Source: Rhodococcus oxybenzonivorans (GTDB lineage: Bacteria > Actinomycetota > Actinomycetes > Mycobacteriales > Mycobacteriaceae). From it: DNA of 64,000 nt. Shown one piece after another: positions 1 to 64,000 of this stretch. The stretch's first letter is position 1; each line of letters begins with the position of its first letter. The position numbers were made by a program, and so were the translations under genes. The notes beneath the pieces were generated by a model. That model worked only from the letters and a program-made list of their open reading frames with translations, did no database searches and was not told where the DNA came from. The stretch is from positions 2,790,001 through 2,854,000 of the forward strand of contig NZ_CP021354.1 in assembly GCF_003130705.1 (NCBI RefSeq), given 5' to 3'.

Positions 1-68
1 CAAGTCGCGACCCGACACGCCACTACGCGACCGGGATGCACCGTGGGTCGATCGTCCGGCGAGTTTCA

Positions 69-1043
69 GTGAGAGAAAACGCTCACGTGCCGGGGTCGAA
101 GCCGCCGGAGAATGATCCGGTGATCGCGCGGCAGGTCGAGACGTACCTCGATCACCTGGCAGTCGAACGCGGTGCTGCCCGCAACACCATCTCTTCGTAT
201 CGGCGTGACCTGTCGCGGTACACACAATTCCTCGCCGATCGAGGGATCACGGACATCGGACGGGTCCGCGAGCAGGATGTCAGTGAATTCGTCGTCGCGC
301 TGCGCAGCGGTGACCCCGCGCGCGGCCTGCCGGCGCTGGCCGCGAGTTCGGCCGCCCGCGCGTTGATCGCGGTGCGCGGGTTTCACCGTTTTGCCACCGC
401 GGAGGGGATCGCGGCGGTGGACGTGGCTCGGGTAGTCCGACCACCCTCGCCGGCCACTCGGCTTCCCAAATCGTTGCCCGTCCGCGAGGTGCTGTCTCTA
501 CTCGAGGCCGTCGGGGGCGGAGGGCCCGCCGACGGGCCCAGAGCGGTGCGAGACCGCGCTCTTCTCGAGTTGCTGTACTCCACGGGGGCCCGCATCTCCG
601 AAGCGGTCGGCCTCGATGTAGACGATATCGACACCGAGAACCGCTCTGTCCTGCTCCGCGGTAAGGGCGGAAAGCATCGGGTCGTCCCCGTGGGCAGGCC
701 CGCGGTCGAAGCCCTCGACGCCTACCTGGTCCGCGGCCGGCCGGCGCTGATGTCGCGGGGCACGCCCGCGCTCTTCCTCAATGTCCGCGGTGGTCGACTG
801 TCACGGCAGAGCGCTTGGAAGGTGTTGCAGACTGCGGCGGAGGCTGCCGGGATCACGGTAGCGGTCTCGCCGCACACGCTGCGGCACTCGTTTGCCACTC
901 ACCTTTTGGACGGGGGCGCCGATGTGCGCGTCGTCCAAGAGTTGCTCGGACACGCCTCCGTCACGACCACACAGATATATACCCTGGTCACGGTGGGTGC
1001 GCTGCGTGAAGTGTGGGCCCACGCGCACCCTCGGGCGCGGTAG
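69..1043 (+). CDS. xerD: Tyrosine recombinase XerD
   Basis: Site-specific recombinase that, with XerC, resolves chromosome dimers at dif. The N-terminal core-binding (SAM-like) domain occupies roughly the first 110 residues. The catalytic domain follows, with the family residues visible: Arg in [14 protein letters not shown], Lys in [11 protein letters not shown], the [12 protein letters not shown] box with His and Arg, LLGHAS, and the nucleophile Tyr in TTQIYT near the C-terminus. The frame is open from ATG 36, but the residues before GTG 69 or GTG 87 are basic filler; an N-terminus at 69 or 87 gives the usual length of about 320 residues. The parA-scpAB group follows 100 bp downstream, so it sits among segregation genes. 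XerD is preferred over XerC from this neighbourhood. Confidence 0.93.
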
Positions 1044-1146
1044 GCGAACGCGTGTCGAGGGGAATATTCACGGTACGAAGCGGTAGCGTTCGTATAACGA
1101 TGTGTGATCGACAGCGAGCATCGAGAGAACAGGGGATCATCGGACC

Positions 1147-2103
1147 GTGGTGACACCGCAGCCGCCAGCAGCGGAGTCAGGGCACTCGCAATCGGAGGGC
1201 GACATGTTCGACATGCGACAGACCGACCCCGCAGCCCTGTTCGACGACACCGTCGTCGAATCGGGTGAGCTCGGCCCCACGGGGAGACCGACCCGTGCGG
1301 TGCCGGAACCCACGCCGCTGCCATCCCACGGTCCCGCGAGGATCGTCGCGATGTGCAACCAGAAAGGTGGGGTCGGGAAGACGACGTCCACGATCAATCT
1401 GGGGGCGTCCCTCGCCGAGTACGGCCGTCGGGTCCTGCTCGTCGATCTCGACCCGCAGGGCGCGCTGTCTGCCGGCCTGGGGGTCGCGCACCACGACCTC
1501 GACCTCACCGTGCACAACCTGCTCGTCGAACCCCGCGTGTCGATCGACGACGTGCTGATGCGGACACGCGTCGAGAATCTCGACCTGTTACCGAGCAACA
1601 TCGACCTCTCCGCCGCGGAGATCCAGCTCGTCACCGAGGTCGGACGGGAACAGACCCTGGGCCGGGTGCTGCATCCCGTGCTGGACCGGTACGACTACGT
1701 CCTCATCGATTGCCAGCCGTCCCTCGGGCTGCTTACCGTCAACGCTCTCGCCTGCGCGGACTCGGTGATCATCCCCATGGAATGCGAATACTTCAGCCTG
1801 CGTGGACTGGCGCTGCTCAACGACACCGTCGAAAAGGTGCACGACCGACTGAACCCGAAGCTCGAACTCGCCGGGATCGTGGTGACCATGTTCGACGCCC
1901 GCACGCTCCACGCCCGCGAGGTGATGGCCAGGGTGGTCGAGGTGTTCGGCGATGTGGTGTATGACACGGTGATCAACCGGACCGTACGATTCCCGGAGAC
2001 CTCTGTGGCCGGTGAGCCGATCACCACCTGGGCGCCGAAGTCGCCCGGTGCCGAGGCGTACCGCGCGTTGGCCCGTGAGGTCATCCACCGTTCCGGCCGG
2101 TAA
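1147..2103 (+). CDS. ParA/Soj-family chromosome partitioning ATPase
   Basis: ParA-type deviant Walker ATPase of 318 residues. About 60 residues of acidic, low-complexity leader precede the ATPase core. The deviant Walker A KGGVGKTT lies near residue 75, DLDPQG follows in switch I, and DCQPSLGLLT is the Walker B region. It is the Rv1708-type orphan ParA found beside scpAB in Mycobacteriales, with no parB nearby, so it is probably not the origin-segregation ParA (inference). GTG codons at 1147 and 1150 and ATG at 1204 are possible starts; the core is unaffected. The stop at 2101-2103 directly abuts the GTG of scpA, suggesting one transcript. Confidence 0.9.
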   Translation: MVTPQPPAAESGHSQSEGDMFDMRQTDPAALFDDTVVESGELGPTGRPTRAVPEPTPLPSHGPARIVAMCNQKGGVGKTTSTINLGASLAEYGRRVLLVDLDPQGALSAGLGVAHHDLDLTVHNLLVEPRVSIDDVLMRTRVENLDLLPSNIDLSAAEIQLVTEVGREQTLGRVLHPVLDRYDYVLIDCQPSLGLLTVNALACADSVIIPMECEYFSLRGLALLNDTVEKVHDRLNPKLELAGIVVTMFDARTLHAREVMARVVEVFGDVVYDTVINRTVRFPETSVAGEPITTWAPKSPGAEAYRALAREVIHRSGR

Positions 2104-2985
2104 GTGGTGAACACCCAGAACGTCGTGGCTCCATCGCACACCGAGAATCCCGGCGCGGCATCGGTGCCGGCCGAGTCGAACGATCAGCAGGCCTCCGCCG
2201 TCAAGGCCGGCTTCCGGGTGACCCTGCGGAACTTCGAGGGACCGTTCGACCTGCTGCTCACGCTCATCAACCAGCGTGAGCTCGACGTAACGGAAGTCGC
2301 GCTCCATCAGGTGACCGACGACTTCATCGTCTACACCCGCGAACTCGGTGCGGAGATGGGCCTCGACCAGACCACCGAGTTCCTGGTGGTCGCCGCAACA
2401 CTCCTCGACCTCAAGGCGGCGCGACTTCTGCCGGCCGGACAGGTGGAGGACGCCGAGGATCTGGCCCTGCTCGAGGCCCGTGACCTGCTGTTTGCCCGAC
2501 TGCTCCAATATCGCGCGTACAAGCAGGCGGCCCAGCTGTTCGGCGAACTCGAAGCCGCGGCCCTTCGGCGATATCCGCGATCGGTCGCGCTGGAAGACCA
2601 GTTCACAAGCCTGCTTCCCGAGGTGTTGCTCGGGGTCGACCCGCAGCGGTTCGCCGAGATCGCCGCAACCGTGTTCACCCCCCGCCCGACTCCGACCGTG
2701 GGACTCGACCACCTGCACGACATGCACGCGGTGTCGGTGCCCGAGCAGGCGGCCCGGATACTGGAACTGCTTCGCGGACGTGGCGCGAATCAATGGGCGA
2801 GCTTCGGTGAACTGGTGTCGGAATGTGAGGTAGCAGTCGAGATCGTGGCACGATTTCTCGCGTTGCTCGAGCTGTACCGCGAGCAGTCGGTGCTGTTCGA
2901 GCAACCCGAGCCTCTCGGTGAATTGTTGGTGAGCTGGACCGGGGGCGACGTCCGTCTCCCGGTGACCGAGGAGGATTACGGATGA
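2104..2985 (+). CDS. scpA: Segregation and condensation protein A (ScpA)
   Basis: Kleisin subunit that bridges the Smc head domains and binds ScpB in the bacterial condensin complex. It has 293 residues. The characteristic ScpA N-terminal motif FEGPFDLLLTLI begins near residue 43, followed by ELDVTEVALHQVTDDF. A central helical region and a C-terminal winged-helix segment that would bind the Smc cap (LLVSWTGGDVRLPVTEEDYG at the end) are as expected for the family. The start is GTG immediately after the parA stop. The 3' end overlaps scpB by 4 bp (ATGA), implying translational coupling and stoichiometric synthesis. No smc gene lies in this window. Confidence 0.95.
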   Translation: MVNTQNVVAPSHTENPGAASVPAESNDQQASAVKAGFRVTLRNFEGPFDLLLTLINQRELDVTEVALHQVTDDFIVYTRELGAEMGLDQTTEFLVVAATLLDLKAARLLPAGQVEDAEDLALLEARDLLFARLLQYRAYKQAAQLFGELEAAALRRYPRSVALEDQFTSLLPEVLLGVDPQRFAEIAATVFTPRPTPTVGLDHLHDMHAVSVPEQAARILELLRGRGANQWASFGELVSECEVAVEIVARFLALLELYREQSVLFEQPEPLGELLVSWTGGDVRLPVTEEDYG

Positions 2986-3701
2986 GCTCGGCCCCGCACG
3001 ACGAGCCCCACGAGCCCCATGCCTCCGGCAGTGACGACGAGCCGGCTTCGCTCGGCGGTGACGACGAACTGTCGGACGCCGAGCTCGAGGCCATTCTGGA
3101 GTCGCTGCTGTTGATCGTCGATTCGCCTGCCGGGGTCGATCTGCTGTCCTCCGTGACCGGGGCTTCTGTGAAACGCATCACTGAAACCCTCAACCGGATG
3201 TCCGCCGAGCTCACCGCTCGCAGTAGTGGCATGGACCTCCGATATGCCGGTGACGGTTGGCGTCTCTATACCCGCACCGTCTATGCGCCCTACGTGGAGC
3301 GCCTGTTGCTGGACGGGGCACGCTCCAAGCTGACGAGGGCTGCTTTGGAGACTCTTGCTGTCGTGGCATACCGTCAACCGTTGACCCGCGCACGGATCAG
3401 TGCGGTGCGCGGCGTCAACGTGGATGGTGTGGTGCGCACGCTTCTCGCTCGTGGATTGATCGCCGAAGCCGGGGTCGATCCCGATACCAACGCCACGCAG
3501 TATTCGACGACGGAGCTCTTCCTGGAACGGCTCGGCTTGGCCTCTCTGGCCGATCTGCCCGCCCTGGCCCCGTTGCTGCCGGACGTGGACCTGATAGACG
3601 ACATCAGCGACAGTCTGGAATCTGACCCACGATTTGCGAGAATGAATAAAGCTACGGCGTCCACGGACAAGTTGGACACCGGGCTCGACACCGAAGACTG
3701 A
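2982..3701 (+). CDS. scpB: Segregation and condensation protein B (ScpB)
   Basis: Winged-helix partner that dimerises and binds the ScpA linker in Smc-ScpAB. It has 239 residues. An acidic tail of about 40 residues precedes ESLLLIVDSPAGVDLLSSVT, the first winged helix. The conserved ScpB stretch AALETLAVVAYRQPLTRA, then IRGV-like VRGVNVDGVVRTLLARGLI, follows, which is diagnostic. The ATG overlaps the scpA stop by 4 bp. The acidic extensions at both ends are common in actinobacterial ScpB. The downstream gene starts 18 bp after the stop, so the operon continues into RNA modification genes. Confidence 0.95.
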   Translation: MSSAPHDEPHEPHASGSDDEPASLGGDDELSDAELEAILESLLLIVDSPAGVDLLSSVTGASVKRITETLNRMSAELTARSSGMDLRYAGDGWRLYTRTVYAPYVERLLLDGARSKLTRAALETLAVVAYRQPLTRARISAVRGVNVDGVVRTLLARGLIAEAGVDPDTNATQYSTTELFLERLGLASLADLPALAPLLPDVDLIDDISDSLESDPRFARMNKATASTDKLDTGLDTED

Positions 3702-3719
3702 CAGGGATCGTAGAAAAAA

Positions 3720-4811
3720 GTGAAGAAACCCGCTCGCCGAGATGGCACACCGGATCGCAACAACAACAAGCATCGCACCGACAAGACGGAGACCGGCCAC
3801 AGGTCGGGCCGGTCGGAGACCGGCCAGCGTCCAGGTCGGCCGGAGGCCGCAACGACCCGAACAGGTCGGCCGGACGCCGCGAAGGGCCGCTCAGGCAGGC
3901 CGGACGCCGCGAAGACTCGAACCGGCAGGCCGGAAGCCCCGGTGGCCACGAACAAGCGGGGCAAGCCGAAATCGGCCAAACCCCAGCGCGCGCAAACTCA
4001 GGCGCCCAAGGTCAGCAATGCCAAGCCCGCCCGGCACCAGCATGCAGACGCCGAAAGGCCTGTCGGGCCCCCACAGGGCGACGGTGTGCGGTTGCAGAAG
4101 GTGCTCGCCCAGGCTGGAGTCGCGTCACGTCGCGCCGCCGAGGAACTGATCTCCCGGGGCCGGGTCGAGGTCGACGGTCGCATCGTGATCGAGCAGGGGT
4201 TGCGGATCGACCCCGAAAACGCTGTCGTTCGCGTGGACGGTGTACGCGTCGTCGTCCAGAAGGATCTGGTCCATCTCGCGCTGAACAAGCCACGCGGGTG
4301 GCAGTCGACCATGTCCGACGACCTCGGTCGTCCGTGCGTGGGTGACATCGTCTCCGAAAGGGTCGCGGCCGGTCAGCGGCTGTTCCACGTGGGCCGCCTC
4401 GACGCTGACACCGAGGGTCTGCTGCTGCTGACCAACGACGGGGATCTGGCCCATCGGCTCATGCACCCGTCGTTCGAGGTGTCGAAGACCTATCTGGCGA
4501 CCGTGTCCGGTGCACTCGAGCGCGGTGTCGGGAAGAAGCTCAAAGAGGGCGTCGAACTCGACGACGGGCCGGCAAAAGTCGACACCTTCACCCTCCTCGA
4601 CATCAACGAGGGCAAGTCCTTGGTCCGGGTCACGCTCCATGAAGGCCGCAAGCACATCGTGCGCCGACTGTTCGACGCAGTCGGGCATCCGGTGATCCGG
4701 CTCGTCCGGACGGACATCGGTCCCGTGGCCCTGGGTGAACAGCGCCCGGGAACGCTGCGAGTCCTCGGCCGCGGCGAGGTCGGCGGCCTGTACGGGGCGG
4801 TGGGTCTGTGA
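3720..4811 (+). CDS. RsuA/RluB-family 23S rRNA pseudouridine synthase
   Basis: Converts a uridine in 23S rRNA (usually U2605 by RluB) to pseudouridine. An S4 RNA-binding domain starts at about residue 121 ([20 protein letters not shown]). The catalytic domain carries the family Asp in [19 protein letters not shown] and ends with [18 protein letters not shown] and [10 protein letters not shown]. The first 115 residues are highly basic and disordered-looking, with 10-residue repeats of the form GRP(D/E)AAxxR(T/S) between residues 39 and 75. The start GTG follows ScpB by 18 bp. The stop overlaps cmk (GTGA). Rv1711-like; the exact target uridine is inferred. Confidence 0.92.
3834..3941 (+). repeat. 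30-bp imperfect tandem repeat inside the pseudouridine synthase gene
   Basis: About three and a half units of 30 bp, each beginning GGTCGGCCGGA or GGCAGGCCGGA, encode the peptides [30 protein letters not shown] and a partial GRPEA. The repeat is in frame, so copy-number change would only lengthen or shorten the basic N-terminal tail. Confidence 0.85.
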
Positions 4812-5497
4812 GCGCCGCCTCGCTGGTCGTCGCCATGGACGGGCCGTCCGGAACCGGCAAGTCGAGTGTGTCGCGGCAGCTGGCGCAGGAGCTCGGAGCC
4901 CGCTACCTCGACACCGGTGCCATGTACCGCATCGCAACCTTGCACGTCCTCCGCAAGGGAGTGGACCTCGGGGATCCCGACGCGATTGCCGACGCCACCG
5001 CCGGTCTGCCCTGGTCGATCGGCACCGACCCCACCCGTGAGCAGGTTCTGCTCGACGGTGAGGACGTCGCCCAGGAGATTCGAGGGGACGCGGTCACCAA
5101 AGCTGTCTCTGCCGTCTCCGCCGTCCCTGCCGTTCGCGCTCGCCTCGTCGAGGCGCAGCGTCGTCTGACAGCGGATGCGGACCGGATCGTCGTGGAAGGG
5201 CGGGACATCGGGACGGTCGTCCTGCCCGACGCCGACGTAAAGATTTTTCTCACCGCTTCGTCGGCCGCCCGCGCTCAGCGCAGGAACGCGCAGAATCTCG
5301 CGGAGGGGCGGGGTGACGATTACGCCGCGGTCCTCGCCGACGTCGAGCGCCGCGACCACCTCGACTCCACACGCGCCGTGTCGCCGCTGCGGCCGGCAGA
5401 AGATTCTGTGCTGGTCGACACCAGCGAACTCGGAATCGACGACGTGATCGGCAGGTTGCTGCTGGTGGTAAGCGAGAGAACTGGAGCAGTGCAGTGA
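4808..5497 (+). CDS. cmk: Cytidylate kinase
   Basis: Phosphorylates CMP and dCMP to the diphosphates using ATP, in the cytosolic pyrimidine salvage and recycling route. The 229-residue protein opens with the P-loop [17 protein letters not shown] at residues 11 to 27, then [13 protein letters not shown], which is the nucleotide monophosphate binding motif of Cmk. [28 protein letters not shown] is the conserved central signature. The lid region follows with RAQRRNAQ. The GTG start overlaps the upstream stop by 4 bp, and the stop overlaps der by 4 bp (GTGA). The rluB-cmk-der order is conserved in Mycobacteriales. Confidence 0.96.
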
Positions 5498-6921
5498 CCG
5501 AACAATTCACAACTGAATTCGCGGGCGACGGAACGTGGAGCGAAGAGTCCGACTGGGAAGTCGTCGATCTGGAAGACGGAACCGACGGCGAAGCCCATAT
5601 TCCCGTACCCACCGTTGCGGTGGTAGGCCGTCCGAACGTGGGTAAATCCACGCTGGTCAACCGCATCATCGGTCGTCGCGAGGCGGTCGTCGAGGACATT
5701 CCCGGTGTGACCCGCGACCGCGTTTCCTATGAGGCCAACTGGAGCGGTCGCCGATTCCTGGTACAGGACACCGGTGGTTGGGAGCCCGACGCGAAGGGTC
5801 TCCAGCAGTCCGTGGCGCGGCAGGCGGAACTGGCGATGCAGACCGCGGATGCGATTCTCCTCGTGGTCGACGCCGTTGTCGGCGCTACCGCCACCGATGA
5901 GGCCGTCGCCAAGGTCCTGCGCCGCTCCAAAACTCCAGTCTTGCTGGTAGCCAACAAGGTTGACGACGGGCGCACCGAATCCGAGGTTGCGGCCCTGTGG
6001 TCGCTGGGCCTCGGGCAACCGCACTCGGTGAGTGCGACACACGGCCGAGGTACCGGCGACCTCCTGGACGAGGTTCTCGCCGCGCTGCCCGAAACCCCTC
6101 GCGAAGGTATCCCGGGTGGCGGTCCGAGGCGTGTCGCTCTGGTCGGCAAACCGAACGTCGGCAAGTCGAGTCTGCTGAACAAGCTGTCGGGTGACGAGCG
6201 TTCCGTCGTCCACAACGTCGCGGGCACTACCGTCGACCCGGTCGACTCGATCGTCGAGCTCGGTGGCCGGCCGTGGCGATTCGTCGACACGGCAGGCTTG
6301 CGCAAGCGCGTCAGTCACGCCAGCGGTGCTGAGTTCTACGCCTCCCTACGCACGAAGAGCGCCATCGAGGCCGCCGAGGTCGCGATTCTGCTCATCGATG
6401 CGTCCGAGCCGATCTCGGAGCAGGACCTGCGCGTGCTCAGCATGGTGGCCGATGCGGGTCGCGCGCTCGTGATCGCCTTCAACAAGTGGGATCTCGTCGA
6501 CGAGGATCGCCGCCTTCAGCTCGATCGGGAAGTCGACCGGGACCTGGTCCGGGTGCCGTGGGCCCAGCGGGTCAATATCTCGGCGCACACGGGTCGGGCG
6601 GTACAGAAGTTGGTACCCGCGCTGGACACGGCGCTCGAGTCCTGGGACAAGCGCATTCCGACCGGCCGGCTCAACAACTGGCTGAAGGAAGTCGTGGCTG
6701 CCACCCCGCCGCCGATGCGTGGTGGACGTCTCCCACGGGTGATGTTCGCCACCCAGGCCGGAACGCGGCCGCCGACCTTCGTACTGTTCACTACCGGTTT
6801 CCTCGAGGCCGGGTACCGGCGATTCCTCGAGCGGCGCCTGCGTGAGGAGTTCAACTTCGACGGCAGCCCCGTCCGGATCTCGGTACGTGTCCGGGAGAAG
6901 CGGGACCGACGCGGACGGTAG
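5494..6921 (+). CDS. der: Ribosome-assembly GTPase Der (EngA)
   Basis: Double-domain GTPase required for maturation of the 50S subunit. It has 475 residues. G domain 1 has GRPNVGKST (near residue 45), DTGGW and NKVD. G domain 2 has GKPNVGKSS (near residue 218), DTAGL and NKWD. A KH-like C-terminal domain ends REKRDRRGR, a basic tail expected to contact rRNA. About 35 acidic residues precede the first domain. It overlaps cmk by 4 bp and is the last gene of the operon; a tRNA follows after 85 bp. Confidence 0.97.
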
Positions 6922-7006
6922 TTCGGGAGAATCGCCCTGACCAGGCGATTAGCGTTGAGGACTGCCACTGATGTAATCTCATCGAGCACCTGAACGAGGG
7001 TGTGGA

Positions 7007-7080
<74 letters not shown>

Positions 7081-7086
7081 CCGCAC

Positions 7087-7120
7087 ATGACCTGGTGGAC
7101 GAACACGTCCGCCAGGTCAT
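7087..7120 (+). terminator. Hairpin terminator after tRNA-Pro
   Basis: ATGACCTGGTGGACG (7087-7101) can pair with CGTCCGCCAGGTCAT (7106-7120) around a 4-nt loop, a 15-bp stem with one T-G pair. It is followed by TGTCGTTT. It lies 6 nt after the tRNA and probably ends its transcript; it may also serve the der operon. Confidence 0.7.
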
Positions 7121-7201
7121 TGTCGTTTCTGGCCTTGCTCCCTCGCGCGAGACTTGCGGACACCGATGGCGGGAAGGCAATGCCGAGGAAGCGCTCTGGC
7201 G

Positions 7202-7966
7202 TCAGTTCGTGACGATGACGGGGTCACCGATCTTGGCGTGGTCGTAGAACCATCGCGCATTCTCGATGCTGAGATTGATACAGCCGTGACTGACGTTCTC
7301 GCGCCCCTGCGAGGCCACCGACCACGGCGCGCCGTGGATGAAGATCCCGCCCCAGGTGATGCGGGTGGCGTACTCCACGTAGAGCCGGTACCCCTCCGGG
7401 GAGTCGATCGGGACGCCGTACGTCGACGAGTCCATCACCATGTCGCGGAACTTCTCGAGGACGGGGAACGTGCCGAGCGGCGTTTCGTAGCCGGGTTTGC
7501 CAAACGACGCCGGCATGGTGTGCACTACGCGGTCGTTGATGCTCACGGTGAACTGGTGTGTCGTAGTGTTCGCTACGGCGACCAGCGCGTCGCCGACCTG
7601 GAACTGGGACTTCGATCCCGCGAATTCGACGGTGACCGCGGTGTGCGCCGGCCAGAAAGCGTCGGGGGTCCACCGCAGTTCGCTGTCATCGATCCACGAA
7701 TAGTGTCCGGTCACAGGCGTTGACGGTGAGATCGCGACAGCGCGTTCGGCGCTCGCCCGGTCGGCAACAGGCGATCGGAACCGGATGATGATCGGTTGCG
7801 CGACGCCGACGACCTCACCGCTCGAGGGTGCGATCTCCGGAGCGACGACTTGTGCAACGACGGCCGGCGGTACAGCGGCGCCGGCGGCACTCACCCCGCA
7901 CAAGGCCAGGACGGCGAGAACCGCCACGAGAAACAGGCGTGCACCGTGCTGCTGCGCTTTCCGCAT
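7202..7966 (-). CDS. L,D-transpeptidase (cell-wall 3-3 cross-linking)
   Basis: Secreted or membrane-tethered enzyme that forms meso-DAP to meso-DAP (3-3) links in peptidoglycan. The 254-residue protein has an N-terminal signal or anchor (ARLFLVAVLAVLALCGVSAAGAA). An Ig-like domain of about 90 residues follows (VGVAQPIIIRFRSPV to DELRWTPDAFWPAHT). The YkuD catalytic domain carries HGAPWSV and SHGCINLSIENA, with the nucleophilic Cys and the catalytic His. The length resembles LdtMt1. It is transcribed alone, opposite to the der operon. Carbapenem sensitivity is a general property of this family. Confidence 0.92.
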   Translation of the reverse strand: MRKAQQHGARLFLVAVLAVLALCGVSAAGAAVPPAVVAQVVAPEIAPSSGEVVGVAQPIIIRFRSPVADRASAERAVAISPSTPVTGHYSWIDDSELRWTPDAFWPAHTAVTVEFAGSKSQFQVGDALVAVANTTTHQFTVSINDRVVHTMPASFGKPGYETPLGTFPVLEKFRDMVMDSSTYGVPIDSPEGYRLYVEYATRITWGGIFIHGAPWSVASQGRENVSHGCINLSIENARWFYDHAKIGDPVIVTN

Positions 7967-8116
7967 GGCCGTCAGCCCTTCGCATCACTGTGAGCTCATT
8001 TCAGTCAAACACAGCGTCGTCCGGGAACGGAACCGAGGAGATGTCACGACTTCATGACTGCTCGACGGTCCCGCGAGTAGCGTCAGTTCCGGGAAGTCAG
8101 CGAAACGGAGGAGCAC

Positions 8117-8557
8117 ATGTCCGGACGATTCGAAGGCACCGTGGTGATCGACCGCCCCATCGAGTACGTGTTCGCCTATCTCGCGGCAGGCGTCAACGAC
8201 CCGGATTTCAGTCCCCGTGTGCAGAAGATCACGAAGTCCACTGACGGACCACCCGGAGTCGGGACGGTGTTCGTCAGCACCGTGAAGGATGCCGGAGTGA
8301 CCACCACACGGGAATTCGAGCTGACCGAATTCGAGGCACCGAAAAAGATACGGTGGACCGAACGGTCCAAGAACATCGTGACGGCGAAGGAAGGCGGCTA
8401 CGACCTCGAGCCGGCCGGAGCCGGCACGAAAGTCACCATCTACAACGAGCTGGAAGGCCACGGAATCGGCAAGCTGATCGCTCCTCTCGCGCTCCGCGCT
8501 GCACGCAAGGACGCGCCGAACTTCGCTCGGCGAATCAAGGCGGCCGCGGAGAAGTGA
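8117..8557 (+). CDS. SRPBCC (START/polyketide cyclase-like) protein
   Basis: A 146-residue protein beginning FEGTVVIDRPIEYVFAYLA, the usual first strand and helix of SRPBCC hydrophobic-pocket proteins. It continues as the expected beta-grip (TREFELTEFEAPKKIRWTE) with a long C-terminal helix ending in KAAAEK. No catalytic residue can be assigned and the ligand is unknown. GGAGGA just before ATG 8117 supports the start. It is divergent from the L,D-transpeptidase and 86 bp upstream of a NUDIX gene. Confidence 0.75.
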   Translation: MSGRFEGTVVIDRPIEYVFAYLAAGVNDPDFSPRVQKITKSTDGPPGVGTVFVSTVKDAGVTTTREFELTEFEAPKKIRWTERSKNIVTAKEGGYDLEPAGAGTKVTIYNELEGHGIGKLIAPLALRAARKDAPNFARRIKAAAEK

Positions 8558-8642
8558 TTCTCCCGTGTGCCGGCCGACCGCGGGACGTACCGAGAGATCC
8601 AAACGGCAGGAAATCCCATGCAGGGGCGGATAGTGTCGGGTG

Positions 8643-9260
8643 ATGGTTGATGCGCCCGTCCTCGACAGAAACCACCTCGCCGACGCGCTCGCGCACTTCG
8701 AACCGCGGATAGTCGATCCGACCGATCGTCGATCGGCGGCAGTCGTGATCGCTGTGATGAGCGACGGATCGGGCGGGCAGGCCATTCCACTCACCATGCG
8801 CCCGACCAAGATGCGAGCGCACCCGGGCCAGTTCGCGTTGCCCGGGGGCGGCGTGGATGCGGGGGAAACCGGGGCGGACGCGGCGCGCCGTGAATTGCAT
8901 GAAGAGCTCGGTCTCGATGTGGAGCCGTCCGCGGTTCTCGGCCGCCTCGACGACTACGTCACCCGCTCCGGCTACGTCATCACCCCCTTCGTCGTGTGGT
9001 CGGATCGATCGATCACTACTCTCGTTCCCCATCTCGAGGAGGTGGCGGAAGTTTTCGCGGTGGGACTTCCCGAAATCGACACCGAGCCGCGGTTCGTCGA
9101 CATCCCCGAATCGTCGAAGCCGGTGATTCAATGGCCGTTCCGGCGACACCTGGTACACGCGCCGACCGGCGCGGTGGTGTACCAATTTCGGGAAGTCGCG
9201 CTCCACGGCCGCCACACCCGGATCGACGGGTTCGACCAACCGGTCTTCGCTTGGCGTTAG
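8643..9260 (+). CDS. NUDIX hydrolase (CoA pyrophosphatase-like)
   Basis: A hydrolase of nucleoside diphosphates linked to another moiety. The 205-residue protein has a complete NUDIX box, GGVDAGETGADAARREL then HEELGL, giving G-x5-E-x7-RE-U-x-EE-x-G-U. The preceding TKMRAHPGQFALPGGG matches the CoA-pyrophosphatase (NudL/YeaB) subgroup, in which the segment ahead of the NUDIX box recognises CoA. ATG 8643 is preferred over GTG 8640. Activity on CoA is inferred from the subgroup motif; other dinucleotide substrates remain possible. Confidence 0.82.
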   Translation: MVDAPVLDRNHLADALAHFEPRIVDPTDRRSAAVVIAVMSDGSGGQAIPLTMRPTKMRAHPGQFALPGGGVDAGETGADAARRELHEELGLDVEPSAVLGRLDDYVTRSGYVITPFVVWSDRSITTLVPHLEEVAEVFAVGLPEIDTEPRFVDIPESSKPVIQWPFRRHLVHAPTGAVVYQFREVALHGRHTRIDGFDQPVFAWR

Positions 9261-9300
9261 CCGAATCACAGTGGGGTCGCTGCGACTAGGGTCACACCCT

Positions 9301-10335
9301 GTGACCATCTTCGAATCCGTGGCTCGCAAGTTCGACCGCACCGGCGTCGACCCTGTCGTCTGGCATGCTCCCGCACCGCCCACTCCCACAGGTCTTCTCG
9401 CGCCCAACCGAGTGCTCGACGATCCCGAGCGATGGCAGTTGCCGTCCGGTGAAGGCCCGGAAGACGTTGCCGTCGATGCCGAGGGACGGGTGATCACCGG
9501 GGGCAACGACGGTCGGATCTGGCGGTTCGATATCCACGGGAAGGCTATGCCGATCGCCGACACCGGCGGGCGCCCACTCGGGATCGAGGTGCTGGACGAC
9601 GGCCGATTTCTCGTGTGTGATGCCGCGCGCGGGGTCCTGCGGGTAGATGACAGTGGGCGCGTCGAGGTGCTGGCCGAATCCGCTGTGGGGCGACCGATCC
9701 TGGCGTGCAACAACTCTGCCGTCGGCCGTGACGGGATCGTGTATTTCACCGACTCGTCGGCCCGCTTCACCATCGATGATCATCGGTACGATCTTCTCGA
9801 GCACCGGGGGACCGGCCGATTGCTCCGGTTGGACCCGAAGACGGGGGAGACCGATCTCCTCGCAGAGGGGTTGCAGTTCGCCAACGGCGTCGGATTGGCG
9901 GCAGACGAATCCTTCGTCCTGGTCGCCGAGACCGGGGCCTATCGTATTTCTCGCGTCGACCTCACGGGCCCGTCTCGGGGGAGCGTGTCGGTATGGGCGG
10001 AGAACCTCCCCGGCATTCCCGACAACATGACGTCGCACACGTCTGCCGGTCTGTTCTGGGTCGCGCTCTACAGTCCGCGCATGAGAGTGCTCGACATGCT
10101 CGCGCCGTATCCGACGTTACGGATTCTGGCAGCAAATCTGCCCGAAGCGGTGCAGCCCGCGCCGCGGCGTGCCGGCTGGGTGATCGCCCTCGACTCGAAC
10201 GGCACGATCGTGCATAGTCTGCGCGGTGGTAGAGGAAGCTACTCACCCATCACCGGCGTCCGGGAGCATGAGGGGTGGCTGTATCTGGGAAGTCTGACCG
10301 CGGACTGTGTTGCCCGCGTCCCAGCGCCGCGATGA
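9301..10335 (+). CDS. SMP-30/gluconolactonase-like or strictosidine synthase-like beta-propeller
   Basis: A six-bladed propeller protein of about 344 residues. Repeated strands such as EGPEDVAVDAEGRVITGGNDGRIWR, NSAVGRDGIVYFTDSSARF and EGLQFANGVGLAADESFVLVAETG are typical of the strictosidine synthase/SMP-30 fold. FTDSS and FANGVGL correspond to metal-site blades. The GTG at 9301 starts where family similarity starts, so the in-frame upstream part from 9271 is excluded. There is no signal peptide, so it is cytosolic. The substrate is probably a lactone or ester, unknown here. Confidence 0.75.
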   Translation: MTIFESVARKFDRTGVDPVVWHAPAPPTPTGLLAPNRVLDDPERWQLPSGEGPEDVAVDAEGRVITGGNDGRIWRFDIHGKAMPIADTGGRPLGIEVLDDGRFLVCDAARGVLRVDDSGRVEVLAESAVGRPILACNNSAVGRDGIVYFTDSSARFTIDDHRYDLLEHRGTGRLLRLDPKTGETDLLAEGLQFANGVGLAADESFVLVAETGAYRISRVDLTGPSRGSVSVWAENLPGIPDNMTSHTSAGLFWVALYSPRMRVLDMLAPYPTLRILAANLPEAVQPAPRRAGWVIALDSNGTIVHSLRGGRGSYSPITGVREHEGWLYLGSLTADCVARVPAPR

Positions 10336-10477
10336 TCGGGACGCGTCCGCACATCGACGAGTGACACGTGGCTGAGGTGGCCCACGGTCGCCTGAAGCCC
10401 GGACCCGTTGTGGAAGAGTGGCGAGAGCGTTGCGAGGAGCAGCGCGCGACACTGCGCAATCGAGGGCTGGGGAGACT

Positions 10478-11104
10478 GTGGTGGATTCGGTGGACCGGGG
10501 CATCGTGCGGTCGGACCGCATCGTGACCGTGCCCAACGTCCTCAGTGTCATCCGCTTGATCGGCGTGCCGCTGTTCGTCTATCTCTTGCTCGTCACCCAC
10601 GCCGACGGGTGGGCGCTGGCCATCCTCATGATCAGTGGATTCACCGACTGGCTCGACGGCAAGCTGGCGCGGGTACTGAATCAGTCCTCGAAGCTGGGTG
10701 CGCTCCTCGACCCCTTCGTCGACCGCCTCTACGTCGTGACCACCTTGGTGACTTTCGTGGTGCGTGGGTTCATTCCCTGGTGGGTGGCCGCCATCCTCAT
10801 CGGGCGTGACGCCGTTCTGGCGCTGACCCTGCTCATCTACCGGCGCCGCGGATTGCCCCCACCGGACGTGATCTATCTGGGTAAGGGTGCAACCTTCCTG
10901 CTCATGTTCGCGCTGCCGATGATCCTCGCCGCGCACGTCGACTGGGATTTCGCCCCGGTAGCGCAGCCTGCGGGTGCCGCTCTCCTCATCTGGGGCACAG
11001 CGTTGTACCTCTGGACCGGTCTGCTGTACATCGCCAACGCACTCGTCGTGGCACGTACCGTTCCCGTGCGAGCGCCGGGTGGCGACGACCACGAGGTCCG
11101 CTGA
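10478..11104 (+). CDS. CDP-alcohol phosphatidyltransferase, PgsA-like
   Basis: Integral membrane enzyme that transfers a phosphatidyl group from CDP-diacylglycerol to an alcohol, here probably glycerol-3-phosphate. The CDP-alcohol phosphotransferase signature is complete between residues 57 and 82: D57-x2-DG-x2-AR-x8-G-x3-D-x3-D82. Six hydrophobic spans are visible. GTG 10478 or 10481 is the likely start; the open frame reaches back to 10418 without family similarity. The gene opens a block that matches Rv1822-Rv1830 and ends ATGA, overlapping the DUF881 gene. Confidence 0.88.
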   Translation: MVDSVDRGIVRSDRIVTVPNVLSVIRLIGVPLFVYLLLVTHADGWALAILMISGFTDWLDGKLARVLNQSSKLGALLDPFVDRLYVVTTLVTFVVRGFIPWWVAAILIGRDAVLALTLLIYRRRGLPPPDVIYLGKGATFLLMFALPMILAAHVDWDFAPVAQPAGAALLIWGTALYLWTGLLYIANALVVARTVPVRAPGGDDHEVR

Positions 11105-11967
11105 TGAAACGGATCGACACCGGCGTCCGCCGAAATCCGGTGCCGTCCCTTCTCCGGTCCCTGATGAACGATCACCTGGACCCCGGCTATGAAGGCGCCG
11201 CCGAGGATCGCGAACACGGCCATGCGCGGCAGACCCGGTGGGGAAACCGGGTATGGATTTCGCTCGGTGCGCTGCTGATCGGCCTGGTGCTCGCGGTGGC
11301 GTACCGCCAGGCCACCGAACGCCTGCCGGGTACCGAACAGGTCCGGGCAGAACTGCTCGGCAAGGTACACGACGCCGAAGCCCGCGTCGGCAGTCTCGAG
11401 GACACCCGCGACGGCTTGTCCGTGCGCACGGACGACGCTCGAGCCGCAGCCTTGGCGGGTGATGCGCGTGGAGCCGCCGTCCTCGCGGAGCTGCGCGCCC
11501 TCGAGGGTGACGCGGCGGTCGAGGCCGTCCGCGGTCCAGGACTCACCGTGACACTGACCGATCCCGCGGCTCGGCCCAACCTGTCCGACTCGTCGCAGCG
11601 CTCGGTGGGGGGAAAGGCTGTGGTGCTCGACCGCGACCTCCAATCAGTCGTCAACTCGCTGTGGGCCAGCGGAGCCGAGGCCGTGGCGGTCGGTGATGTA
11701 CGGATCGGCCCTACCGTGACGATCCGGCAGGCGGGCGGCGCGATGCTCGTGGACAATCAGCCCGTGTTCTCGCCGTACGTGGTGTCTGCGATCGGACCGC
11801 AGAGGCCGATGCAGACGGGATTCGTGGTGAGCGATGCGTACTTGCGAATGTCGAGTATCGCTCAGCTGTACGGCATCGGCTTCTCGGTGGCCGAAGCGGA
11901 CGAACTCGACCTTCCTGCGGCCCCGGCCCGCGAGGTGCGCTCGGCGCAGGTGGCAGGAACTCGATGA
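11104..11967 (+). CDS. DUF881 membrane protein (Rv1823-like)
   Basis: A 287-residue protein of unknown function, found in pairs around the small basic protein in actinobacteria. It has about 45 cytosolic residues, one transmembrane helix (WISLGALLIGLVLAVAY), a coiled-coil stretch (residues 75-115), and the extracytoplasmic DUF881 domain with GPGLTVTLTDP, DLQSVVNSLWASGAEAVAVGD and SPYVVSAIG. The ATG overlaps the preceding stop. The topology suggests a role at the envelope or division apparatus, as inferred for other members; no enzymatic residues are visible. Confidence 0.85.
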   Translation: MKRIDTGVRRNPVPSLLRSLMNDHLDPGYEGAAEDREHGHARQTRWGNRVWISLGALLIGLVLAVAYRQATERLPGTEQVRAELLGKVHDAEARVGSLEDTRDGLSVRTDDARAAALAGDARGAAVLAELRALEGDAAVEAVRGPGLTVTLTDPAARPNLSDSSQRSVGGKAVVLDRDLQSVVNSLWASGAEAVAVGDVRIGPTVTIRQAGGAMLVDNQPVFSPYVVSAIGPQRPMQTGFVVSDAYLRMSSIAQLYGIGFSVAEADELDLPAAPAREVRSAQVAGTR

Positions 11968-11997
11968 GACGGCGGAGTGACCAGGAACTCGATGAGA
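11954..11997 (+). repeat. 16-bp direct repeat at the DUF881/small-basic-protein junction
   Basis: CAGGAACTCGATGAGA occurs at 11954-11969 and again at 11982-11997, a 28-bp offset. The first copy contains the end and stop of the DUF881 gene, so the second looks like a short duplication in the spacer. Confidence 0.9.
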
Positions 11998-12025
11998 GGG
12001 CTAGTGACATGGAGGCGGCGCTCGG

Positions 12026-12388
12026 ATGAAGGCAGTGCTCAAGGGTGGATCGGCGCTGTACGGCGTCCTCGCGCTGGTGGTGGGCATCGTGCTCGGAGTG
12101 GTGTTCAGCCCTCAGGTGCCCGATGCCGTGCAGCCCTACCTGCCGATCGCCGTGGTGGCGGCGCTCGACGCCGTGTTCGGCGGACTGCGTGCCTACCTGG
12201 ACGAGATCTTCGATTCGAAGGTGTTCGTCGTCTCGTTCGTGTTCAACGTTCTGGTGGCCGCGCTGATCGTGTGGCTGGGGGATCAACTGGGAGTGGGCAC
12301 CCAGTTGTCGACCGCGATCGTCGTGGTGCTCGGTATCCGGATCTTCGGCAACGCGGCGGCTCTCCGCCGTCGCCTCTTCGGAGCGTGA
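12026..12388 (+). CDS. Small basic protein (DUF1290, Rv1824-like)
   Basis: A 120-residue integral membrane protein with three or four hydrophobic helices. The segment VAALDAVFGGLRAYLDEIFDSKVFVVSFVFN is the family hallmark, and RIFGNAAALRRRLF forms a basic C-terminus. GGAGG about 10 bp upstream supports ATG 12026. It lies between the two DUF881 genes, an arrangement also seen beside divIVA/sepF-type division genes in other Gram-positives; the molecular role is unknown. Confidence 0.88.
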   Translation: MKAVLKGGSALYGVLALVVGIVLGVVFSPQVPDAVQPYLPIAVVAALDAVFGGLRAYLDEIFDSKVFVVSFVFNVLVAALIVWLGDQLGVGTQLSTAIVVVLGIRIFGNAAALRRRLFGA

Positions 12389-12395
12389 TCGGGCA

Positions 12396-13139
12396 ATGAG
12401 CGGTCACGAGGGCAGACACGAACTCCACCAGGACGAATCGGCGTCGCGCCGGTCCCACGTCGTCTTCGCCGTGCTGGCCGCACTTCTTCTCGGTGGCCTG
12501 GGAATCGCGATCGTGACTCAGGTGAAGAACACCGGCTCCGGTGACACGCTCGACTCCGCGAGCCCGGCGGACCTCTTGGTCGTGCTCGATACGCTGAACC
12601 AGCGGGAAGCGGCCCTGCGGCAGGAGATCGCTTCCCTCGAGCAGACGCTGGACACTTTACAGCGAAGTGGTAGCTCGGGTGCCGCCCTCGACGAGGCACG
12701 CGCACGCCTGACCGCGTTGTCGATCCAAGTGGGGAGCGCACCGGCCACGGGGCCCGGGGTGACGATGAGCATCACCGACCCAGGGAAAGGGGTGGGCTCC
12801 GAAGTGCTCCTCGACCTCGTGCAGGAGTTGCGGGCGGCGGGTGCCGAGGCCATCTCACTGCAAGGCACGCAGGGTGCTCCCATCCGGATCGGCGTCGACT
12901 CCTGGGTGTCGGGGTCTGCAGGCGATCTGTCGATAGACGGTCAGCGCGTGACCGCGCCGTACAGCGTTGTCGCGATCGGGGATCCACCCACCCTCGCGGC
13001 CGCGCTCAACATCCCCGGCGGGGTGGTCGACACCGTCGCGCGCAGCGGTGGACAGCTCGAGATCGAACAATCACAGCAGGTCACGATCTCCGCCTTGCGA
13101 GAGTCGAAACCTCGCCAATACGCTCAGCCCGGAAATTGA
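12396..13139 (+). CDS. DUF881 membrane protein (Rv1825-like)
   Basis: The second DUF881 protein of the pair, 247 residues. It has about 22 cytosolic residues, one helix (VVFAVLAALLLGGLGIAIV), a coiled coil around LNQREAALRQEIASLEQTLDTLQ, then the DUF881 core with GPGVTMSITDPGKG, LVQELRAAGAEAISL and APYSVVAIGDP. It starts 8 bp after the small basic protein gene and is followed 43 bp later by gcvH. It shares the fold but only modest identity with its partner at 11104, so the two probably form a heteromer (inference). Confidence 0.86.
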   Translation: MSGHEGRHELHQDESASRRSHVVFAVLAALLLGGLGIAIVTQVKNTGSGDTLDSASPADLLVVLDTLNQREAALRQEIASLEQTLDTLQRSGSSGAALDEARARLTALSIQVGSAPATGPGVTMSITDPGKGVGSEVLLDLVQELRAAGAEAISLQGTQGAPIRIGVDSWVSGSAGDLSIDGQRVTAPYSVVAIGDPPTLAAALNIPGGVVDTVARSGGQLEIEQSQQVTISALRESKPRQYAQPGN

Positions 13140-13181
13140 TCTTCGCATCCGCCCGCGGATTGCCATCGAAAGGACGCCACT

Positions 13182-13586
13182 GTGAGTGAGCTCGAAATTC
13201 CCGCCGATCGTCGGTACACAGCCGAACACGAGTGGGTCGAGCGGACCGGAGCCACGACGGTACGGATCGGCATCACCGATTTCGCGCAGTCCCAGCTCGG
13301 TGACGTGGTGTTCGTTCAGCTGCCCGCTGTCGACGACGAGGTGACTGCGGGCGAATCGCTCGGCGAAGTGGAATCCACCAAGAGTGTGTCCGACATCTTC
13401 GCGCCCCTCACGGCGAAAGTCGTTGCCGCAAATGCTGATCTGGACGGCAACCCGGAACTCGTGAACTCGGCGCCGTACGCGCAGGGCTGGCTCGTCGATC
13501 TCGGGGTCGACGACGAGGCGACGCTCGACGCCGCCCTCGCGGAGATGTTGGATGCGGCAGCCTATGCGGACATCACCGCAGGCTGA
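13182..13586 (+). CDS. gcvH: Glycine cleavage system H protein
   Basis: Lipoyl carrier that shuttles the aminomethyl group between GcvP, GcvT and the lipoamide dehydrogenase. It has 134 residues, the usual size. YTAEHEWVE near the N-terminus is typical. The lipoylated Lys is K67 in GEVESTKSVSDIFAP. NPELVNSAPYAQGWLVDL ends the domain. The start is GTG 13182. It lies 3.4 kb upstream of gcvP with garA and regulators between, as in mycobacteria; no gcvT is in the window. Confidence 0.97.
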   Translation: MSELEIPADRRYTAEHEWVERTGATTVRIGITDFAQSQLGDVVFVQLPAVDDEVTAGESLGEVESTKSVSDIFAPLTAKVVAANADLDGNPELVNSAPYAQGWLVDLGVDDEATLDAALAEMLDAAAYADITAG

Positions 13587-13900
13587 TCTCGGCGGGCCGA
13601 GGAAGCGGCGTTCCGCCGCCTCCGGGAACGCGGCGGCCCGCGTCTCGGTCACGACGGGTCGTTCCGGCGGCGTATTACCGGTTCGTAATGTGCTGGCGGC
13701 CTGTCTTACTACACGCACCGGCGCGCGCAGGGTACGGTCGAGGTGAACGCATGTGCCGTGTCGGGGCGCAGGTCCGTAGTTTGACTGTGGTTGTGGCAGT
13801 GCACGGAAGATAATGTGCACGAATATCGAATTATGTAGAACCGAGTGGCATTGCGTAGTCCAGCGAATCTTGCTGGATGATCGAACTAGGAGGAGAAACG
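13587..13900. other. 314-bp spacer between gcvH and garA
   Basis: Non-coding. A G+C-rich inverted repeat near 13605-13645 (GCGTTCC against GGAACGC) may end the gcvH transcript. The second half is more A+T-rich, including TTGACT at about 13781 and GATAAT at about 13808; their spacing (22 bp) is too long for a standard promoter, so the garA promoter is not resolved. AGGAGGAG at 13888-13895 is the garA ribosome binding site. Confidence 0.5.
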
Positions 13901-14401
13901 GTGAGCGAGAACGGCAATGACGCGGTTTATGGGGAGTCCCCGGCGGAAACGACGTCGGTCTTCCGCGCGGACTTCCTCAACGAGCTCGACACCTCCTCGG
14001 CAACCCAGGCGCCGGAGGCTCCGGTGTCGGGTGTGGAGGGACTGCCAGCAGGTTCCGCTCTGCTCGTCGTCAAGCGCGGACCCAACGCGGGTTCACGCTT
14101 CCTGCTCGACCAGCCGACGACCTCTGCGGGGCGCCATCCCGACAGCGACATCTTCCTCGACGACGTGACGGTCAGCCGTCGTCATGCGGAGTTCCGCCAG
14201 GAGGACGACGAATTCCAGGTCGTCGACGTGGGAAGCCTCAACGGCACGTACGTCAACCGGGAACCGGTCGACTCCGCGGTGCTGGCCAATGGTGACGAGG
14301 TCCAGATCGGGAAGTTCCGACTGGTGTTCCTGACGGGTCCGCGTACCACCGCGGGTGGTTCGCAGATCGGTGAGACGTCAGCTGGTGCGGGTAGCCAATG
14401 A
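13901..14401 (+). CDS. garA: FHA-domain metabolic regulator GarA
   Basis: Cytosolic FHA protein that, unphosphorylated, binds and controls 2-oxoglutarate dehydrogenase/decarboxylase and glutamate dehydrogenase. Phosphorylation of an N-terminal Thr by PknB or PknG closes it on its own FHA domain. It has 166 residues from GTG 13901, chosen because AGGAGGAG sits 5 bp upstream; the open frame from ATG 13877 would run through that site. The phospho-acceptor motif ETTSVFRADF lies at about residues 17-26. The FHA domain shows GSRFLLDQPTTSAGRHPDSDIFLDD, VSRRHAEF and SLNGTYVNR. The stop overlaps the next gene (ATGA). Confidence 0.95.
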   Translation: MSENGNDAVYGESPAETTSVFRADFLNELDTSSATQAPEAPVSGVEGLPAGSALLVVKRGPNAGSRFLLDQPTTSAGRHPDSDIFLDDVTVSRRHAEFRQEDDEFQVVDVGSLNGTYVNREPVDSAVLANGDEVQIGKFRLVFLTGPRTTAGGSQIGETSAGAGSQ

Positions 14402-15138
14402 CCGCGGTGCGGCAGCAGCAGGCGCAATCGGGAATGTCGATCGGCTCGGTGCTGGATCGACTGCGGCCCGATTTCCCTGATGTGACGATCTCGAAGATCC
14501 GATTCCTCGAAGCCGAGGGTCTCATCAGCCCCCAGCGGACTCCGTCGGGTTATCGGCGCTTCTCGATCGCCGACTGCGAACGTCTGCGCTACGTCCTCAC
14601 TGCGCAACGAGACCAGTATCTGCCGCTGAAGGTCATCAAAGAGCAGCTCGAGGCCATCGACAGAGGTGTGGCCACGGTCGGTGCCGGCGACTCGTCGCCG
14701 CGCCGGCCGCGGGCGCTCACCGTCGCTCCGGGTGAGGTGTCACCCGAGGAGTTTCTCACCGATCGGGAAGTCCGGATCAGCCGCGACGACCTCATGTCCC
14801 GGGCAGGCATCGACGAGAAATTCCTCGTGGAACTCACCCGAGGAGGTCTCGTCGTGCCCGGCCCGGCCGGCTTCTTCGACGAGGATGCCGTGACGCTTGC
14901 ACGCACAGCGCGGGCGATGTCCGAGTTCGGCCTCGAAGTGCGGCACCTGCGGGCATTCAAGCTCGCCGCCGACCGTGAGGCGGGGCTGGTGGCCCAGATA
15001 GCCGGGCCGGTGGCCAAGGGACGTGACGCGGGTGCCCGCGACCGCGCCGAGGAAATGGTGCGGGAACTGGCGGCGTTGTCGCTGACTCTGCATACGTGTC
15101 TGGTGAAGTCTGCTGTGCGCGGTGCCCTGGACCGGTAA
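14398..15138 (+). CDS. MerR-family regulator (Rv1828-like)
   Basis: A 246-residue DNA-binding protein. The MerR winged helix at residues 10-80 has the FPDVTISKIRFLEAEGLISPQRT and SGYRRFSIADCERLRYVL stretches. A long second half (EEFLTDREVRISRDDL onward) includes a helical dimerisation region and no Cys-based metal site, so it is not a classical metal sensor. Overlap with garA by 4 bp suggests co-expression. The effector is unknown. Confidence 0.87.
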   Translation: MTAVRQQQAQSGMSIGSVLDRLRPDFPDVTISKIRFLEAEGLISPQRTPSGYRRFSIADCERLRYVLTAQRDQYLPLKVIKEQLEAIDRGVATVGAGDSSPRRPRALTVAPGEVSPEEFLTDREVRISRDDLMSRAGIDEKFLVELTRGGLVVPGPAGFFDEDAVTLARTARAMSEFGLEVRHLRAFKLAADREAGLVAQIAGPVAKGRDAGARDRAEEMVRELAALSLTLHTCLVKSAVRGALDR

Positions 15139-15203
15139 GTCGTTGCCAGGCACGCCTCTGACGGGGAACTTCTCAACGACGCTGCGCTCGAACGGTTGTA
15201 CGG

Positions 15204-15231
15204 TCGACAGCGGACACGAATCGAATAGAAT
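15204..15231 (+). promoter_or_regulatory. Candidate sigma-A-type promoter ahead of the DUF151 gene
   Basis: TCGACA (15204-15209) and TAGAAT (15226-15231) are spaced by 16 bp and match the housekeeping -35 and -10 hexamers at 5 of 6 and 5 of 6 positions. They lie 54 bp upstream of the DUF151 start. Confidence 0.5.
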
Positions 15232-15285
15232 CCTGGTAGGCACGGTGTGCCGCGTATGGACCATTGCAGGGTGGAGGCAGACGCG

Positions 15286-15759
15286 ATGAGCGAAATGCAC
15301 GTGATCGGAGTTCGTGTCGAGCAGCCTCAGAGCCAGCCTGTTCTGCTGCTGCGCGAAACTGACGGCGACCGTTACCTCCCCATTTGGATCGGGCAGACCG
15401 AGGCCACCGCAATCGCACTCGAACAACAGGGTGTCGAGCCTGCGCGGCCTCTCACACATGATCTGATCAAGAATCTGATCGAGGCCCTCGGCCGCACCCT
15501 CAAAGAAGTGCGCATCGTCGAACTCCGCGAAGGCACGTTCTACGCCGATCTCGTGTTCGATCAGAACACTCGTGTCTCCGCCCGGCCCTCCGACTCGATC
15601 GCCATCGCGTTGCGTATCGGAGTCCCCATTTTCGCCGAGGAGTCGGTTCTGTCGGAGGCGGGACTCGTCATGCCGGACGAGCGTGAAGACGAGGTCGAGA
15701 AGTTCAAAGAGTTCCTCGAATCCGTCTCGCCGGACGACTTCAAGGCCACCGACGGCTAG
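15286..15759 (+). CDS. DUF151 bifunctional nuclease-like protein (Rv1829-like)
   Basis: A 157-residue protein of the bifunctional nuclease (BFN/DUF151) family. The family signature is clear: LLLRETDGDRYLPIWIGQTEATAIALEQQG, then THDLIKNLIEALG, FYADLVFDQN and RPSDSIAIALRIGVPIF. Members are usually DNase/RNase-like single-domain proteins, but the activity of the actinobacterial ones is not settled. ATG 15286 is chosen because GGAGG ends 8 bp upstream; the open frame extends to 15247. The C-terminal 20 residues are acidic. Confidence 0.88.
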   Translation: MSEMHVIGVRVEQPQSQPVLLLRETDGDRYLPIWIGQTEATAIALEQQGVEPARPLTHDLIKNLIEALGRTLKEVRIVELREGTFYADLVFDQNTRVSARPSDSIAIALRIGVPIFAEESVLSEAGLVMPDEREDEVEKFKEFLESVSPDDFKATDG

Positions 15760-16030
15760 GGTTCCTGTTTGCCCAGTAACGGTTGAGGTTCTTCCGGCGC
15801 GTTGCGTTGACCCTGACTGCTCGGAGTCATAGCGTTCGGTGCAGTGATTTTCTGCCTTGCAGATTCGATCGGGCGTACGCTGAGTAGGTTCAGGGTATGG
15901 ATGTGCTCGGTGTCACTGGTGGCGACTACGCCGCCCGAGTGCTGTGGTGCATGCGCCGCGGCTACTGGCGACGCGTGTCACAGGCGCACTGATCGTCGGG
16001 TTCAGTGCAACATGCGAGAGGGAGTAGTCA

Positions 16031-16651
16031 GTGGGAGATCGGCCGCAGGAGAATCCGCTGAATCTTGCGCCCGGCGACAACGTTGCCGAGCCAGAGTTCA
16101 GCTCCGAAGAGATCCAGCCGGGCCTCTTCCCCGACGATTCCGTGCCTGACGACCTCGTCGGATACCGCGTCCCCATCGCCTGCCAGATCGCCGGAATTAC
16201 CTACCGGCAGCTCGACTACTGGGCGCGGACGTCACTGGTGGTGCCGTCCATCCGTGGGGCGGCCGGCTCGGGGAGCCAGCGCCTGTACTCGTTCAAAGAC
16301 ATCCTCGTTCTCAAGATCGTCAAGCGCCTGCTCGATACCGGAATATCCTTGCAGAACATTCGTGTGGCCGTCGACCATCTGCGTAAGCGTGGGGTGCGCG
16401 ACTTGGCCAAGATCACACTTTTCTCCGACGGCACCACTGTCTACGAGTGCACGTCCGCGGAAGAGGTTGTCGATTTATTGCAGGGTGGCCAGGGCGTGTT
16501 CGGTATCGCCGTGAGCGGTGCCATGCGTGAGCTCACTGGCACCATCGCAGACTTCCCGGCGGAGCGTGCCGATGGCGGCGCACTCGAGCAGAGTCCCGAA
16601 GACGAACTGGCGTCCCGGCGGAAGACTCGCGCAAGTCGTAAGACGGGCTAA
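16031..16651 (+). CDS. MerR-family regulator (Rv1830-like)
   Basis: A 206-residue MerR protein. After about 45 acidic residues (LNLAPGDNVAEPEFSSEEIQ) comes VPIACQIAGITYRQLDYWARTSLV, the helix-turn-helix, with RLYSFKDILVLKIVKRLLDTGISLQNIR as the wing and second helix pair. It lacks an effector domain with Cys or His clusters. Start GTG 16031 follows GGGAG. The downstream 400 bp hold the glycine riboswitch, so gcvP is separately controlled. Confidence 0.86.
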   Translation: MGDRPQENPLNLAPGDNVAEPEFSSEEIQPGLFPDDSVPDDLVGYRVPIACQIAGITYRQLDYWARTSLVVPSIRGAAGSGSQRLYSFKDILVLKIVKRLLDTGISLQNIRVAVDHLRKRGVRDLAKITLFSDGTTVYECTSAEEVVDLLQGGQGVFGIAVSGAMRELTGTIADFPAERADGGALEQSPEDELASRRKTRASRKTG

Positions 16652-16769
16652 GTTCTCGTCGGGCAGACAAGGTGCCGGTGACGCCCGGCCTGTGTTCCGC
16701 CGCACAAATGCGGGACATGGGCGTGCGTGAACTGGTCGCCGGTGACATAGACTGACGGTGCGTCGACGC

Positions 16770-17008
16770 CGTGCGGGAGAGTTCCGGGTACTGCATGCAC
16801 AGAAAATCGTGTGTGAAGGACCCGGACGCCGAAGGAGCAGCACCTCCCCGTCAATCTCTCAGGCACACAGGACCGTGCGGGCTCCGACGTCTCTGGAAAG
16901 CGGTGGGAGCACCCACCCGCCCACGGGGAAAGGGCCCGTCCACTGCTGGACGCCGGTACCGAATCTCTCAGGCGCTCGAACGCGAGCAGGCGACAGAGGG
17001 GGAGGGAC
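16770..17008 (+). ncRNA. Tandem glycine riboswitch upstream of gcvP
   Basis: Two consecutive gcvT-type aptamers are recognisable by their conserved strings. Aptamer 1: GCGGGAGAG near 16773, CGCCGAAGGAGCA near 16830, AATCTCTCAGGCACACAGGAC near 16852. Aptamer 2: CTCTGGAAAGC near 16891, CGCCGGTACCGAATCTCTCAG near 16951, GGCGACAGAGGGGGA ending near 17003. The short linker between them is typical of the tandem class. Glycine binding would turn on gcvP. The stretch 17009-17055 should contain the expression platform; GGGACGC and GGGTCC segments there could pair, but I cannot fix the switch mode. Confidence 0.93.
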
Positions 17009-17059
17009 GCACCGCTGCGCGGGGCGGGTCCTGGTCCTCCGAACTGCTTGGGAGTTGTC

Positions 17060-19912
17060 GTGATCGACGCTGGAAGCCGTACATTCGCCGACCGCCATGT
17101 CGGCCCGAACGCGGCGGAACTCGCGCACATCCTCGACGTCGTGGGTGCCGGATCCCTGGACGACCTGGCGTCGAAGGCGGTCCCGGCCGCCATTCTCGAC
17201 GGCGTCGCGAATGGTGTGGCCGACGGGCTCGACGCTCTGCCTGCCCCGGTGTCCGAGCACGAGGCTCTCGCCGAACTTTCTGCACTCGCCGCCCAGAACA
17301 CCGTGGCGACCACGATGATCGGACTCGGGTACTACGACACCCTGACGCCTCCGGTTCTGCTCCGGAACATCATCGAGAATCCTGCGTGGTACACCGCCTA
17401 CACCCCGTACCAGCCGGAGATCAGCCAAGGGCGTCTCGAGGCTCTTCTGAACTTTCAGACGATGGTGGCCGATCTCACCGGTATGGAGGTCGCGAATTCG
17501 TCAATGCTCGACGAGGCGACCGCAGCCGCTGAGGCCATGACACTCCTGCGGCGCGCGAACAAGTCCAAGTCGCCGCGGTTCGTGGTGGATGCCGATCTGT
17601 ACCCGCAGACCCTCGCCGTGCTCGAGACCCGGGCCGAGCCTCTCGGTATCGACATCGTCGTCGCTGATCTGTCTGCCGGGCTGCCCGACGGTGACTTCTT
17701 CGGTGTCCTCGCTCAACTGCCGGGCGCGTCCGGCCGCGTCGTCGACTACACCGACGTCATCGTCGAGGCTCACGAGCGCGGCGCCCTCGTCGCGCTCGGC
17801 GCCGACCTCCTGGCCCTCACCCTGATCACGCCGCCCGGCGACATCGGCGCGGACGCCTGCTTCGGCACCACTCAGCGGTTCGGTGTCCCCATGGGGTTCG
17901 GCGGCCCGCACGCCGGGTACCTTGCCGTGCACACCAAGCATGCCCGCCAGCTACCCGGCCGCCTCGTCGGCGTGTCCGTGGACGCCGATGGTGACAAGGC
18001 GTATCGACTGGCTTTGCAGACCCGTGAACAGCACATTCGCCGGGAGAAGGCCACGTCGAACATCTGCACCGCCCAGGTGCTCCTTGCCGTTCTCGCGGCC
18101 ATGTACGCGAGCTATCACGGTGCGGAAGGCCTGAAGGCGATCGCGGAGCGCGTCGCGAATGCTGCGCACTCGCTCGCCGCCGCCCTCCGCAAGGCTGGGG
18201 TGACCGTGGTGCACGAGCACTTCTTCGACACCGTCCTCGTTCGCGTCGAGGGGCAGGCGTCGGCAGTCGTGGCCAAAGCCAAGGAGTCGGGAATCAACCT
18301 CCGCTTCGTCGATGCCGATCACGTCGGCATCGCCTGTGACGAAGCGACGGCCCCAGCACACCTCGAGAGCGTTCTCGCGGCATTCGGCGGTGCCGGTGCG
18401 GTCGGCGTCGAACCGGGCACCGCGGTGCCCCACTCTCAGCGCCGCGGCTCCGACTATCTCCAGCACGAGGCCTTCACGCGGTATCGCACCGAAACCGGGA
18501 TGCTGCGGTATCTGCGAGCGTTATCGGACAAGGACATCGCACTCGACCGCAGCATGATCCCGTTGGGTTCGTGCACCATGAAGCTCAACGCGACCGCCGA
18601 AATGGAAGCAATCACCTGGCCGGCGTTCGCCCGACTGCACCCGTTCGCACCCACCGGCGACGCGCCGGGGATTCTTCGCATCATCGAGGACCTCGAGAAC
18701 TGGCTCGTGGCCGTGACCGGTTACGACGCGGTCAGCCTGCAGCCGAATGCCGGCAGCCAGGGCGAGTACGCGGGACTCCTGGCGATCCGCAACTATCACC
18801 TGAGCCGCGGCGACGACCACCGCGACACCTGCCTGATTCCCTCGAGCGCCCACGGCACCAACGCGGCGTCCGCCGTCATGGCCGGTATGCGCGTGGAAGT
18901 GGTGGCCTGCCGACCCAACGGTGACGTCGATCTCGACGACCTGCGAGCGAAAATTGCCGACCATGCCGAGCGACTCGCCGCGATCATGATCACTTACCCG
19001 TCCACCCACGGCGTGTACGAGCACGAGATCGCCGACATCTGCGCTGCCGTCCACGACGCCGGAGGCCAGGTCTACGTGGACGGCGCCAACCTCAACGCCC
19101 TCGTCGGGCTGGCCCGACCCGGTCGGTTCGGCGGCGACGTCAGTCACCTGAACCTGCACAAGACGTTCTGCATCCCGCACGGCGGCGGTGGCCCCGGTGT
19201 CGGACCCATCGGCGTGCGCTCCCACCTGACGCCGTTCCTGCCCGGGCACCCGCTGGCGCCGGAACTCGGCACTGCCGGACCGATTTCTGCGGCACCCTAT
19301 GGAAGCGCCTCCATCCTGCCCATCACGTGGGCCTACATTCGGATGATGGGCGCGGTCGGACTCCGCCGGGCCAGCCTGACGGCCATCGCCTCGGCCAACT
19401 ACATCGCACGCCGCCTCGACGAGTACTTTCCCGTCCTCTACACGGGCGAGGGTGGAATGGTGGCCCACGAATGCATTCTCGACCTGCGTCCGATCACCAA
19501 GGACACCGGTGTCACTGTGGACGATGTGGCAAAGCGTCTCGCTGACTACGGTTTCCACGCCCCGACGATGAGCTTCCCGGTAGCCGGGACGCTGATGGTC
19601 GAGCCCACCGAGAGTGAGAACCTCGAGGAGATCGACGCCTTCTGTGAGGCGATGATCGCGATCCGTGCCGAAATCGACCGGGTAGGGGCAGGCGAGTGGC
19701 CGGTCGACGACAATCCGCTGCGCGGAGCCCCGCACACGGCGGGCTGCCTCGTTGCCGAGTGGAACCACCCGTACTCGCGAGAGGTCGCTGTCTTCCCCCG
19801 CGGCAAGGCTCGGCCGAAGGTGTGGCCTGCCGTGCGTCGCATCGACGGAGCGCACGGTGACCGCAATCTCGTATGCTCCTGCCCGCCGATCTCGGCATTC
19901 GAAGGGGCCTGA
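17060..19912 (+). CDS. gcvP: Glycine dehydrogenase (aminomethyl-transferring), P protein
   Basis: PLP enzyme that decarboxylates glycine and loads the aminomethyl group on lipoyl-GcvH. It has 950 residues, a single-chain form fusing both halves. [12 protein letters not shown] begins the N-terminal half; the second half has [14 protein letters not shown] and [11 protein letters not shown]. The PLP-binding Lys is in [19 protein letters not shown] at about residue 700. GTG 17060 is chosen over TTG 17048 because GGGAG precedes it by 5 bp and the family starts at this point. It is controlled by the glycine riboswitch immediately upstream. A strong hairpin follows the stop. Confidence 0.97.
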
Positions 19913-19917
19913 CGGCT

Positions 19918-19947
19918 GGGCCCGCCCTGCTCACCCGGGGCGGGCCC
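19918..19947. terminator. Bidirectional hairpin between gcvP and the phosphoesterase gene
   Basis: GGGCCCGCCC (19918-19927) and GGGCGGGCCC (19938-19947) form a perfect 10-bp stem with a 10-nt loop. It lies in the 43-bp gap between two convergent genes. There is no T-tract on either side. Confidence 0.65.
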
Positions 19948-19955
19948 GGATCGGG

Positions 19956-21113
19956 TCAGTCGGCGCGCACCAGTTCGAGGATTGTGATCTCCGGCGGTGC
20001 GGCGACGCGTACGGGCGGGCCCCAGGCGCCGACTCCGCGCGTGGTGTAGAGAACCGTGTTCCCGATCCGGTCCAGACCCGTCACCGAAGGTTGCTGCAGC
20101 GGCACGAGATAGCGGAGCGGCCACATCTGCCCGCCGTGCGTATGCCCCGACAGCTGAAGGTCCACACCCAGATCCGAGGCCTCCAGCGCCTGCCGTGGTT
20201 CGTGGGCGAGCAGCATCACGAATGTCGACGGATCACGTCCCGCGAGGGCTGCAGACAGGTCGGGCTCGTAGGGCGCCGGCGACGAGTAATCGTGAATGCC
20301 TGCGATGTCGATCGTTGCTTCGCCGCGGCGGAGAGCCACACGTTGGTTCCGGAGGGTGGCGATGCCCAGACGTTCCCAGACATCCAGCCAGCGGCCGCCG
20401 TCGTCGGCGTAGAACTCGTGGTTTCCGCTGACACCGAAAATCCCCATCGGTGCGCGAAGATCCGCGAGGGGTTCGAGGTCGGGCGCCACCTTGGACACCG
20501 TTCCGTCCACCAGGTCTCCCACAATCGCCACCAGGTCGGGTTTCTGCGCGTTGATCACATCCACGACCTCCCGAGTGAAGCCCACTCCTCGTGCGGGACC
20601 CACGTGGAGATCGGACACGAGGGCGACGCGCACACCCTCGAACTCGGGAGGAAGGCGCCGTAGCGGGACACGGACGCGTACCACCCTCGGGCGGGCGGCC
20701 TCGGCGACCCCGTATCCGGCGGCCACGACGGCGCCAACCGCGACAACCGACGTCGCGAGACGCAGGGTGCGGCGCCGGGACAGGTCGACCTGATCGGCAC
20801 TCTCGCCCCTGTGGCGCAACCGCGCGACAACGCGAACGACCAGCGAACCGATCGCAACCAGGAGCAGGCCCAGCACCAGATACAGCAGTGCTCCGAGCCA
20901 CGCCCATCCCACGAAACCGGGAGGTCGCGCCCATCCGGTGTCGAATACCTCACCGCTGCCGGCGCCGATCACGGCAAGAACCCACAGGACGACGAGGACG
21001 ACATCGACGACGACGGACCACGGCCGGGTCAGGCCCGTGGCCCGCACGAGCCGCCGGTGAAGCCACCAGGTGAGCAGGGCCAGGACGACGCCGAAGACAA
21101 CGACCCTCGTCAT
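19956..21113 (-). CDS. Membrane-anchored metallophosphoesterase
   Basis: A 385-residue calcineurin-like phosphoesterase. The N-terminal third holds four hydrophobic helices (WSVVVDVVLVVLWVLAVIG, AWLGALLYLVLGLLLVAIGSLVV and others). The catalytic domain begins near residue 155 with the metal-binding motifs VALVSDLHVGP, AIVGDLVDG, VSGNHEFY, LLAHEP and SGHTHGGQMWP. This resembles the YkuE/UDP-diacylglucosamine-hydrolase-like branch, but the substrate is not predictable. ATG 21113 matches the first membrane helix; the frame is open further to 21218 without similarity. Confidence 0.87.
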   Translation of the reverse strand: MTRVVVFGVVLALLTWWLHRRLVRATGLTRPWSVVVDVVLVVLWVLAVIGAGSGEVFDTGWARPPGFVGWAWLGALLYLVLGLLLVAIGSLVVRVVARLRHRGESADQVDLSRRRTLRLATSVVAVGAVVAAGYGVAEAARPRVVRVRVPLRRLPPEFEGVRVALVSDLHVGPARGVGFTREVVDVINAQKPDLVAIVGDLVDGTVSKVAPDLEPLADLRAPMGIFGVSGNHEFYADDGGRWLDVWERLGIATLRNQRVALRRGEATIDIAGIHDYSSPAPYEPDLSAALAGRDPSTFVMLLAHEPRQALEASDLGVDLQLSGHTHGGQMWPLRYLVPLQQPSVTGLDRIGNTVLYTTRGVGAWGPPVRVAAPPEITILELVRAD

Positions 21114-21302
21114 CGGACGTCCGCGGGGGAAGCGGCCCGCTGTGACACGGGTACGAGCGGGTGAGGGGGTCGAGTCTCCGGATACATGGCAGTGCTTTCT
21201 GTCACGGTGTCGTCGCACCCGTCGACGACGTCAGCGGGGTCCTTACGAGGTGATGTTCCGGTGCGGTCGGGCGCCGATGCCCGTCTCCCGGTGCGGGAAG
21301 AG

Positions 21303-23090
21303 TCAAGACAACAACTTGCCGATGGCAGTGGCCAAAGCGGGTCCGTCCGAGGAGGGGACCTTCTCGAGCGACCCGCCGGTGCGATCGGCGACGGCCTGAA
21401 GGGTATTGAGATCAGAGTTCTGTCCGATGGTCACGATGTCGATGCGAACAGGCTTGGACGGATCGCCCGCGGCTGCGAGGGACGCCAACAGATCGGCGCG
21501 GGTGAGCGAACCGTCGTCGTTGGCGCCGTCGGTCAGGAGCAGCACCGAGTTCGTGCGTCCCGGGGTGTATCCGGCGACCGCGCTCTTGTACGCAGCCTCG
21601 AGCGAAGCGTAGGTGGCCGTGCCGGCGGCCGGGACGGCCTTCGCCAGCCGGGCACCCAGGGCTTGCCTGCGGCTTCCCTCGATGAAACCACCGGCCGAGA
21701 GCGGGCCGGTGGCAACCACCGTCGTGTAGGGGCGGGTTCCGTCGAGGTTGGTGCTGTATTCCCACAACCCCAGGCTCGAGGCGTCCGGCGAGCGGCTGAC
21801 CTGGGCCGCCAGAGCCGCAGTCGTATTCGTCAAGCGTGAGGTGGGTCCCTCGCCGGCACCCATCGAACTCGACACGTCGAGCAGAATTGTCGACGTCCGT
21901 TCGGTGACGGGATTGCGGATGACCCCCATCATCGCTTCGGTGGCCGCGGAATCCGCGGGCAACAGCGTGGTGGGGAAGCCGGGGAACGTCAAGGCTGTGT
22001 TGTCCGGCCTGCCAAGTCCCTCCACCCTGAAGCCCGCATCAGCGAGCACCTGACCCTGCTCCGGCTCGCGAAGAAACTCCGTGAACTGGGCAGCGGCCCG
22101 GCTCTGCGTCTCGTCGACAGCGGGCCCCGACAAGATGGCCGCCGGATGATCCGCTACCGGGGTCGCGCCCTTCGGCAGGAAAGTGGTGACATCGGAGCCG
22201 GGGGCCTCGCGCAGCGCCCGGTAAACCTGCTGTTCGGTGACCGGCACCGCGTGAATGCCCTCCATGGACGGGTCGTCCGCGTCGGCGAGGAGGGTGAGGG
22301 CCTCGCGCGTCGTCGCCGGCTTCGCGCCGGGCAGTGCTTGATACCCGAGCGCCAGCCCGGTGAGCGCGGAGGTGACCTGGATCGATCCGGCCTGCTCGGC
22401 GGTGATCGGGCCGGCAGAATCGCCGGCAACGGAGGCGGCGACGGCTTCGACCGCCAATTCTGTACTGCCGGAGCCGGATCCGACGGGTAGCGCCAATCCC
22501 AGGCTTCCCCACTCGGAGAGCCCGAGGGTCGCCAATGACCCTCGCCCTGTCTGCAGCGACGGCAGATCTTTCCACTCGACGGCAGCGGTGGTCAGGGCGT
22601 TCTCGAACTCGGCTCGGACGGCGAGCACCACGGGGCTCGCGGCAAGGGGACGAGCCTCGCCGTTGACTACGGCGGGCGGCACCTGACGGACCCATTGTGA
22701 ACTGGACGGAATCCACAATGCAGGACGCGGGCCGAGAAGCTTGTCGTCCCACGCGCCGTCCGGGCCTGTGATCAGGGCATCGCGCACCTCGCTGGAGTCG
22801 ACCGGCGTGACGGTGACGGAGATGCAGTGATCACGGATGACGGGGGAGGTGGCGGTGAAGCGGTTCGCGAGAGTCCGGATGTCTGCCGCGATGTCCGGGT
22901 CGGCTGCGACACCGAGCACACTGTCACCCTCGACACACGCGCCGGCCGCTGCGGCACCCTGATCTTTGATTCGGTCAGCCAGCTGGAACCAGCCGAACAC
23001 CCCAACGACGATCACCACGACGAGACCGAGCGCGATCAGGGGTCCCTTACTGACACCCCTGGCACCCTTTCCGCCGCGATGATTTCCCAC
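21303..23090 (-). CDS. Solute-binding-like plus von Willebrand A domain protein (Rv1836c-like)
   Basis: A 595-residue membrane-anchored protein. A basic N-terminus and one helix (LIALGLVVVIVVGVFGWF) are followed by an extracytoplasmic region resembling bacterial solute-binding proteins (ADPDIAADIRTLANRFTAT; PALWIPSSSQWV). A C-terminal VWA domain carries the metal-ion-dependent adhesion site DVSSSMG at about residue 405 and LLLTDGANDDG. It has no ABC partner here. It sits directly downstream of glcB on the same strand, as in M. tuberculosis. The function is unknown; the fold suggests ligand or protein binding at the envelope. Confidence 0.83.
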   Translation of the reverse strand: MGNHRGGKGARGVSKGPLIALGLVVVIVVGVFGWFQLADRIKDQGAAAAGACVEGDSVLGVAADPDIAADIRTLANRFTATSPVIRDHCISVTVTPVDSSEVRDALITGPDGAWDDKLLGPRPALWIPSSSQWVRQVPPAVVNGEARPLAASPVVLAVRAEFENALTTAAVEWKDLPSLQTGRGSLATLGLSEWGSLGLALPVGSGSGSTELAVEAVAASVAGDSAGPITAEQAGSIQVTSALTGLALGYQALPGAKPATTREALTLLADADDPSMEGIHAVPVTEQQVYRALREAPGSDVTTFLPKGATPVADHPAAILSGPAVDETQSRAAAQFTEFLREPEQGQVLADAGFRVEGLGRPDNTALTFPGFPTTLLPADSAATEAMMGVIRNPVTERTSTILLDVSSSMGAGEGPTSRLTNTTAALAAQVSRSPDASSLGLWEYSTNLDGTRPYTTVVATGPLSAGGFIEGSRRQALGARLAKAVPAAGTATYASLEAAYKSAVAGYTPGRTNSVLLLTDGANDDGSLTRADLLASLAAAGDPSKPVRIDIVTIGQNSDLNTLQAVADRTGGSLEKVPSSDGPALATAIGKLLS

Positions 23091-23170
23091 GTGGTTACCT
23101 GTTTCTGTCGGTCGAGTCGATCGAAGTCGACTTCCGCAGTGTAGTGAAGCGCGGAGCGGAAGCCGGAAAA

Positions 23171-23204
23171 GCGGCCCCCGTCACCAGGTGATGACGGGGG
23201 CCGC
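23171..23204 (-). terminator. Intrinsic terminator of glcB
   Basis: GCGGCCCCCGTCA and TGACGGGGGCCGC (13-bp perfect stem, 8-nt loop) lie 17 bp past the glcB stop. On the minus strand the stem is followed by TTTTCC, as expected of a Rho-independent terminator. Confidence 0.85.
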
Positions 23205-23220
23205 TGACCGTGCGCAGTGC

Positions 23221-25404
23221 TCAGGCGTTGGCGGCCTTGTACTCGCGACGACGGCGGTGCAGGATCGGTTCCGTGTAACCGCTGGGCTGCTTGCCGCCTT
23301 CGAGGATCAGTTCCTTCGCCGCCTGGAATGCGATGCTGTCATCGAAGTTCGGCGCCATCGGGCGGTACGTCACATCGGCCTCGTTCTGGCGGTCGACAAC
23401 CGGTGCCATCCGCTCGAGGCTGGCGACGACGTCGTCCTCGGTGACGATGTCGTGGCGCAGCCAGTTCGCGAGGAGCTGGCTGGAGATCCGCAGCGTGGCA
23501 CGGTCCTCCATCAAGGCGACGTCGTGGATATCGGGCACTTTCGAGCAGCCGACGCCGGCGGTGATCCAGCGGACGACGTAACCGAGGATGGACTGGCAGT
23601 TGTTGTCCAGTTCCTCCTTCTTCTCTGCCTCGGACCAGTCGGTGCTCGGGGCGAGAGGAATGGTCAGGATGTCGCCGAGGGTGACCCGCGGCTTGCCCTT
23701 CAGTTCGTCCTGAACAGCGAAGACGTCGACCTGGTGGTAATGGGTGGCGTGCAGGGTGGCGCCGGTGGGGGACGGAACCCATGCGGTGTTCGCGCCGGCC
23801 TGTGGGTGACCGATCTTCTGCTCGAGCATCTCGGCCATCAGCTCGGTCATGGCCCACATGCCCTTGCCGATCTGGGCCTTACCCTGCAGTCCGGCGGCCA
23901 GACCGGTGTCGACGTTCCAGTCCTCGTAGGCAGCGATCCACTTCTGCTTCTTCATCTCGGCCTTGCGGACCATCGGTCCGGCCTCCATCGAGGTGTGAAT
24001 TTCGTCGCCGGTGCGGTCGAGGAATCCGGTGTTGATGAACACCACCCGCTCCGACGCCTCCTTGATGCAGGCGGCCAGGTTGACCGTGGTGCGGCGCTCT
24101 TCATCCATGATCCCCACCTTGAGGGTGTTGGCGGGCAGCCCGAGGACTTCCTCGACACGGCTGAAGAGTTCGGTGGTGAACGCGACTTCCTCGGGACCGT
24201 GCTGTTTGGGTTTGACGATGTAGATGGAACCGGTCCGGCTGTTGTCGAGGGGGCCGTTGGCCTCGCTGATGGACAGTCCGTGGACCGCGCAGAGGCTGGT
24301 GACGAGAGCGTCGAGGATGCCCTCGGGCACTTCGTTGCCGTCCGAGTCGAGCACTGCCGGGTTGGTCATCAAGTGACCGACGTTGCGCACGAACAGCAGC
24401 GACCGTCCGTGCAGCGAGAGTTCGCTGCCGTCGGGTGCGGTGTAGGTGCGGTCGGCGTTGAGCTTGCGCGTGAAGGACTTTCCGCCCTTGGCGATCTCCT
24501 CGACCAGGTCGCCACGGTTGAGGCCGAGCCAGTTCCGGTAACCGATCACCTTGTCGTCCGCGTCGACCGCGGCAACCGAGTCTTCGAAGTCCATGATCGT
24601 GGTGACCGCGGACTCCAGGACGACGTCCTTGACACCGGCGGCGTCGGTCTTGCCGATCGGGGACTCGGCGTCGATCTGGATCTCGGCGTGCAATCCGTTG
24701 TTGCGGAGCAGAACGCTCGTGGGGGAGTCCTTCTCACCGAGGTAGCCGACGAACTTCTCCGGCTGCGCGAGAGTCGTGATGTTGCCGCCGTCGAGTTCGA
24801 CCTTCAGCTCCGCCCCGTCGACGAAGTACCGGGTGGAGTCGGCGTGCGACCCGGACGCCAGGGGTGCCGCGGTGTCGAGGAACTGGCGAGCCCACGCAAT
24901 CACCTTGTCGCCACGGACCTTGTTGTACCCGCTGCCCTTCTCCGCGCCGCCTTCCTCGGGGATGGCGTTGGTTCCGTAGAGGGCGTCGTACAGCGATCCC
25001 CACCGCGCGTTCGAGGCGTTGAGGGCGAACCGAGCGTTCAGAATGGGCACGACCAGCTGCGGGCCTGCCGTCGACGTGATCTCGTTGTCGACGTTCGCGG
25101 TCGAGACCTCGAACGGTTCCGGAGCGGGAACCAGGTAACCGATCTCCTCGAGAAATTCCTTGTACTCCGCCGCGTCGATGGGCTTGCCGGCGCGGTCACG
25201 GTGCCACTCATCGATGCGGGACTGCAGTTCGTCACGCTTCGCGAGGAGGTCCCGGTTCTTCGGGGCGAGGTCGTGAACAACCTTGTCGGCGCCGGCCCAG
25301 AAGGCGTCGACATCGACTCCGGTTCCGGGAAGAGCTTCATTCCCGACGAAGTCGTAGAGAACCTTGGCGACCTGAAGACCGCCGACCTGAACACGCTCAG
25401 TCAT
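23221..25404 (-). CDS. glcB: Malate synthase G
   Basis: Condenses glyoxylate and acetyl-CoA to malate, the second step of the glyoxylate shunt. The 727-residue length is that of the monomeric G form. Visible motifs are [14 protein letters not shown] with the conserved acidic residues, [49 protein letters not shown] and [24 protein letters not shown] 25404 begins [21 protein letters not shown], the usual N-terminus. It is monocistronic or followed by the VWA gene; a strong terminator lies just after the stop. Confidence 0.97.
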
Positions 25405-25516
25405 GAATAGCCTCACTCTTCCGCTATCGGAGCACCGGACGGGTGCCATGAATCGCGACCAATGTTACCTGGGAGTAAAGGCGTGGGGCCGACTACGTCC
25501 GGCCTGCCGGATGCGT

Positions 25517-26482
25517 TCAGACCTTCCCGCCGGTGGAAGGCTCGAAGACCGGGGTTTCCGGCAGTGTGGACAACTCGTGCCCGGTGCCGAAACGCTGCAA
25601 GTCGCCCGCGGCCTCGGCTGCGCTGAGGCGCGAGCGGCGCCATGCGACCACCAGCAGTCCCGCCCACAACCCGACGAGCAGGACACAGCCGAATGCCGAC
25701 AGCACTCCGCTCACGTCGAACGTCGAAAATAGCTTCTGTGCGTTGGTGATCACGATGATCCCCCCGACACCGGTCCCGAGCAGCGTCGCCGGGACTCGGC
25801 TCACCAGCCACGCTGCCAGGGGTGCAGCGAGGACTCCGCCCAGCGCCAGTCCGGCGATGATCAGCAGGTTGTCGAAGAAGGCGCTACCGAGGCCGAAGAT
25901 GAAGCCGAGACTGGCCGCACCGGACACCAGGAACTCCGAGGCGCTGACAGACCCGATGACGGTCCGCGGTGCAGTTTTGCCGCGGGAGAGCAGGGTGCTC
26001 GACGTGATCGGACCCCAACCACCGCCACCGCTCGCGTCGATGAATCCACCGAACAAACCCAGCGGCGAAAGAAAAGCGGCCGTATGAGGGGAGGTTCGGG
26101 CGCCGTCGACTACCGGCGGCCGGATCGAGAACCGGAGCAGCACATAGATTCCGATGGCCAGCAGAATGGTGGCTGTCACGGGGGCCGCCGCTGCGGTCGA
26201 CAAGCGGGACAGGACGACGGCACCGAAAAAGGACCCGATCGCGCCGGGCACGCCGAGTCGCAGGACGAGCGACCAGTCGATGTTGCGGAATCGCCAATGC
26301 GCCGCCCCCGAAGCGAGGGTCGTGCCGACCTCCGCGAAGTGGACGGCAGCGCTCGCCTGCGCCGGCCCGACCCCACTGACGACGAGCAGGGTCGTGGCGG
26401 TCACACCGAAAGCCATCCCGAGCGCTCCGTCTACCAGTTGGGCACCCACGCCGACCAGCGTGAAGATCAAGAGCTTGAACAT
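25517..26482 (-). CDS. TauE/SafE-family (TSUP) membrane permease
   Basis: A 321-residue permease of the sulfite exporter TauE/SafE family, with eight or so hydrophobic helices. The family repeats are visible: VGVGAQLVDGALGMAFGVTATTLL at the N-terminus and GGFIDASGGGGWGPITSSTLL in the second half, with GAVVLSRLS between. Such proteins move sulfite, sulfonates or related anions. The link to sulfur here is strengthened by the upstream leader peptide ending in two Cys codons at 26542-26595. GGAG precedes ATG 26482 by 6 bp. Confidence 0.88.
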   Translation of the reverse strand: MFKLLIFTLVGVGAQLVDGALGMAFGVTATTLLVVSGVGPAQASAAVHFAEVGTTLASGAAHWRFRNIDWSLVLRLGVPGAIGSFFGAVVLSRLSTAAAAPVTATILLAIGIYVLLRFSIRPPVVDGARTSPHTAAFLSPLGLFGGFIDASGGGGWGPITSSTLLSRGKTAPRTVIGSVSASEFLVSGAASLGFIFGLGSAFFDNLLIIAGLALGGVLAAPLAAWLVSRVPATLLGTGVGGIIVITNAQKLFSTFDVSGVLSAFGCVLLVGLWAGLLVVAWRRSRLSAAEAAGDLQRFGTGHELSTLPETPVFEPSTGGKV

Positions 26483-26509
26483 CGGGACTCCGAGCGGGGG
26501 AAGCGAACG

Positions 26510-26557
26510 TCAGGGCAGTGAAAGACCGGCCCGAAGGCCGGTCAGCAACATCCCTGA
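26510..26557 (-). promoter_or_regulatory. Nested attenuator-like hairpin in the permease leader
   Basis: Read on the minus strand, GACCGGCC-TTCG-GGCCGGTC (26524-26543) is an 8-bp stem with a stable TTCG loop followed by TTTC. An outer 6-bp stem, TCAGGG (26557-26552) with CCCTGA (26515-26510), encloses it. The left outer arm lies inside the leader peptide codons for Gln-Gly, and the leader stop codon overlaps the base of the inner stem. A ribosome on the leader peptide would therefore change the folding. Confidence 0.6.
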
Positions 26558-26595
26558 TCGAAAGCATGACCCCGGCGCGACGGCCAGAACGGCAT
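26542..26595 (-). CDS. Cys-Cys leader peptide upstream of the TauE/SafE permease
   Basis: A 17-codon open frame on the minus strand encodes MPFWPSRRGHAFDQGCC and stops at TGA. Two adjacent Cys codons (TGT TGC) are the last two, at the foot of the hairpin at 26524-26543. The permease start is 60 bp downstream. Polycysteine leader peptides that control sulfur genes by translational or transcriptional attenuation are known in mycobacteria and other actinobacteria. The peptide itself probably has no function; the act of translating it is the sensor. No clear promoter could be placed upstream. Confidence 0.65.
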   Translation of the reverse strand: MPFWPSRRGHAFDQGCC

Positions 26596-26705
26596 GAGAG
26601 CGAGCACGGCCGCGGGGCCTGCCATCGCGCTCGAGCCGTTCATGGACACTCCGTATGCCGTGAGAGGAGGCGCGGAGTACCCGCGCACGTCGTTCGAGAT
26701 TAGCG

Positions 26706-26738
26706 GGGCGGCTCGACGCCTGTCACGTCGACCCGCCC
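26706..26738 (-). terminator. Hairpin after the saccharopine-dehydrogenase-like gene
   Basis: GGGCGG-c-TCGACG and CGTCGA-c-CCGCCC form a 13-position stem with one C-C mismatch and a 7-nt loop, 7 bp beyond the stop at 26745. It separates this gene from the leader of the permease. There is no U-tract. Confidence 0.55.
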
Positions 26739-26744
26739 AGCCCG

Positions 26745-27989
26745 TTACAACTTGCGTGCGGAGATTTCCAGACCCGCGTCGCGGAGGCGGGTGACCAGGA
26801 CGTCACCGAGCGCCGTCGCCGGAGTGAGGACACCCGCCGCGTCGGGGAGCGCATTGCCGCCGAGAACCAGGCCGAGCGCGGATTCACCCAGCATGACCGC
26901 GGTGGCGCGGTACCCCGGATCGCCTTGGGCCTTCACCCGAGCGGTGTACCGGGCACCCGTCGTGGTGGTCGTATAGATGTCGATCGTGAAGTGGCCCTTG
27001 CGTTGCGCATCCTCGCTCGGACCTTCGCCGGGTGCGGGAAGAACCCGGTCGAGGAGGTAGCGGGTGGGCGGGACGCTGAGGCCGAGTACCAAGCCGCCCA
27101 GACCGACGGCGACGCCACCGGCGATGAGAGGCGAGACCGGAGACTTGCCGACGCTCATGACCTCGCGATACTTGAATTCGCGTCCATACGCCCATTTCCG
27201 GAGGGCGTTGCTGCGGCGTACCACGCGGGTGTTGTAGGACGCCATCACGAACGGCGCTTTCCAGCCCGCGAGTTCGGGGGCGATGTCCTTACCGTTGACC
27301 ACGCTGACATCGGACTGTTTCCCGAGATCGGGTTCCTGAGACCGGTCCGGGCTGAGCGAATAGGGCGACGCCGCAAGCCGGCGCAGCGCCGAATCCTTCT
27401 TCGACACGTCGACCTGTGTTCGAAGGGAGTCGATGGTCCCTCCACTCACACCCCCTCGGAGCGAGGTGACGACCAAGGTGGTGTCGGTGAGTTCGCCGGC
27501 CCCGTCGGCCTGCACGGCTTCGTGAAGTACATGCACTCCGATGTCGGACGGAATGGAGTCGAAACCGCAGGAGTGCACGATTCGTGCGCCGGTCCCACGG
27601 GCTTTGTCGTGGTTGGCGTCGATGCTGTCGCGGGCGAACAGCACCTCACCCGTGAGGTCGACGTAGTCGGTGCCGGCCTCGGCGCATGCCGCGACGAGGC
27701 CGTGCCCGTACTTGGCGTAGGGACCCACCGTCGTCGCGACCACTCTGGTGCCGGAGGCCAAGGCGGCGAGCGACGCCTGATCGTCCGAGTTCGCGACGAT
27801 GATCGGCCACTGTGCCGCGCGGGGGCCGAGCGACGATCGCACCGATTCGAGCTTGGCCTGCGAGCGTCCGGCAAGGCCGATTCGCACATCTTCGGGCGCT
27901 GTGCGGGCGAGATAGTCGGCGAGAAGTTTGCCGACGAAGCCGGAAGCCCCGTAGACGACCAGATCCAGTTCACGTGCGCTGTCTGTCAT
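26745..27989 (-). CDS. Saccharopine dehydrogenase-like / trans-acting enoyl reductase family protein
   Basis: A 414-residue oxidoreductase. The N-terminal Rossmann fold has VVYGASGFVGKLLADYLA, then GLAGRSQAKLE and YVDLTGEVLFARDSID. HSCGFDSIPSDIGV is a signature of this family, shared with the mycobacterial trans-acting enoyl reductase of phthiocerol/phenolic glycolipid synthesis (Rv2953) and Rv2449c. A hydrophobic stretch near residue 285 (LIAGGVAVGLGGLVLGLSV) suggests membrane association. No lysine biosynthesis genes are nearby, so a lipid substrate is more likely than saccharopine (inference). Confidence 0.82.
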   Translation of the reverse strand: MTDSARELDLVVYGASGFVGKLLADYLARTAPEDVRIGLAGRSQAKLESVRSSLGPRAAQWPIIVANSDDQASLAALASGTRVVATTVGPYAKYGHGLVAACAEAGTDYVDLTGEVLFARDSIDANHDKARGTGARIVHSCGFDSIPSDIGVHVLHEAVQADGAGELTDTTLVVTSLRGGVSGGTIDSLRTQVDVSKKDSALRRLAASPYSLSPDRSQEPDLGKQSDVSVVNGKDIAPELAGWKAPFVMASYNTRVVRRSNALRKWAYGREFKYREVMSVGKSPVSPLIAGGVAVGLGGLVLGLSVPPTRYLLDRVLPAPGEGPSEDAQRKGHFTIDIYTTTTTGARYTARVKAQGDPGYRATAVMLGESALGLVLGGNALPDAAGVLTPATALGDVLVTRLRDAGLEISARKL

Positions 27990-28026
27990 GGCTCGACACT
28001 ACAAGCTCGTCCAGCCACTCCGGGGG

Positions 28027-28437
28027 CTACGAACCGACGTGACCCGAAGGGGTGTGCGCGAATGTGCTGCGGGTCCGGACACGGAGAATCCCGTACCCGG
28101 CCCAGGAGAGGACGACACCGAGAGCGACCGATATCTGGATCGCACCGGCAGCCGACTCGGGGTACAGAACTCCGGTCAAGTAGTGGTCGATGAACCCGGA
28201 GGACGGCAGTGGAGCCTGTCCGACCTGCACCCGGGCCCAGCTCTCGAGATGAGTCAGTGGGCAGTCGATACCTACGAGGAGTCCGGTGAAACCCCAGGCG
28301 ACGGCCGCGATGTGGAGGCCGATCGTGCGCGGCAGCCGCCAGGCGAGGAAGCCTCCGGCGGCGACATACAGGATGAAGGCCAGGTGCGCGACGACCGTCG
28401 CGTCGGCAACCACCCTGTAGAAAGCTGCACTCCCCAT
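28027..28437 (-). CDS. DUF2784 membrane protein
   Basis: A 136-residue integral membrane protein with four hydrophobic helices. The DUF2784 pattern is visible: VVAHLAFILYVAAGGFLAWR, GFTGLLVGIDCPLTHLE and FIDHYLTGVLYP. The function is unknown. The conserved DCPLT-E and DHYL motifs are suggestive of a metal or quinone site but untested. It is flanked on the same strand by the saccharopine-dehydrogenase-like and stress-protein genes with gaps of 37 and 72 bp. Confidence 0.8.
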   Translation of the reverse strand: MGSAAFYRVVADATVVAHLAFILYVAAGGFLAWRLPRTIGLHIAAVAWGFTGLLVGIDCPLTHLESWARVQVGQAPLPSSGFIDHYLTGVLYPESAAGAIQISVALGVVLSWAGYGILRVRTRSTFAHTPSGHVGS

Positions 28438-28509
28438 CGGTGTACTCCTGGTTCCGGGACCCGCCCTGTCATCCTAGGCGCGGCGTCGGCCCGGCCGCCG
28501 GAAGAGCGC

Positions 28510-28926
28510 TCAAGCGGAACCGTGCAGTTCTTCCTTGACGACGAGAACCGGGATGTCGACCTCGAGGAGGAGCCGTTGCAGCCAGCGTTCGAGAAGGAAC
28601 TTGCCGATCGGTGACATGCGTCGGGTACCTACTACGAGGAGGTCGGCCCCACTACGGTCCACCAAGGTGTGCAGCGCACTGACGTGGTCGCCGTCGCCCG
28701 CCTCGGTGCGCAACTCCCACGAGGCCTCGCCGACACCGTTGCCCTCGAGCGTGGCCTGGACTTCGGCGCACAGAGCGGAACGATCCGATTCGGCGTCCGC
28801 ATCCGCAACCTCGTCGACGACGGAGAGAACCACGAGCTGTTCGTGTCGATGCACGGCCTCACGGGCGGCGTGGACGATCGCCGCCCGGCCCTCGGGGCTG
28901 TCTCGGTGGACAACGGCGATCGCCAT
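28510..28926 (-). CDS. Universal stress protein family protein
   Basis: A 138-residue alpha/beta protein of the UspA fold: MAIAVVHRDSPEGRAAIVHAAREAV at the start and SGADLLVVGTRRMSPIGKFLLE, then LLEVDIPVLVVK at the end. The nucleotide loop after GTRR lacks the classical G-x2-G-x9-G(S/T), so ATP binding is doubtful. ATG 28926 corresponds to the first strand of the family; the frame continues to 28965 without similarity. Confidence 0.8.
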   Translation of the reverse strand: MAIAVVHRDSPEGRAAIVHAAREAVHRHEQLVVLSVVDEVADADAESDRSALCAEVQATLEGNGVGEASWELRTEAGDGDHVSALHTLVDRSGADLLVVGTRRMSPIGKFLLERWLQRLLLEVDIPVLVVKEELHGSA

Positions 28927-29031
28927 GTGTGGTGCCTCCAGTTCAGGATTCGTTTCGAACCCCATTATCCCCGTGTACCAGTGTCCTTCGGCTGTGTCGA
29001 TGCTCTCTGGCGCGCCGGATGGGGTGCTCGG

Positions 29032-30486
29032 TCACCAGGGGGAGGGTTCGTAATCCTTCAGGAAGCAGCCGTGCAGGTCGACGCCCTGCTCACCCTGCAC
29101 GATCGGGTCGTACACCCGCGCCGCGCCGTCGACGAGGTCCAGGGGGGCGTGGAAACCCTCGTCGGCCAGCCGCATCTTCGTGTAGTGCGGTCGCTCGTCG
29201 GTGATCCAGCCGGTGTCGACCGCCGTCATGAGGATGCCGTCGTCGAGCATTTCCTTGGAACTGGTCCGCGTCAGCATGTTCAGCGCTGCCTTCGCCATAT
29301 TGGTGTGCGGATGCCCTGGTCCTTTGTATGCCCGGCTGAATTGACCTTCCATCGCCGAGACGTTCACCACGTACTTGCGCCGGGCGGCGGCCGCCGCCAT
29401 TGCGGGTCGCAGCCGGGATACCAGGATGAACGGCGCTACCGAATTGCACAATTGCACTTCGAGTAGCTCGATCGGATCGACCTCCTCGACGGTCTGGACC
29501 CAGCTGTTCGTGTGCGCGAGATCGGGCAGGAGACCCCCTGCGTCGATGGCGAGACCCTGCGCGATCCGATCGGGGGAGGCGGACTTGGCCAGGAGTGCGA
29601 GGGAGCTGACGGATTCCGGTGCCATCGCCGCACCGGCCATGGCCGACACGTCGGACAGGGAGCCGGCCAAAGCCGCCGGGTGCGCGTCGCTGGTCTTTCC
29701 GAAGGTCAGGACGTCGGGAAGAACACCGGCGGGCAGGGCGCCTGATTCCGCGTCCGCCAGCGCGCTGTAGGCGCCGGGGGAGCGCCGCACCGTCTGGGCG
29801 GCGTTGTTGATGAGAATGTCGAGGGGGCCCTGGGCGGCAACGGAATCGGCGAGAGCGACCACCTGCGCGGGATCGCGGAGGTCGATACCCACCACCCGCA
29901 GACGGTGGATCCAGTCGGCGCTGTCCTCCATCGCCTTGAACCGTCGGATCGCGTCGTTGGGGAACCGTGTGGTGATCGTGGTGTGCGCGCCGTCGCGGAG
30001 CAAGCGCAGCGCAATGTACATCCCGATCTTGGCGCGACCACCGGTGAGGAGCGCCCGGCGTCCCGTGAGGTCGGTGCGTGCGTCCCTCTTCGCGCGGCTC
30101 TTCCCGGCGCAGTCGGGGCACAGTTGGTGATAGAACGCGTCGACCCGCGTGTACCGCTGTTTGCAGATGTAACAGGGGCGGGGACGGATCAGCGTGCCCG
30201 CGGTGGCGCCCTCGGCGTTCGACGTGAGCGGAATGCCGGCGGTCTCGTCGTCGATCCGATCAGGCGACCCGGTCGCCGTGGCGGCGACCACCCGGCGGTC
30301 CGCCTCGGCGACGGCATCCCGGGCTGCGAGTCTGCGCCGCTTCTTCAGCTTCTTGAAGAGATGGCCCACGGCGCGCTGCACGGTGACCGAATCAGGGTCG
30401 GATTCGTCCAGACTTGCGGCCTGATCGAGAACCCGCAAACAGATCTCCAGATCTGCCGGATCGATTGCCGTCGCTGTTTCACCCAT
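29032..30486 (-). CDS. Zinc-ribbon and short-chain dehydrogenase fusion protein
   Basis: A 484-residue protein with an unusual layout. Residues 1-90 are helical and highly charged (HLFKKLKKRRRL). Residues 105-126 form a CxxC...CxxC zinc ribbon (C105, C108, C123, C126). From about residue 140 an SDR Rossmann domain follows: LLTGGRAKIGMYIALRLL, then DILINNAAQTVRR and VNVSAMEG. The catalytic Tyr of YxxxK is not present: the aligned segment reads PHTNMAKAAL, with Thr in the Tyr position, although Ser, Asn and Lys remain. The substrate is unknown. ATG 30486 is preferred over the upstream frame opening at 30504. Confidence 0.8.
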   Translation of the reverse strand: MGETATAIDPADLEICLRVLDQAASLDESDPDSVTVQRAVGHLFKKLKKRRRLAARDAVAEADRRVVAATATGSPDRIDDETAGIPLTSNAEGATAGTLIRPRPCYICKQRYTRVDAFYHQLCPDCAGKSRAKRDARTDLTGRRALLTGGRAKIGMYIALRLLRDGAHTTITTRFPNDAIRRFKAMEDSADWIHRLRVVGIDLRDPAQVVALADSVAAQGPLDILINNAAQTVRRSPGAYSALADAESGALPAGVLPDVLTFGKTSDAHPAALAGSLSDVSAMAGAAMAPESVSSLALLAKSASPDRIAQGLAIDAGGLLPDLAHTNSWVQTVEEVDPIELLEVQLCNSVAPFILVSRLRPAMAAAAARRKYVVNVSAMEGQFSRAYKGPGHPHTNMAKAALNMLTRTSSKEMLDDGILMTAVDTGWITDERPHYTKMRLADEGFHAPLDLVDGAARVYDPIVQGEQGVDLHGCFLKDYEPSPW

Positions 30487-30508
30487 CGAACTTCGCCCTC
30501 TCACGAAG

Positions 30509-30537
30509 AAGGCCCCGGTTCGATGAACCGGGGCCTT
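30509..30537 (-). terminator. Terminator after tRNA-Leu
   Basis: AAGGCCCCGGTTC and GAACCGGGGCCTT form a perfect 13-bp stem with a 3-nt loop. It lies 22 nt past the end of tRNA-Leu on the minus strand and 23 bp upstream of the zinc-ribbon SDR gene. A T-tract (TTTTC) follows on the plus strand; on the minus strand it is followed by CTTCG. Confidence 0.75.
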
Positions 30538-30558
30538 TTCGTCTGTCTCAACTCAGAG

Positions 30559-30644
30559 TGTCCGAGGGGGGACTTGAACCCCCACGTCCGTTAATAGGAC
30601 ACTAGCACCTCAAGCTAGCGCGTCTGCCATTCCGCCACTCGGAC
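30559..30644 (-). tRNA. tRNA-Leu (anticodon GAG)
   Basis: An 86-nt class II tRNA on the minus strand. The acceptor stem GTCCGAG (30644-30638) pairs with CTCGGAC (30566-30560), with discriminator A. The anticodon stem CTAGC/GCTAG holds the loop TTGAGGT, giving anticodon GAG. The long variable arm GTCC-TATTAAC-GGAC is typical of tRNA-Leu. The T arm GGGGG-TTCAAGT-CCCCC is intact. Confidence 0.95.
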
Positions 30645-30671
30645 TCGCACCCTTTTCCTGGGCGCTGGGAA

Positions 30672-30700
30672 AGACTATCCGATGAAGCGCCACGGCCCAA
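30672..30700 (-). promoter_or_regulatory. Candidate promoter of tRNA-Leu
   Basis: On the minus strand TTGGGC (30700-30695) and TAGTCT (30677-30672) are separated by 17 bp, ending 27 bp before the tRNA. The spacing and hexamers fit a sigma-A promoter. Confidence 0.5.
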
Positions 30701-30751
30701 ATCGCCCCTTTCACCTGAGCGTTTCCGGTGGCGCGGTGGTAGGAAAGTGAA

Positions 30752-32104
30752 GTGCCGACTACACAGGAAACGCCAGGCCGGGGTCGCGCCGAAGCCGAGG
30801 TCGTCGAGCTCGTCAGCTCATTGATCCGCTTCGACACGTCCAACACCGGGGAACTCGCCACGACCAAGGGTGAGCGTGAGTGCGCGGAGTGGGTCGCCGC
30901 TCAGCTCCAGGAAGTGGGATACGAGACGGAATACGTCGAATCGGGGGCGCCGGGACGCGGGAACGTCTTCGCAAGGCTGAAGGGGTCGGACCCCACCCGT
31001 GGTGCGCTGATGTTGCACGGTCACCTCGACGTCGTGCCCGCCGAGCCCGCCGATTGGCGCGTCCACCCGTTCGCCGGCGCCGTCGAGGACGGCTACGTGT
31101 GGGGCCGCGGCGCCGTCGACATGAAAGATATGGTCGGCATGATCCTGGCGGTGGCCCGCCAGTTCAAGGCCGAGGGAATCGTTCCGCCGAGGGATCTCGT
31201 GTTCGCGTTCGTCGCCGACGAGGAGGCCGGGGGCAAATATGGCTGCCAGTGGCTCGTACAGAATCGTCCCGACCTGTTCGAAGGTGTCACCGAAGCCGTC
31301 GGCGAGGTCGGTGGGTTCTCGCTCACCGTTCCGCGCCCGGACGGCACCGAGCGACGGCTGTATCTGGTCGAGACCGCGGAAAAGGGTCTCGGCTGGATGC
31401 GTCTGACGGCCAAGGGCAGGGCCGGGCACGGCTCGTTCCTGCACACCGACAATGCCGTCACCATTCTCGCGCAGGCAGTCGCCCGCCTGGGTGCGCACAC
31501 CTTTCCGCTGGTCATTTCCGATTCGGTCGCCGAATTCCTCGCCGCTGCAGGCGAGGAAACGGGCCTCGATTTCGATGCGACGTCGCCCGACCTCGACGGC
31601 ACCCTGGCGAAACTGGGCAGTATCGCCAATATCATCGGCGCCACGCTGCGGGACACCGCGAACCCCACCATGCTGTCCGCCGGCTACAAGGCCAACGTCA
31701 TCCCGCAGACCGCGGAGGCCGTGGTCGATTGCCGCATCCTGCCCGGTCGGCAGGCCGAGTTCGAGGCCACCGTCGACGAGCTGATCGGGCCCGACGTGCA
31801 GCGGGAGTGGATCACCAACCTCGACTCCTACGAGACGACGTTCGACGGTCACCTGGTGGACGCCATGAACGAGGCGATCCTCGCGCACGATCCCGGTGCG
31901 CGGACCGTGCCGTACATGCTGTCCGGCGGCACGGACGCCAAGGCATTCGCCAAGCTGGGTATCCGATGTTTCGGCTTCGCACCGCTGCAGCTGCCCCCCG
32001 ACCTCGACTTCAGTGCCCTGTTCCACGGCGTCGACGAACGGGTACCGGTAGACGCACTACTGTTCGGAACGCGTGTGCTGGAGCACTTTCTGCTCCACAG
32101 CTGA
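30752..32104 (+). CDS. M20-family metallopeptidase (Rv2141c/DapE2-like)
   Basis: A 450-residue zinc hydrolase of the M20/ArgE/DapE class. Metal and catalytic residues are visible: His and Asp in LMLHGHLDVVP, Asp in YVWGRGAVDMKDM, Glu pair in VADEEAGGKYG, and the downstream GEVGGFS; a dimerisation domain is inserted from about residue 210. A distal His occurs in the C-terminal FHGVDERV. The true substrate (N-acyl amino acid, dipeptide or succinyl-DAP) cannot be told. The start is GTG 30752 after GGAAAG. The next gene follows by 33 bp. Confidence 0.87.
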   Translation: MPTTQETPGRGRAEAEVVELVSSLIRFDTSNTGELATTKGERECAEWVAAQLQEVGYETEYVESGAPGRGNVFARLKGSDPTRGALMLHGHLDVVPAEPADWRVHPFAGAVEDGYVWGRGAVDMKDMVGMILAVARQFKAEGIVPPRDLVFAFVADEEAGGKYGCQWLVQNRPDLFEGVTEAVGEVGGFSLTVPRPDGTERRLYLVETAEKGLGWMRLTAKGRAGHGSFLHTDNAVTILAQAVARLGAHTFPLVISDSVAEFLAAAGEETGLDFDATSPDLDGTLAKLGSIANIIGATLRDTANPTMLSAGYKANVIPQTAEAVVDCRILPGRQAEFEATVDELIGPDVQREWITNLDSYETTFDGHLVDAMNEAILAHDPGARTVPYMLSGGTDAKAFAKLGIRCFGFAPLQLPPDLDFSALFHGVDERVPVDALLFGTRVLEHFLLHS

Positions 32105-32137
32105 TCCATCGCCCATTCGCGACAAGAGAGGAACCGC

Positions 32138-32668
32138 ATGTCCTACGACCCGTACGAAGCACTTCCCGACCTGCCGAGTTTCGAGCTGACCTCCGCCGAC
32201 GTCACCGACGGGCAGCCGCTGAAGAAGGATCAGGTCAGTGGAATCATGGGAGCCGGCGGCTTCGACAACTCGCCACAGCTGTCGTGGTCGGGATTTCCGC
32301 CCGAGACGAAGAGTTTCGCGGTCACCGTGTTCGACCCGGATGCGCCGACCGCCTCGGGTTTCTGGCACTGGGTAGTGGCGAACATCCCGGCGGACTGCAC
32401 GTCTTTGGTGAACGGTGCCGGTGACGACGACGGTACCGGGCTCCCGAATGGCGCGATCCAGCTGCGGAACGACGCCGGGCAGCGCCGCTTCATCGGGGCC
32501 GCCCCGCCCGAGGGTCACGGCCCGCACCGCTACATCGTCGCTGTCCATGCTCTGGACGTCGACACCCTCGACGGCGTGAGCGAGGATTCCACTCCGGCAT
32601 TTCTGGGATTCAACCTGTTCTCGCACGCCATCGCCCGGGCGAGGATCACCGGCACCTACGAGCAGTAG
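32138..32668 (+). CDS. YbhB/YbcL-family phosphatidylethanolamine-binding protein (Rv2140c-like)
   Basis: A 176-residue cytosolic PEBP. The anion-pocket motifs are [20 protein letters not shown] and [15 protein letters not shown], with [17 protein letters not shown] before them. Members bind phospholipids or phosphorylated ligands; no catalytic role is established. AGAGAGGAA ahead of ATG 32138 supports the start. It is probably co-transcribed with the M20 gene, an association kept in M. tuberculosis. Confidence 0.92.
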
Positions 32669-32693
32669 GTCAGACAGCAGCAGGTCGGAAATC

Positions 32694-32730
32694 GGTGGCC
32701 GGCGACTTCTCTCCAGGGTCGCCGGCCACC
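32694..32730. terminator. Hairpin between the PEBP gene and pyrD
   Basis: GGTGGCCGGCGAC (32694-32706) and GTCGCCGGCCACC (32718-32730) form a perfect 13-bp stem with an 11-nt loop, between convergent genes. No T-tract. Confidence 0.7.
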
Positions 32731-32749
32731 GGTCGTCGAGGCACCCGTG

Positions 32750-33853
32750 TCAGCGGACTACTCCCGCGCCCACCGCGTCCGCGATGCTGTCGAAGCCGGC
32801 GTCGCGGACCTTGCGCGCCAGCCCCTTGTGGATACGGCGCGCCCAGAACGGTCCGCCGTAGATGAAACCCGTATACCCCTGGACCAGCGAGGCCCCGGCC
32901 AGGATGCGTTCCCAGGCCTGCTCCGTGGTCTCGATCCCGCCCACCGAGATCAGCACCAGCCGATCGCCGACGCGCGCGTGCAAGCGGCGCAGCACTTCGA
33001 GGGACCGTTCCGCGACCGGTGCGCCCGACAGCCCGCCCGCCCCGATCGCGGTGACCTCGGCTTTCGGGGTCCGCAGGCCGTCGCGCCGGATGGTGGTGTT
33101 GGTGGCGACGATCCCGGCCAAGCCCAACTCGACCGCGAGATCAGCGACGGCGTCGACGTCGTCGTCCGACAGGTCGGGGGCGATCTTCACCAGGACGGGA
33201 ACGCTGACGGTCTCCTGAACTGCGCGAAGCAACGGCCGCAGCGACTCGACAGCTTGCAGGTCGCGTAGTCCCGGTGTGTTGGGTGAACTGACGTTGACTA
33301 CCAAGAAATCGGCAAGGGGCCCGAGAAGCCGCGCACTTGCTGTGTAGTCGGCGGGCGCTTCAGCCGCGTCGACGATCTTGGTCTTGCCGATGTTCGCACC
33401 GATCGGAACACTCGCGCGTCGCTGCCGGAGATGGTTCGCGGCATTGCCTGCGCCGTGGTTGTTGAACCCCATTCGGTTGATCAGGGCGCGGTCGGCGGGC
33501 AGCCGGAACAAGCGGGGAGCTGGGTTGCCAGGCTGAGCCTGCGCCGTCACGGTTCCCACCTCGGCGAAACCGAATCCGAGGGGACCCCACGCGTCCACAC
33601 CGGTGGCGTCTTTGTCGAAGCCGGCGGCCAGTCCCAGCGGGGCGGGGAAGTCCAGTCCGAACACGGTGTTCTTCAGCACCGGATCGTTGACCACGAGGAC
33701 CTTGCCGACCAGCTGGCGCAGCGGGGTGACGCCTGTCGCGAGGCGCATCGCCGTGAAGGCCAGATGATGAATGCGCTCCGGGGGAACGAGGAACATCAGC
33801 CGCAGGAGCAGGTGATACAACGGGATCTCCCTAGATAGCCGGGTCGGGAACAT
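32750..33853 (-). CDS. pyrD: Dihydroorotate dehydrogenase (quinone), class 2
   Basis: Membrane-associated flavoenzyme that oxidises dihydroorotate to orotate with quinone as acceptor, fourth step of UMP synthesis. It has 367 residues from ATG 33853 ([20 protein letters not shown]), the amphipathic N-terminal helices typical of class 2. Motifs are [48 protein letters not shown] with the catalytic Ser, LVKIAPDL and [16 protein letters not shown]. The start lies inside the 3' end of the upstream DUF5703-like gene, a 23-bp overlap. Confidence 0.95.
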
Positions 33854-34070
33854 GGTGGGTGGTCTTTCGTCGTTTGAGCAGCACGCGCCGGCTGCCGTCG
33901 GAGTACAGCCGCACGCGCGAGAGCTCCCAGCCACCGAACTCCGCCTGTATGGCGAGTCTCATCGACGCACTGACGCGGGTGACGTCCGGTGGCAACCGCA
34001 GCGGCACGTACTCGAAGTCTTCGGACTCGATTTCCCAGCCGGAGGGGAGACGGCGTGAATGCGACGACAT
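33831..34070 (-). CDS. DUF5703-like small protein (Rv2137c-like)
   Basis: A 79-residue protein, [59 protein letters not shown] and a short tail. It is conserved in Mycobacteriales between the LppL-like lipoprotein and pyrD. Charged, with no membrane segment and no recognisable motif. It begins immediately after the lipoprotein stop and overlaps pyrD by 23 bp, so the three genes form a tight unit. The function is unknown. Confidence 0.75.
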
Positions 34071-35081
34071 CTATGAGCTCCTCGTCGGTATCTGCTGCAA
34101 CCCGTCACCCGTGCCGGAACCGATGAGTAGATCACCGCTGACGGTGTCCACCGCGATCGAGTTGGGCTGGCGGACCGTGGGATAGCGTGCGGTTTCCACC
34201 CCGACCCCGCTGGCGAGGTCATAAGCGACCACCTCGTTCGTACCGGTCGACGTGACCCACGCCCGGTTGGCCTCGTCGTCGTAAGCAACGCCGTATGGCG
34301 CATCTCCCGCCGGAAACCGCTGGCGCAGCATCAAAGTGTCCGTCGTATACGCCAGCAACTCGTCCCCGGCCGTATCGGTCACCAGAATGCGACCGAAGTG
34401 ATCGGTGGTGAGTTGAGTCGCACCTTCACCGGCGCGGAGAGCGGCACCGAGGGAGGACTTCGGAATGTCGACTTCCGTGACGGAAGTTTGACCGCGGTCG
34501 AGTGCGGTGAGCGACTCGCCGACCACGGCCAGCGCATCTACCGAGGTCAGTCCGTCGATCACTTGTGACTCGGCGCCCTCGCTGCCGGCGATGTGAATTT
34601 CGCCATTGCCGAGTCCTACGGCCAGCCGTCCGTCGGGCAGTTGCGCCACCGACCGGACGTCCCCGTCCGCAGGGACGGAGTCGAGCTCGGCGGATCGAAG
34701 GTCCAGCCGTCCCACCTGGCCATTCATGGCGAGCAGTGCAGTTCCGCCGGGGGCGAGGGACACCTGGGTCACGGGCTCGTTCAACCGAATCGAACGCGGT
34801 GCGGCGCCGAGGTCGCCGCCGGCGAACAGAAGAACTTCCCTCCGGTCGCCGACCAGGACGACGGTGGTACGCGTGTCGGGGTCGATTGTGACCGACTCGA
34901 TAGGTTGCCCGATCGGATGGACGACACCGGCAGGCGTTGTGGCCTGTGCGGGTGACTGAGCTGCACTGGCCGGCGCGATAGTGACTGCCTGATCCTCGTC
35001 GTTGCTCGAAGAACAGCCCGTGACCAGCAAAAATGCCGCTCCGACGCACGACGCGACGACGCGCGCTCCAGGTCTGCCCAT
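34071..35081 (-). CDS. LppL-like lipoprotein with beta-propeller repeats
   Basis: A 336-residue exported lipoprotein. ATG 35081 gives a signal peptide, VVASCVGAAFLLVTGC, with a lipobox ending in the acylated Cys. The remainder repeats a strand pattern such as VTIDPDTRTTVVLVGDRREVLLF, VAQLPDGRLAVGLGNGEIHI and VAYDDEANRAWVTSTGTNEVVAYDL, typical of a seven-bladed, YVTN- or SMP-30-like propeller. No function is known. GAGGAGCAG precedes the start by 4 bp. It heads the lipoprotein-DUF5703-pyrD unit. Confidence 0.83.
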   Translation of the reverse strand: MGRPGARVVASCVGAAFLLVTGCSSSNDEDQAVTIAPASAAQSPAQATTPAGVVHPIGQPIESVTIDPDTRTTVVLVGDRREVLLFAGGDLGAAPRSIRLNEPVTQVSLAPGGTALLAMNGQVGRLDLRSAELDSVPADGDVRSVAQLPDGRLAVGLGNGEIHIAGSEGAESQVIDGLTSVDALAVVGESLTALDRGQTSVTEVDIPKSSLGAALRAGEGATQLTTDHFGRILVTDTAGDELLAYTTDTLMLRQRFPAGDAPYGVAYDDEANRAWVTSTGTNEVVAYDLASGVGVETARYPTVRQPNSIAVDTVSGDLLIGSGTGDGLQQIPTRSS

Positions 35082-35263
35082 GCGCTGCTCCTCGGGTTTC
35101 TCTTCTATCCGTACCTGCACAACTGTCCACCAAGCATCCCTGATTCGCGAAACACCGGGCGAAGCGGTCGGTGCCCAGCGCGTCGCGAGGCGATACCGTA
35201 GGGGCTATCGACCCCACGTGCGGTTGTTCCCGACAACCGGACGAGGTCATCGAGGAGAACACC

Positions 35264-35617
35264 GTGGAACTACCCGAAACACCGACGTTCACCGTCGAAG
35301 ACGTCTCGGTCGGCCCGCACGCGCACGGCTTCGGTCGCACGGCAGAGGGGAACTCCTATGCCTTCCGGGTACGGAAGAGCACCCTGTTCGTCGAGGTGTA
35401 CCGGGCGGACGTCGAGACGGATGTGCCGGCACCGGACGACATCATCGCGACGGCTCGTCGCTCGATTCGCGAGATCGATCTGACCGACGAACGCTCCATC
35501 GTCGCGGTGGTGCGGGATGCGGTCGCCGCCCCCGATTCGGTTGTCGTCGGACAGGAAGACGGCAGAACGGTCCGCGCTGTACTGAGCCGCCTCGGCGCCG
35601 TCATCGACGGACTCTGA
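35264..35617 (+). CDS. Conserved hypothetical protein, 117 residues
   Basis: Unrecognised family. The protein begins VELPETPTFTVEDVSVGPHAHGFGRTAEGNSYAFRV and contains a beta-rich first half (STLFVEVYRADVET) and a helical second half with DIIATARRSIREIDLTDERS. It is soluble, acidic, with no signal peptide or catalytic motif. GTG 35264 is chosen because GAGGAG lies 7 bp upstream; the frame is open to 35171 without support. It is transcribed opposite to its lipoprotein neighbour and converges on the heme operon. Confidence 0.65.
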   Translation: MELPETPTFTVEDVSVGPHAHGFGRTAEGNSYAFRVRKSTLFVEVYRADVETDVPAPDDIIATARRSIREIDLTDERSIVAVVRDAVAAPDSVVVGQEDGRTVRAVLSRLGAVIDGL

Positions 35618-35630
35618 CACCCGTACGGCC

Positions 35631-36503
35631 TCAGCGTCGGTCACGTCGAGGTAGCACAAGGGGTGTCCCGGTTTCCGGGTGCGCGATGACCTCCACGGGA
35701 TGGCCGTAGACGCGGGTGAGGAGCTCCGGGGCCAGCACTTCCCGGGGTGGGCCGTCGGCGGCGACGCGGCCGTTCTCGAGCACGAAGATCCGGTCTGCAT
35801 AGGCGGCGGCGAGAGCAAGGTCGTGCAGCACCACCACCACAGCTGTGCCGGCGCGGGCACGGTCGCGCGCAAGCCGCATCACTGTCTCCTGGTGACCGAG
35901 GTCGAGCGCTGCGGTCGGTTCGTCGAGCAGAATCGTCTCGGTGCGCTGAGCGAGCACTCGTGCCAGCGCGACGCGAGCACGCTCACCGCCGGAGAGAGCG
36001 GTGAAAGGTCGATCGGCGAAGGGCTCGACATCGCAAATTCTCATCGCCTCGGCGACTGCGGTGACGTCCTCGTCCGACCGGGACGTTCTGGCCCACGGGG
36101 ACCGGCCCATCGTGATGACCTGGCGTGCGGTGAACGAGAAGCCCACCGTGTTCTGCTGGGGGAGTACGGCGCGGCGCTGGGCCATCTCGAGGGGCGTCCA
36201 CGTGTCGACGTCCCGGTCGTCGAGGTGGACGGTGCCCGACTGCACGTTCTGATCGCCCGACAGCGCCGCGAGGAGGGTGGATTTGCCGGCGCCGTTGGGT
36301 CCGACGAGGACGAGAACCTCCCCGACGCGCACGTCCACCGACACCTTGTCCAGCACGGGTCGTCCCCCGCGGTGGACGTCGATGTCGACCGCGCGCAGCG
36401 TTACCGCACCTGGGCGGGGTGCCGGCGGAACCGGATCGGTCCGGCGGAGGAAATTCTGCGCGAGAGCTTCCCGGATTCTCGTCCGCAGACGGCTGGGGCT
36501 CAT
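35631..36503 (-). CDS. hmuV: Hemin ABC transporter ATPase
   Basis: A 290-residue ATP-binding subunit that powers heme import through HmuU. Walker A GPNGAGKST is at residues 68-76, the Q-loop near VLPQQNTVGF, the signature TALSGGERARVALARVLA, and Walker B TILLDEPTAALDLGHQE, followed by HDLALAAAYADRIFVLENGRV. The true start is ATG 36503, which overlaps the hmuU stop (ATGA); an apparent 5' extension to 36656 is a shadow of hmuU. Last gene of the operon. Confidence 0.94.
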   Translation of the reverse strand: MSPSRLRTRIREALAQNFLRRTDPVPPAPRPGAVTLRAVDIDVHRGGRPVLDKVSVDVRVGEVLVLVGPNGAGKSTLLAALSGDQNVQSGTVHLDDRDVDTWTPLEMAQRRAVLPQQNTVGFSFTARQVITMGRSPWARTSRSDEDVTAVAEAMRICDVEPFADRPFTALSGGERARVALARVLAQRTETILLDEPTAALDLGHQETVMRLARDRARAGTAVVVVLHDLALAAAYADRIFVLENGRVAADGPPREVLAPELLTRVYGHPVEVIAHPETGTPLVLPRRDRR

Positions 36504-37570
36504 GCCCAACCGCCCTGGCGGGCTCGGGTACGGCGGAGCAGCCAGAAGAAGAACGGTCCACCGACCAGAGCCGTCAGCATGCCGAGGGGAAGGTCCGCGT
36601 TGGCCACCAGGGACCGGGCGCCCAGGTCGGCGAGGAGGAGCACCAGCGACCCGCACAACGCGCTGGCCGGAATGAGCACTCGGTGCCCCGGTCCGACGGC
36701 GATACGCATGAGGTGGGGTACCACGAGGCCGACGAACAGAATGATCCCGGTGAAGGCCACGCTCGACGACACCAGCAGCGCGACGATGAGGACGGCGATC
36801 AGGCGCAAACGCTCGACGTCGAGTCCCAGATGTCGCGCTGCGCTCTCACCGAGCGAGAGTAGGTCGAGTTTTGCCGCGATCACCATGGTCGCGGCGATAC
36901 CGGCGACGGTCATCGGCGCCACTACCGCGACAGCGCTCCACGTGGCGCCGTTGAGGCTTCCCAGTTGCCAGAACACGATCTGGTCACGGGCGGCCGGCGA
37001 GGCAATGAAGGTGAAGAAGGCGATCAGTCCGCCCGCGAAGGCATTGACCGCGACGCCGGTGAGTACGAGGGTGACCACCTCGGTGCGGCCGTCGTGGCGG
37101 GCGAGGACGTACACGGCGACGGTCGTGATGAGTCCGGCGATGAACGCGGACGCGGCCACGGTCCACCCGGCCGCGAACGCCCCGCCGACGACGATGGCGG
37201 CACTGGCACCGACGGCTGCCCCGGCGGAGACCCCGATGACGCCCGGCTCGGCCAGAGGGTTGGCGAAGACGCCCTGCAAGAGAGCACCGGCGCAGCCGAG
37301 GGCCGCGCCGACGAGGATCGCGAGGACGACCCGGGGGAAGCGGACCTCCCACAGCGTGACCTCACCGCTGGGATGTGCGGGGAGGGGCCCCAGGTCGAGT
37401 CCTACGCGGTGCGCGATGCTGCCGAGCACCTCGCCCGGTCCGGTGGGCACCTGGCCGATGCATGCGGAGAACACTGCGGCGACCGCGAGCGCGATCAGCA
37501 ACCCGGCCAGAACGATGCCGGTGCGTGTTCGAGAAGAAGCCTGAGCTGGTGTGACGGTGCCGAGGCTCAT
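36500..37570 (-). CDS. hmuU: Hemin ABC transporter permease (FecCD family)
   Basis: A 356-residue membrane protein with about ten hydrophobic helices. It contains the FecCD hallmarks RFPRVVLAILVGAALGCAGALLQGVFANPLAEPGVIGVSAGAAVGA and GFTGIILFVGLVVPHLMR. It forms the channel for heme together with HmuV. The ATG overlaps the hmuT stop and the stop overlaps hmuV, each by 4 bp, so subunits are translationally coupled. Confidence 0.94.
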   Translation of the reverse strand: MSLGTVTPAQASSRTRTGIVLAGLLIALAVAAVFSACIGQVPTGPGEVLGSIAHRVGLDLGPLPAHPSGEVTLWEVRFPRVVLAILVGAALGCAGALLQGVFANPLAEPGVIGVSAGAAVGASAAIVVGGAFAAGWTVAASAFIAGLITTVAVYVLARHDGRTEVVTLVLTGVAVNAFAGGLIAFFTFIASPAARDQIVFWQLGSLNGATWSAVAVVAPMTVAGIAATMVIAAKLDLLSLGESAARHLGLDVERLRLIAVLIVALLVSSSVAFTGIILFVGLVVPHLMRIAVGPGHRVLIPASALCGSLVLLLADLGARSLVANADLPLGMLTALVGGPFFFWLLRRTRARQGGWA

Positions 37571-38607
37571 CGATCGGCCGGCTGATAGACGGCGTCTGCC
37601 AAGGCGTCCAGCACACGACCGGTGTTGGGTCCGAAGCTGAGAAGCACCCCGTCCTGCATGTCGACGACACGCTGGTTCTTTCCTGCCGGGGTCTGCGCGA
37701 CACCGGGAATCTTCGCGAGTCCGCCGATCCCCCCGATCGATTCGAGGCCACCCGTCATCATCAGGATCACATCGGGGGCTGCGGCGATGAGGGCCTCGCT
37801 GGTGATGGGCGCGAACTGCTGGGTGATTCCGGAGGCGGTGCCTGCGTCGACGGCTCCGAGGGCCTCGATCAACGAGTCGGCCCCGGATCCCCGCCCGCCG
37901 ATCATGGTGATCGCGGTGCCGCGCAGATAGAGGAAGGCGATCTTCAAGGGATTCTCACCGTCGGGCGCCCGGCTGCGGGCCGCTGCGATCTCGTCGTCGG
38001 TGCGGGCAGCGAGTTCGGCTCCGCGCTCGGGCACACCGAGCGCGTTCGCCACCGCGATGATCTGCGGGGACACGCCGGCGAGGGTGCGCGTCGGGTCGAA
38101 GTAGACCACCGGAACGCCCGCCGCGCGCAATTGATCCTGAACGCCTTTCGGTCCGATGCTGGTGTCGGTGAGAATGACCGTCGGTGCAAGGTCGAGTATT
38201 GCCTCGGCGCTGAGTGACTGGCCGCCCGGCGTCACCACCGGCACATCGGCGGCGGCGGGGAACTCGGCTGCGATGTCGCGGCCGACCACGTTGTCGCCGA
38301 GCCCGAGAGCGAAGACCGTCTCCGTCAGAGTGCCGTAGCGGTCGGCGGTCACGATGCGGCTCACGTCGTCGATCGTGACGTCCACGCCGTCGAAGCTGCG
38401 GACCGTGGTGGGCAGCACCGGTGCGGCCGTCGACGCGACAGGTTGCGGATCGAGATCGTCCAGCACCGCGGTGTGCGCGCCGTGCGGGCCCGTCCCACCG
38501 TCACCGTTTGCGGATGTGCACGCGGAAGCGCCGACGGCGGCGACGAGTACCACTGCCAGTACTGCGAGAACTGATCGGGGAGTGCACGTGCGGACCACGG
38601 GCCTCAC
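37567..38607 (-). CDS. hmuT: Hemin-binding lipoprotein
   Basis: A 346-residue periplasmic-type binding protein tethered by a lipid. The signal (SVLAVLAVVLVAAVGASAC) ends in a lipobox Cys. The remaining sequence is the helical-backbone class used for heme and siderophores: VDVTIDDVSRIVTADRYGTLTETVFALGLGDNVVGRD, then VPVVTPGGQSLSAEAILDLAPTVILTD. A Tyr or His axial ligand for heme is likely in these segments but not assignable here. Start GTG 38607 overlaps the hmuO stop. Confidence 0.9.
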   Translation of the reverse strand: MRPVVRTCTPRSVLAVLAVVLVAAVGASACTSANGDGGTGPHGAHTAVLDDLDPQPVASTAAPVLPTTVRSFDGVDVTIDDVSRIVTADRYGTLTETVFALGLGDNVVGRDIAAEFPAAADVPVVTPGGQSLSAEAILDLAPTVILTDTSIGPKGVQDQLRAAGVPVVYFDPTRTLAGVSPQIIAVANALGVPERGAELAARTDDEIAAARSRAPDGENPLKIAFLYLRGTAITMIGGRGSGADSLIEALGAVDAGTASGITQQFAPITSEALIAAAPDVILMMTGGLESIGGIGGLAKIPGVAQTPAGKNQRVVDMQDGVLLSFGPNTGRVLDALADAVYQPADR

Positions 38608-39290
38608 CGCGCGAGGTAGCTGTCGATGTCGGCTTCGAGATCGGCGAACAGGTCACCGTTGAGTCGATACGCGAGGTTCACCTCGTCGATCACCCGTTGC
38701 TGATCGGCCGCGGACAACGGGGCGGCGTCGAGTTTCGCGCGATACGCATCCTTGAACAGTTTCGGTTTCGGGATCTCCTCGAAGATGTAGAACCGCAGGC
38801 CGTTCTCGGTGTATCCATAAGCTCGTTCGAGCATCCGGCGAATGATCTGACCACCGGACAGATCGCCCATGTACCGAATGTAGTGGTGCGCAACGAAACC
38901 GGCGGGCCAGTCGTACGTCACCTCACGCAGCCGCTCGAGGTACCGGGTGGTGGCGGCGAGCGGGGATACGGTGTCGCGCCAGGACGAACCGCGCAGGTAC
39001 GCCAAATCCGCTTCCAGGGCCGGCACGCGTATCAGCTTCTCGGACAGAAACGGTGAGGCCACCGGATCATCCGTGTGGGTGCGTCCGGCCTCTTCCAATT
39101 CGCGGTAGACGAGATAGGTCTGGGCAAGCAGTTCGGCGTAGCCGTCGGAAGTCAACTCTCCGGCGAGTAACGCTGCGACGAACCGGGACTGTTCGGTCTC
39201 GCGGTGAGCGGCGTCCGTGCCGTCCTTGATGCGCTCGGCGAAACCGACCGCTCGGCGATCGGCCGCGTCGGCCTCGTTCAGCGTGGTCAT
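38604..39290 (-). CDS. hmuO: Heme oxygenase
   Basis: Cleaves heme to biliverdin, CO and iron. The 228-residue protein shows GFAERIKDGTDAAHRETEQSRFV, whose His is the proximal heme ligand, and HHYIRYMGDLSGGQIIRRML, the distal helix with the Gly-rich hinge and catalytic Asp. YIFEEIPKPKLFKDAYRAKLD follows. ATG 39290 matches the family N-terminus. It is the first gene of the hmuOTUV operon, so degradation and import share one transcript, under an iron-box-like site 39 bp upstream. Confidence 0.95.
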   Translation of the reverse strand: MTTLNEADAADRRAVGFAERIKDGTDAAHRETEQSRFVAALLAGELTSDGYAELLAQTYLVYRELEEAGRTHTDDPVASPFLSEKLIRVPALEADLAYLRGSSWRDTVSPLAATTRYLERLREVTYDWPAGFVAHHYIRYMGDLSGGQIIRRMLERAYGYTENGLRFYIFEEIPKPKLFKDAYRAKLDAAPLSAADQQRVIDEVNLAYRLNGDLFADLEADIDSYLAR

Positions 39291-39328
39291 GAGCTCTCCT
39301 GCAGATCTACGACGTCGACCGTTGAGCA

Positions 39329-39347
39329 CCAGGTTAGCCTGCCCTCC
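39329..39347 (-). promoter_or_regulatory. IdeR/DtxR-like iron box upstream of hmuO
   Basis: The 19-mer CCAGGTTAGCCTGCCCTCC matches the DtxR/IdeR consensus TTAGGTTAGCCTAACCTAA at 13 positions, including the full left half-site AGGTTAGCCT. It lies 39 bp upstream of hmuO, suitable for iron-dependent repression of the operon. Confidence 0.65.
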
Positions 39348-39386
39348 TTTTCCGCGGCATTCGCACGGAGGGCGCCCCGCGGGCCC

Positions 39387-40316
39387 TCAGGCGCTGACGT
39401 CGTCGAGGGCCGCGGAGATGGCGGGCGGCAATTCGAGTTCCTCGGCGACGAGGACACCGGTCAGCTGGGCGATGTCCCGGGCGCCAACCACCGCGCTCGC
39501 GACACCGGGACGGTCCCGTGCCCACGCGAGCGCGACCGCCAGCGGTGAGGTCCCGAGCCCGTCCGCGGCGGTGACAACGGCATCGACGACACCGACCGAG
39601 GAGTCGGTGAGGTAGTTCTGCACGTCCTGGGAGTGCGCGTCGTCGGCCCCGCGCGAGTCGACGGGAATCCCGTTCCGGTATTTACCGGTCAGGACGCCGC
39701 CCGCAAGGGGCACCGCCGCGAACACCCCGATCCCGTGATGTGCGGCGGCGGGGAGGAGTTCCTCTTCGACCCCGCGCGCGAGCAGGGAGTACTCCACCTG
39801 CGTGGCGACGAGGGTGGTACCGCGAGAGGCTCCCGCAGCGGTAGCCAGCTGCCACCCGAGGTAGCCGCGGGCGCCGACATACCGGACGCGGCCACTCGAG
39901 ACCGCGAAATCCAGTGTCGCGGCCACCTCGTCGACCGGGGTGAACGGATCCCAGGTGGCGACCTGCCACATGTCGAGGTAGTCGGTTCCGAGTTCGCGGA
40001 GGGTGGCATCGAGTTGAGCGAGCAGGCCTCGGCGCGAGCAGTCGACCCGCAAGGGGCCGTGCGGGTTGATGCCGGCACTCGAACTCAGGACGAGTTCGGT
40101 TCGGGGCACCACGTCGTCGAGCAGTTCCGCCAGAATGCGCTGCGCTGCACCGTCACCGTAGGCGGGCGAGGTGTCGACGAGCGTGCCGCCGGCATCGACG
40201 AAGGCCGCGATCTGCGCGGCGGCTTCGTCGCCGTCGGTGTCGCGTCCCCAGGTGAGTGTGCCCAGGCCGAGGCGTGACACCCGCAGACCACTTGCTCCGA
40301 CCGATCTCTGTTCCAT
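39387..40316 (-). CDS. Aldo-keto reductase-like protein with an incomplete catalytic tetrad
   Basis: A 309-residue TIM-barrel protein of the aldo-keto reductase superfamily: LGLGTLTWGRDTD, GGTLVDTSPAYGDG, LRELGTDYLDMWQV, VRYVGARGYLGWQLA, VQVEYSLLARG-like and PGVASAVVGARD. The catalytic Asp (D48) and Tyr (Y53) are kept. The Lys expected after LVLSS is Ser (S80), and the His expected in QVHxWDP is Ala (A120). NADPH-binding SAVVGAR is present. It may therefore be a weak or non-catalytic member. ATG 40316 starts the family; upstream frame is non-coding. Confidence 0.85.
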   Translation of the reverse strand: MEQRSVGASGLRVSRLGLGTLTWGRDTDGDEAAAQIAAFVDAGGTLVDTSPAYGDGAAQRILAELLDDVVPRTELVLSSSAGINPHGPLRVDCSRRGLLAQLDATLRELGTDYLDMWQVATWDPFTPVDEVAATLDFAVSSGRVRYVGARGYLGWQLATAAGASRGTTLVATQVEYSLLARGVEEELLPAAAHHGIGVFAAVPLAGGVLTGKYRNGIPVDSRGADDAHSQDVQNYLTDSSVGVVDAVVTAADGLGTSPLAVALAWARDRPGVASAVVGARDIAQLTGVLVAEELELPPAISAALDDVSA

Positions 40317-40557
40317 AACCGCCTGCGTCTCGTGCTGTTTCCCCGGACGGCGACTGCCACCCGGGACGGGCCACCACAGGAGCAGAGTAGTGGTGTCGCG
40401 CGGAACTAGCCGTCCTGCCACGCCGGATTCTGCTGCGACCGGGGCCTCCCGGTACCGTGGCGCCGGTGAATGACGAACGCGACATGGGAAATTGGCGTCC
40501 TGACAGCAGATTCGAGGCCTCGCGGGCCGGTGTGCTCCACCTCGGGACGGGTGAGTG

Positions 40558-41403
40558 ATGGGGGAGGCGATGTCGTGGCTCCAGGCGATCGTCCTCGGAG
40601 TCGTCCAGGGGTTGACGGAGTTTCTGCCCATCTCCTCGTCCGGCCATCTGCGGATCGTGTCCGAGGTCTTCTTCGGTGACGACGCAGGCGCCTCCTTCAC
40701 CGCCGTCACCCAGCTCGGCACCGAGGCGGCCGTTCTCATCTACTTCGCCCGAGACATCGGCCGGATCGTCGTCGCGTGGTTTCGCGGATTGCTGCATCCC
40801 GAGCATCGAGGTGACCTCGATTACCGGATGGGCTGGTACGTGATCATCGGCACCCTTCCGGTCGGAATTCTCGGCTTCCTCTTCAAGGATCAGATCCGCA
40901 CCGGCGCACGTAATCTCTGGCTGATCGCCACCATGTTGATCGTCTTCGCGCTCGTCATCGCAGCGGCGGAGTACTACGGACGCAAGGTCCGTCCGGTCGA
41001 GGACCTTCGCGCCAAGGACGGCATCATCATGGGTTCGGCCCAGGCACTCGCGTTGATCCCCGGCGTCTCGCGGTCCGGCGGCACGATCAGCGCGGGCCTG
41101 TTCCTCGGACTGACCCGAGAAGCCGCGGCGCGCTATTCGTTCCTGCTCGCCATTCCGGCCGTGGTCGCGTCGGGTCTGTTCAGCCTCCCCGACGCCTTCG
41201 AGCCCGCAGGGGAGGGCCTCAACGCGAGCGGCGCCCAGTTGCTCGTCGCGACGCTGATCGCCTTCGCCATCGGGTACGCCTCAATCGCATGGCTGCTCCG
41301 CTTCGTCGTCGACCACTCGATGTACTGGTTCGTCGGCTACCGGATCATCCTCGGCGTCGTGGTGCTGTCACTCCTGGCAACCGGTGTCGTGTCGGCAACC
41401 TGA
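40558..41403 (+). CDS. uppP: Undecaprenyl-diphosphatase
   Basis: Membrane enzyme that dephosphorylates undecaprenyl diphosphate to recycle the peptidoglycan lipid carrier; its activity confers bacitracin resistance. It has 281 residues. Motif 1 is [18 protein letters not shown], and motif 2 is [35 protein letters not shown], together giving the catalytic Glu, His and Arg. Eight hydrophobic helices are visible. ATG 40558 or ATG 40570 are both possible; GGGGGAGG before 40570 is rather close. First of a five-gene run to mshC. Confidence 0.95.
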
Positions 41404-41443
41404 GATCGGGCGGCCGGCGGGTGCGCGACACTAGGCTGGGCCA

Positions 41444-42142
41444 ATGACTGTTGTCCTGCTGCGCCATGGGCGGTCGACCTCCAACACTGCACGCACGCTC
41501 GCCGGCCGGTCGCCGGGAGTCGAACTCGACGATCAGGGCCGGGAACAGGCAGAGGCGGTTGTCGCCCGGCTCGCGGACGTCGTGATCGAGGAAATCGTGC
41601 ACTCACCGTTGTTGCGGTGTGAGCAGACGGTGCAGCCACTCGCGCGGGCGCGGGGGCTCACCCCGGTGGTCGAACACCGGCTCGTCGAGGTCGACTACGG
41701 CGACTGGACCGGCCGTGAACTGAAGGCCCTACTCGAGGAGCCGCTGTGGAAGGTCGTCCAGCAACATGCGTCCGCCGCGGTGTTTCCGGGCGGCGAGGGC
41801 CTCGCCCAGGTGCAGGCCCGGGCGGTCGCAGCCCTTCGTGAGCACGATGCCCGGCTCGCGGAACGGCACGGCCGGGACGTGGTGTGGGTGGCATGCTCGC
41901 ACGGTGACGTGATCAAGGCGGTGCTCGCGGATGCGCTTGGCTCCCATCTCGACGGCTTCCAGCGGATCGTCGCCGAACCCGCGTCGATCAGCGTCGTCCG
42001 CTACACCTCCACCCGGCCGTACGTGCTCAAGATGAACGACACCGGCCACGACCTGTCGGCGGTCAACACTCCACCGGCGTCGGGGGACGGTGCCGCCGCC
42101 GAAGTTTCGGGGTCGGTCCCCGGCGGGGAGGTTCGCCTGTAA
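41444..42142 (+). CDS. Histidine phosphatase (phosphoglycerate mutase-like)
   Basis: A 232-residue histidine phosphatase superfamily protein. The catalytic LLRHGRST is at the N-terminus with H8, the second His in VACSHGDVIKAVL, plus LVEVDYGDWTGREL. The size and pattern match MSMEG_4193/Rv2135c-type proteins rather than a glycolytic mutase. The C-terminal 40 residues are low-complexity. The substrate is unknown. It lies between uppP and DUF3090, 40 and 104 bp away. Confidence 0.85.
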   Translation: MTVVLLRHGRSTSNTARTLAGRSPGVELDDQGREQAEAVVARLADVVIEEIVHSPLLRCEQTVQPLARARGLTPVVEHRLVEVDYGDWTGRELKALLEEPLWKVVQQHASAAVFPGGEGLAQVQARAVAALREHDARLAERHGRDVVWVACSHGDVIKAVLADALGSHLDGFQRIVAEPASISVVRYTSTRPYVLKMNDTGHDLSAVNTPPASGDGAAAEVSGSVPGGEVRL

Positions 42143-42246
42143 CGATTGACGGATAATGAACGGGGCACGCTGCTAGGAAGAGTCTCAGACGGATCAACGA
42201 GTGGGCAGCGCCGCAGAAGGGCCCGGCTCCAGCTGAAGGAGGTGCA

Positions 42247-42840
42247 ATGTCACGCGCAATTCACGTATTCCGCACTCCTGACCGGTTCATTGCGGGAACG
42301 GTGGGTGAGCCCGGCGACAGGACGTTCTATCTCCAGGCGGTTCACGAGACACGTGTCGTCAGCGTGTTGTTGGAGAAGCAGCAGGTTCAGGTACTCGCGG
42401 ATCGGATGGGACTCCTGCTCGAGGAAGTACACCGCCGGTTCGGTACGGAAGTACCGCCGCAGGGCGCCGAACTCGATGACGCGAGCCCGCTCGTCACGCC
42501 CATCGACGCCGAATTCCGGGTCGGGACCATGGGCCTGGGCTGGGACGCGGACGCCGGAGCCGTCGTCGTGGAGCTGCTGGCCGCCACCGAGACCGAGTTC
42601 GACGAGTCGGTCGTTCTCGACGACTCCGAGGACGGCCCCGATGCCGTACGGGTCTTCCTCACCCCGTTGCAGGCCAGGGACTTCTCGCTGCGTTCCGAAC
42701 GGGTCATCGCCGCCGGCCGGGCGCCGTGCCCGCTGTGCGGGGAGCCGCTCGCGCCGGAGGGGCACATCTGTATCCGCACCAACGGATACCGCCGCGGCCA
42801 CAGCTTCGGTCTCACCCCGGAAACGGACGAGGAGGACTGA
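42247..42840 (+). CDS. DUF3090 family protein (Rv2134c-like)
   Basis: A 197-residue protein of unknown function. The family start SRAIHVFRTPDRFIAGTVGEPGDRTFYLQAV is clear. The C-terminal part has CPLCGEPLAPEGHICIR, a CxxC plus His/Cys cluster that could bind zinc, and ends acidic. AAGGAGG precedes ATG 42247 by 6 bp. It is followed after 3 bp by a SCO1664-type kinase-like gene, an actinobacterial pairing that suggests a joint, still undefined, process. Confidence 0.85.
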   Translation: MSRAIHVFRTPDRFIAGTVGEPGDRTFYLQAVHETRVVSVLLEKQQVQVLADRMGLLLEEVHRRFGTEVPPQGAELDDASPLVTPIDAEFRVGTMGLGWDADAGAVVVELLAATETEFDESVVLDDSEDGPDAVRVFLTPLQARDFSLRSERVIAAGRAPCPLCGEPLAPEGHICIRTNGYRRGHSFGLTPETDEED

Positions 42841-42843
42841 CAG

Positions 42844-43647
42844 TTGCCCGCCGAGGAGTCGGACCCTCTGGAGTTCGGCGAACTGACCCTCATCGGCCAG
42901 ATCACCCACGCCAGTAACGCGACCTTGGTCTGTGATGCGGTGATCGGTGAGACTGCGGTCCGGTGCGTGTACAAACCGATTCGCGGGGAGCGTCCGCTGT
43001 GGGACTTCCCCGACGGAACCCTCGCCGGCAGGGAGTACGCGTCATATCTGGTATCCGAACAGCTCGGATGGGGTGTGATTCCGCGCACTCTCCTTCGCGA
43101 CGGTCCATTCGGGCGAGGAATGGTTCAGCAATGGGTGGACACGGCCGACCGCCACGGAGACGATCGGCCCGGACTCGATCTGGTCGACATCTGCGCGCCC
43201 GGCGCAGTGCCGGACGGGTGGTTCGAGATTCTTCGCGCCAGCGACATGGATGGCGAGCCGGTGGCCCTTATCCACGCCGACGACCCCCGGCTGCAGCGCA
43301 TGGCTGTCCTCGACGTACTCATCAACAACGCTGACCGCAAGGGTGGGCATGCGCTCGAAGGACTCGACGGTTCCGTGTACGGAGTCGACCACGGCATCTG
43401 CCTGCACAGGGAGAACAAATTACGGACCGTGCTGTGGGGGTGGGCGGGGACGCAGGTGCCGGGTGCCCTGGTGGTCGACATCGCCGAGTTGATCCCCGCG
43501 CTCGAGGGCGACTTCGGTGCGCGGCTCGCGGAGCACATCACCTCCGCCGAGGTCGCGGCCCTGTACGAGAGGGCGGTCGACCTGCTCGACGCCCCCGTGA
43601 TGCCCCGTCCCAACGGGCACCGGCCGATCCCGTGGCCCGCATTCTGA
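42844..43647 (+). CDS. SCO1664-family PI3K-like kinase-fold protein (Rv2133c-like)
   Basis: A 267-residue protein with remote similarity to phosphatidylinositol 3/4-kinase catalytic cores. RCVYKPIRGERPLWDFPDGTLAGREYASYLVS would carry the ATP Lys. MAVLDVLINNADRKGGHAL is the catalytic loop with Asn and Asp, and VYGVDHGICLH is the DFG-like metal motif. Bacterial members might phosphorylate a small molecule or protein; unknown. The start is TTG 42844, 3 bp after DUF3090; no better start is near. Confidence 0.78.
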   Translation: MPAEESDPLEFGELTLIGQITHASNATLVCDAVIGETAVRCVYKPIRGERPLWDFPDGTLAGREYASYLVSEQLGWGVIPRTLLRDGPFGRGMVQQWVDTADRHGDDRPGLDLVDICAPGAVPDGWFEILRASDMDGEPVALIHADDPRLQRMAVLDVLINNADRKGGHALEGLDGSVYGVDHGICLHRENKLRTVLWGWAGTQVPGALVVDIAELIPALEGDFGARLAEHITSAEVAALYERAVDLLDAPVMPRPNGHRPIPWPAF

Positions 43648-43739
43648 GACGTGCGTGCACGACCCAGGAATCCGTGTTGCCCGGCGACGGGCGGCGGCTC
43701 CCTCGAGGGCGGTGACGCCGGTCCACTAGGCTCGCAAAC

Positions 43740-44984
43740 ATGCAGTCTTGGTCCGATACCGCTGTCCCGTCCGTCCCTGGCCAGGGTTCCCCTCTGCGGT
43801 TGTTCGATACCGCTGACCGGCAGGTTCGACCGGTCACCCCGGGGCGCACGGCGACCATGTACGTGTGCGGTATCACTCCCTACGACGCCACCCACCTCGG
43901 CCACGCCGCCACCTACCTGACATTCGATCTGGTCAACCGACTGTGGCGTGACGCCGGCCACGAGGTGCATTACGTCCAGAACGTCACCGATGTCGACGAC
44001 CCGCTGTTCGAGCGCGCCGCCCGTGACGGCGAAGACTGGGTCGTCCTCGGCATGCGGGAGACGGCGCTCTTCCGCGAGGACATGGAGGCCCTACGGGTCA
44101 TCCCGCCCCGCGACTACATCGGCGCGGTCGAATCCGTCAACGAAGTGGTAGAACTCGTCGAGAAATTCCTCGCCTCCGGTGCCGCGTACATCGTCGACGA
44201 CGCCGAGTTCCCCGATGTGTACTTCCGCACCGGTGCCACCGAGCAGTTCGGGTACGAGTCCGGATACGACCGCGAGACAATGGAGAAATTCTTCGCCGAG
44301 CGCGGGGGAGACCCCGACCGCCCTGGCAAGGAAGACCCCCTCGACGCCCTGGTGTGGCGTGCCGCCCGCCCCGGCGAACCGTCGTGGCCGGCACCGTTCG
44401 GGCAGGGTCGTCCCGGCTGGCACATCGAGTGTTCGGCTATCGCCCTCAATCGCATCGGCTCGGGCTTCGACGTGCAGGGCGGAGGCAGTGACCTGATCTT
44501 CCCGCACCACGAGTACTCGGCTGCACATGCCGAATCCGTGACCGGCGACCGTCGCTTCGCACGCCACTACGTGCACACCGGGATGATCGGTCTCGACGGC
44601 GAGAAGATGTCGAAGAGCCGTGGCAACCTCGTGTTCGTGTCGAAGCTGCGGGGCGAAGGCGTCGACCCCGCGGCCATCCGGCTCGGACTGCTGTCGGGGC
44701 ACTACCGGCAGGACCGTCCGTGGACCGAGCAGGTGCTCGCCGACGCGCACACCCGGCTGAAGTTGTGGAAGGATGCCGCCGACCTCAAGTCGGCGCAGTC
44801 GGCCACGGACACGATCGTGCGGCTGCGTCAGCATCTCGCCGATGACCTCGACACACCCAAGGCGCTCGACGCACTCGACGGCTGGGCCCGCCGCGCGCTC
44901 GATCACGGCGGTTCCGACACCGATGCCCCGCGCCAGTTCGCTGCAGCGGTCGACGCACTGCTCGGCGTCCGACTCCACCCGTGA
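43740..44984 (+). CDS. mshC: Mycothiol ligase (Cys:GlcN-Ins ligase)
   Basis: ATP-dependent ligase joining Cys to 1-D-myo-inosityl 2-amino-2-deoxy-glucopyranoside, a step in making mycothiol, the actinobacterial thiol. It is a 414-residue cysteinyl-tRNA-synthetase-like enzyme. HIGH-like motif region [21 protein letters not shown], zinc-site [35 protein letters not shown], and KMSKSRGNL are all visible. The length is below a true CysRS (about 460), as expected for MshC. It is the last gene of the uppP run. The stop lies inside the inverted repeat at 44981-45020. Confidence 0.96.
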
Positions 44985-45020
44985 GTACTTCTTAACCAAC
45001 CGAGGTTAAGAAGTACTCAC
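44981..45020. repeat. 40-bp perfect inverted repeat between mshC and jetC
   Basis: GTGAGTACTTCTTAACC (44981-44997) and its exact complement (45004-45020) enclose AACCGA, a 17-bp perfect stem. It contains the mshC stop and lies 28 bp beyond jetC. It is A+T-richer than its surroundings. It may act as a bidirectional terminator of two convergent operons, or it may mark a DNA rearrangement junction. Confidence 0.8.
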
Positions 45021-45048
45021 GGTGGGGAGTGCTGCTGGTAGTCACACC

Positions 45049-48000
45049 TCACACCTCGGCGAATTCGAGCCCGCCCTCGACGGGGGAAGGCACTCGTCGA
45101 CGCAGAGGCGATCCGAGTGCCCGCGCCAGATCGGTGCCGTCGTGTTCGGCGAGCAGTTCGCCGTCTGCCCATACCAGCAGTGCGGCGCTGACGCTGTGTT
45201 CCGCCGTCGAGTGCGCGAGGTCGTAGTGCGCACACCCCGGGACCCCGGCGTAGGTGATCCAGAGGTCGTACCCGGTCATGAACAGGTCGAGGTCGAATTG
45301 GACGCTCAAACCGAGGAGTTCACCCCGACCGTTGTCGTCGACGCCGGCGAAGGCCTCGTCCAGGGCGAGAAGTCGCGGTGCGTGTGGATCAGCGGAGTCG
45401 AGCATCACGTGGGCGGCCGCGAACAGTGGCAGGTGGAGCGACACCGACTGTTCACCGCCGGAGAGTGCACTGTGGCGGGCGACGGTGAGGCGGTCTTCGC
45501 TGCCGCCTCCGCCGACGAGGGTGAAGGAGAACACCCGCCACCTGCGGTAGTCGAGTGCGGAGGCGAGGATCTCGGGGTACGAGCGTTCGGGGTGCGCGGC
45601 CCGGGCGGTGCGAATCTGGGCCGCGAAATGTGCACGCATGGCGGCGAGATCGTCCGGACTCAGCGCGGACGCGTCGCGATCGAGCAGTTTCGAGATGGCG
45701 CGGGCGTTGTCGTCGAGGTTGTCGGCGAGAACCCAGTGCACGCCGATCGTGTTACCGGACGACATCCGCCGCTCCCGCATCTCCGAACCCATTCGCGCGA
45801 TCAGGTCGCGGGCGTCGACGGTGCGTTCGTGGATCTGCTGAGCGAGTCCGGTGAGGAGGGCGTCCTCGAGTATGCGTCGTTCCGAGTCGGTGAGGAGGAG
45901 TTCCTGATCGGCGCGGGCAGCGGCGATGCGGGACGCGAACGCACCCACCGACGAGTAACCCTGATCGTCTTGGACCTGCACCACGGTGAGCCCGTCCGGT
46001 GCGTCCCACTGCACGCGGTAGTCCTGACCCGCGGATGCGAGGCCGGCGTCGAAGTCCTGCAGGGCTGTGGTGAGCGCGGTGCGGGTGGATTTGCGTGCCG
46101 CCTCGCTGACTCGCACCGCGTCGGTGGCCGAGTCCAGCGCGCTGTACAGGGCGAGCACCTCGGCGGGCAAGACCTGTGCCGCGCTGTCCGCGTTGTCCGC
46201 GTTCTGAATTCGGTAGACGAGCTGATCCGCGTTCATCCAGGCCGCAGGACTCGCCGGCCACACGTGCTCGGTGTCGACGCCGAGTAGTTCGAGGAGGTCG
46301 CGTCGTGCGTACGGGGCCAGGCGCGCCGCATCGTTGTGGGTTTCGGTAAGCGCGATGCGCAGGGTGGCGACTGCCGCCGCGTAGGCGCCCTCCGCTTTGC
46401 CGATCGCCTCTCCCGCATCCTTGTCCGCTTTGCGGGCCTCCCGCTGCCGCTGCTTGCACGCCTCGATCCGGGCATGCGCTTCCTCGAGTTGAGCATCGAT
46501 GTGTTCGGCGCTGGCGCCGAGGCTCTCGCGAAGGGTGTCCAGCCGTTGGACCTGTGTTGCGAGACTCTCTTCGGCGATGGCCGCCTCCTCGGCGAACTCC
46601 TCCGCGTTGCCACGTGCTTCCGCGAGCCGCTCGTGCGTTTCCCGGGTGTGCTCGAGTTCCTTGAGATGCTCACGCCGACAGCGCAACACCAGCTCGCCCT
46701 GCTTCTCGAAATGCCGGATGGCTGCGGCCAGTGAGTCGATCTCGCGTGCCACGTGTGGAGTTCGGTGGGTGACGGCCGCCGTGCGCAGCTGCTTCTCTTT
46801 GGCCGACAGGTCGGCGATGGCCTGATCGAGATCACGATCCGCCGCCGCAGACGCCTCGGTGCGTGAGCGCAGCATCCCCGCATTCTCGGTCACCGATTTG
46901 AGTGCGCGGAGAATCGATGCGGTGCGGGGCAGTGACCGGCTGGTCGTGGTGACCTGCGCGGACAGCGCGACGGCCTCCGCCTCTGCGGTGTGGGCGTCGG
47001 TCAGCAGCGCCTCGGACTCGTCGATGGTCCGATCGAGTTCGGCGATGCGGGCCGCACGTCTGCGCGCACGTGCCGTCGCGCCGATATACTCCGCGTCGCT
47101 CTTGGCATGCGAACCCTGTTGTACGCCTTGCCTATACCCGCCTACGCCATCGACGGCGACCATTGTGCCGGACACCGAGGCGCTGTCGGGCACCCAGGCG
47201 ATGGACTCGAGGACGGCCTGCACGCGATCGGCGGGGACGCCGGTGTCGGGCTCGACCTCGAGGACGTCGGCCAGGGTGGGACCGTCCGGGCGATCGCCCG
47301 TCGGTAGTGGCAGCAGAAATTGCTCGGACTCGGTGTCCGGCATCGGTCCGTCGCCGCCGAAGATCCACCCGTCGAGGAGGTTGGCGGCCTGTAACGCGGA
47401 CTCGACGCCGGTCGCCGCTGCGGCCTCCACGTTGTCGCGGAAGCGGACCAGACGCCACAGTGGTGCGCCGGGCAAGTCCTTCCGCGACCCTGTTCGGGCC
47501 GCGAAGGGTGCCGGGGCGTCGTCGTGCTCGGCGGCAACCTGCGCACGGGTGGCTCGCAGGTCGCTGATTCGCTCGGTCAGTGTCGCAATGTCCGATTCGG
47601 CGCGCCGACGACGGAATTGGAGCGACTCGACGGCGCCGGCGGTATGGGCGGTGAGCACTTCGGCCAAGGTGGGTGCGTCGTCGTCACCGACTCGGTGCAG
47701 CGCGGCGTCGAGTGCGTCGAACAGCGATGCGGGCACTCCGAGGGAGGTGTAGAGCGGCGCATGTTCGACCCACCAGGACCGCAGGGCGACAGCGGTTTCG
47801 CTGCGTGCGACCTCGACAGCCGCTTCGGCTTCGAGGACTGCGGCCCTGGCCTGCTCGAGTTGCTCGCGACTGCGACGCGCTGCGGCGTCGGCGCGGGTTC
47901 GTTCGGTGGCGGCTTTCTCGACCGTGCTCAACGCAGCCCGCACGGCCCGCACGTCGCCGTCCCGCTCCTCGGCGTGCCCGTGCAGCGCAGCAGTCAGCTG

Positions 48001-49230
48001 GTCGGAGCGGGCACCGGCGGGCAGTGGGGTCCACGTGATGCCGGCGTCCTCGGCAGCGACGTGCAGTTCGTCCTCGGCGCGCGCGAGCGCCTCGACCAGT
48101 TTCGCGACAGCGGCGTCGGCCCGTTCGGCTTCCTCGGTGCGCTGCGACAGCGTGGCCCGCGCTTTCGTCGCCTTGTCGACTTGTTGCTCGGTGGCCTTCT
48201 CGAGAGTGGCCACGGCTTGGGCGAGATCGTCGAGTTGTGTGCGTCCCTCGTAGGCGGTGGAGCGCTTGAGGGCGTCGAGGTTTTCGGTCGCCTGATCCAG
48301 TGCCCGCTCGGCGTCGATGAAGCCCTGCTCGGCCGCTTCGCGTGCTTCCCGGCTGCGGGTCTGTTCGGCCGCAGTCTCCCGTAGTGCGGTAATCCCGTTC
48401 TCGACTGCGTCGAGTCGCCCGGCCAGCTGGTCGACGTCCGAACGCGCCTGCTGGCGCAGGTACTTGGTGTACACGCCGATGAACCGCTGGGTTGCCCCGT
48501 CCGCCGCGGCGAGGCCTTCGAGGGCACGTCCGACTTCTTCCATGTCGCTGAACGAGCGTGCAGCCTCGAGGACCAGTTGCTCGTCGAGGGGTCGCAGACC
48601 GTCGGTCAAGGCCTGGGACAAACCCTTGGGATCGAGGTTCTTGGCAAGCTGTGGACGCCGGAGGGTGAGGATCAGGTTGATCAACTGGTCGTATCGCTCG
48701 GCGCCGAGGCCGAACATGCGTGCATCGATCGCAGCGCGATAGTCCACCGGCCGATCGGTCAGACAATCGGTTCCGATCTGCTCGCCCAACTGCTTCTTCG
48801 TCAAGGGGCGATCGTCTGCGCCGAGCAGGGAGAAATCGACGCCGACGCGACCGTCGGCGACGAAATACCACCGGGTGACCTTGTCGTTGGACCTCGTCGC
48901 GCGCATGCCGATACCGACCGTCACGGCCTCGGGATCATCCTTCGGCCCTCGACAGAACTCCATCCACACATACGAATACGCGCTGTCCTGGCCACGGTAG
49001 AGAAGGTTCGACTTCATCGTCCGCTCCTCACCCGCAAATGGATTGAGGCGCCGCGGTTCGATGCGGCCGTCGAGAACGAACGGGAACAGGACTTCGAGCG
49101 CCTTGGTCTTGCCCGACCCGTTGGGTCCCCGCAACACCAATCGTCCGTCGGCGAAGGAGAACTCCTGGTCGCGGTAGTCCCAGAGGTTGATGATTCCGGC
49201 ACGGGTGGGCCGGAAGCGCGCGCTGGTCAT
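45049..49230 (-). CDS. jetC: SMC/MukB-like ATPase, TIGR02680 family, JetC of a Wadjet-like system
   Basis: A 1393-residue SMC-type motor. Walker A is GPNGSGKT at residues 35-42. Long charged coiled-coil segments flank a central hinge region (residues about 200-1150; for example EAARKSTRTALTTALQDFDAGL). The ABC signature LSGGEQSVS is at about 1256, Walker B RLLALDEAFAGVDD at about 1286-1300. RFRPTRAGIINLWDYRDQEFSFADGRLVL matches the family N-terminus, so ATG 49230 is the start. In full Wadjet systems JetC with JetA (kleisin) and JetB extrudes plasmid DNA until JetD cuts it. No JetD follows: mshC converges 64 bp away. Confidence 0.9.
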   Translation of the reverse strand: MTSARFRPTRAGIINLWDYRDQEFSFADGRLVLRGPNGSGKTKALEVLFPFVLDGRIEPRRLNPFAGEERTMKSNLLYRGQDSAYSYVWMEFCRGPKDDPEAVTVGIGMRATRSNDKVTRWYFVADGRVGVDFSLLGADDRPLTKKQLGEQIGTDCLTDRPVDYRAAIDARMFGLGAERYDQLINLILTLRRPQLAKNLDPKGLSQALTDGLRPLDEQLVLEAARSFSDMEEVGRALEGLAAADGATQRFIGVYTKYLRQQARSDVDQLAGRLDAVENGITALRETAAEQTRSREAREAAEQGFIDAERALDQATENLDALKRSTAYEGRTQLDDLAQAVATLEKATEQQVDKATKARATLSQRTEEAERADAAVAKLVEALARAEDELHVAAEDAGITWTPLPAGARSDQLTAALHGHAEERDGDVRAVRAALSTVEKAATERTRADAAARRSREQLEQARAAVLEAEAAVEVARSETAVALRSWWVEHAPLYTSLGVPASLFDALDAALHRVGDDDAPTLAEVLTAHTAGAVESLQFRRRRAESDIATLTERISDLRATRAQVAAEHDDAPAPFAARTGSRKDLPGAPLWRLVRFRDNVEAAAATGVESALQAANLLDGWIFGGDGPMPDTESEQFLLPLPTGDRPDGPTLADVLEVEPDTGVPADRVQAVLESIAWVPDSASVSGTMVAVDGVGGYRQGVQQGSHAKSDAEYIGATARARRRAARIAELDRTIDESEALLTDAHTAEAEAVALSAQVTTTSRSLPRTASILRALKSVTENAGMLRSRTEASAAADRDLDQAIADLSAKEKQLRTAAVTHRTPHVAREIDSLAAAIRHFEKQGELVLRCRREHLKELEHTRETHERLAEARGNAEEFAEEAAIAEESLATQVQRLDTLRESLGASAEHIDAQLEEAHARIEACKQRQREARKADKDAGEAIGKAEGAYAAAVATLRIALTETHNDAARLAPYARRDLLELLGVDTEHVWPASPAAWMNADQLVYRIQNADNADSAAQVLPAEVLALYSALDSATDAVRVSEAARKSTRTALTTALQDFDAGLASAGQDYRVQWDAPDGLTVVQVQDDQGYSSVGAFASRIAAARADQELLLTDSERRILEDALLTGLAQQIHERTVDARDLIARMGSEMRERRMSSGNTIGVHWVLADNLDDNARAISKLLDRDASALSPDDLAAMRAHFAAQIRTARAAHPERSYPEILASALDYRRWRVFSFTLVGGGGSEDRLTVARHSALSGGEQSVSLHLPLFAAAHVMLDSADPHAPRLLALDEAFAGVDDNGRGELLGLSVQFDLDLFMTGYDLWITYAGVPGCAHYDLAHSTAEHSVSAALLVWADGELLAEHDGTDLARALGSPLRRRVPSPVEGGLEFAEV

Positions 49231-50611
49231 GCGAAGGTGTCCTTGCTGTCGTTCGAGGAATGGGGGAACAGATCGATCTCTGGGTGCGGTCGCGAATGTT
49301 GACCACGACTCCGCGATACCGCGCCAGCGCCGGTAGTACGAGAATCCCGCCGGGAACGGCGGCGACCAGGCTGAGGCGGTCGAGCAGTGCGACTGCGGCA
49401 CGTCCCAAACCCTCGGGATCTGCCTGCCACCCGGCAGCGAACGTCTTGCCGAATCGATCGACCAGCGACGCCATGGTCAGTCGAATCCGGCTGTCCTCGA
49501 CGAACGGATACGTAACCGGTTCGGCGGCCGGCAGCGTCGCCGCGTTGTCGGGGGCATCTGTGGCCAGGCTGTCGAAAATTCCGGACAGGGGAACGGCACC
49601 GTCCAGTTGCTCGATCAGAGCTGTCGCCTGTCGGTCGGGCACCGGCAGCTGGACTGGTTCGGCCCCGTCGGGATCGAGCAGGTGATCCGCGAGCTCGCCC
49701 GCCAACAACAACGCGACCTGCGCGACGGTGCCGGTGCCCGGAAACCGGATGTCGGACAGACGTCCCGACGAGTCGATCATGGCGACGCCCTCACGCCGCC
49801 TTTCGGCGACCAGTCCGGTGAGAAGTTCGACATCGGCTGCCGTTCGAGGGAGGGCGAGCTGCAATTGTTCGTCCTCGTCGAGTTCGGCCGCGTAGACGAC
49901 GGGACGCTCGATGAGGGCGCGTCGGACACGCCGAGCTACTTCCTTGGTGTCGACGGCGCGGTCGAACGCCGCGGGATCGGAGTCGCCGCCGCGCCCGGAA
50001 AGAAGTTCACGGACCGACCGGAGATGCTGGAGAGCGCGGGACGGCCGGAACAAGGCGATGACCACCGAGCGGTCGATGTCGTACAGCGCCTCACCCGCAT
50101 CGGGATTGGCTGCCCAGCTACCCGCGTCACCGTCGGCCAGCGCTATCGCGCCCCGGGTCGCGAGCCAGCCGACTGCGTCGACGAAGGCGTCCCGGTCGGC
50201 GGCCCGCTCGGTGGCGAGTTCGATGCCCTCGACCTGCGCCGCGGAGGCGGCCACGTGGTCTGCAAGTTCGGAAAGGGTGATCTGATTGCCAGCCCGCCCC
50301 AGCGCGGCCAGTGCCAGTGCAAGGTACGCGTAGCGGTACCGGTCGAACGTTCGATCCGTCGCGGTCTTGGCCGGGGCCCCGGCGTCGAGTCGATCGGCAA
50401 TGGTGAACAACCGCGCGGTGGTTTCGGTGACCTCGAGTCGATATCCGAACAGATCGAGCAGGTCATCGCGTAACTCGGTGGCCCACCGGCGGAGCAGCGG
50501 AAGCGCGATCCGATCCGGGTAGGTCTGTGTCACCAGATGATTGGACAGAATGATGCGGGCCGCCCGCTGGTAGGAGTCGAGCGCGAGCGGCGGTATCTCC
50601 CGTGCCCTCAC
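49227..50611 (-). pseudogene. jetB: JetB-like protein (DUF2398/TIGR02678) with an apparent 3' frameshift
   Basis: About 460 residues, KITE-like partner of SMC-like JetC. The frame from GTG 50611 codes well (MRAREIPPLALDSYQRAARIIL; YRYAYLALALAALGRAGNQITLSELADHV) to ARYRGVVVNIRDRT near 49285. There the same frame continues as nonsense overlapping jetC to 49028. A shift to the -1 frame near 49283-49300 gives HPEIDLFPHSSNDSKDTFA and a TGA at 49227-49229 that overlaps the jetC ATG (ATGA), the expected coupled end. The defect is one base or a programmed shift. Only the last 20 residues would change. The GTG overlaps the jetA stop. Confidence 0.75.
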
Positions 50612-52137
50612 TGGACCGTCACCCGCAGTCCGTCGAGGTGGAGCCGGCCGCGGGCCGTGTGTACCACCGTCGATTCCGAATGGGGAGTCAGCGTGAGTTT
50701 CACCCCGTTACCGGATCCGGACGCGCCGCCGACTTTCCCGCTCACGGGGACGCGAGCCGTCAACGCAGCGTCGAGCAGGCTGAGAAGAACATCGGTTTCG
50801 GCGTTGTCGAGCACCCGTTCGTGCACTCCTCCCGACGCGAGCGATTTCGCCGCCGACGCTCGGGCCCGCTGACCGGCCAGCTGCTCTTCTCGTAACCGTC
50901 TGATGCCGGCGTCGTTCCTCTGGACACGGGCGGGGGCGCCGGGGGAGGGCGCACGTCCCGTCTCGGCGAGCGTGCGGGAGATCTCGACGGGCGGTGCCTC
51001 CCACCACGACCGCGAGTCGGGAATGATGTCGGCATCCGGATGCACCATGGACAGATGGCGGGGGCGGCCGAGGTCGAACACGGCGCGGAACAGTGCGTGC
51101 GCCGCTTCCTCGGAGGGAGTGGCAGCGAACCAACCGGCGAGGTGCCGCAGCTGGCTTTCCCGGCTGACGCCTCCCCGCCGCGTCTCGGTGACCCTGCGGA
51201 GGAGCGACAACACGGCGGCGATAGCGCTCATGGTCCCTTCGCGGAGTCGTTCCGACTCACTCGGCCCGGACTCCGGTGGCAGAAACCAGTGCGTGAGGCC
51301 GTTCCATCGTGCTCGCCAATCGGCTTCCCGCTCGGCGAGCGGCAAAAATACTCGCTCGTCGCTCATCGCGGCCCTCCGGAGGAGGTCGTCGATCCCGGTG
51401 TCCTCGACCTCTCTGATCGCTTCGGCCAGTTTCGGTGCGTAGCGGGACAAGTCGGAACTGAACTCGCGCATGTGGGTGAGGAGCGCATCTTTGTGGGACA
51501 GGAATGTTTCGGGCGTGATCTCGGTGGTGCGCACCAGATCGCCGAGTGTGAGATAGAAGTGAGCGGCACGGGTGGCCATGTCGGACAGCGTGGCGTCGAG
51601 GCGACTGAGCTTCCGGAAGATCACGTCGTTGTCGGCGGCCTTGTTGGCGGCAGCGAGTTCCTTCATGTCCGCCAGCAGTTCGGGCAGAGCGAGCCGGGAA
51701 AGTGAGGCGTCGTCGAGGCGGGCGGCGAGGACGTCCTCGACGGCCCGGAACACTTGGTAACCGGCCTGGCTGAACTGGTAGACGAAGTGCCGATTTCGGT
51801 ACTCGGCGAGGCTGGCGGCCCGCGTTCCGTCGTAGCTGCGCTCGAGAACCTCCCATACGTGGAGTTGCTCGAGCAGGGGAGTGACCTCGGCAGGGGAGAG
51901 CTGCCCGGACACGTCGTCGGCGGCGATGCGGCCGAGGATGGTGGCCACTTCTGCGGCATGCAGGAGCACGACGTAATTGGCGCGGGCATGGTCGAATGCC
52001 CGGAGCACCCACAGATACTCGACGCGTTTCTCGGCGGTGGCGAAGGAGAACAGCTTCAACCGATCGTCGCGTACGAGGAGATCGGGGAGTGGCCCCTCGG
52101 GGCGGGACCACTCACGGGAGTTGCCTGATTCGCTCAC
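50608..52137 (-). CDS. jetA: JetA-like kleisin, DUF2397/TIGR02677 family
   Basis: A 509-residue protein, first gene of the cassette, predicted kleisin of a Wadjet-type SMC complex (role from the family). The N-terminal part, RLKLFSFATAEKRVEYLWVLRAFDHARANYVVLLHAAEV, and the central LADMKELAAANKAADNDVIFRKLSRLDATLSDMATRAAHFY are typical of TIGR02677 (around 490 residues). A C-terminal winged-helix-like part with FDLGRPRHLSMVHPD and ETDVLLSLLDAALTARVP follows. Translationally coupled to jetB (GTGA). Upstream 217 bp to the next gene contain a short dyad at 52194-52212. Confidence 0.88.
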   Translation of the reverse strand: MSESGNSREWSRPEGPLPDLLVRDDRLKLFSFATAEKRVEYLWVLRAFDHARANYVVLLHAAEVATILGRIAADDVSGQLSPAEVTPLLEQLHVWEVLERSYDGTRAASLAEYRNRHFVYQFSQAGYQVFRAVEDVLAARLDDASLSRLALPELLADMKELAAANKAADNDVIFRKLSRLDATLSDMATRAAHFYLTLGDLVRTTEITPETFLSHKDALLTHMREFSSDLSRYAPKLAEAIREVEDTGIDDLLRRAAMSDERVFLPLAEREADWRARWNGLTHWFLPPESGPSESERLREGTMSAIAAVLSLLRRVTETRRGGVSRESQLRHLAGWFAATPSEEAAHALFRAVFDLGRPRHLSMVHPDADIIPDSRSWWEAPPVEISRTLAETGRAPSPGAPARVQRNDAGIRRLREEQLAGQRARASAAKSLASGGVHERVLDNAETDVLLSLLDAALTARVPVSGKVGGASGSGNGVKLTLTPHSESTVVHTARGRLHLDGLRVTVQ

Positions 52138-52193
52138 CGGAACAGGTTATGCGGTCGTGTACCCCGCGGCCGAACGCCGTGCCGACCTGCGCC

Positions 52194-52212
52194 TTCATCT
52201 TTCGACGATGAA
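52194..52212. promoter_or_regulatory. Short dyad upstream of jetA
   Basis: TTCATC-N7-GATGAA lies 57 bp upstream of the jetA start on the minus strand; it could be an operator of the jet genes or chance. Confidence 0.3.
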
Positions 52213-52354
52213 TCGGGCCGGGACGGAAACACCAAATTTCGCGAACTAGCGATCCCACGCGGGTAGGCGACAACAGCCGTCGCCGCCACCCAGCGCAAGT
52301 CCTGACCGAACACACCCAGTCCGTATGGCCTCTAGGCGGAGAGCAGGTCGGATG

Positions 52355-53512
52355 TCACAGGACGAACAGGACGAAGACGATGGCGACCAGCACGAGCGCT
52401 AAGCCGACTACCGCTGCGACCAGCCAGGAACTGCGGGTGTCGGAGCCGGCAATGGGCGCGTCCTGCGCGACGGCGCGCGGTTCCGGCGGTGTCGCGACCG
52501 CCGTTGCACCCGTGGCACGCGCAGAGGAGGCACCTACTGCCGCGGCAGATGCGGGTTGTGTGGTGCGCGCCGCGGATTCTCTCGGCGTCTCGGCCGCTGC
52601 GGGCAGAGGCTCGCCGACAACGGCGTCGATCACCTCGGTGACGTCGTAGGAGGGCGGGAGGCCGATCGGGGTGACCCGGTGCGTCGTCGGATTGAAGCCC
52701 GCCGCGCGAATAGCGGCGCCGAGGGCGGCGGTCTGTTCAGGGCCGGGGCCGACCACACACCGCACGTCGAACTTCTCGCTCACCGAGGTCGCGAAGCCTC
52801 GAATCGCTGCTGCATCCCGCGCGATGAGCCCGTCACCGGTGACCACGACCGCGTCGAGGTTGCTCGGAAGCCATCCGAACGCACCCAGCGCGGTGGCGAT
52901 CTGGGCGGAGGGAGTTCCCCCCGACGCGAAGCGGAAGGCCTTTCCCGCCTCGACTCCTGAACGGATCAACGCAACCGTCGCGCCCGTGTCGTCGACATGA
53001 TAAATACCGACCAATTGTCCGGGACGTTCGGCAATTTCGGATTCGAACCAGGCGGCCGCGGCTTCGGCGTCCGATACCAAGGACAGGTACGACATGTCGG
53101 CGTAGTCCAGGGCGTCGCGGAGGGCGGCAACTGCAGTCGAGTCCCAGCGAGTGGGGTACGACGCCATGATGTCGGGAGCGCCGCCGGTTCGCCCACCGTG
53201 GTCGGGCAGTGGTTCACACTCCCGGAGCAGGCAGCGCATGGCGCCCGCGACCAGGTCTTCGGCCCGGTATCGGGTGCCGTCACCCAGCGCGACGCCGGCA
53301 GGATCACCGACCCGAGGAAGAAATCCTGACACGGTGTGCGTCCGACCGAGGGTCTGTGGTGCCGAACCGCCGAGGATCGCGGTGCCGTCCGGGCACATGT
53401 GCAGGACGGTGTCCCTGACGATCACGACAGGATCCGGTGACCCCGGGTCGTTCGACGCGACCACCGCTGTGGACACGACACTGCCGATCCTGAGCCCGAC
53501 TCCCATGGACAT
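52355..53512 (-). CDS. Membrane-anchored Hsp70/actin-fold-like protein
   Basis: A 385-residue protein. The first 270 residues show a degenerate Hsp70-like ATPase layout: VGLRIGSVVSTAVVASND (phosphate 1-like), MASYPTRWDSTAVAALRDALDYADM, LVSDAEAAAAWFES, VGIYHVDDTGATVALIRSG (phosphate 2-like) and NLDAVVVTGDGLIAR plus ETAALGAAIRAAG (adenosine motif-like). A low-complexity Ala/Thr/Pro stretch of about 70 residues leads to a C-terminal transmembrane helix, WLVAAVVGLALVLVAIVFVLF. No substrate-binding domain of DnaK is present. ATG 53512 or 53506 is the start. The function is unknown. Confidence 0.7.
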   Translation of the reverse strand: MSMGVGLRIGSVVSTAVVASNDPGSPDPVVIVRDTVLHMCPDGTAILGGSAPQTLGRTHTVSGFLPRVGDPAGVALGDGTRYRAEDLVAGAMRCLLRECEPLPDHGGRTGGAPDIMASYPTRWDSTAVAALRDALDYADMSYLSLVSDAEAAAAWFESEIAERPGQLVGIYHVDDTGATVALIRSGVEAGKAFRFASGGTPSAQIATALGAFGWLPSNLDAVVVTGDGLIARDAAAIRGFATSVSEKFDVRCVVGPGPEQTAALGAAIRAAGFNPTTHRVTPIGLPPSYDVTEVIDAVVGEPLPAAAETPRESAARTTQPASAAAVGASSARATGATAVATPPEPRAVAQDAPIAGSDTRSSWLVAAVVGLALVLVAIVFVLFVL

Positions 53513-53694
53513 GCAAGTACCCCTATTCGTGTGCGAACGGATTGTGAATTCCGCCTGGCCGTTCCGACGCGCTCGTCGCGGCCACAAGATGTACATCCTG
53601 CTACTCGGAGGGGCCTGTGCCCGCCATCACGCGCGGCGTGGCGGCGGCGTGTCGCTCGTATCGACCGCTTTCCTCGATATTTGGGCGATCGCAG

Positions 53695-54816
53695 TCACGA
53701 AGGAGTGTGTGGGGCGAGCGGGGTTCGCCATTCGCTCTCGTGGTCGGCGAGCCAGCTGAGGAGATGCTCAGCCTCTTGGGGATGACGCCCGGTTCCGGCA
53801 AGCAAGTCGGCGAAGGCCTGCGTCGGGGCCACCAGGCGAACGTTCTCGCGGAACAGCGTGCGCTCGAACACGGCCGCTGACCGGGGAGTGGCGATGAGGA
53901 CGTTGGCGCCTTCGTCGACGGGGCGCAAGTGGAGGGCCTTGGCGAGCGCCTCGCCGTGATCGGCATAGATCTGCACCTGGTGCGCCGGTGCGTAGTCGAC
54001 GAACGCTGCCGCAGCGACCGAACCCGTAACTGCATACAGCTGATCTGCGTGCTTTGCGAGACCGGCGAGGACGGAGGCGACGCCTTCGGGGGCGAAGTAA
54101 CCGACAGTGGGGGAGTCCTTGAAACTGGCGTCGCTGCTCCAGGCACGCAACATGTGCTGCCACCGCACCCTCGTCACGGGTCCACGGGGGAGTCGCTCCA
54201 GTAGATCGCGTTCTTCGAGCGTTTCGACGACTCGATAGGTGGCTCCAGTCGAGGCCCCGGAGAGCCGGACGAGTTGAGGGACGGTGAGTTGACCGGAGTG
54301 GTCGGCGAGCGCCCGCACCACGCGGGCGGCCGGGTCGCCGGTCAACTGGGCCGCGGGCCGGCCGGGACCGCGCCAGGGGTCGGCATCGGCACCACGATCA
54401 CGTACCCAGATTGCCGGCCGGTCGGCAGACAGCGAGGTATTGCCCGTGGCGTCGGCGTAGGAGAGGCCACGCGCATCGAGTTGACGCCGAACCGGTTCGG
54501 AAAGATAACGCGCACAAACGAATCCGCGATCAGAATCGGAAAGGCTGTCTGCGAATCTGGCCGCGTCCCCCGCCAGCACACCGCGAGCGGGGATGACCGA
54601 GAAGGAGGCTACCTCGCCGTTCGGCGCACCCACGAGGAGGCGTTCCGGAGCGTCGGGGAGCGAGCGGGACTTACCGGACGTCAACGTCCAGCCGTGGGGG
54701 AGCGCTGCCTGGAGCGTCGCGATCGACCGGCGGTAGAGGTCGATGTCGCGCTCCGGCTTGGGAAATGGCACTTTTTGCTCGCGACCCGCGAATTCAGTGT
54801 TCTCCTGACCCGGCAC
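53695..54816 (-). CDS. Winged-helix regulator-like protein
   Basis: A 373-residue protein of uncertain family. Residues about 165-225 form a winged helix (RALADHSGQLTVPQLVRLSGASTGATYRVVETLEERDLLERL). The C-terminal half, LYAVTGSVAAAAFVDYAPAHQVQIYADHGEALAKAL and VLIATPRSAAVFERTLF, resembles the nucleotidyltransferase-like C-terminal part of AbiEi-type antitoxins/regulators (weak, unverified). An N-terminal 130 residues include GRGLSYADATGN-like text, also seen in such proteins. Start GTG 54816; a dyad at 54831-54848 overlaps its probable promoter. It may sense DNA damage or control the jet region; not shown. Confidence 0.6.
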   Translation of the reverse strand: MPGQENTEFAGREQKVPFPKPERDIDLYRRSIATLQAALPHGWTLTSGKSRSLPDAPERLLVGAPNGEVASFSVIPARGVLAGDAARFADSLSDSDRGFVCARYLSEPVRRQLDARGLSYADATGNTSLSADRPAIWVRDRGADADPWRGPGRPAAQLTGDPAARVVRALADHSGQLTVPQLVRLSGASTGATYRVVETLEERDLLERLPRGPVTRVRWQHMLRAWSSDASFKDSPTVGYFAPEGVASVLAGLAKHADQLYAVTGSVAAAAFVDYAPAHQVQIYADHGEALAKALHLRPVDEGANVLIATPRSAAVFERTLFRENVRLVAPTQAFADLLAGTGRHPQEAEHLLSWLADHESEWRTPLAPHTPS

Positions 54817-54830
54817 GCCACAACAGTAAC

Positions 54831-54848
54831 ATCTGTCACAGACGGAAC
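54831..54848. promoter_or_regulatory. Dyad operator-like element, copy 1
   Basis: ATCTGTC-ACA-GACGGAAC contains the imperfect dyad TCTGTC-N3-GACGGA. It lies 15 bp upstream of the winged-helix gene start, just upstream of a possible -10 (TACTGT on the minus strand), fitting autoregulation. The same 15 of 18 bases recur at 55145-55162. Confidence 0.55.
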
Positions 54849-55095
54849 ACCCGCAAAGTCCGAATGGGCACGCGTTTCCGACGCAGCTGAGTGGTCAGTT
54901 TCACAAGAACCTCACCACGCCGACGACTATCCGACAGCCACGGGGGAGTCGCCGATATATGCGGGATCTCGAGGACCGGGCTTCCCGAGGGGAGCGTCGA
55001 GCTTCATCGGGAAGGGGGCTTGGCGCGGTGAATTCGTCCGCGGGGGAGCGGCGCTTTACCGGCCGGCGTCGGTACCCGCTGGTGGGGGAGCGTCT

Positions 55096-55132
55096 GTGCG
55101 CCTTTCTGGTCGTCCCAGCTACCAAGGCGCAC
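55096..55132. other. Stem-loop, possible structured RNA
   Basis: GTGCGCCTT (55096-55104) pairs perfectly with AAGGCGCAC (55124-55132). Inside, CTGG and CCAG can form a second short stem. It could be a terminator or part of a small RNA. Confidence 0.35.
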
Positions 55133-55144
55133 GGGTGAAGCTAA

Positions 55145-55162
55145 ATCTGTCTAGGACGGAAC
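55145..55162. promoter_or_regulatory. Dyad operator-like element, copy 2
   Basis: ATCTGTC-TAG-GACGGAAC, a second copy of the motif near the regulator start, 249 bp upstream of the methyltransferase start. Confidence 0.5.
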
Positions 55163-55410
55163 CGCTACATTTACCGAACAGTCCAGCAACGCTGTCAGCC
55201 CCCGACCGACTGGCCAGCTCACCCCAACACCTCACCTCCCACTCGAACCACTCTCGCAACCGCCGAGGCATCGACCGGGCCGAGCCGTACGTGTCGGGCT
55301 GGAAGGCCGCGCAATTCGGCATTTGGTCACCTGGGATAGCCTCGGCTTCACACGACGAGTTCGGGTGGCACGGTGAGCGGAATGCGGGCCGAAGCGAGGA
55401 GAGATCGACG

Positions 55411-56028
55411 ATGAGTGAACGCACCCCCAGCCAATGGGAGGAACTCGCAGCCGCCGACCCAGCGCATTCCACGTGGTACGTGGAGCGGTTCCGGACGATG
55501 GCGGCCGAGGGAAAAGACATCTTCGGGGAGGCGCGGCTGGTCGACGCGATGCTCGGCCGTGGCGGCCGGGTTCTCGATGCCGGGTGCGGGCCGGGTCGCC
55601 TGGGTGGCTATCTGCACGAGGCCGGGCACGTCGTGGTCGGTGTCGATGTCGATCCGGTGCTGATTGCGGCTGCCGAGGAGGACTATCCCGGCCCGACCTG
55701 GCTGGTCGGTGATCTCGCCGAGTTGGATTTGCCGGGCCGCGGGGTGAAAGCGGACTTCGATGTCATCGTCTGCGCCGGGAACGTCATGACGTTCCTCGCG
55801 CCGTCCACGCGGGAAGCGGTGTTGGCGGGGTTCGCTCGCCATCTCGGCCCCGCAGGCCGGGTGGTTGTGGGATTCGGTGCCGATCGCGGGTATGACTTCT
55901 CGCAATTCCTGACCGACGCCGCGACTGCTGGTCTCGCCGTGGATCTGCGACTTTCGACGTGGGATCTGCGCCCGTTCACCGACGAGTCACAGTTTCTGGT
56001 GGCGGTGTTCTCGCGAGCAGTTGTCTAG
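55411..56028 (+). CDS. Class I SAM-dependent methyltransferase
   Basis: A 205-residue methyltransferase. The SAM-binding motif I is GGRVLDAGCGPGRLGGYL; motif II VVVGVDVDPVLIAAA and motif III around FDVIVCAGNVMTFL follow. GHVVVGVDVD holds the acidic residue for the ribose. The substrate is unknown; it has no nearby pathway gene. ATG 55411 follows GAGGAGAG by 8 bp. An open frame of 379 further codons upstream (from 54274) is not coding. The stop overlaps that of nirD on the other strand at CTAG. Confidence 0.87.
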   Translation: MSERTPSQWEELAAADPAHSTWYVERFRTMAAEGKDIFGEARLVDAMLGRGGRVLDAGCGPGRLGGYLHEAGHVVVGVDVDPVLIAAAEEDYPGPTWLVGDLAELDLPGRGVKADFDVIVCAGNVMTFLAPSTREAVLAGFARHLGPAGRVVVGFGADRGYDFSQFLTDAATAGLAVDLRLSTWDLRPFTDESQFLVAVFSRAVV

Positions 56029-56351
56029 ACACCCAGGGTGAGAATCCCGTCCCGCACCGACGCGGAGTAGGTACGTACCGACTCGACGCCCTCCGACGTG
56101 CAGGCTCCGGTGTCGAAGGAGAATGCGTACTGATGCAGCGGGCACATCACAACCGCGTCGTCGATCTGCCCGTCGGCGAGGGGGCCGCCCTTGTGAGGGC
56201 ACACGGCGTCCATGGCGCGAACGGTGCCGTCCGACAGCAGGAATACGGCGACCTGCCGGCCCTGCACGACGTACGTGCGGCCCTCGCCGGGCGTGAGTTC
56301 GTGGACCGGGCCGAGTGCAATCTCCGATGCACCCTCGATGGTCGCGGTCAT
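56025..56351 (-). CDS. nirD: Nitrite reductase (NADH) small subunit
   Basis: A 108-residue Rieske-fold subunit of cytosolic assimilatory NADH-nitrite reductase. AMDAVCPHKGGPLADGQIDDAVVMCPLHQYAFSFDTG contains C-x-H and C-x2-H, so a [2Fe-2S] site is likely retained, unlike some NirD. ATG 56351 overlaps the nirB stop (ATGA). It ends head-to-head with the methyltransferase on shared CTAG. Confidence 0.9.
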   Translation of the reverse strand: MTATIEGASEIALGPVHELTPGEGRTYVVQGRQVAVFLLSDGTVRAMDAVCPHKGGPLADGQIDDAVVMCPLHQYAFSFDTGACTSEGVESVRTYSASVRDGILTLGV

Positions 56352-58843
56352 CGAACCGGCACCTGGGGGAGCGGGAGGAGAGGAAGCGACGGCGCGAACT
56401 GTGCCGGTGATTTCGGTGCGCTGCGTTCCTTCCATGGATCTCGGTAGCCGTCGACTGCCGTCTGCATGCGCTGATCCAACCCTGCCACGATGCCCTCCTC
56501 GTCTCGGACCAATACAGCCTGAAGGTGCTCGAGTCCGACTCTCGGCACGAAGTCGTAGGTGCGCTCGAGCCATTTCGCGTTCTCGCGGTAGTACTGGATG
56601 AACCGTCCGCCCAGTTCCACTACGGCTTCGGGTGATTCGACGGTTGCCAAGAGATCACCCTTGCGCACGTGGGCGCCCGCTGCGCCACCGACATAAATTT
56701 CCCAGCGGCCGTCGCCCACGGCGACGACGCCGAAGTCTTTGCACAACGCCTCGGAGCAGTTGCGCGGGCAGCCGGCCACAGCCAGTTTCAGTTTTGCCGG
56801 CGTTTCCAGGCCTTGGAAGCGTTCTTCGATCGCAATGCCGAGACTCGTCGAATCGCCCAGGCCGTACCGGCAGAAGTCGGTACCGACACAGGTTTTCACC
56901 GTGCGCATGCTCTTCCCGTAGGCGAAACCGGAGGGCATGTCCAGATCACCCCACACCTTGGGGAGGTCTTCCTTCTTGATGCCCAGCAGGTCGATACGCT
57001 GTCCGCCCGTCACTTTCACGAGTGGCACGCCGTATTTGTCGGCTACATCAGCGATCTTGCGGAGCTGATCCGGGGTGGTGACACCGCCTTTCATCTGTGG
57101 CACCACCGAGAAGGTGCCGTCACGCTGAATGTTCGCGTGCACCCGGTCGTTGATGAACAAGGCGCCGCGTTCGTCCACCCAGTCCGGACCCCAGACGGTC
57201 CGCAGCAGCGAAGCCAACGGCATCTTCGCCGCCGCGTCCTCCTTGCCGTCGGTCGCGAGTTCTGCGAACACCTGCGACACGGCCCGCAGGTCGCGTTCGC
57301 GGATCGTAGCGATCAAGTCGGGCTTGGACATCGGGATGCAGGGCACATACCAGTCGGCGGCCGGGTCGGCCTCCAGTTCACCACCCGCTGCGGCCGCCAC
57401 GATGTCGGCGACGAGTCCCTTGCAGGACCCGCAGCCCTTACCTGCCCGCGTCTGCGCGCACACTGCGGACAGTGTTGTGGCCCCGGAGTGCACACACGCG
57501 ACCAGATCGCCCTTGCTGACTCCGTTGCAGTTACACACCTGCAGGTCGTCGGGCAGATCCGCGGCACTGGCCGCGACGCTGGGTGTGCCGAGGTCGAAGA
57601 GCATACTGATGCGTTCTTCGGGTAGCGGGACCTTCCCGTCGAATGCCTGAGTGAGGTAGCCGGCCTTGCTGATGTCGCCCATGAGGGTGGCGCCGATCAA
57701 CTTTCCGTCGCGGACGACGAGGCTCTTGTAGGTGCCGCTGCGGGGTTCGTAGTACTGGACGAATTCGTCGTCGGCGGTTTCCGGACCTTTGACACCCATT
57801 GCCGCCACGTCGACGCCCGCCACCTTCAGTTGGGTGGTTGTGCGCGAACCGACATATGCGGCTTCGGGGTTCGTACCGGTGAGGACCTCAGCGAGAATGA
57901 CGGACTGCTCCCACACCGGGGCGACGAGACCGTATGTTTCGCCGCGGTGCTGTGCGCACTCGCCGACGGCATACACCGAACCCTCGTCCTCACACCGCAT
58001 CTGGTCATCGACCACGATGCCCCGCTCGACCACCAGCCCGGCAGCCCGCGCCATTTCGACGTTGGGCCGAATACCGGCGGTGACCACGACCATGTCGGCG
58101 TCCAAAGTGCTGCCGTCGACGAACGAGACACCCGTGACGCGTCCCGCATCGTCGCGCAGAACCGCGGTGGTCCGCATCGAGGTATGGACCCCAACACCGA
58201 GTTTCTCGATCTCGGAGCGGAGCATGCTGCCGCCGCGCTCGTCGAGTTGCTGATTCATGAGGTGGCCGGGGGAGTGCACCACGTTGACCTCGAGGCCCTG
58301 GGTGCGGAGCCCGTAGGCAGCCTCGAGTCCGAGGAGTCCGCCACCGATGACGACGGCGGACACGTCGTCGTGGGCCTGCGCCATCTGCAGCATGCCGTTG
58401 GTGTCGGCGATGTTCCGGAATCCGAACACACCGCGGGCGAGCCGTCCGTCGGTTTCCCGGAGACCGTCCATATTGGGGAAGAACGTGTTGCTTCCGGTGG
58501 CGATGATCAACACGTCGTAGTCGACGACGCGGCCACTCTCACACGTGACGGTCTTCGCGAAGCGGTCGAGGGCAACCGCCCGATCGCCGGCGTGGAGGGT
58601 GACGCCGTTCGCGGTGTACCAACCCATCGGGTTGAGGATCAGGTCCTCGTCGTCGACCGCCGCCTCGCCGGACAAGACGTGCGAAAGCATGATGCGGTTG
58701 TAGTTGCCGTAAGGCTCGTCGCCGATCATGGTGATCTCGAATCGCTCGCGGCCGCCGCGGTTGATGATCTCCTCGACGGTGCGCGCGCCGGCCATACCGT
58801 TTCCGACGACCAGCAGCTTGCTCGAACTCGGTGTGTTGACCAT
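56348..58843 (-). CDS. nirB: Nitrite reductase (NADH) large subunit
   Basis: Reduces nitrite to ammonium for assimilation. The 831-residue flavoprotein starts with an FAD/NADH half (LLVVGNGMAGARTVEEI; IGGGLLGLEAAYGL). A BFD-like [2Fe-2S] stretch follows (CNCNGVSKGDLVACV; AGKGCGSCKGLV). The C-terminal sulfite/nitrite reductase part holds the siroheme-[4Fe-4S] Cys: CVGTDFCRYGLGDS and CPRNCSEALCKDFG. The cofactor-free nasA-type nitrate reductase is not in the window. A possible GlnR box lies 24 bp upstream. Confidence 0.96.
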   Translation of the reverse strand: MVNTPSSSKLLVVGNGMAGARTVEEIINRGGRERFEITMIGDEPYGNYNRIMLSHVLSGEAAVDDEDLILNPMGWYTANGVTLHAGDRAVALDRFAKTVTCESGRVVDYDVLIIATGSNTFFPNMDGLRETDGRLARGVFGFRNIADTNGMLQMAQAHDDVSAVVIGGGLLGLEAAYGLRTQGLEVNVVHSPGHLMNQQLDERGGSMLRSEIEKLGVGVHTSMRTTAVLRDDAGRVTGVSFVDGSTLDADMVVVTAGIRPNVEMARAAGLVVERGIVVDDQMRCEDEGSVYAVGECAQHRGETYGLVAPVWEQSVILAEVLTGTNPEAAYVGSRTTTQLKVAGVDVAAMGVKGPETADDEFVQYYEPRSGTYKSLVVRDGKLIGATLMGDISKAGYLTQAFDGKVPLPEERISMLFDLGTPSVAASAADLPDDLQVCNCNGVSKGDLVACVHSGATTLSAVCAQTRAGKGCGSCKGLVADIVAAAAGGELEADPAADWYVPCIPMSKPDLIATIRERDLRAVSQVFAELATDGKEDAAAKMPLASLLRTVWGPDWVDERGALFINDRVHANIQRDGTFSVVPQMKGGVTTPDQLRKIADVADKYGVPLVKVTGGQRIDLLGIKKEDLPKVWGDLDMPSGFAYGKSMRTVKTCVGTDFCRYGLGDSTSLGIAIEERFQGLETPAKLKLAVAGCPRNCSEALCKDFGVVAVGDGRWEIYVGGAAGAHVRKGDLLATVESPEAVVELGGRFIQYYRENAKWLERTYDFVPRVGLEHLQAVLVRDEEGIVAGLDQRMQTAVDGYRDPWKERSAPKSPAQFAPSLPLLPLPQVPVR

Positions 58844-58865
58844 AGGACGAGGCTCCGCCCCCGCC

Positions 58866-58892
58866 GTGTCGTAACGGCTGCGCGGAAGTTAC
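58866..58892 (-). promoter_or_regulatory. Possible GlnR box upstream of nirBD
   Basis: On the minus strand GTAAC-N6-GCAGC-N6-GACAC resembles the alternating gTnAC/GaAAC pentamers of actinobacterial GlnR sites, 24 bp before the nirB start. The match is partial. GTAAC and GTTAC in it also form a dyad. Confidence 0.35.
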
Positions 58893-58933
58893 ATGGGAAT
58901 CAGGAACATCTCACAGGGTTCGCGGAAGTTGCG

Positions 58934-60085
58934 TCAGACGGAAGAGTTGTCGCGCGGCATGAGCAGGGGAGCCGCCACCGCGAGCAGCACGGCCGGAAGT
59001 AGAAACCCCGCTGCCGGGGAGATCGCATAGACGGGAGTGAGAGTAATGGGTGCCAGCGCATTGCCCGTGAACCTCAATGCCTGAACCACCGATACCGCCC
59101 CACCCCGATTCGGTCCGGAAGACCCGAGAACTGCAGCGTTGACGCCGACCAGGATGAACTGGCCCGCAGCTCCGGCCGCGAACCAGGCCACGGCCACGAC
59201 GGCGAGGAGTGAGACGGTGCCCGCGGCGGTGATGAGCACGGCACCGGCAATGGCACCGATCACGACGGCCGTCCGTGCGCCGATCCTGTCGATCACTCCG
59301 CCGACGAGGCGCGCCGTGAGGATTCCGGCCACTCCGAAGCCGGTGAGCAGGAGGCCCCGCTGGGTCGGGCTCAGGCCGAAGACGTCCTCGGCACGGAACG
59401 CCACCAGAAAGCTGAGTCCCCCCAAGGCGCCCCAGCCGAGTAGTGCCACAACACCCATTCGCAGTACCGGCAGTGTCAGCGCGTCGCGCAGGCGTGGACG
59501 CGCGGCCCCCGGCTCGTCGCGCGCAGCGTCCGGTATTCCGATGAGGCCGAAGGCCGCGGCGACGAGGGCGATGACGAGGAACGACAGCCGCCAGTCGATC
59601 TCGGCGGCCAGTCCGCCGACGAGCGGAGCACTCGACTGACCTGCAGCTTGGAACGCGCCGAAGATCCCGAGTGCACGTCCGAGACGCTTCTTCGGCGTGG
59701 AGGCAGCGAGCGCAGCCAGCAGCAGGGGCGTGGTGAACGAGTTGGAGCATCCCTGCAACACCCGCGCGCCGAGAAACAACGGCAGCGTGGGGGCGAGGAA
59801 GCACGCGAGCGACGACACCAGGTAGACGGCGTAGGCGGCCCGCACGGTCCGAGTGCGACCCCAGCGCGCCCCCAGTGTTCCCGACACGAGCATCACGAGC
59901 GCGAAGGGCAGCAGGTACGCCGTCAGGGAACTGGCGGCGGCTGCGGCGCCCACGCCCAGGTCGTCGCCGATCTCGGGGAGGATCGAGACGACGACGCCGC
60001 CGCCGAAGGGTCCGAGGAAGCCGCCACCGTAGAGGGCGAGGCGTTGCAGTGCAGAACGAAGCGACTCGGGGGAGCGCTCCGTCAC
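58934..60085 (-). CDS. MFS transporter
   Basis: A 383-residue membrane protein with 12 hydrophobic helices. The MFS motif A-like GTLGARWGRTRTVRAAY lies between helices 2 and 3, and a second repeat GGVIDRIGARTAVV in the second half. It resembles small-molecule proton antiporters of the drug or sugar efflux type. The substrate is unknown. Its GTG start overlaps the PAC2 stop (GTGA), so it is co-translated with it; the nearby nirBD operon is in the same direction but separated by 90 bp. Confidence 0.85.
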   Translation of the reverse strand: MTERSPESLRSALQRLALYGGGFLGPFGGGVVVSILPEIGDDLGVGAAAAASSLTAYLLPFALVMLVSGTLGARWGRTRTVRAAYAVYLVSSLACFLAPTLPLFLGARVLQGCSNSFTTPLLLAALAASTPKKRLGRALGIFGAFQAAGQSSAPLVGGLAAEIDWRLSFLVIALVAAAFGLIGIPDAARDEPGAARPRLRDALTLPVLRMGVVALLGWGALGGLSFLVAFRAEDVFGLSPTQRGLLLTGFGVAGILTARLVGGVIDRIGARTAVVIGAIAGAVLITAAGTVSLLAVVAVAWFAAGAAGQFILVGVNAAVLGSSGPNRGGAVSVVQALRFTGNALAPITLTPVYAISPAAGFLLPAVLLAVAAPLLMPRDNSSV

Positions 60086-61023
60086 AGCCCGAAGCTGCCG
60101 GGCCCACGCCGGCGGAGGTACCGCTCGAACTCGGCCGCCAATGCGTCACCGTCGATCTTCGAGATCGCCTCGGAAATGTCGGTCTCGGCGTCGCCGCGTT
60201 CCTCGAGCGAGCGGACGTAGTCGCCGATCTCTTCGTCGTCGGCGGTCATCTCCGTGACGGCTTCCTGCCAGTCGTCGGCTTGGCTCGGCAGTTCACCGAG
60301 CGGAACCTCGATGTCGAGAACATCCTCGACGCGCTGGAGCAGAGCGATGGTGGCCTTCGGGTTCGGTGGCTGCGACACGTAATGGGGCACGGCCGCCCAG
60401 AACGACACCGCGGGCACACCGGCCCGGACGCAGGCGTCCTGCAGCACCCCGGTGATGCCGGTAGGCCCCTCGTACCGCGTCTGCTCGAGCTTGAACCGCT
60501 CGGCGGCCTCACTGCTGTACGCGCTGCCGGTGACAGGGACCGGCCGGGTGTGCGGCGTATCCGCGAGGAGTGCACCCAGGATGACGACGGTGCTGATCTC
60601 GAGTTGGTCGATCAGCTCGAGGAGGTCCTCGCAGAAGCTGCGCCAGCGCATGTTGGGTTCGATACCGCGAAGAAGGACGACGTCACGCTCACTGCCGGGT
60701 GGAGAGCACACGGACAGGCGGGTGGCCGGCCACACGATCTCCCGGGTGACGCCGTCTACCTGCCGGACGGTGGGGCGATTGACCTGGTAGTCGTAGTATT
60801 CCTCGGAATCCAGCTCGGCCAGCGGCTGGGCGTCCCAGGTCAACTCCAGGTGTTCGACGGCCCCGCTCGCGGCGTCGCCGGCGTCGTTCCAGCCTTCGAA
60901 GGCGGCGACCATGACAGGGTCACGCAGCACGGGAACGCCGTTGTCTTCGGCGCCGGCATCCGCGGCGTCGAAGGCGTCGTCGTCGCGGCCCGCGGGCGTG
61001 ACAGGGAACTCACTGGAACTCAC
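60082..61023 (-). CDS. PAC2-family protein (Rv2125-like)
   Basis: A 313-residue protein of the PAC2 (proteasome assembly chaperone 2-like) family. DPVMVAAFEGWNDAGDAASGAVEHL begins the fold; VVLLRGIEPNMRWRSFCEDLLELIDQLEI and VVILGALLADTPHTRPVPVTGSA are typical. Actinobacterial members have been proposed to be linked to the mycobacterial proteasome and to have phosphatase-like folds, but roles are unsettled. The start is GTG 61023. It is divergent from metH, as in M. tuberculosis. Confidence 0.88.
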   Translation of the reverse strand: MSSSEFPVTPAGRDDDAFDAADAGAEDNGVPVLRDPVMVAAFEGWNDAGDAASGAVEHLELTWDAQPLAELDSEEYYDYQVNRPTVRQVDGVTREIVWPATRLSVCSPPGSERDVVLLRGIEPNMRWRSFCEDLLELIDQLEISTVVILGALLADTPHTRPVPVTGSAYSSEAAERFKLEQTRYEGPTGITGVLQDACVRAGVPAVSFWAAVPHYVSQPPNPKATIALLQRVEDVLDIEVPLGELPSQADDWQEAVTEMTADDEEIGDYVRSLEERGDAETDISEAISKIDGDALAAEFERYLRRRGPGSFGL

Positions 61024-61074
61024 CCACCCAGCCTACGGCCAGCATCCGCCCCCGCGCCCATTAGTCTGGACGGC

Positions 61075-64000
61075 ATGTCTGCGCCATTTCACTCTGCCCT
61101 GCTCGATGCGTTGAACCAGCGCGTTGTCATCGGCGACGGCGCCATGGGCACCATGTTGCAGGCCGCAGATCTCACCTTGGACGACTTCCTGGGCCTCGAG
61201 GGCTGCAACGAAATTCTCAACCACACCCGCCCCGACGTGCTGAAAGACATCCATCGCGCGTACTTCGAGGCCGGGGCCGACGCCGTCGAAACCAACACGT
61301 TCGGCTGCAACCTGCCCAACCTGGCGGACTACGACATCCAGGACCGGATCCGCGAACTGGCCGAGAAAGGTACTCGGCTGGCACGTGAGGTCGCCGACGA
61401 GATGGGGCCGGGGCGCGACGGCATGGGCCGGTTCGTGCTGGGGTCGATGGGCCCGGGCACCAAGCTGCCGACACTCGGTCACGCATCGTTCGCGAGCCTG
61501 CGGGACGCGTACGCCGAGGCGGCGATGGGAATGATCGACGGGGGCGCCGATGCGATCCTCGTCGAGACGTGCCAGGACCTTCTGCAGGTGAAGGCCGCGA
61601 TCCTCGGCAGTCGCATGGCGATGGACAAGCTCGGGTCCCGGCTGCCGATCATGACGCACGTGACCGTGGAGACCACCGGAACGATGCTTCTCGGCAGTGA
61701 GATCGGTGCCGCGCTGACCGCCCTCGAACCGCTCGGGATCGACATGATCGGACTCAACTGCGCTACCGGTCCGGCCGAGATGAGCGAGCACCTTCGGCAC
61801 CTGTCGAAGTACTCGACGCTGCCGGTGTCGGTCATGCCCAACGCCGGTCTGCCGACGCTAGGGGCCAATGGCGCCGAGTACCCGCTCACCGCGGAGGAAC
61901 TGGCGGAGGCGCTCAGTGGGTTCGTCAGCGAGTACGGGCTCGCGCTGGTGGGTGGTTGCTGCGGCACCACCCCGGAGCACATCCGGCAGGTGGCCGAGGC
62001 GGTGCGCCTGGTCGAGAAGGCCGAGCGTAACCCGGTGCGTGAGTCGGGGACGTCCTCGCTCTACACCGCGGTGCCGTTCGAGCAGGATGCGAGCATCCTG
62101 ATGATCGGCGAGCGCACGAACTCCAACGGATCGAAGGCGTTCCGTGAGGCGATGATCGCCGAGGACTACCAGAAGTGCCTCGACATCGCCAAGGATCAGA
62201 CCCGCGACGGCGCCCACATGCTGGACCTCAATGTGGACTACGTCGGCCGCGACGGTGCCGCAGACATGGCCGCTCTGGCGAGCCGGTTCGCGACGGCGTC
62301 GACGTTGCCGATCATGCTGGACTCCACCGAGCCGGCAGTGCTGCAGGCGGGCCTCGAGCATCTCGGTGGTCGGTGCGCCGTCAACTCGGTGAACTACGAG
62401 GACGGCGACGGGCCTGATTCGCGGTTCCAGAAGATCATGCGGCTGGTGAAGGAACATGGCGCCGCCGTGGTGGCCCTGACCATCGACGAGGAGGGTCAGG
62501 CGCGTACCGCGGAGCACAAAGTCCGGATCGCCGAGCGACTCCTCGAGGACATCACCACCAACTGGGGTCTCGACGAGTCCGACATCATCATCGATGCGCT
62601 CACGTTCCCGATCTCCACCGGTCAGGAGGAGGTGCGCCGGGACGGCATCGAGACCATCGAGGCGATCCGGGAGCTGAAGAAGCGGCACCCTGAGGTGCAC
62701 TTCACCCTCGGTGTGTCGAACATCTCGTTCGGTCTCAATCCGGCCGCGCGGCAGGTGCTCAACTCGGTATTCCTGCACGAGTGCACCGAGGCCGGTCTCG
62801 ACACGGCGATCGTCCACGCGTCCAAGATCTTGCCGATGGCCCGCATCCCCGACGAGCAGCGAGAAACGGCCCTCGACCTGGTCTACGACCGTCGCAGCGA
62901 GGGTTACGACCCACTGCAGAAGCTGATGCAACTCTTCGAGGGTGTCTCGGCGGCGTCGGCGCGTGAATCGCGCGCCCAGGAACTTGCTGCCCTGCCGCTG
63001 TTCGAACGACTCGAGCGACGCATCGTGGACGGGGAGCGCAACGGCCTCGACGAGGACCTCACCGAGGCCATGACGCAGAAGCCGCCGCTCGAGATCATCA
63101 ACGAGACGCTGCTCTCGGGCATGAAGACCGTCGGCGAACTCTTCGGCTCCGGCCAGATGCAGCTGCCGTTCGTCCTCCAGTCCGCCGAGGTGATGAAGGC
63201 GGCGGTGGCGTACCTCGAACCACACATGGAGGCCACCGACGAGGACGGCAAGGGTCGCATCGTCATCGCCACTGTGAAGGGCGACGTCCACGACATCGGC
63301 AAGAACCTGGTCGACATCATCCTGAGCAACAACGGATACGACGTCGTGAACCTGGGCATCAAGCAGCCGATCGCCACCATTCTCGATGCCGCGATCGAGC
63401 AGCGGGCCGATGTGATCGGCATGTCCGGTCTGCTCGTGAAGTCGACCGTGGTGATGAAGGACAATCTGCAGGAGCTCAACGCCAAGGGCGTCGCGGAGAA
63501 GTTCCCTGTGCTGCTCGGGGGAGCGGCCCTTACCCGGTCTTATGTGGAGAACGACCTCGCCGAGGTGTACGAGGGTGAGGTTAGTTACGCGCGGGACGCT
63601 TTCGAGGGCCTGCACCGGATGGACGAGATCATGGCCGTCAAGCGCGGCGGTGGACCCGATCCGGACAGCCCGGAGGCGATCGCGGCCCGCGAGAAGGCGG
63701 CGGAGCGCAAAGCCCGCCACGAACGATCGAAAAGGATCGCCGAGAAACGCAAGGCCGCCGAAACGCCGATCGAGGTGCCCGAGCGGTCCGACGTGGCCAC
63801 CGACATCGACGTCCCGAATCCGCCCTTCTGGGGTAACCGGATCGTCAAGGGCGTCTCGCTGTCCGACTATTCGGGACTCCTCGACGAGCGTGCCCTGTTC
63901 CTCGGACAGTGGGGCCTGCGCGGACAGCGGTCCGGCGACGGTCCTACCTATGAGGAGCTGGTGGAGACCGAAGGTCGCCCACGACTGCGGTATTGGCTCG
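61075..64000 (+). CDS. metH: Cobalamin-dependent methionine synthase (5' part, runs off the window)
   Basis: Transfers methyl from methyltetrahydrofolate via cobalamin to homocysteine. The window holds about 975 codons; the stop is outside. Homocysteine domain with DGAMGTMLQ, GLNCATGPAEM and GGCCGTTPEH (zinc Cys); pterin-binding domain with IGERTNSNGSKAF and HMLDLNVDYVGRDG; cap (EIINETLLSGMKTVGELF) and cobalamin-binding domain with GDVHDIGKN (His ligand near residue 739) and GMSGLLVKS. Activation domain begins before the edge. ATG 61075 is divergent from the PAC2 gene with 50 bp between. No B12 riboswitch is visible there. Confidence 0.97.
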   Translation, partial: MSAPFHSALLDALNQRVVIGDGAMGTMLQAADLTLDDFLGLEGCNEILNHTRPDVLKDIHRAYFEAGADAVETNTFGCNLPNLADYDIQDRIRELAEKGTRLAREVADEMGPGRDGMGRFVLGSMGPGTKLPTLGHASFASLRDAYAEAAMGMIDGGADAILVETCQDLLQVKAAILGSRMAMDKLGSRLPIMTHVTVETTGTMLLGSEIGAALTALEPLGIDMIGLNCATGPAEMSEHLRHLSKYSTLPVSVMPNAGLPTLGANGAEYPLTAEELAEALSGFVSEYGLALVGGCCGTTPEHIRQVAEAVRLVEKAERNPVRESGTSSLYTAVPFEQDASILMIGERTNSNGSKAFREAMIAEDYQKCLDIAKDQTRDGAHMLDLNVDYVGRDGAADMAALASRFATASTLPIMLDSTEPAVLQAGLEHLGGRCAVNSVNYEDGDGPDSRFQKIMRLVKEHGAAVVALTIDEEGQARTAEHKVRIAERLLEDITTNWGLDESDIIIDALTFPISTGQEEVRRDGIETIEAIRELKKRHPEVHFTLGVSNISFGLNPAARQVLNSVFLHECTEAGLDTAIVHASKILPMARIPDEQRETALDLVYDRRSEGYDPLQKLMQLFEGVSAASARESRAQELAALPLFERLERRIVDGERNGLDEDLTEAMTQKPPLEIINETLLSGMKTVGELFGSGQMQLPFVLQSAEVMKAAVAYLEPHMEATDEDGKGRIVIATVKGDVHDIGKNLVDIILSNNGYDVVNLGIKQPIATILDAAIEQRADVIGMSGLLVKSTVVMKDNLQELNAKGVAEKFPVLLGGAALTRSYVENDLAEVYEGEVSYARDAFEGLHRMDEIMAVKRGGGPDPDSPEAIAAREKAAERKARHERSKRIAEKRKAAETPIEVPERSDVATDIDVPNPPFWGNRIVKGVSLSDYSGLLDERALFLGQWGLRGQRSGDGPTYEELVETEGRPRLRYWL

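Follow-up and report, generated by a model that had tools for sequence, protein, structure and literature searches.

A type II Wadjet operon without jetD in Rhodococcus oxybenzonivorans, probably retained as a non-cutting SMC complex

What becomes of a Wadjet system when the gene for its nuclease, JetD, is missing from the locus? The question is raised by a 64,000-nucleotide stretch of the Rhodococcus oxybenzonivorans genome (hereafter, the window), in which jetA, jetB and jetC stand together and the next gene is mshC. Our analysis points to a type II Wadjet operon minus jetD, whose JetA, JetB and JetC are probably kept as a working SMC complex that does not cut.

Gene content and type of the locus

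The three jet genes lie on the minus strand in the Wadjet gene order given by the initial annotation, and all match their families above cut-off: the kleisin-like jetA (50608–52137; TIGR02677, DUF2397) with 247 bits (cut-off 166), the KITE-like jetB (49028–50611; TIGR02678, DUF2398) with 125.7 bits (cut-off 124.65, scored, as for PADLOC, on the protein cut at 49358) and jetC, which encodes the SMC ATPase (45049–49230; TIGR02680), with 737 bits (cut-off 463). The best PADLOC models are JetA2, JetB2 and JetC2 (633, 636 and 1442 bits, respectively), and the system is therefore type II; the type III label first attached to it was wrong. At E 0.01 the JetC profile matches a single chain of known structure, 9qe0_A, which is likewise named JetC. 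We place the likely start of jetC at the ATG at 49230, downstream of the GTG at 49401, because the top PADLOC match covers the protein only from residue 57 onwards. The motor motifs of JetC are intact, as had been noted, and comprise Walker A (GPNGSGKT, 49105–49128), the ABC signature (LSGGEQ, 45448–45465) and Walker B (LLALDEAF, 45349–45372), all on the minus strand, with coordinates obtained by arithmetic from the sequence. A canonical Smc is also encoded in the genome (1018 bits).

Downstream, mshC (43740–44984, plus strand; TIGR03447, 743 bits) converges on jetC with the 64-bp spacing past the jetC stop described previously (44985–45048). This gap folds with a z of −3.87, and a palindrome with 19-bp arms (44979–45022, on neither strand in particular) lies between the convergent gene ends; it is a hairpin and probable two-way terminator, which went unflagged in a terminator scan that requires a T-run. 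Upstream of jetA and on the same strand are a 413-amino-acid protein with a C-terminal hydrophobic segment (52355–53596, minus strand), which adjoins jetA in part of the genus and has no match in Pfam, NCBIfam or PADLOC, and a 373-amino-acid helix-turn-helix protein (53695–54816, minus strand).

Searches across all 8.01 Mb of the genome (4 contigs) found no JetD gene with TIGR02679 or, at E 1, with PF09664, PF09983 or a profile built from 17 JetD proteins, which bears out the absence of jetD after jetC and contradicts the suggestion that it is encoded elsewhere. A JetD domain fused into a neighbour or lying next door, a prospect that the initial annotation had raised as refuting its reading, was not found in the six proteins scanned (those of jetABC and three neighbours).

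Conservation of jetABC and signs of decay

The proposed comparison of related genomes with and without jetD finds both states at the same locus. Within the genus, jetC is present in 26 of 28 genomes and jetD in 2 of 28; across the family, 79 of the 106 jetC-bearing genomes have no TIGR02679 match and 27 have one; in the class outside the family, a JetD match accompanies jetC in 51 of 62 genomes. The JetC tree contains a main clade of 97 rows, 18 with jetD and 79 without, and its starred branches provide 6 independent contrasts. The absence of jetD is recurrent in this clade and has come about through several changes.

The motor genes are conserved in the jetD-less rows of the main clade. Walker A of JetC is found in 79 of 79 rows; the signature and Walker B are seen in 77, the sequence of the remaining two stopping at a contig end. 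Neither jetA nor jetB is split in any of the 79. Median pairwise dN/dS values for jetA, jetB and jetC in three jetD-less groups are 0.026, 0.057 and 0.051 in R. erythropolis-like rows (9 rows; mshC 0.038), 0.054, 0.101 and 0.097 in R. opacus-like rows (8 rows; mshC 0.059) and 0.088, 0.167 and 0.124 in Prescottella (13 rows; mshC 0.101, from 4 rows). These Rhodococcus and Prescottella values are 0.7–1.7 times those of mshC, with jetB and jetC reaching 1.7 times. Ratios are higher in Nocardia (0.17–0.25) and in R. ruber-like rows (0.15–0.21), two groups without an mshC control, and far below 1 in every group measured. The jetABC genes are under purifying selection in the jetD-less groups measured, with jetB borderline in the window's own lineage.

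The rival that survives best holds that, with jetD gone, jetABC is drifting and the operon has no function left in the window strain, which we regard as unlikely. Its main point is the tail of jetB: the frame shared with relatives, 15 of which were inspected, stops at about 49281–49290 on the minus strand, and past this point the open reading frame is out of frame and overruns about 200 bp into jetC. Given this tail, the jetABC copy of the window strain may be weakening, although the departure may equally be a sequencing error rather than a real change. A weak excess of amino-acid changes in jetB on the window branch (13 nonsynonymous versus 18 synonymous changes, compared with 3 versus 17 on the sister branch; Fisher p 0.064) would also fit decay, as would jet genes in pieces at a few other loci (L054, L128, L135, L140 and L156), two of which, L128 and L135, have jetD. 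L054, with jetC in two pieces, and L156 (from G207, 79% complete), with jetA, jetB and jetC in pieces, are jetD-less loci that lie outside the 79 rows. Against decay, jetA and jetC evolve on the window branch as they do on the sister branch (synonymous to nonsynonymous changes of 21:6 and 22:8 for jetA, and 49:19 and 43:20 for jetC), the 79 jetD-less rows keep whole jetA and jetB and the ATPase motifs, and dN/dS is well below 1 in every group for which it was computed. The initial annotation's idea of a degraded system thus fails for the clade, where selection is purifying, and retains a hint of support in the window strain from the jetB tail.

Candidate effectors and the history of jetD

Retention of JetABC as a non-cutting complex also competes with a Wadjet that uses an unlinked or unrelated effector, JetABC triggering plasmid destruction through another host nuclease. 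The sensor and motor are kept by selection in many genomes, as defence would need, but the genome yielded no JetD-family gene, and no nuclease look-alike appeared either in the eight flanking-gene cluster representatives that were read or in the ten flanking proteins scanned with Pfam (from five loci and the window). We consider this explanation improbable. The clusters were the 70 largest of flanking open reading frames, identified in part, from 125 loci with L054, L057, L058, L135 and L156 left out. Those that start at most 400 bp after jetC on the same strand and occur at 4 or more loci are jetD itself, two whose position puts them opposite mshC and a further two that are each confined to one genus; the jetD cluster does so at 19 loci, all of them jetD-bearing, and no common replacement gene 3′ of jetC was found among the clusters examined. 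Clusters absent from jetD-bearing loci average 1–3 kb upstream and read as a transporter, a PAC2-like protein or antisense frames, and were rejected as replacement effectors. The jetD-bearing stretches may simply differ there.

A segment of JetC that might contact JetD was considered as well. Next to the presumed hinge, residues 572–586 (numbering of the R. tibetensis locus L034) carry FxAR in all 18 jetD-bearing rows of the main clade and in 31 of its 79 rows without jetD. This stretch is not upheld as a JetD-contact segment, given its presence in 0 of 6 jetD-bearing rows outside the main clade and a paired test against jetD state that is not significant (6 pairs, median p 0.25), and it is a lead only; the shuffled null used for differential conservation in JetC ignores correlation between neighbours. 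Differential conservation in JetA and JetB gave nothing above the shuffled null.

In Rhodococcus tibetensis, the nearest relative, the jetABCD–mshC locus (L034/L159) is intact and carries JetD2, and the same gene order is found in G014. The window follows the R. tibetensis jetC–jetD junction as far as the first codons of jetD. A GTG stands at the place of the R. tibetensis jetD start and opens a frame of just 17 codons (44992–45045, minus strand), which is likely a vestige of jetD. Comparison with this sister locus supports the loss of jetD by deletion from a type II Wadjet operon. The reverse history, in which jetABC is ancestral and jetD was gained several times beside jetC, has parsimony on its side, with 6 changes in the 97-row clade when gains are allowed, against 11 to 21 losses under an ancestral jetD. 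It is nonetheless very improbable: the start of jetD lies 38–62 bp past jetC (model coordinates) in 18 of 18 jetD-bearing rows and the JetD tree agrees with the JetC tree in its main splits, both of which disfavour repeated re-acquisition; JetD matches are frequent in the class outside the family; and the window itself matches the jetD-bearing junction beyond the jetC stop. That misassembly or a failed search conceals jetD is scarcely credible: a diverged JetD can escape models, and the TIGR02679 control set stayed below its cut-off, but TIGR02679 and the 17-protein profile detect jetD in two congeners (G014 and G024) and not in the others, the window comes from a contig of 6.6 Mb in an assembly whose completeness is rated at 100%, and the short jetC–mshC gap without jetD (50–110 bp in model coordinates, with no other insert) recurs in many separate assemblies.

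Relation to known systems and meaning

The window shares with type II Wadjet (JetABCD) its strong JetA2, JetB2 and JetC2 matches, gene order and intact ATPase motifs, and differs from it in the JetD Toprim nuclease, absent from the locus and found nowhere in the genome; by the known mechanism, cutting is impossible. One type II system, nvJET from Neobacillus vireti, is reported to cut circular DNA in vitro, and JetABC of type II to have been expressed and purified separately from JetD (PMC12647877). Because the plasmid-cutting nuclease has been lost here, as in many relatives, the motor probably does another job. As a non-cutting complex, JetABC would assemble and remain an ATP-hydrolysing, loop-extruding motor that loads on DNA, and a circle that it had fully extruded would stay uncut. 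Its likeliest use would resemble that of MksBEF, namely chromosome organization or segregation, or restraint of plasmids through compaction or copy-number effects, and it would work beside the canonical Smc of the same genome.

Like MksBEF of Pseudomonas aeruginosa, the window groups SMC, kleisin and KITE genes with no nuclease gene among them. MksBEF is termed MukBEF-like in a review, whereas the jet locus of the window belongs to the type II lineage, where explaining the absence of the nuclease in Rhodococcus and Nocardia takes at least two changes on the tree. An SMC machine acting without cutting is the best supported of the three readings offered by the initial annotation, although, going by that review, it would not be wholly new. 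MksBEFG of Corynebacterium glutamicum is also an actinobacterial SMC defence complex and acts there on plasmid copy number (PMC10123090), which null alleles of mksG and mksB both alter; it differs in being type I and in having a nuclease, MksG. No description of jetD-less type II loci was found in the titles or abstract openings of the literature searched. According to one survey, Wadjet occurs in 73% of 97 Rhodococcus genomes in combination with a restriction–modification system plus either of two other systems (PMC10482375), and a paper on R. erythropolis lists Wadjet_II with three proteins only (PMC12915292). With jetD found here in just two genomes of the genus, such surveys may overcount Wadjet, and strains may be wrongly labelled as plasmid-restricting.

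We lean towards the view that a machine directed against plasmids has several times been domesticated in Rhodococcus, Prescottella and Nocardia as a non-cutting SMC complex that selection maintains, either a second condensin or a plasmid-restraining loop extruder. If so, genome surveys keep counting such loci as Wadjet, and these loci would offer a natural series in which the cutting subunit was repeatedly lost and the motor preserved, allowing the conversion of SMC defence complexes into organizers of chromosomes or plasmids to be tested directly.

The jet operon of the window

The jet operon lies on the minus strand and consists of jetA (50608–52137; TIGR02677 above cut-off, Pfam DUF2397, PADLOC JetA2 at 633 bits), jetB (49028–50611; TIGR02678, Pfam DUF2398, PADLOC JetB2 at 636 bits) and jetC (45049–49230; TIGR02680 above cut-off, PADLOC JetC2 at 1442 bits). 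These NCBIfam, Pfam and PADLOC matches bear out the gene order of the initial annotation, with mshC converging on jetC from the opposite side across a gap of 64 bp, and the ATPase motifs of JetC are intact in the window sequence, as had been stated of the motor. The type III label does not hold, because the PADLOC models are JetA2, JetB2 and JetC2, whose ‘2’ we read as type II.

No jetD was found in the 8.01-Mb genome (4 contigs) with TIGR02679, PF09664, PF09983 or a profile of 17 JetD proteins, which tells against the earlier suggestion of a copy encoded elsewhere. The TIGR02679 control set stayed below the cut-off, and two congeners, G014 and Rhodococcus tibetensis (G024), therefore serve as the positive control, with jetD detected by both TIGR02679 and the 17-protein profile. 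Other matches to this profile within the genus are weak (G008, G010 and G020, E = 0.036 to 0.29).

The TIGR02678 score of jetB is barely above its cut-off (125.7 versus 124.65), and the protein used for the NCBIfam, Pfam and PADLOC scans was cut at 49358. At about 49281–49290, the window jetB falls out of the frame kept by its relatives, which removes approximately 19 residues from the tail and carries the open reading frame about 200 bp into jetC; the matched DUF2398 domain lies before this departure. In the 15 relatives inspected, jetB ends just before jetC, and in relatives such as the R. tibetensis locus (L034) its stop overlaps the jetC start. The window branch of jetB carries 18 synonymous and 13 nonsynonymous changes where the sister branch carries 17 and 3, respectively (p = 0.064), a difference not seen for jetA, jetC or mshC. 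Decay may just be beginning in this strain; alternatively, the jetB base may be a sequencing error.

The sister locus and repeated absence of jetD

The closest JetC in the tree is that of R. tibetensis FXJ9.536 (93–94% identity), in which jetC is followed by jetD (332 bits by PADLOC) and then mshC; the comparison of related genomes proposed initially thus finds both states. Past the jetC stop, the window sequence follows that of the R. tibetensis junction as far as the start codon of jetD and parts from it in the codons immediately after, leaving a 17-codon open frame followed by a palindrome, which is what a deletion from the jetD start to just before mshC would leave. Because the exact match extends only about 10 bases past the stop region, the scar would be weak on its own, without the common neighbourhood. 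The palindrome (44979–45022; 19-bp arms, no T-run) lies between the convergent jetC and mshC, and shuffled versions of the 64-base gap fold less well than the gap itself. The corresponding site in L037, L053 and L039 holds palindromes that differ in letters and keep their pairing, suggesting a two-way terminator; none is evident in L033. Other jetD-less genomes have a similar short gap, with a palindrome in several, or other genes within it: a transposase-like gene in L045 and L046, judged from translations, and unrelated genes elsewhere.

Our JetC tree (FastTree) comprises 121 rows from 125 loci, excluding L054, L058, L135 and L156, where jetC is split or fragmentary. Its main clade of 97 rows contains 18 with jetD and 79 without. 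In all 18, jetD starts 38–62 bp 3′ of jetC (model coordinates), and the main groups of the JetD and JetC trees, a Rhodococcus pair and, within the g6 group, two sets of seven, agree; L070 and L092 are unresolved in the JetD tree or placed differently from the JetC tree. Given this constant position and the shared groups, jetD is most simply taken as ancestral in the clade, which would imply 21 losses (16 at branch support of at least 80 or at least 95, and 11 at 99), or 6 state changes with gains permitted. The starred branches hold 6 independent contrasts between the two states. Four jetD-less rows, L052, L057, L132 and L155, have less than 1.3 kb after jetC, and TIGR02679 has no match in their genomes (G020, G023, G054 and G053, respectively).

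Across the genus, jetC occurs in 26 of 28 genomes (25 above cut-off; in two pieces in G004) and jetD in 2 of 28. In the family the counts are 106 and 27 of 251 (TIGR02679, E = 0.001), all 27 falling within the 106 when the lists were compared by hand, and in the class 66 and 58 of 296. A JetD match anywhere in the genome, fragments included, accompanies jetC in 51 of 62 genomes outside the family (counted by hand) versus 27 of 106 inside (Fisher p = 5e-13, with genomes that are not independent). The jetD-less state is therefore not confined to the family, 11 jetC-bearing genomes outside it having no JetD match. Among the best 80 of 258 loci, a non-random set ranked by similarity in which 5 have less than 0.8 kb after jetC and are too short to judge locally, jetD is present in 15: Rhodococcus sensu lato 14/46, Nocardia 0/31, Antrihabitans 1/2 and Millisia 0/1.

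In L063, L064 and L065 (genus g23, Nocardia group), jetD lies 5′ of jetA instead of following jetC. L059, L061 and L062 (genus g14) have jetA, jetB and a JetC above 1200 bits for TIGR02680, and no JetD match in the examined stretches or in their genomes.

Conservation of the motor

All 79 main-clade rows without jetD keep Walker A and have jetA and jetB each unbroken, and 77 keep the signature and Walker B, with both exceptions at contig ends; broken jet genes occur in the jetD-less loci L054 and L156, both outside these rows. We calculated dN/dS as median pairwise Nei–Gojobori values (own script; pairs with dS of 0.05–1.5, not independent), for groups named partly from tree neighbours and partly by our own labels. 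For jetA/jetB/jetC, the values are 0.026/0.057/0.051 in the R. erythropolis-like group (9 rows; mshC 0.038), 0.054/0.101/0.097 in the R. opacus-like group (8 rows; mshC 0.059) and 0.088/0.167/0.124 in Prescottella (13 rows; mshC 0.101 from 4 rows), or 0.7 to 1.7 times mshC. The R. fascians-like group, which has jetD (14 rows, 13 for jetA), gives 0.071/0.116/0.071, with mshC at 0.062 and jetD at 0.105. Values are higher in Nocardia (0.173/0.250/0.228; 10 rows) and the R. ruber-like group (0.153/0.196/0.210; 11 of 15 rows used), both without an mshC control, and highest in a second, distant jetABC of g27 (0.340/0.332/0.292; 13 of 15 rows used). Every group median is well below 1.

The g27 second copies (L118, L130, L137 and L139–L150) form a clade of their own, with jetD absent in 15 of 15 rows. 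Separately, a JetC segment beside the presumed hinge (572–586, L034 numbering) reads FxAR in 18 of 18 main-clade rows with jetD and in 31 of 79 without, possibly a JetD contact or chance.

Neighbouring genes and a possible non-cutting role

The 70 largest clusters of flanking open reading frames, part of which were identified, show no shared replacement for jetD. Within these, the clusters starting at most 400 bp after jetC on the same strand in at least 4 loci comprise jetD (19 loci, each of them jetD-bearing) and four others, of which two are, by position, probably opposite mshC and two each occur in a single genus (g10 and g27, respectively); the g10 protein reads like a chitinase- or lysozyme-type enzyme. 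A Pfam scan of ten flanking proteins returned a glycosidase, regulators, an SNF2 helicase or no match. Two proteins encoded upstream of jetA occur in genomes with and without jetD alike and are therefore not explained by jetD loss: a 373-residue HTH protein and a 413-residue protein present in some members of the genus, the latter with a C-terminal hydrophobic segment and no Pfam or NCBIfam match (52355–53596 in the window). The genome also encodes a canonical Smc (1018 bits) and thus has an SMC complex besides jetABC.

A DefenseFinder survey found Wadjet together with RM and either Eleos or PD-T4-3 in 73% of 97 Rhodococcus genomes (PMC10482375). Among the open-access titles and abstract openings searched, we found no description of type II Wadjet loci lacking jetD in either Rhodococcus or Nocardia. 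Completion of DNA extrusion by JetABC activates JetD in Wadjet systems; a type II system whose JetABC and JetD were expressed separately and then mixed cuts circles in vitro (PMC12647877). In C. glutamicum, mksG null alleles affect plasmid copy number, as does deletion of mksB (PMC10123090). We therefore propose that JetABC of the type II clade described here, like the MksBEF case of P. aeruginosa set out in a review, may act as a loop extruder that does not cut.
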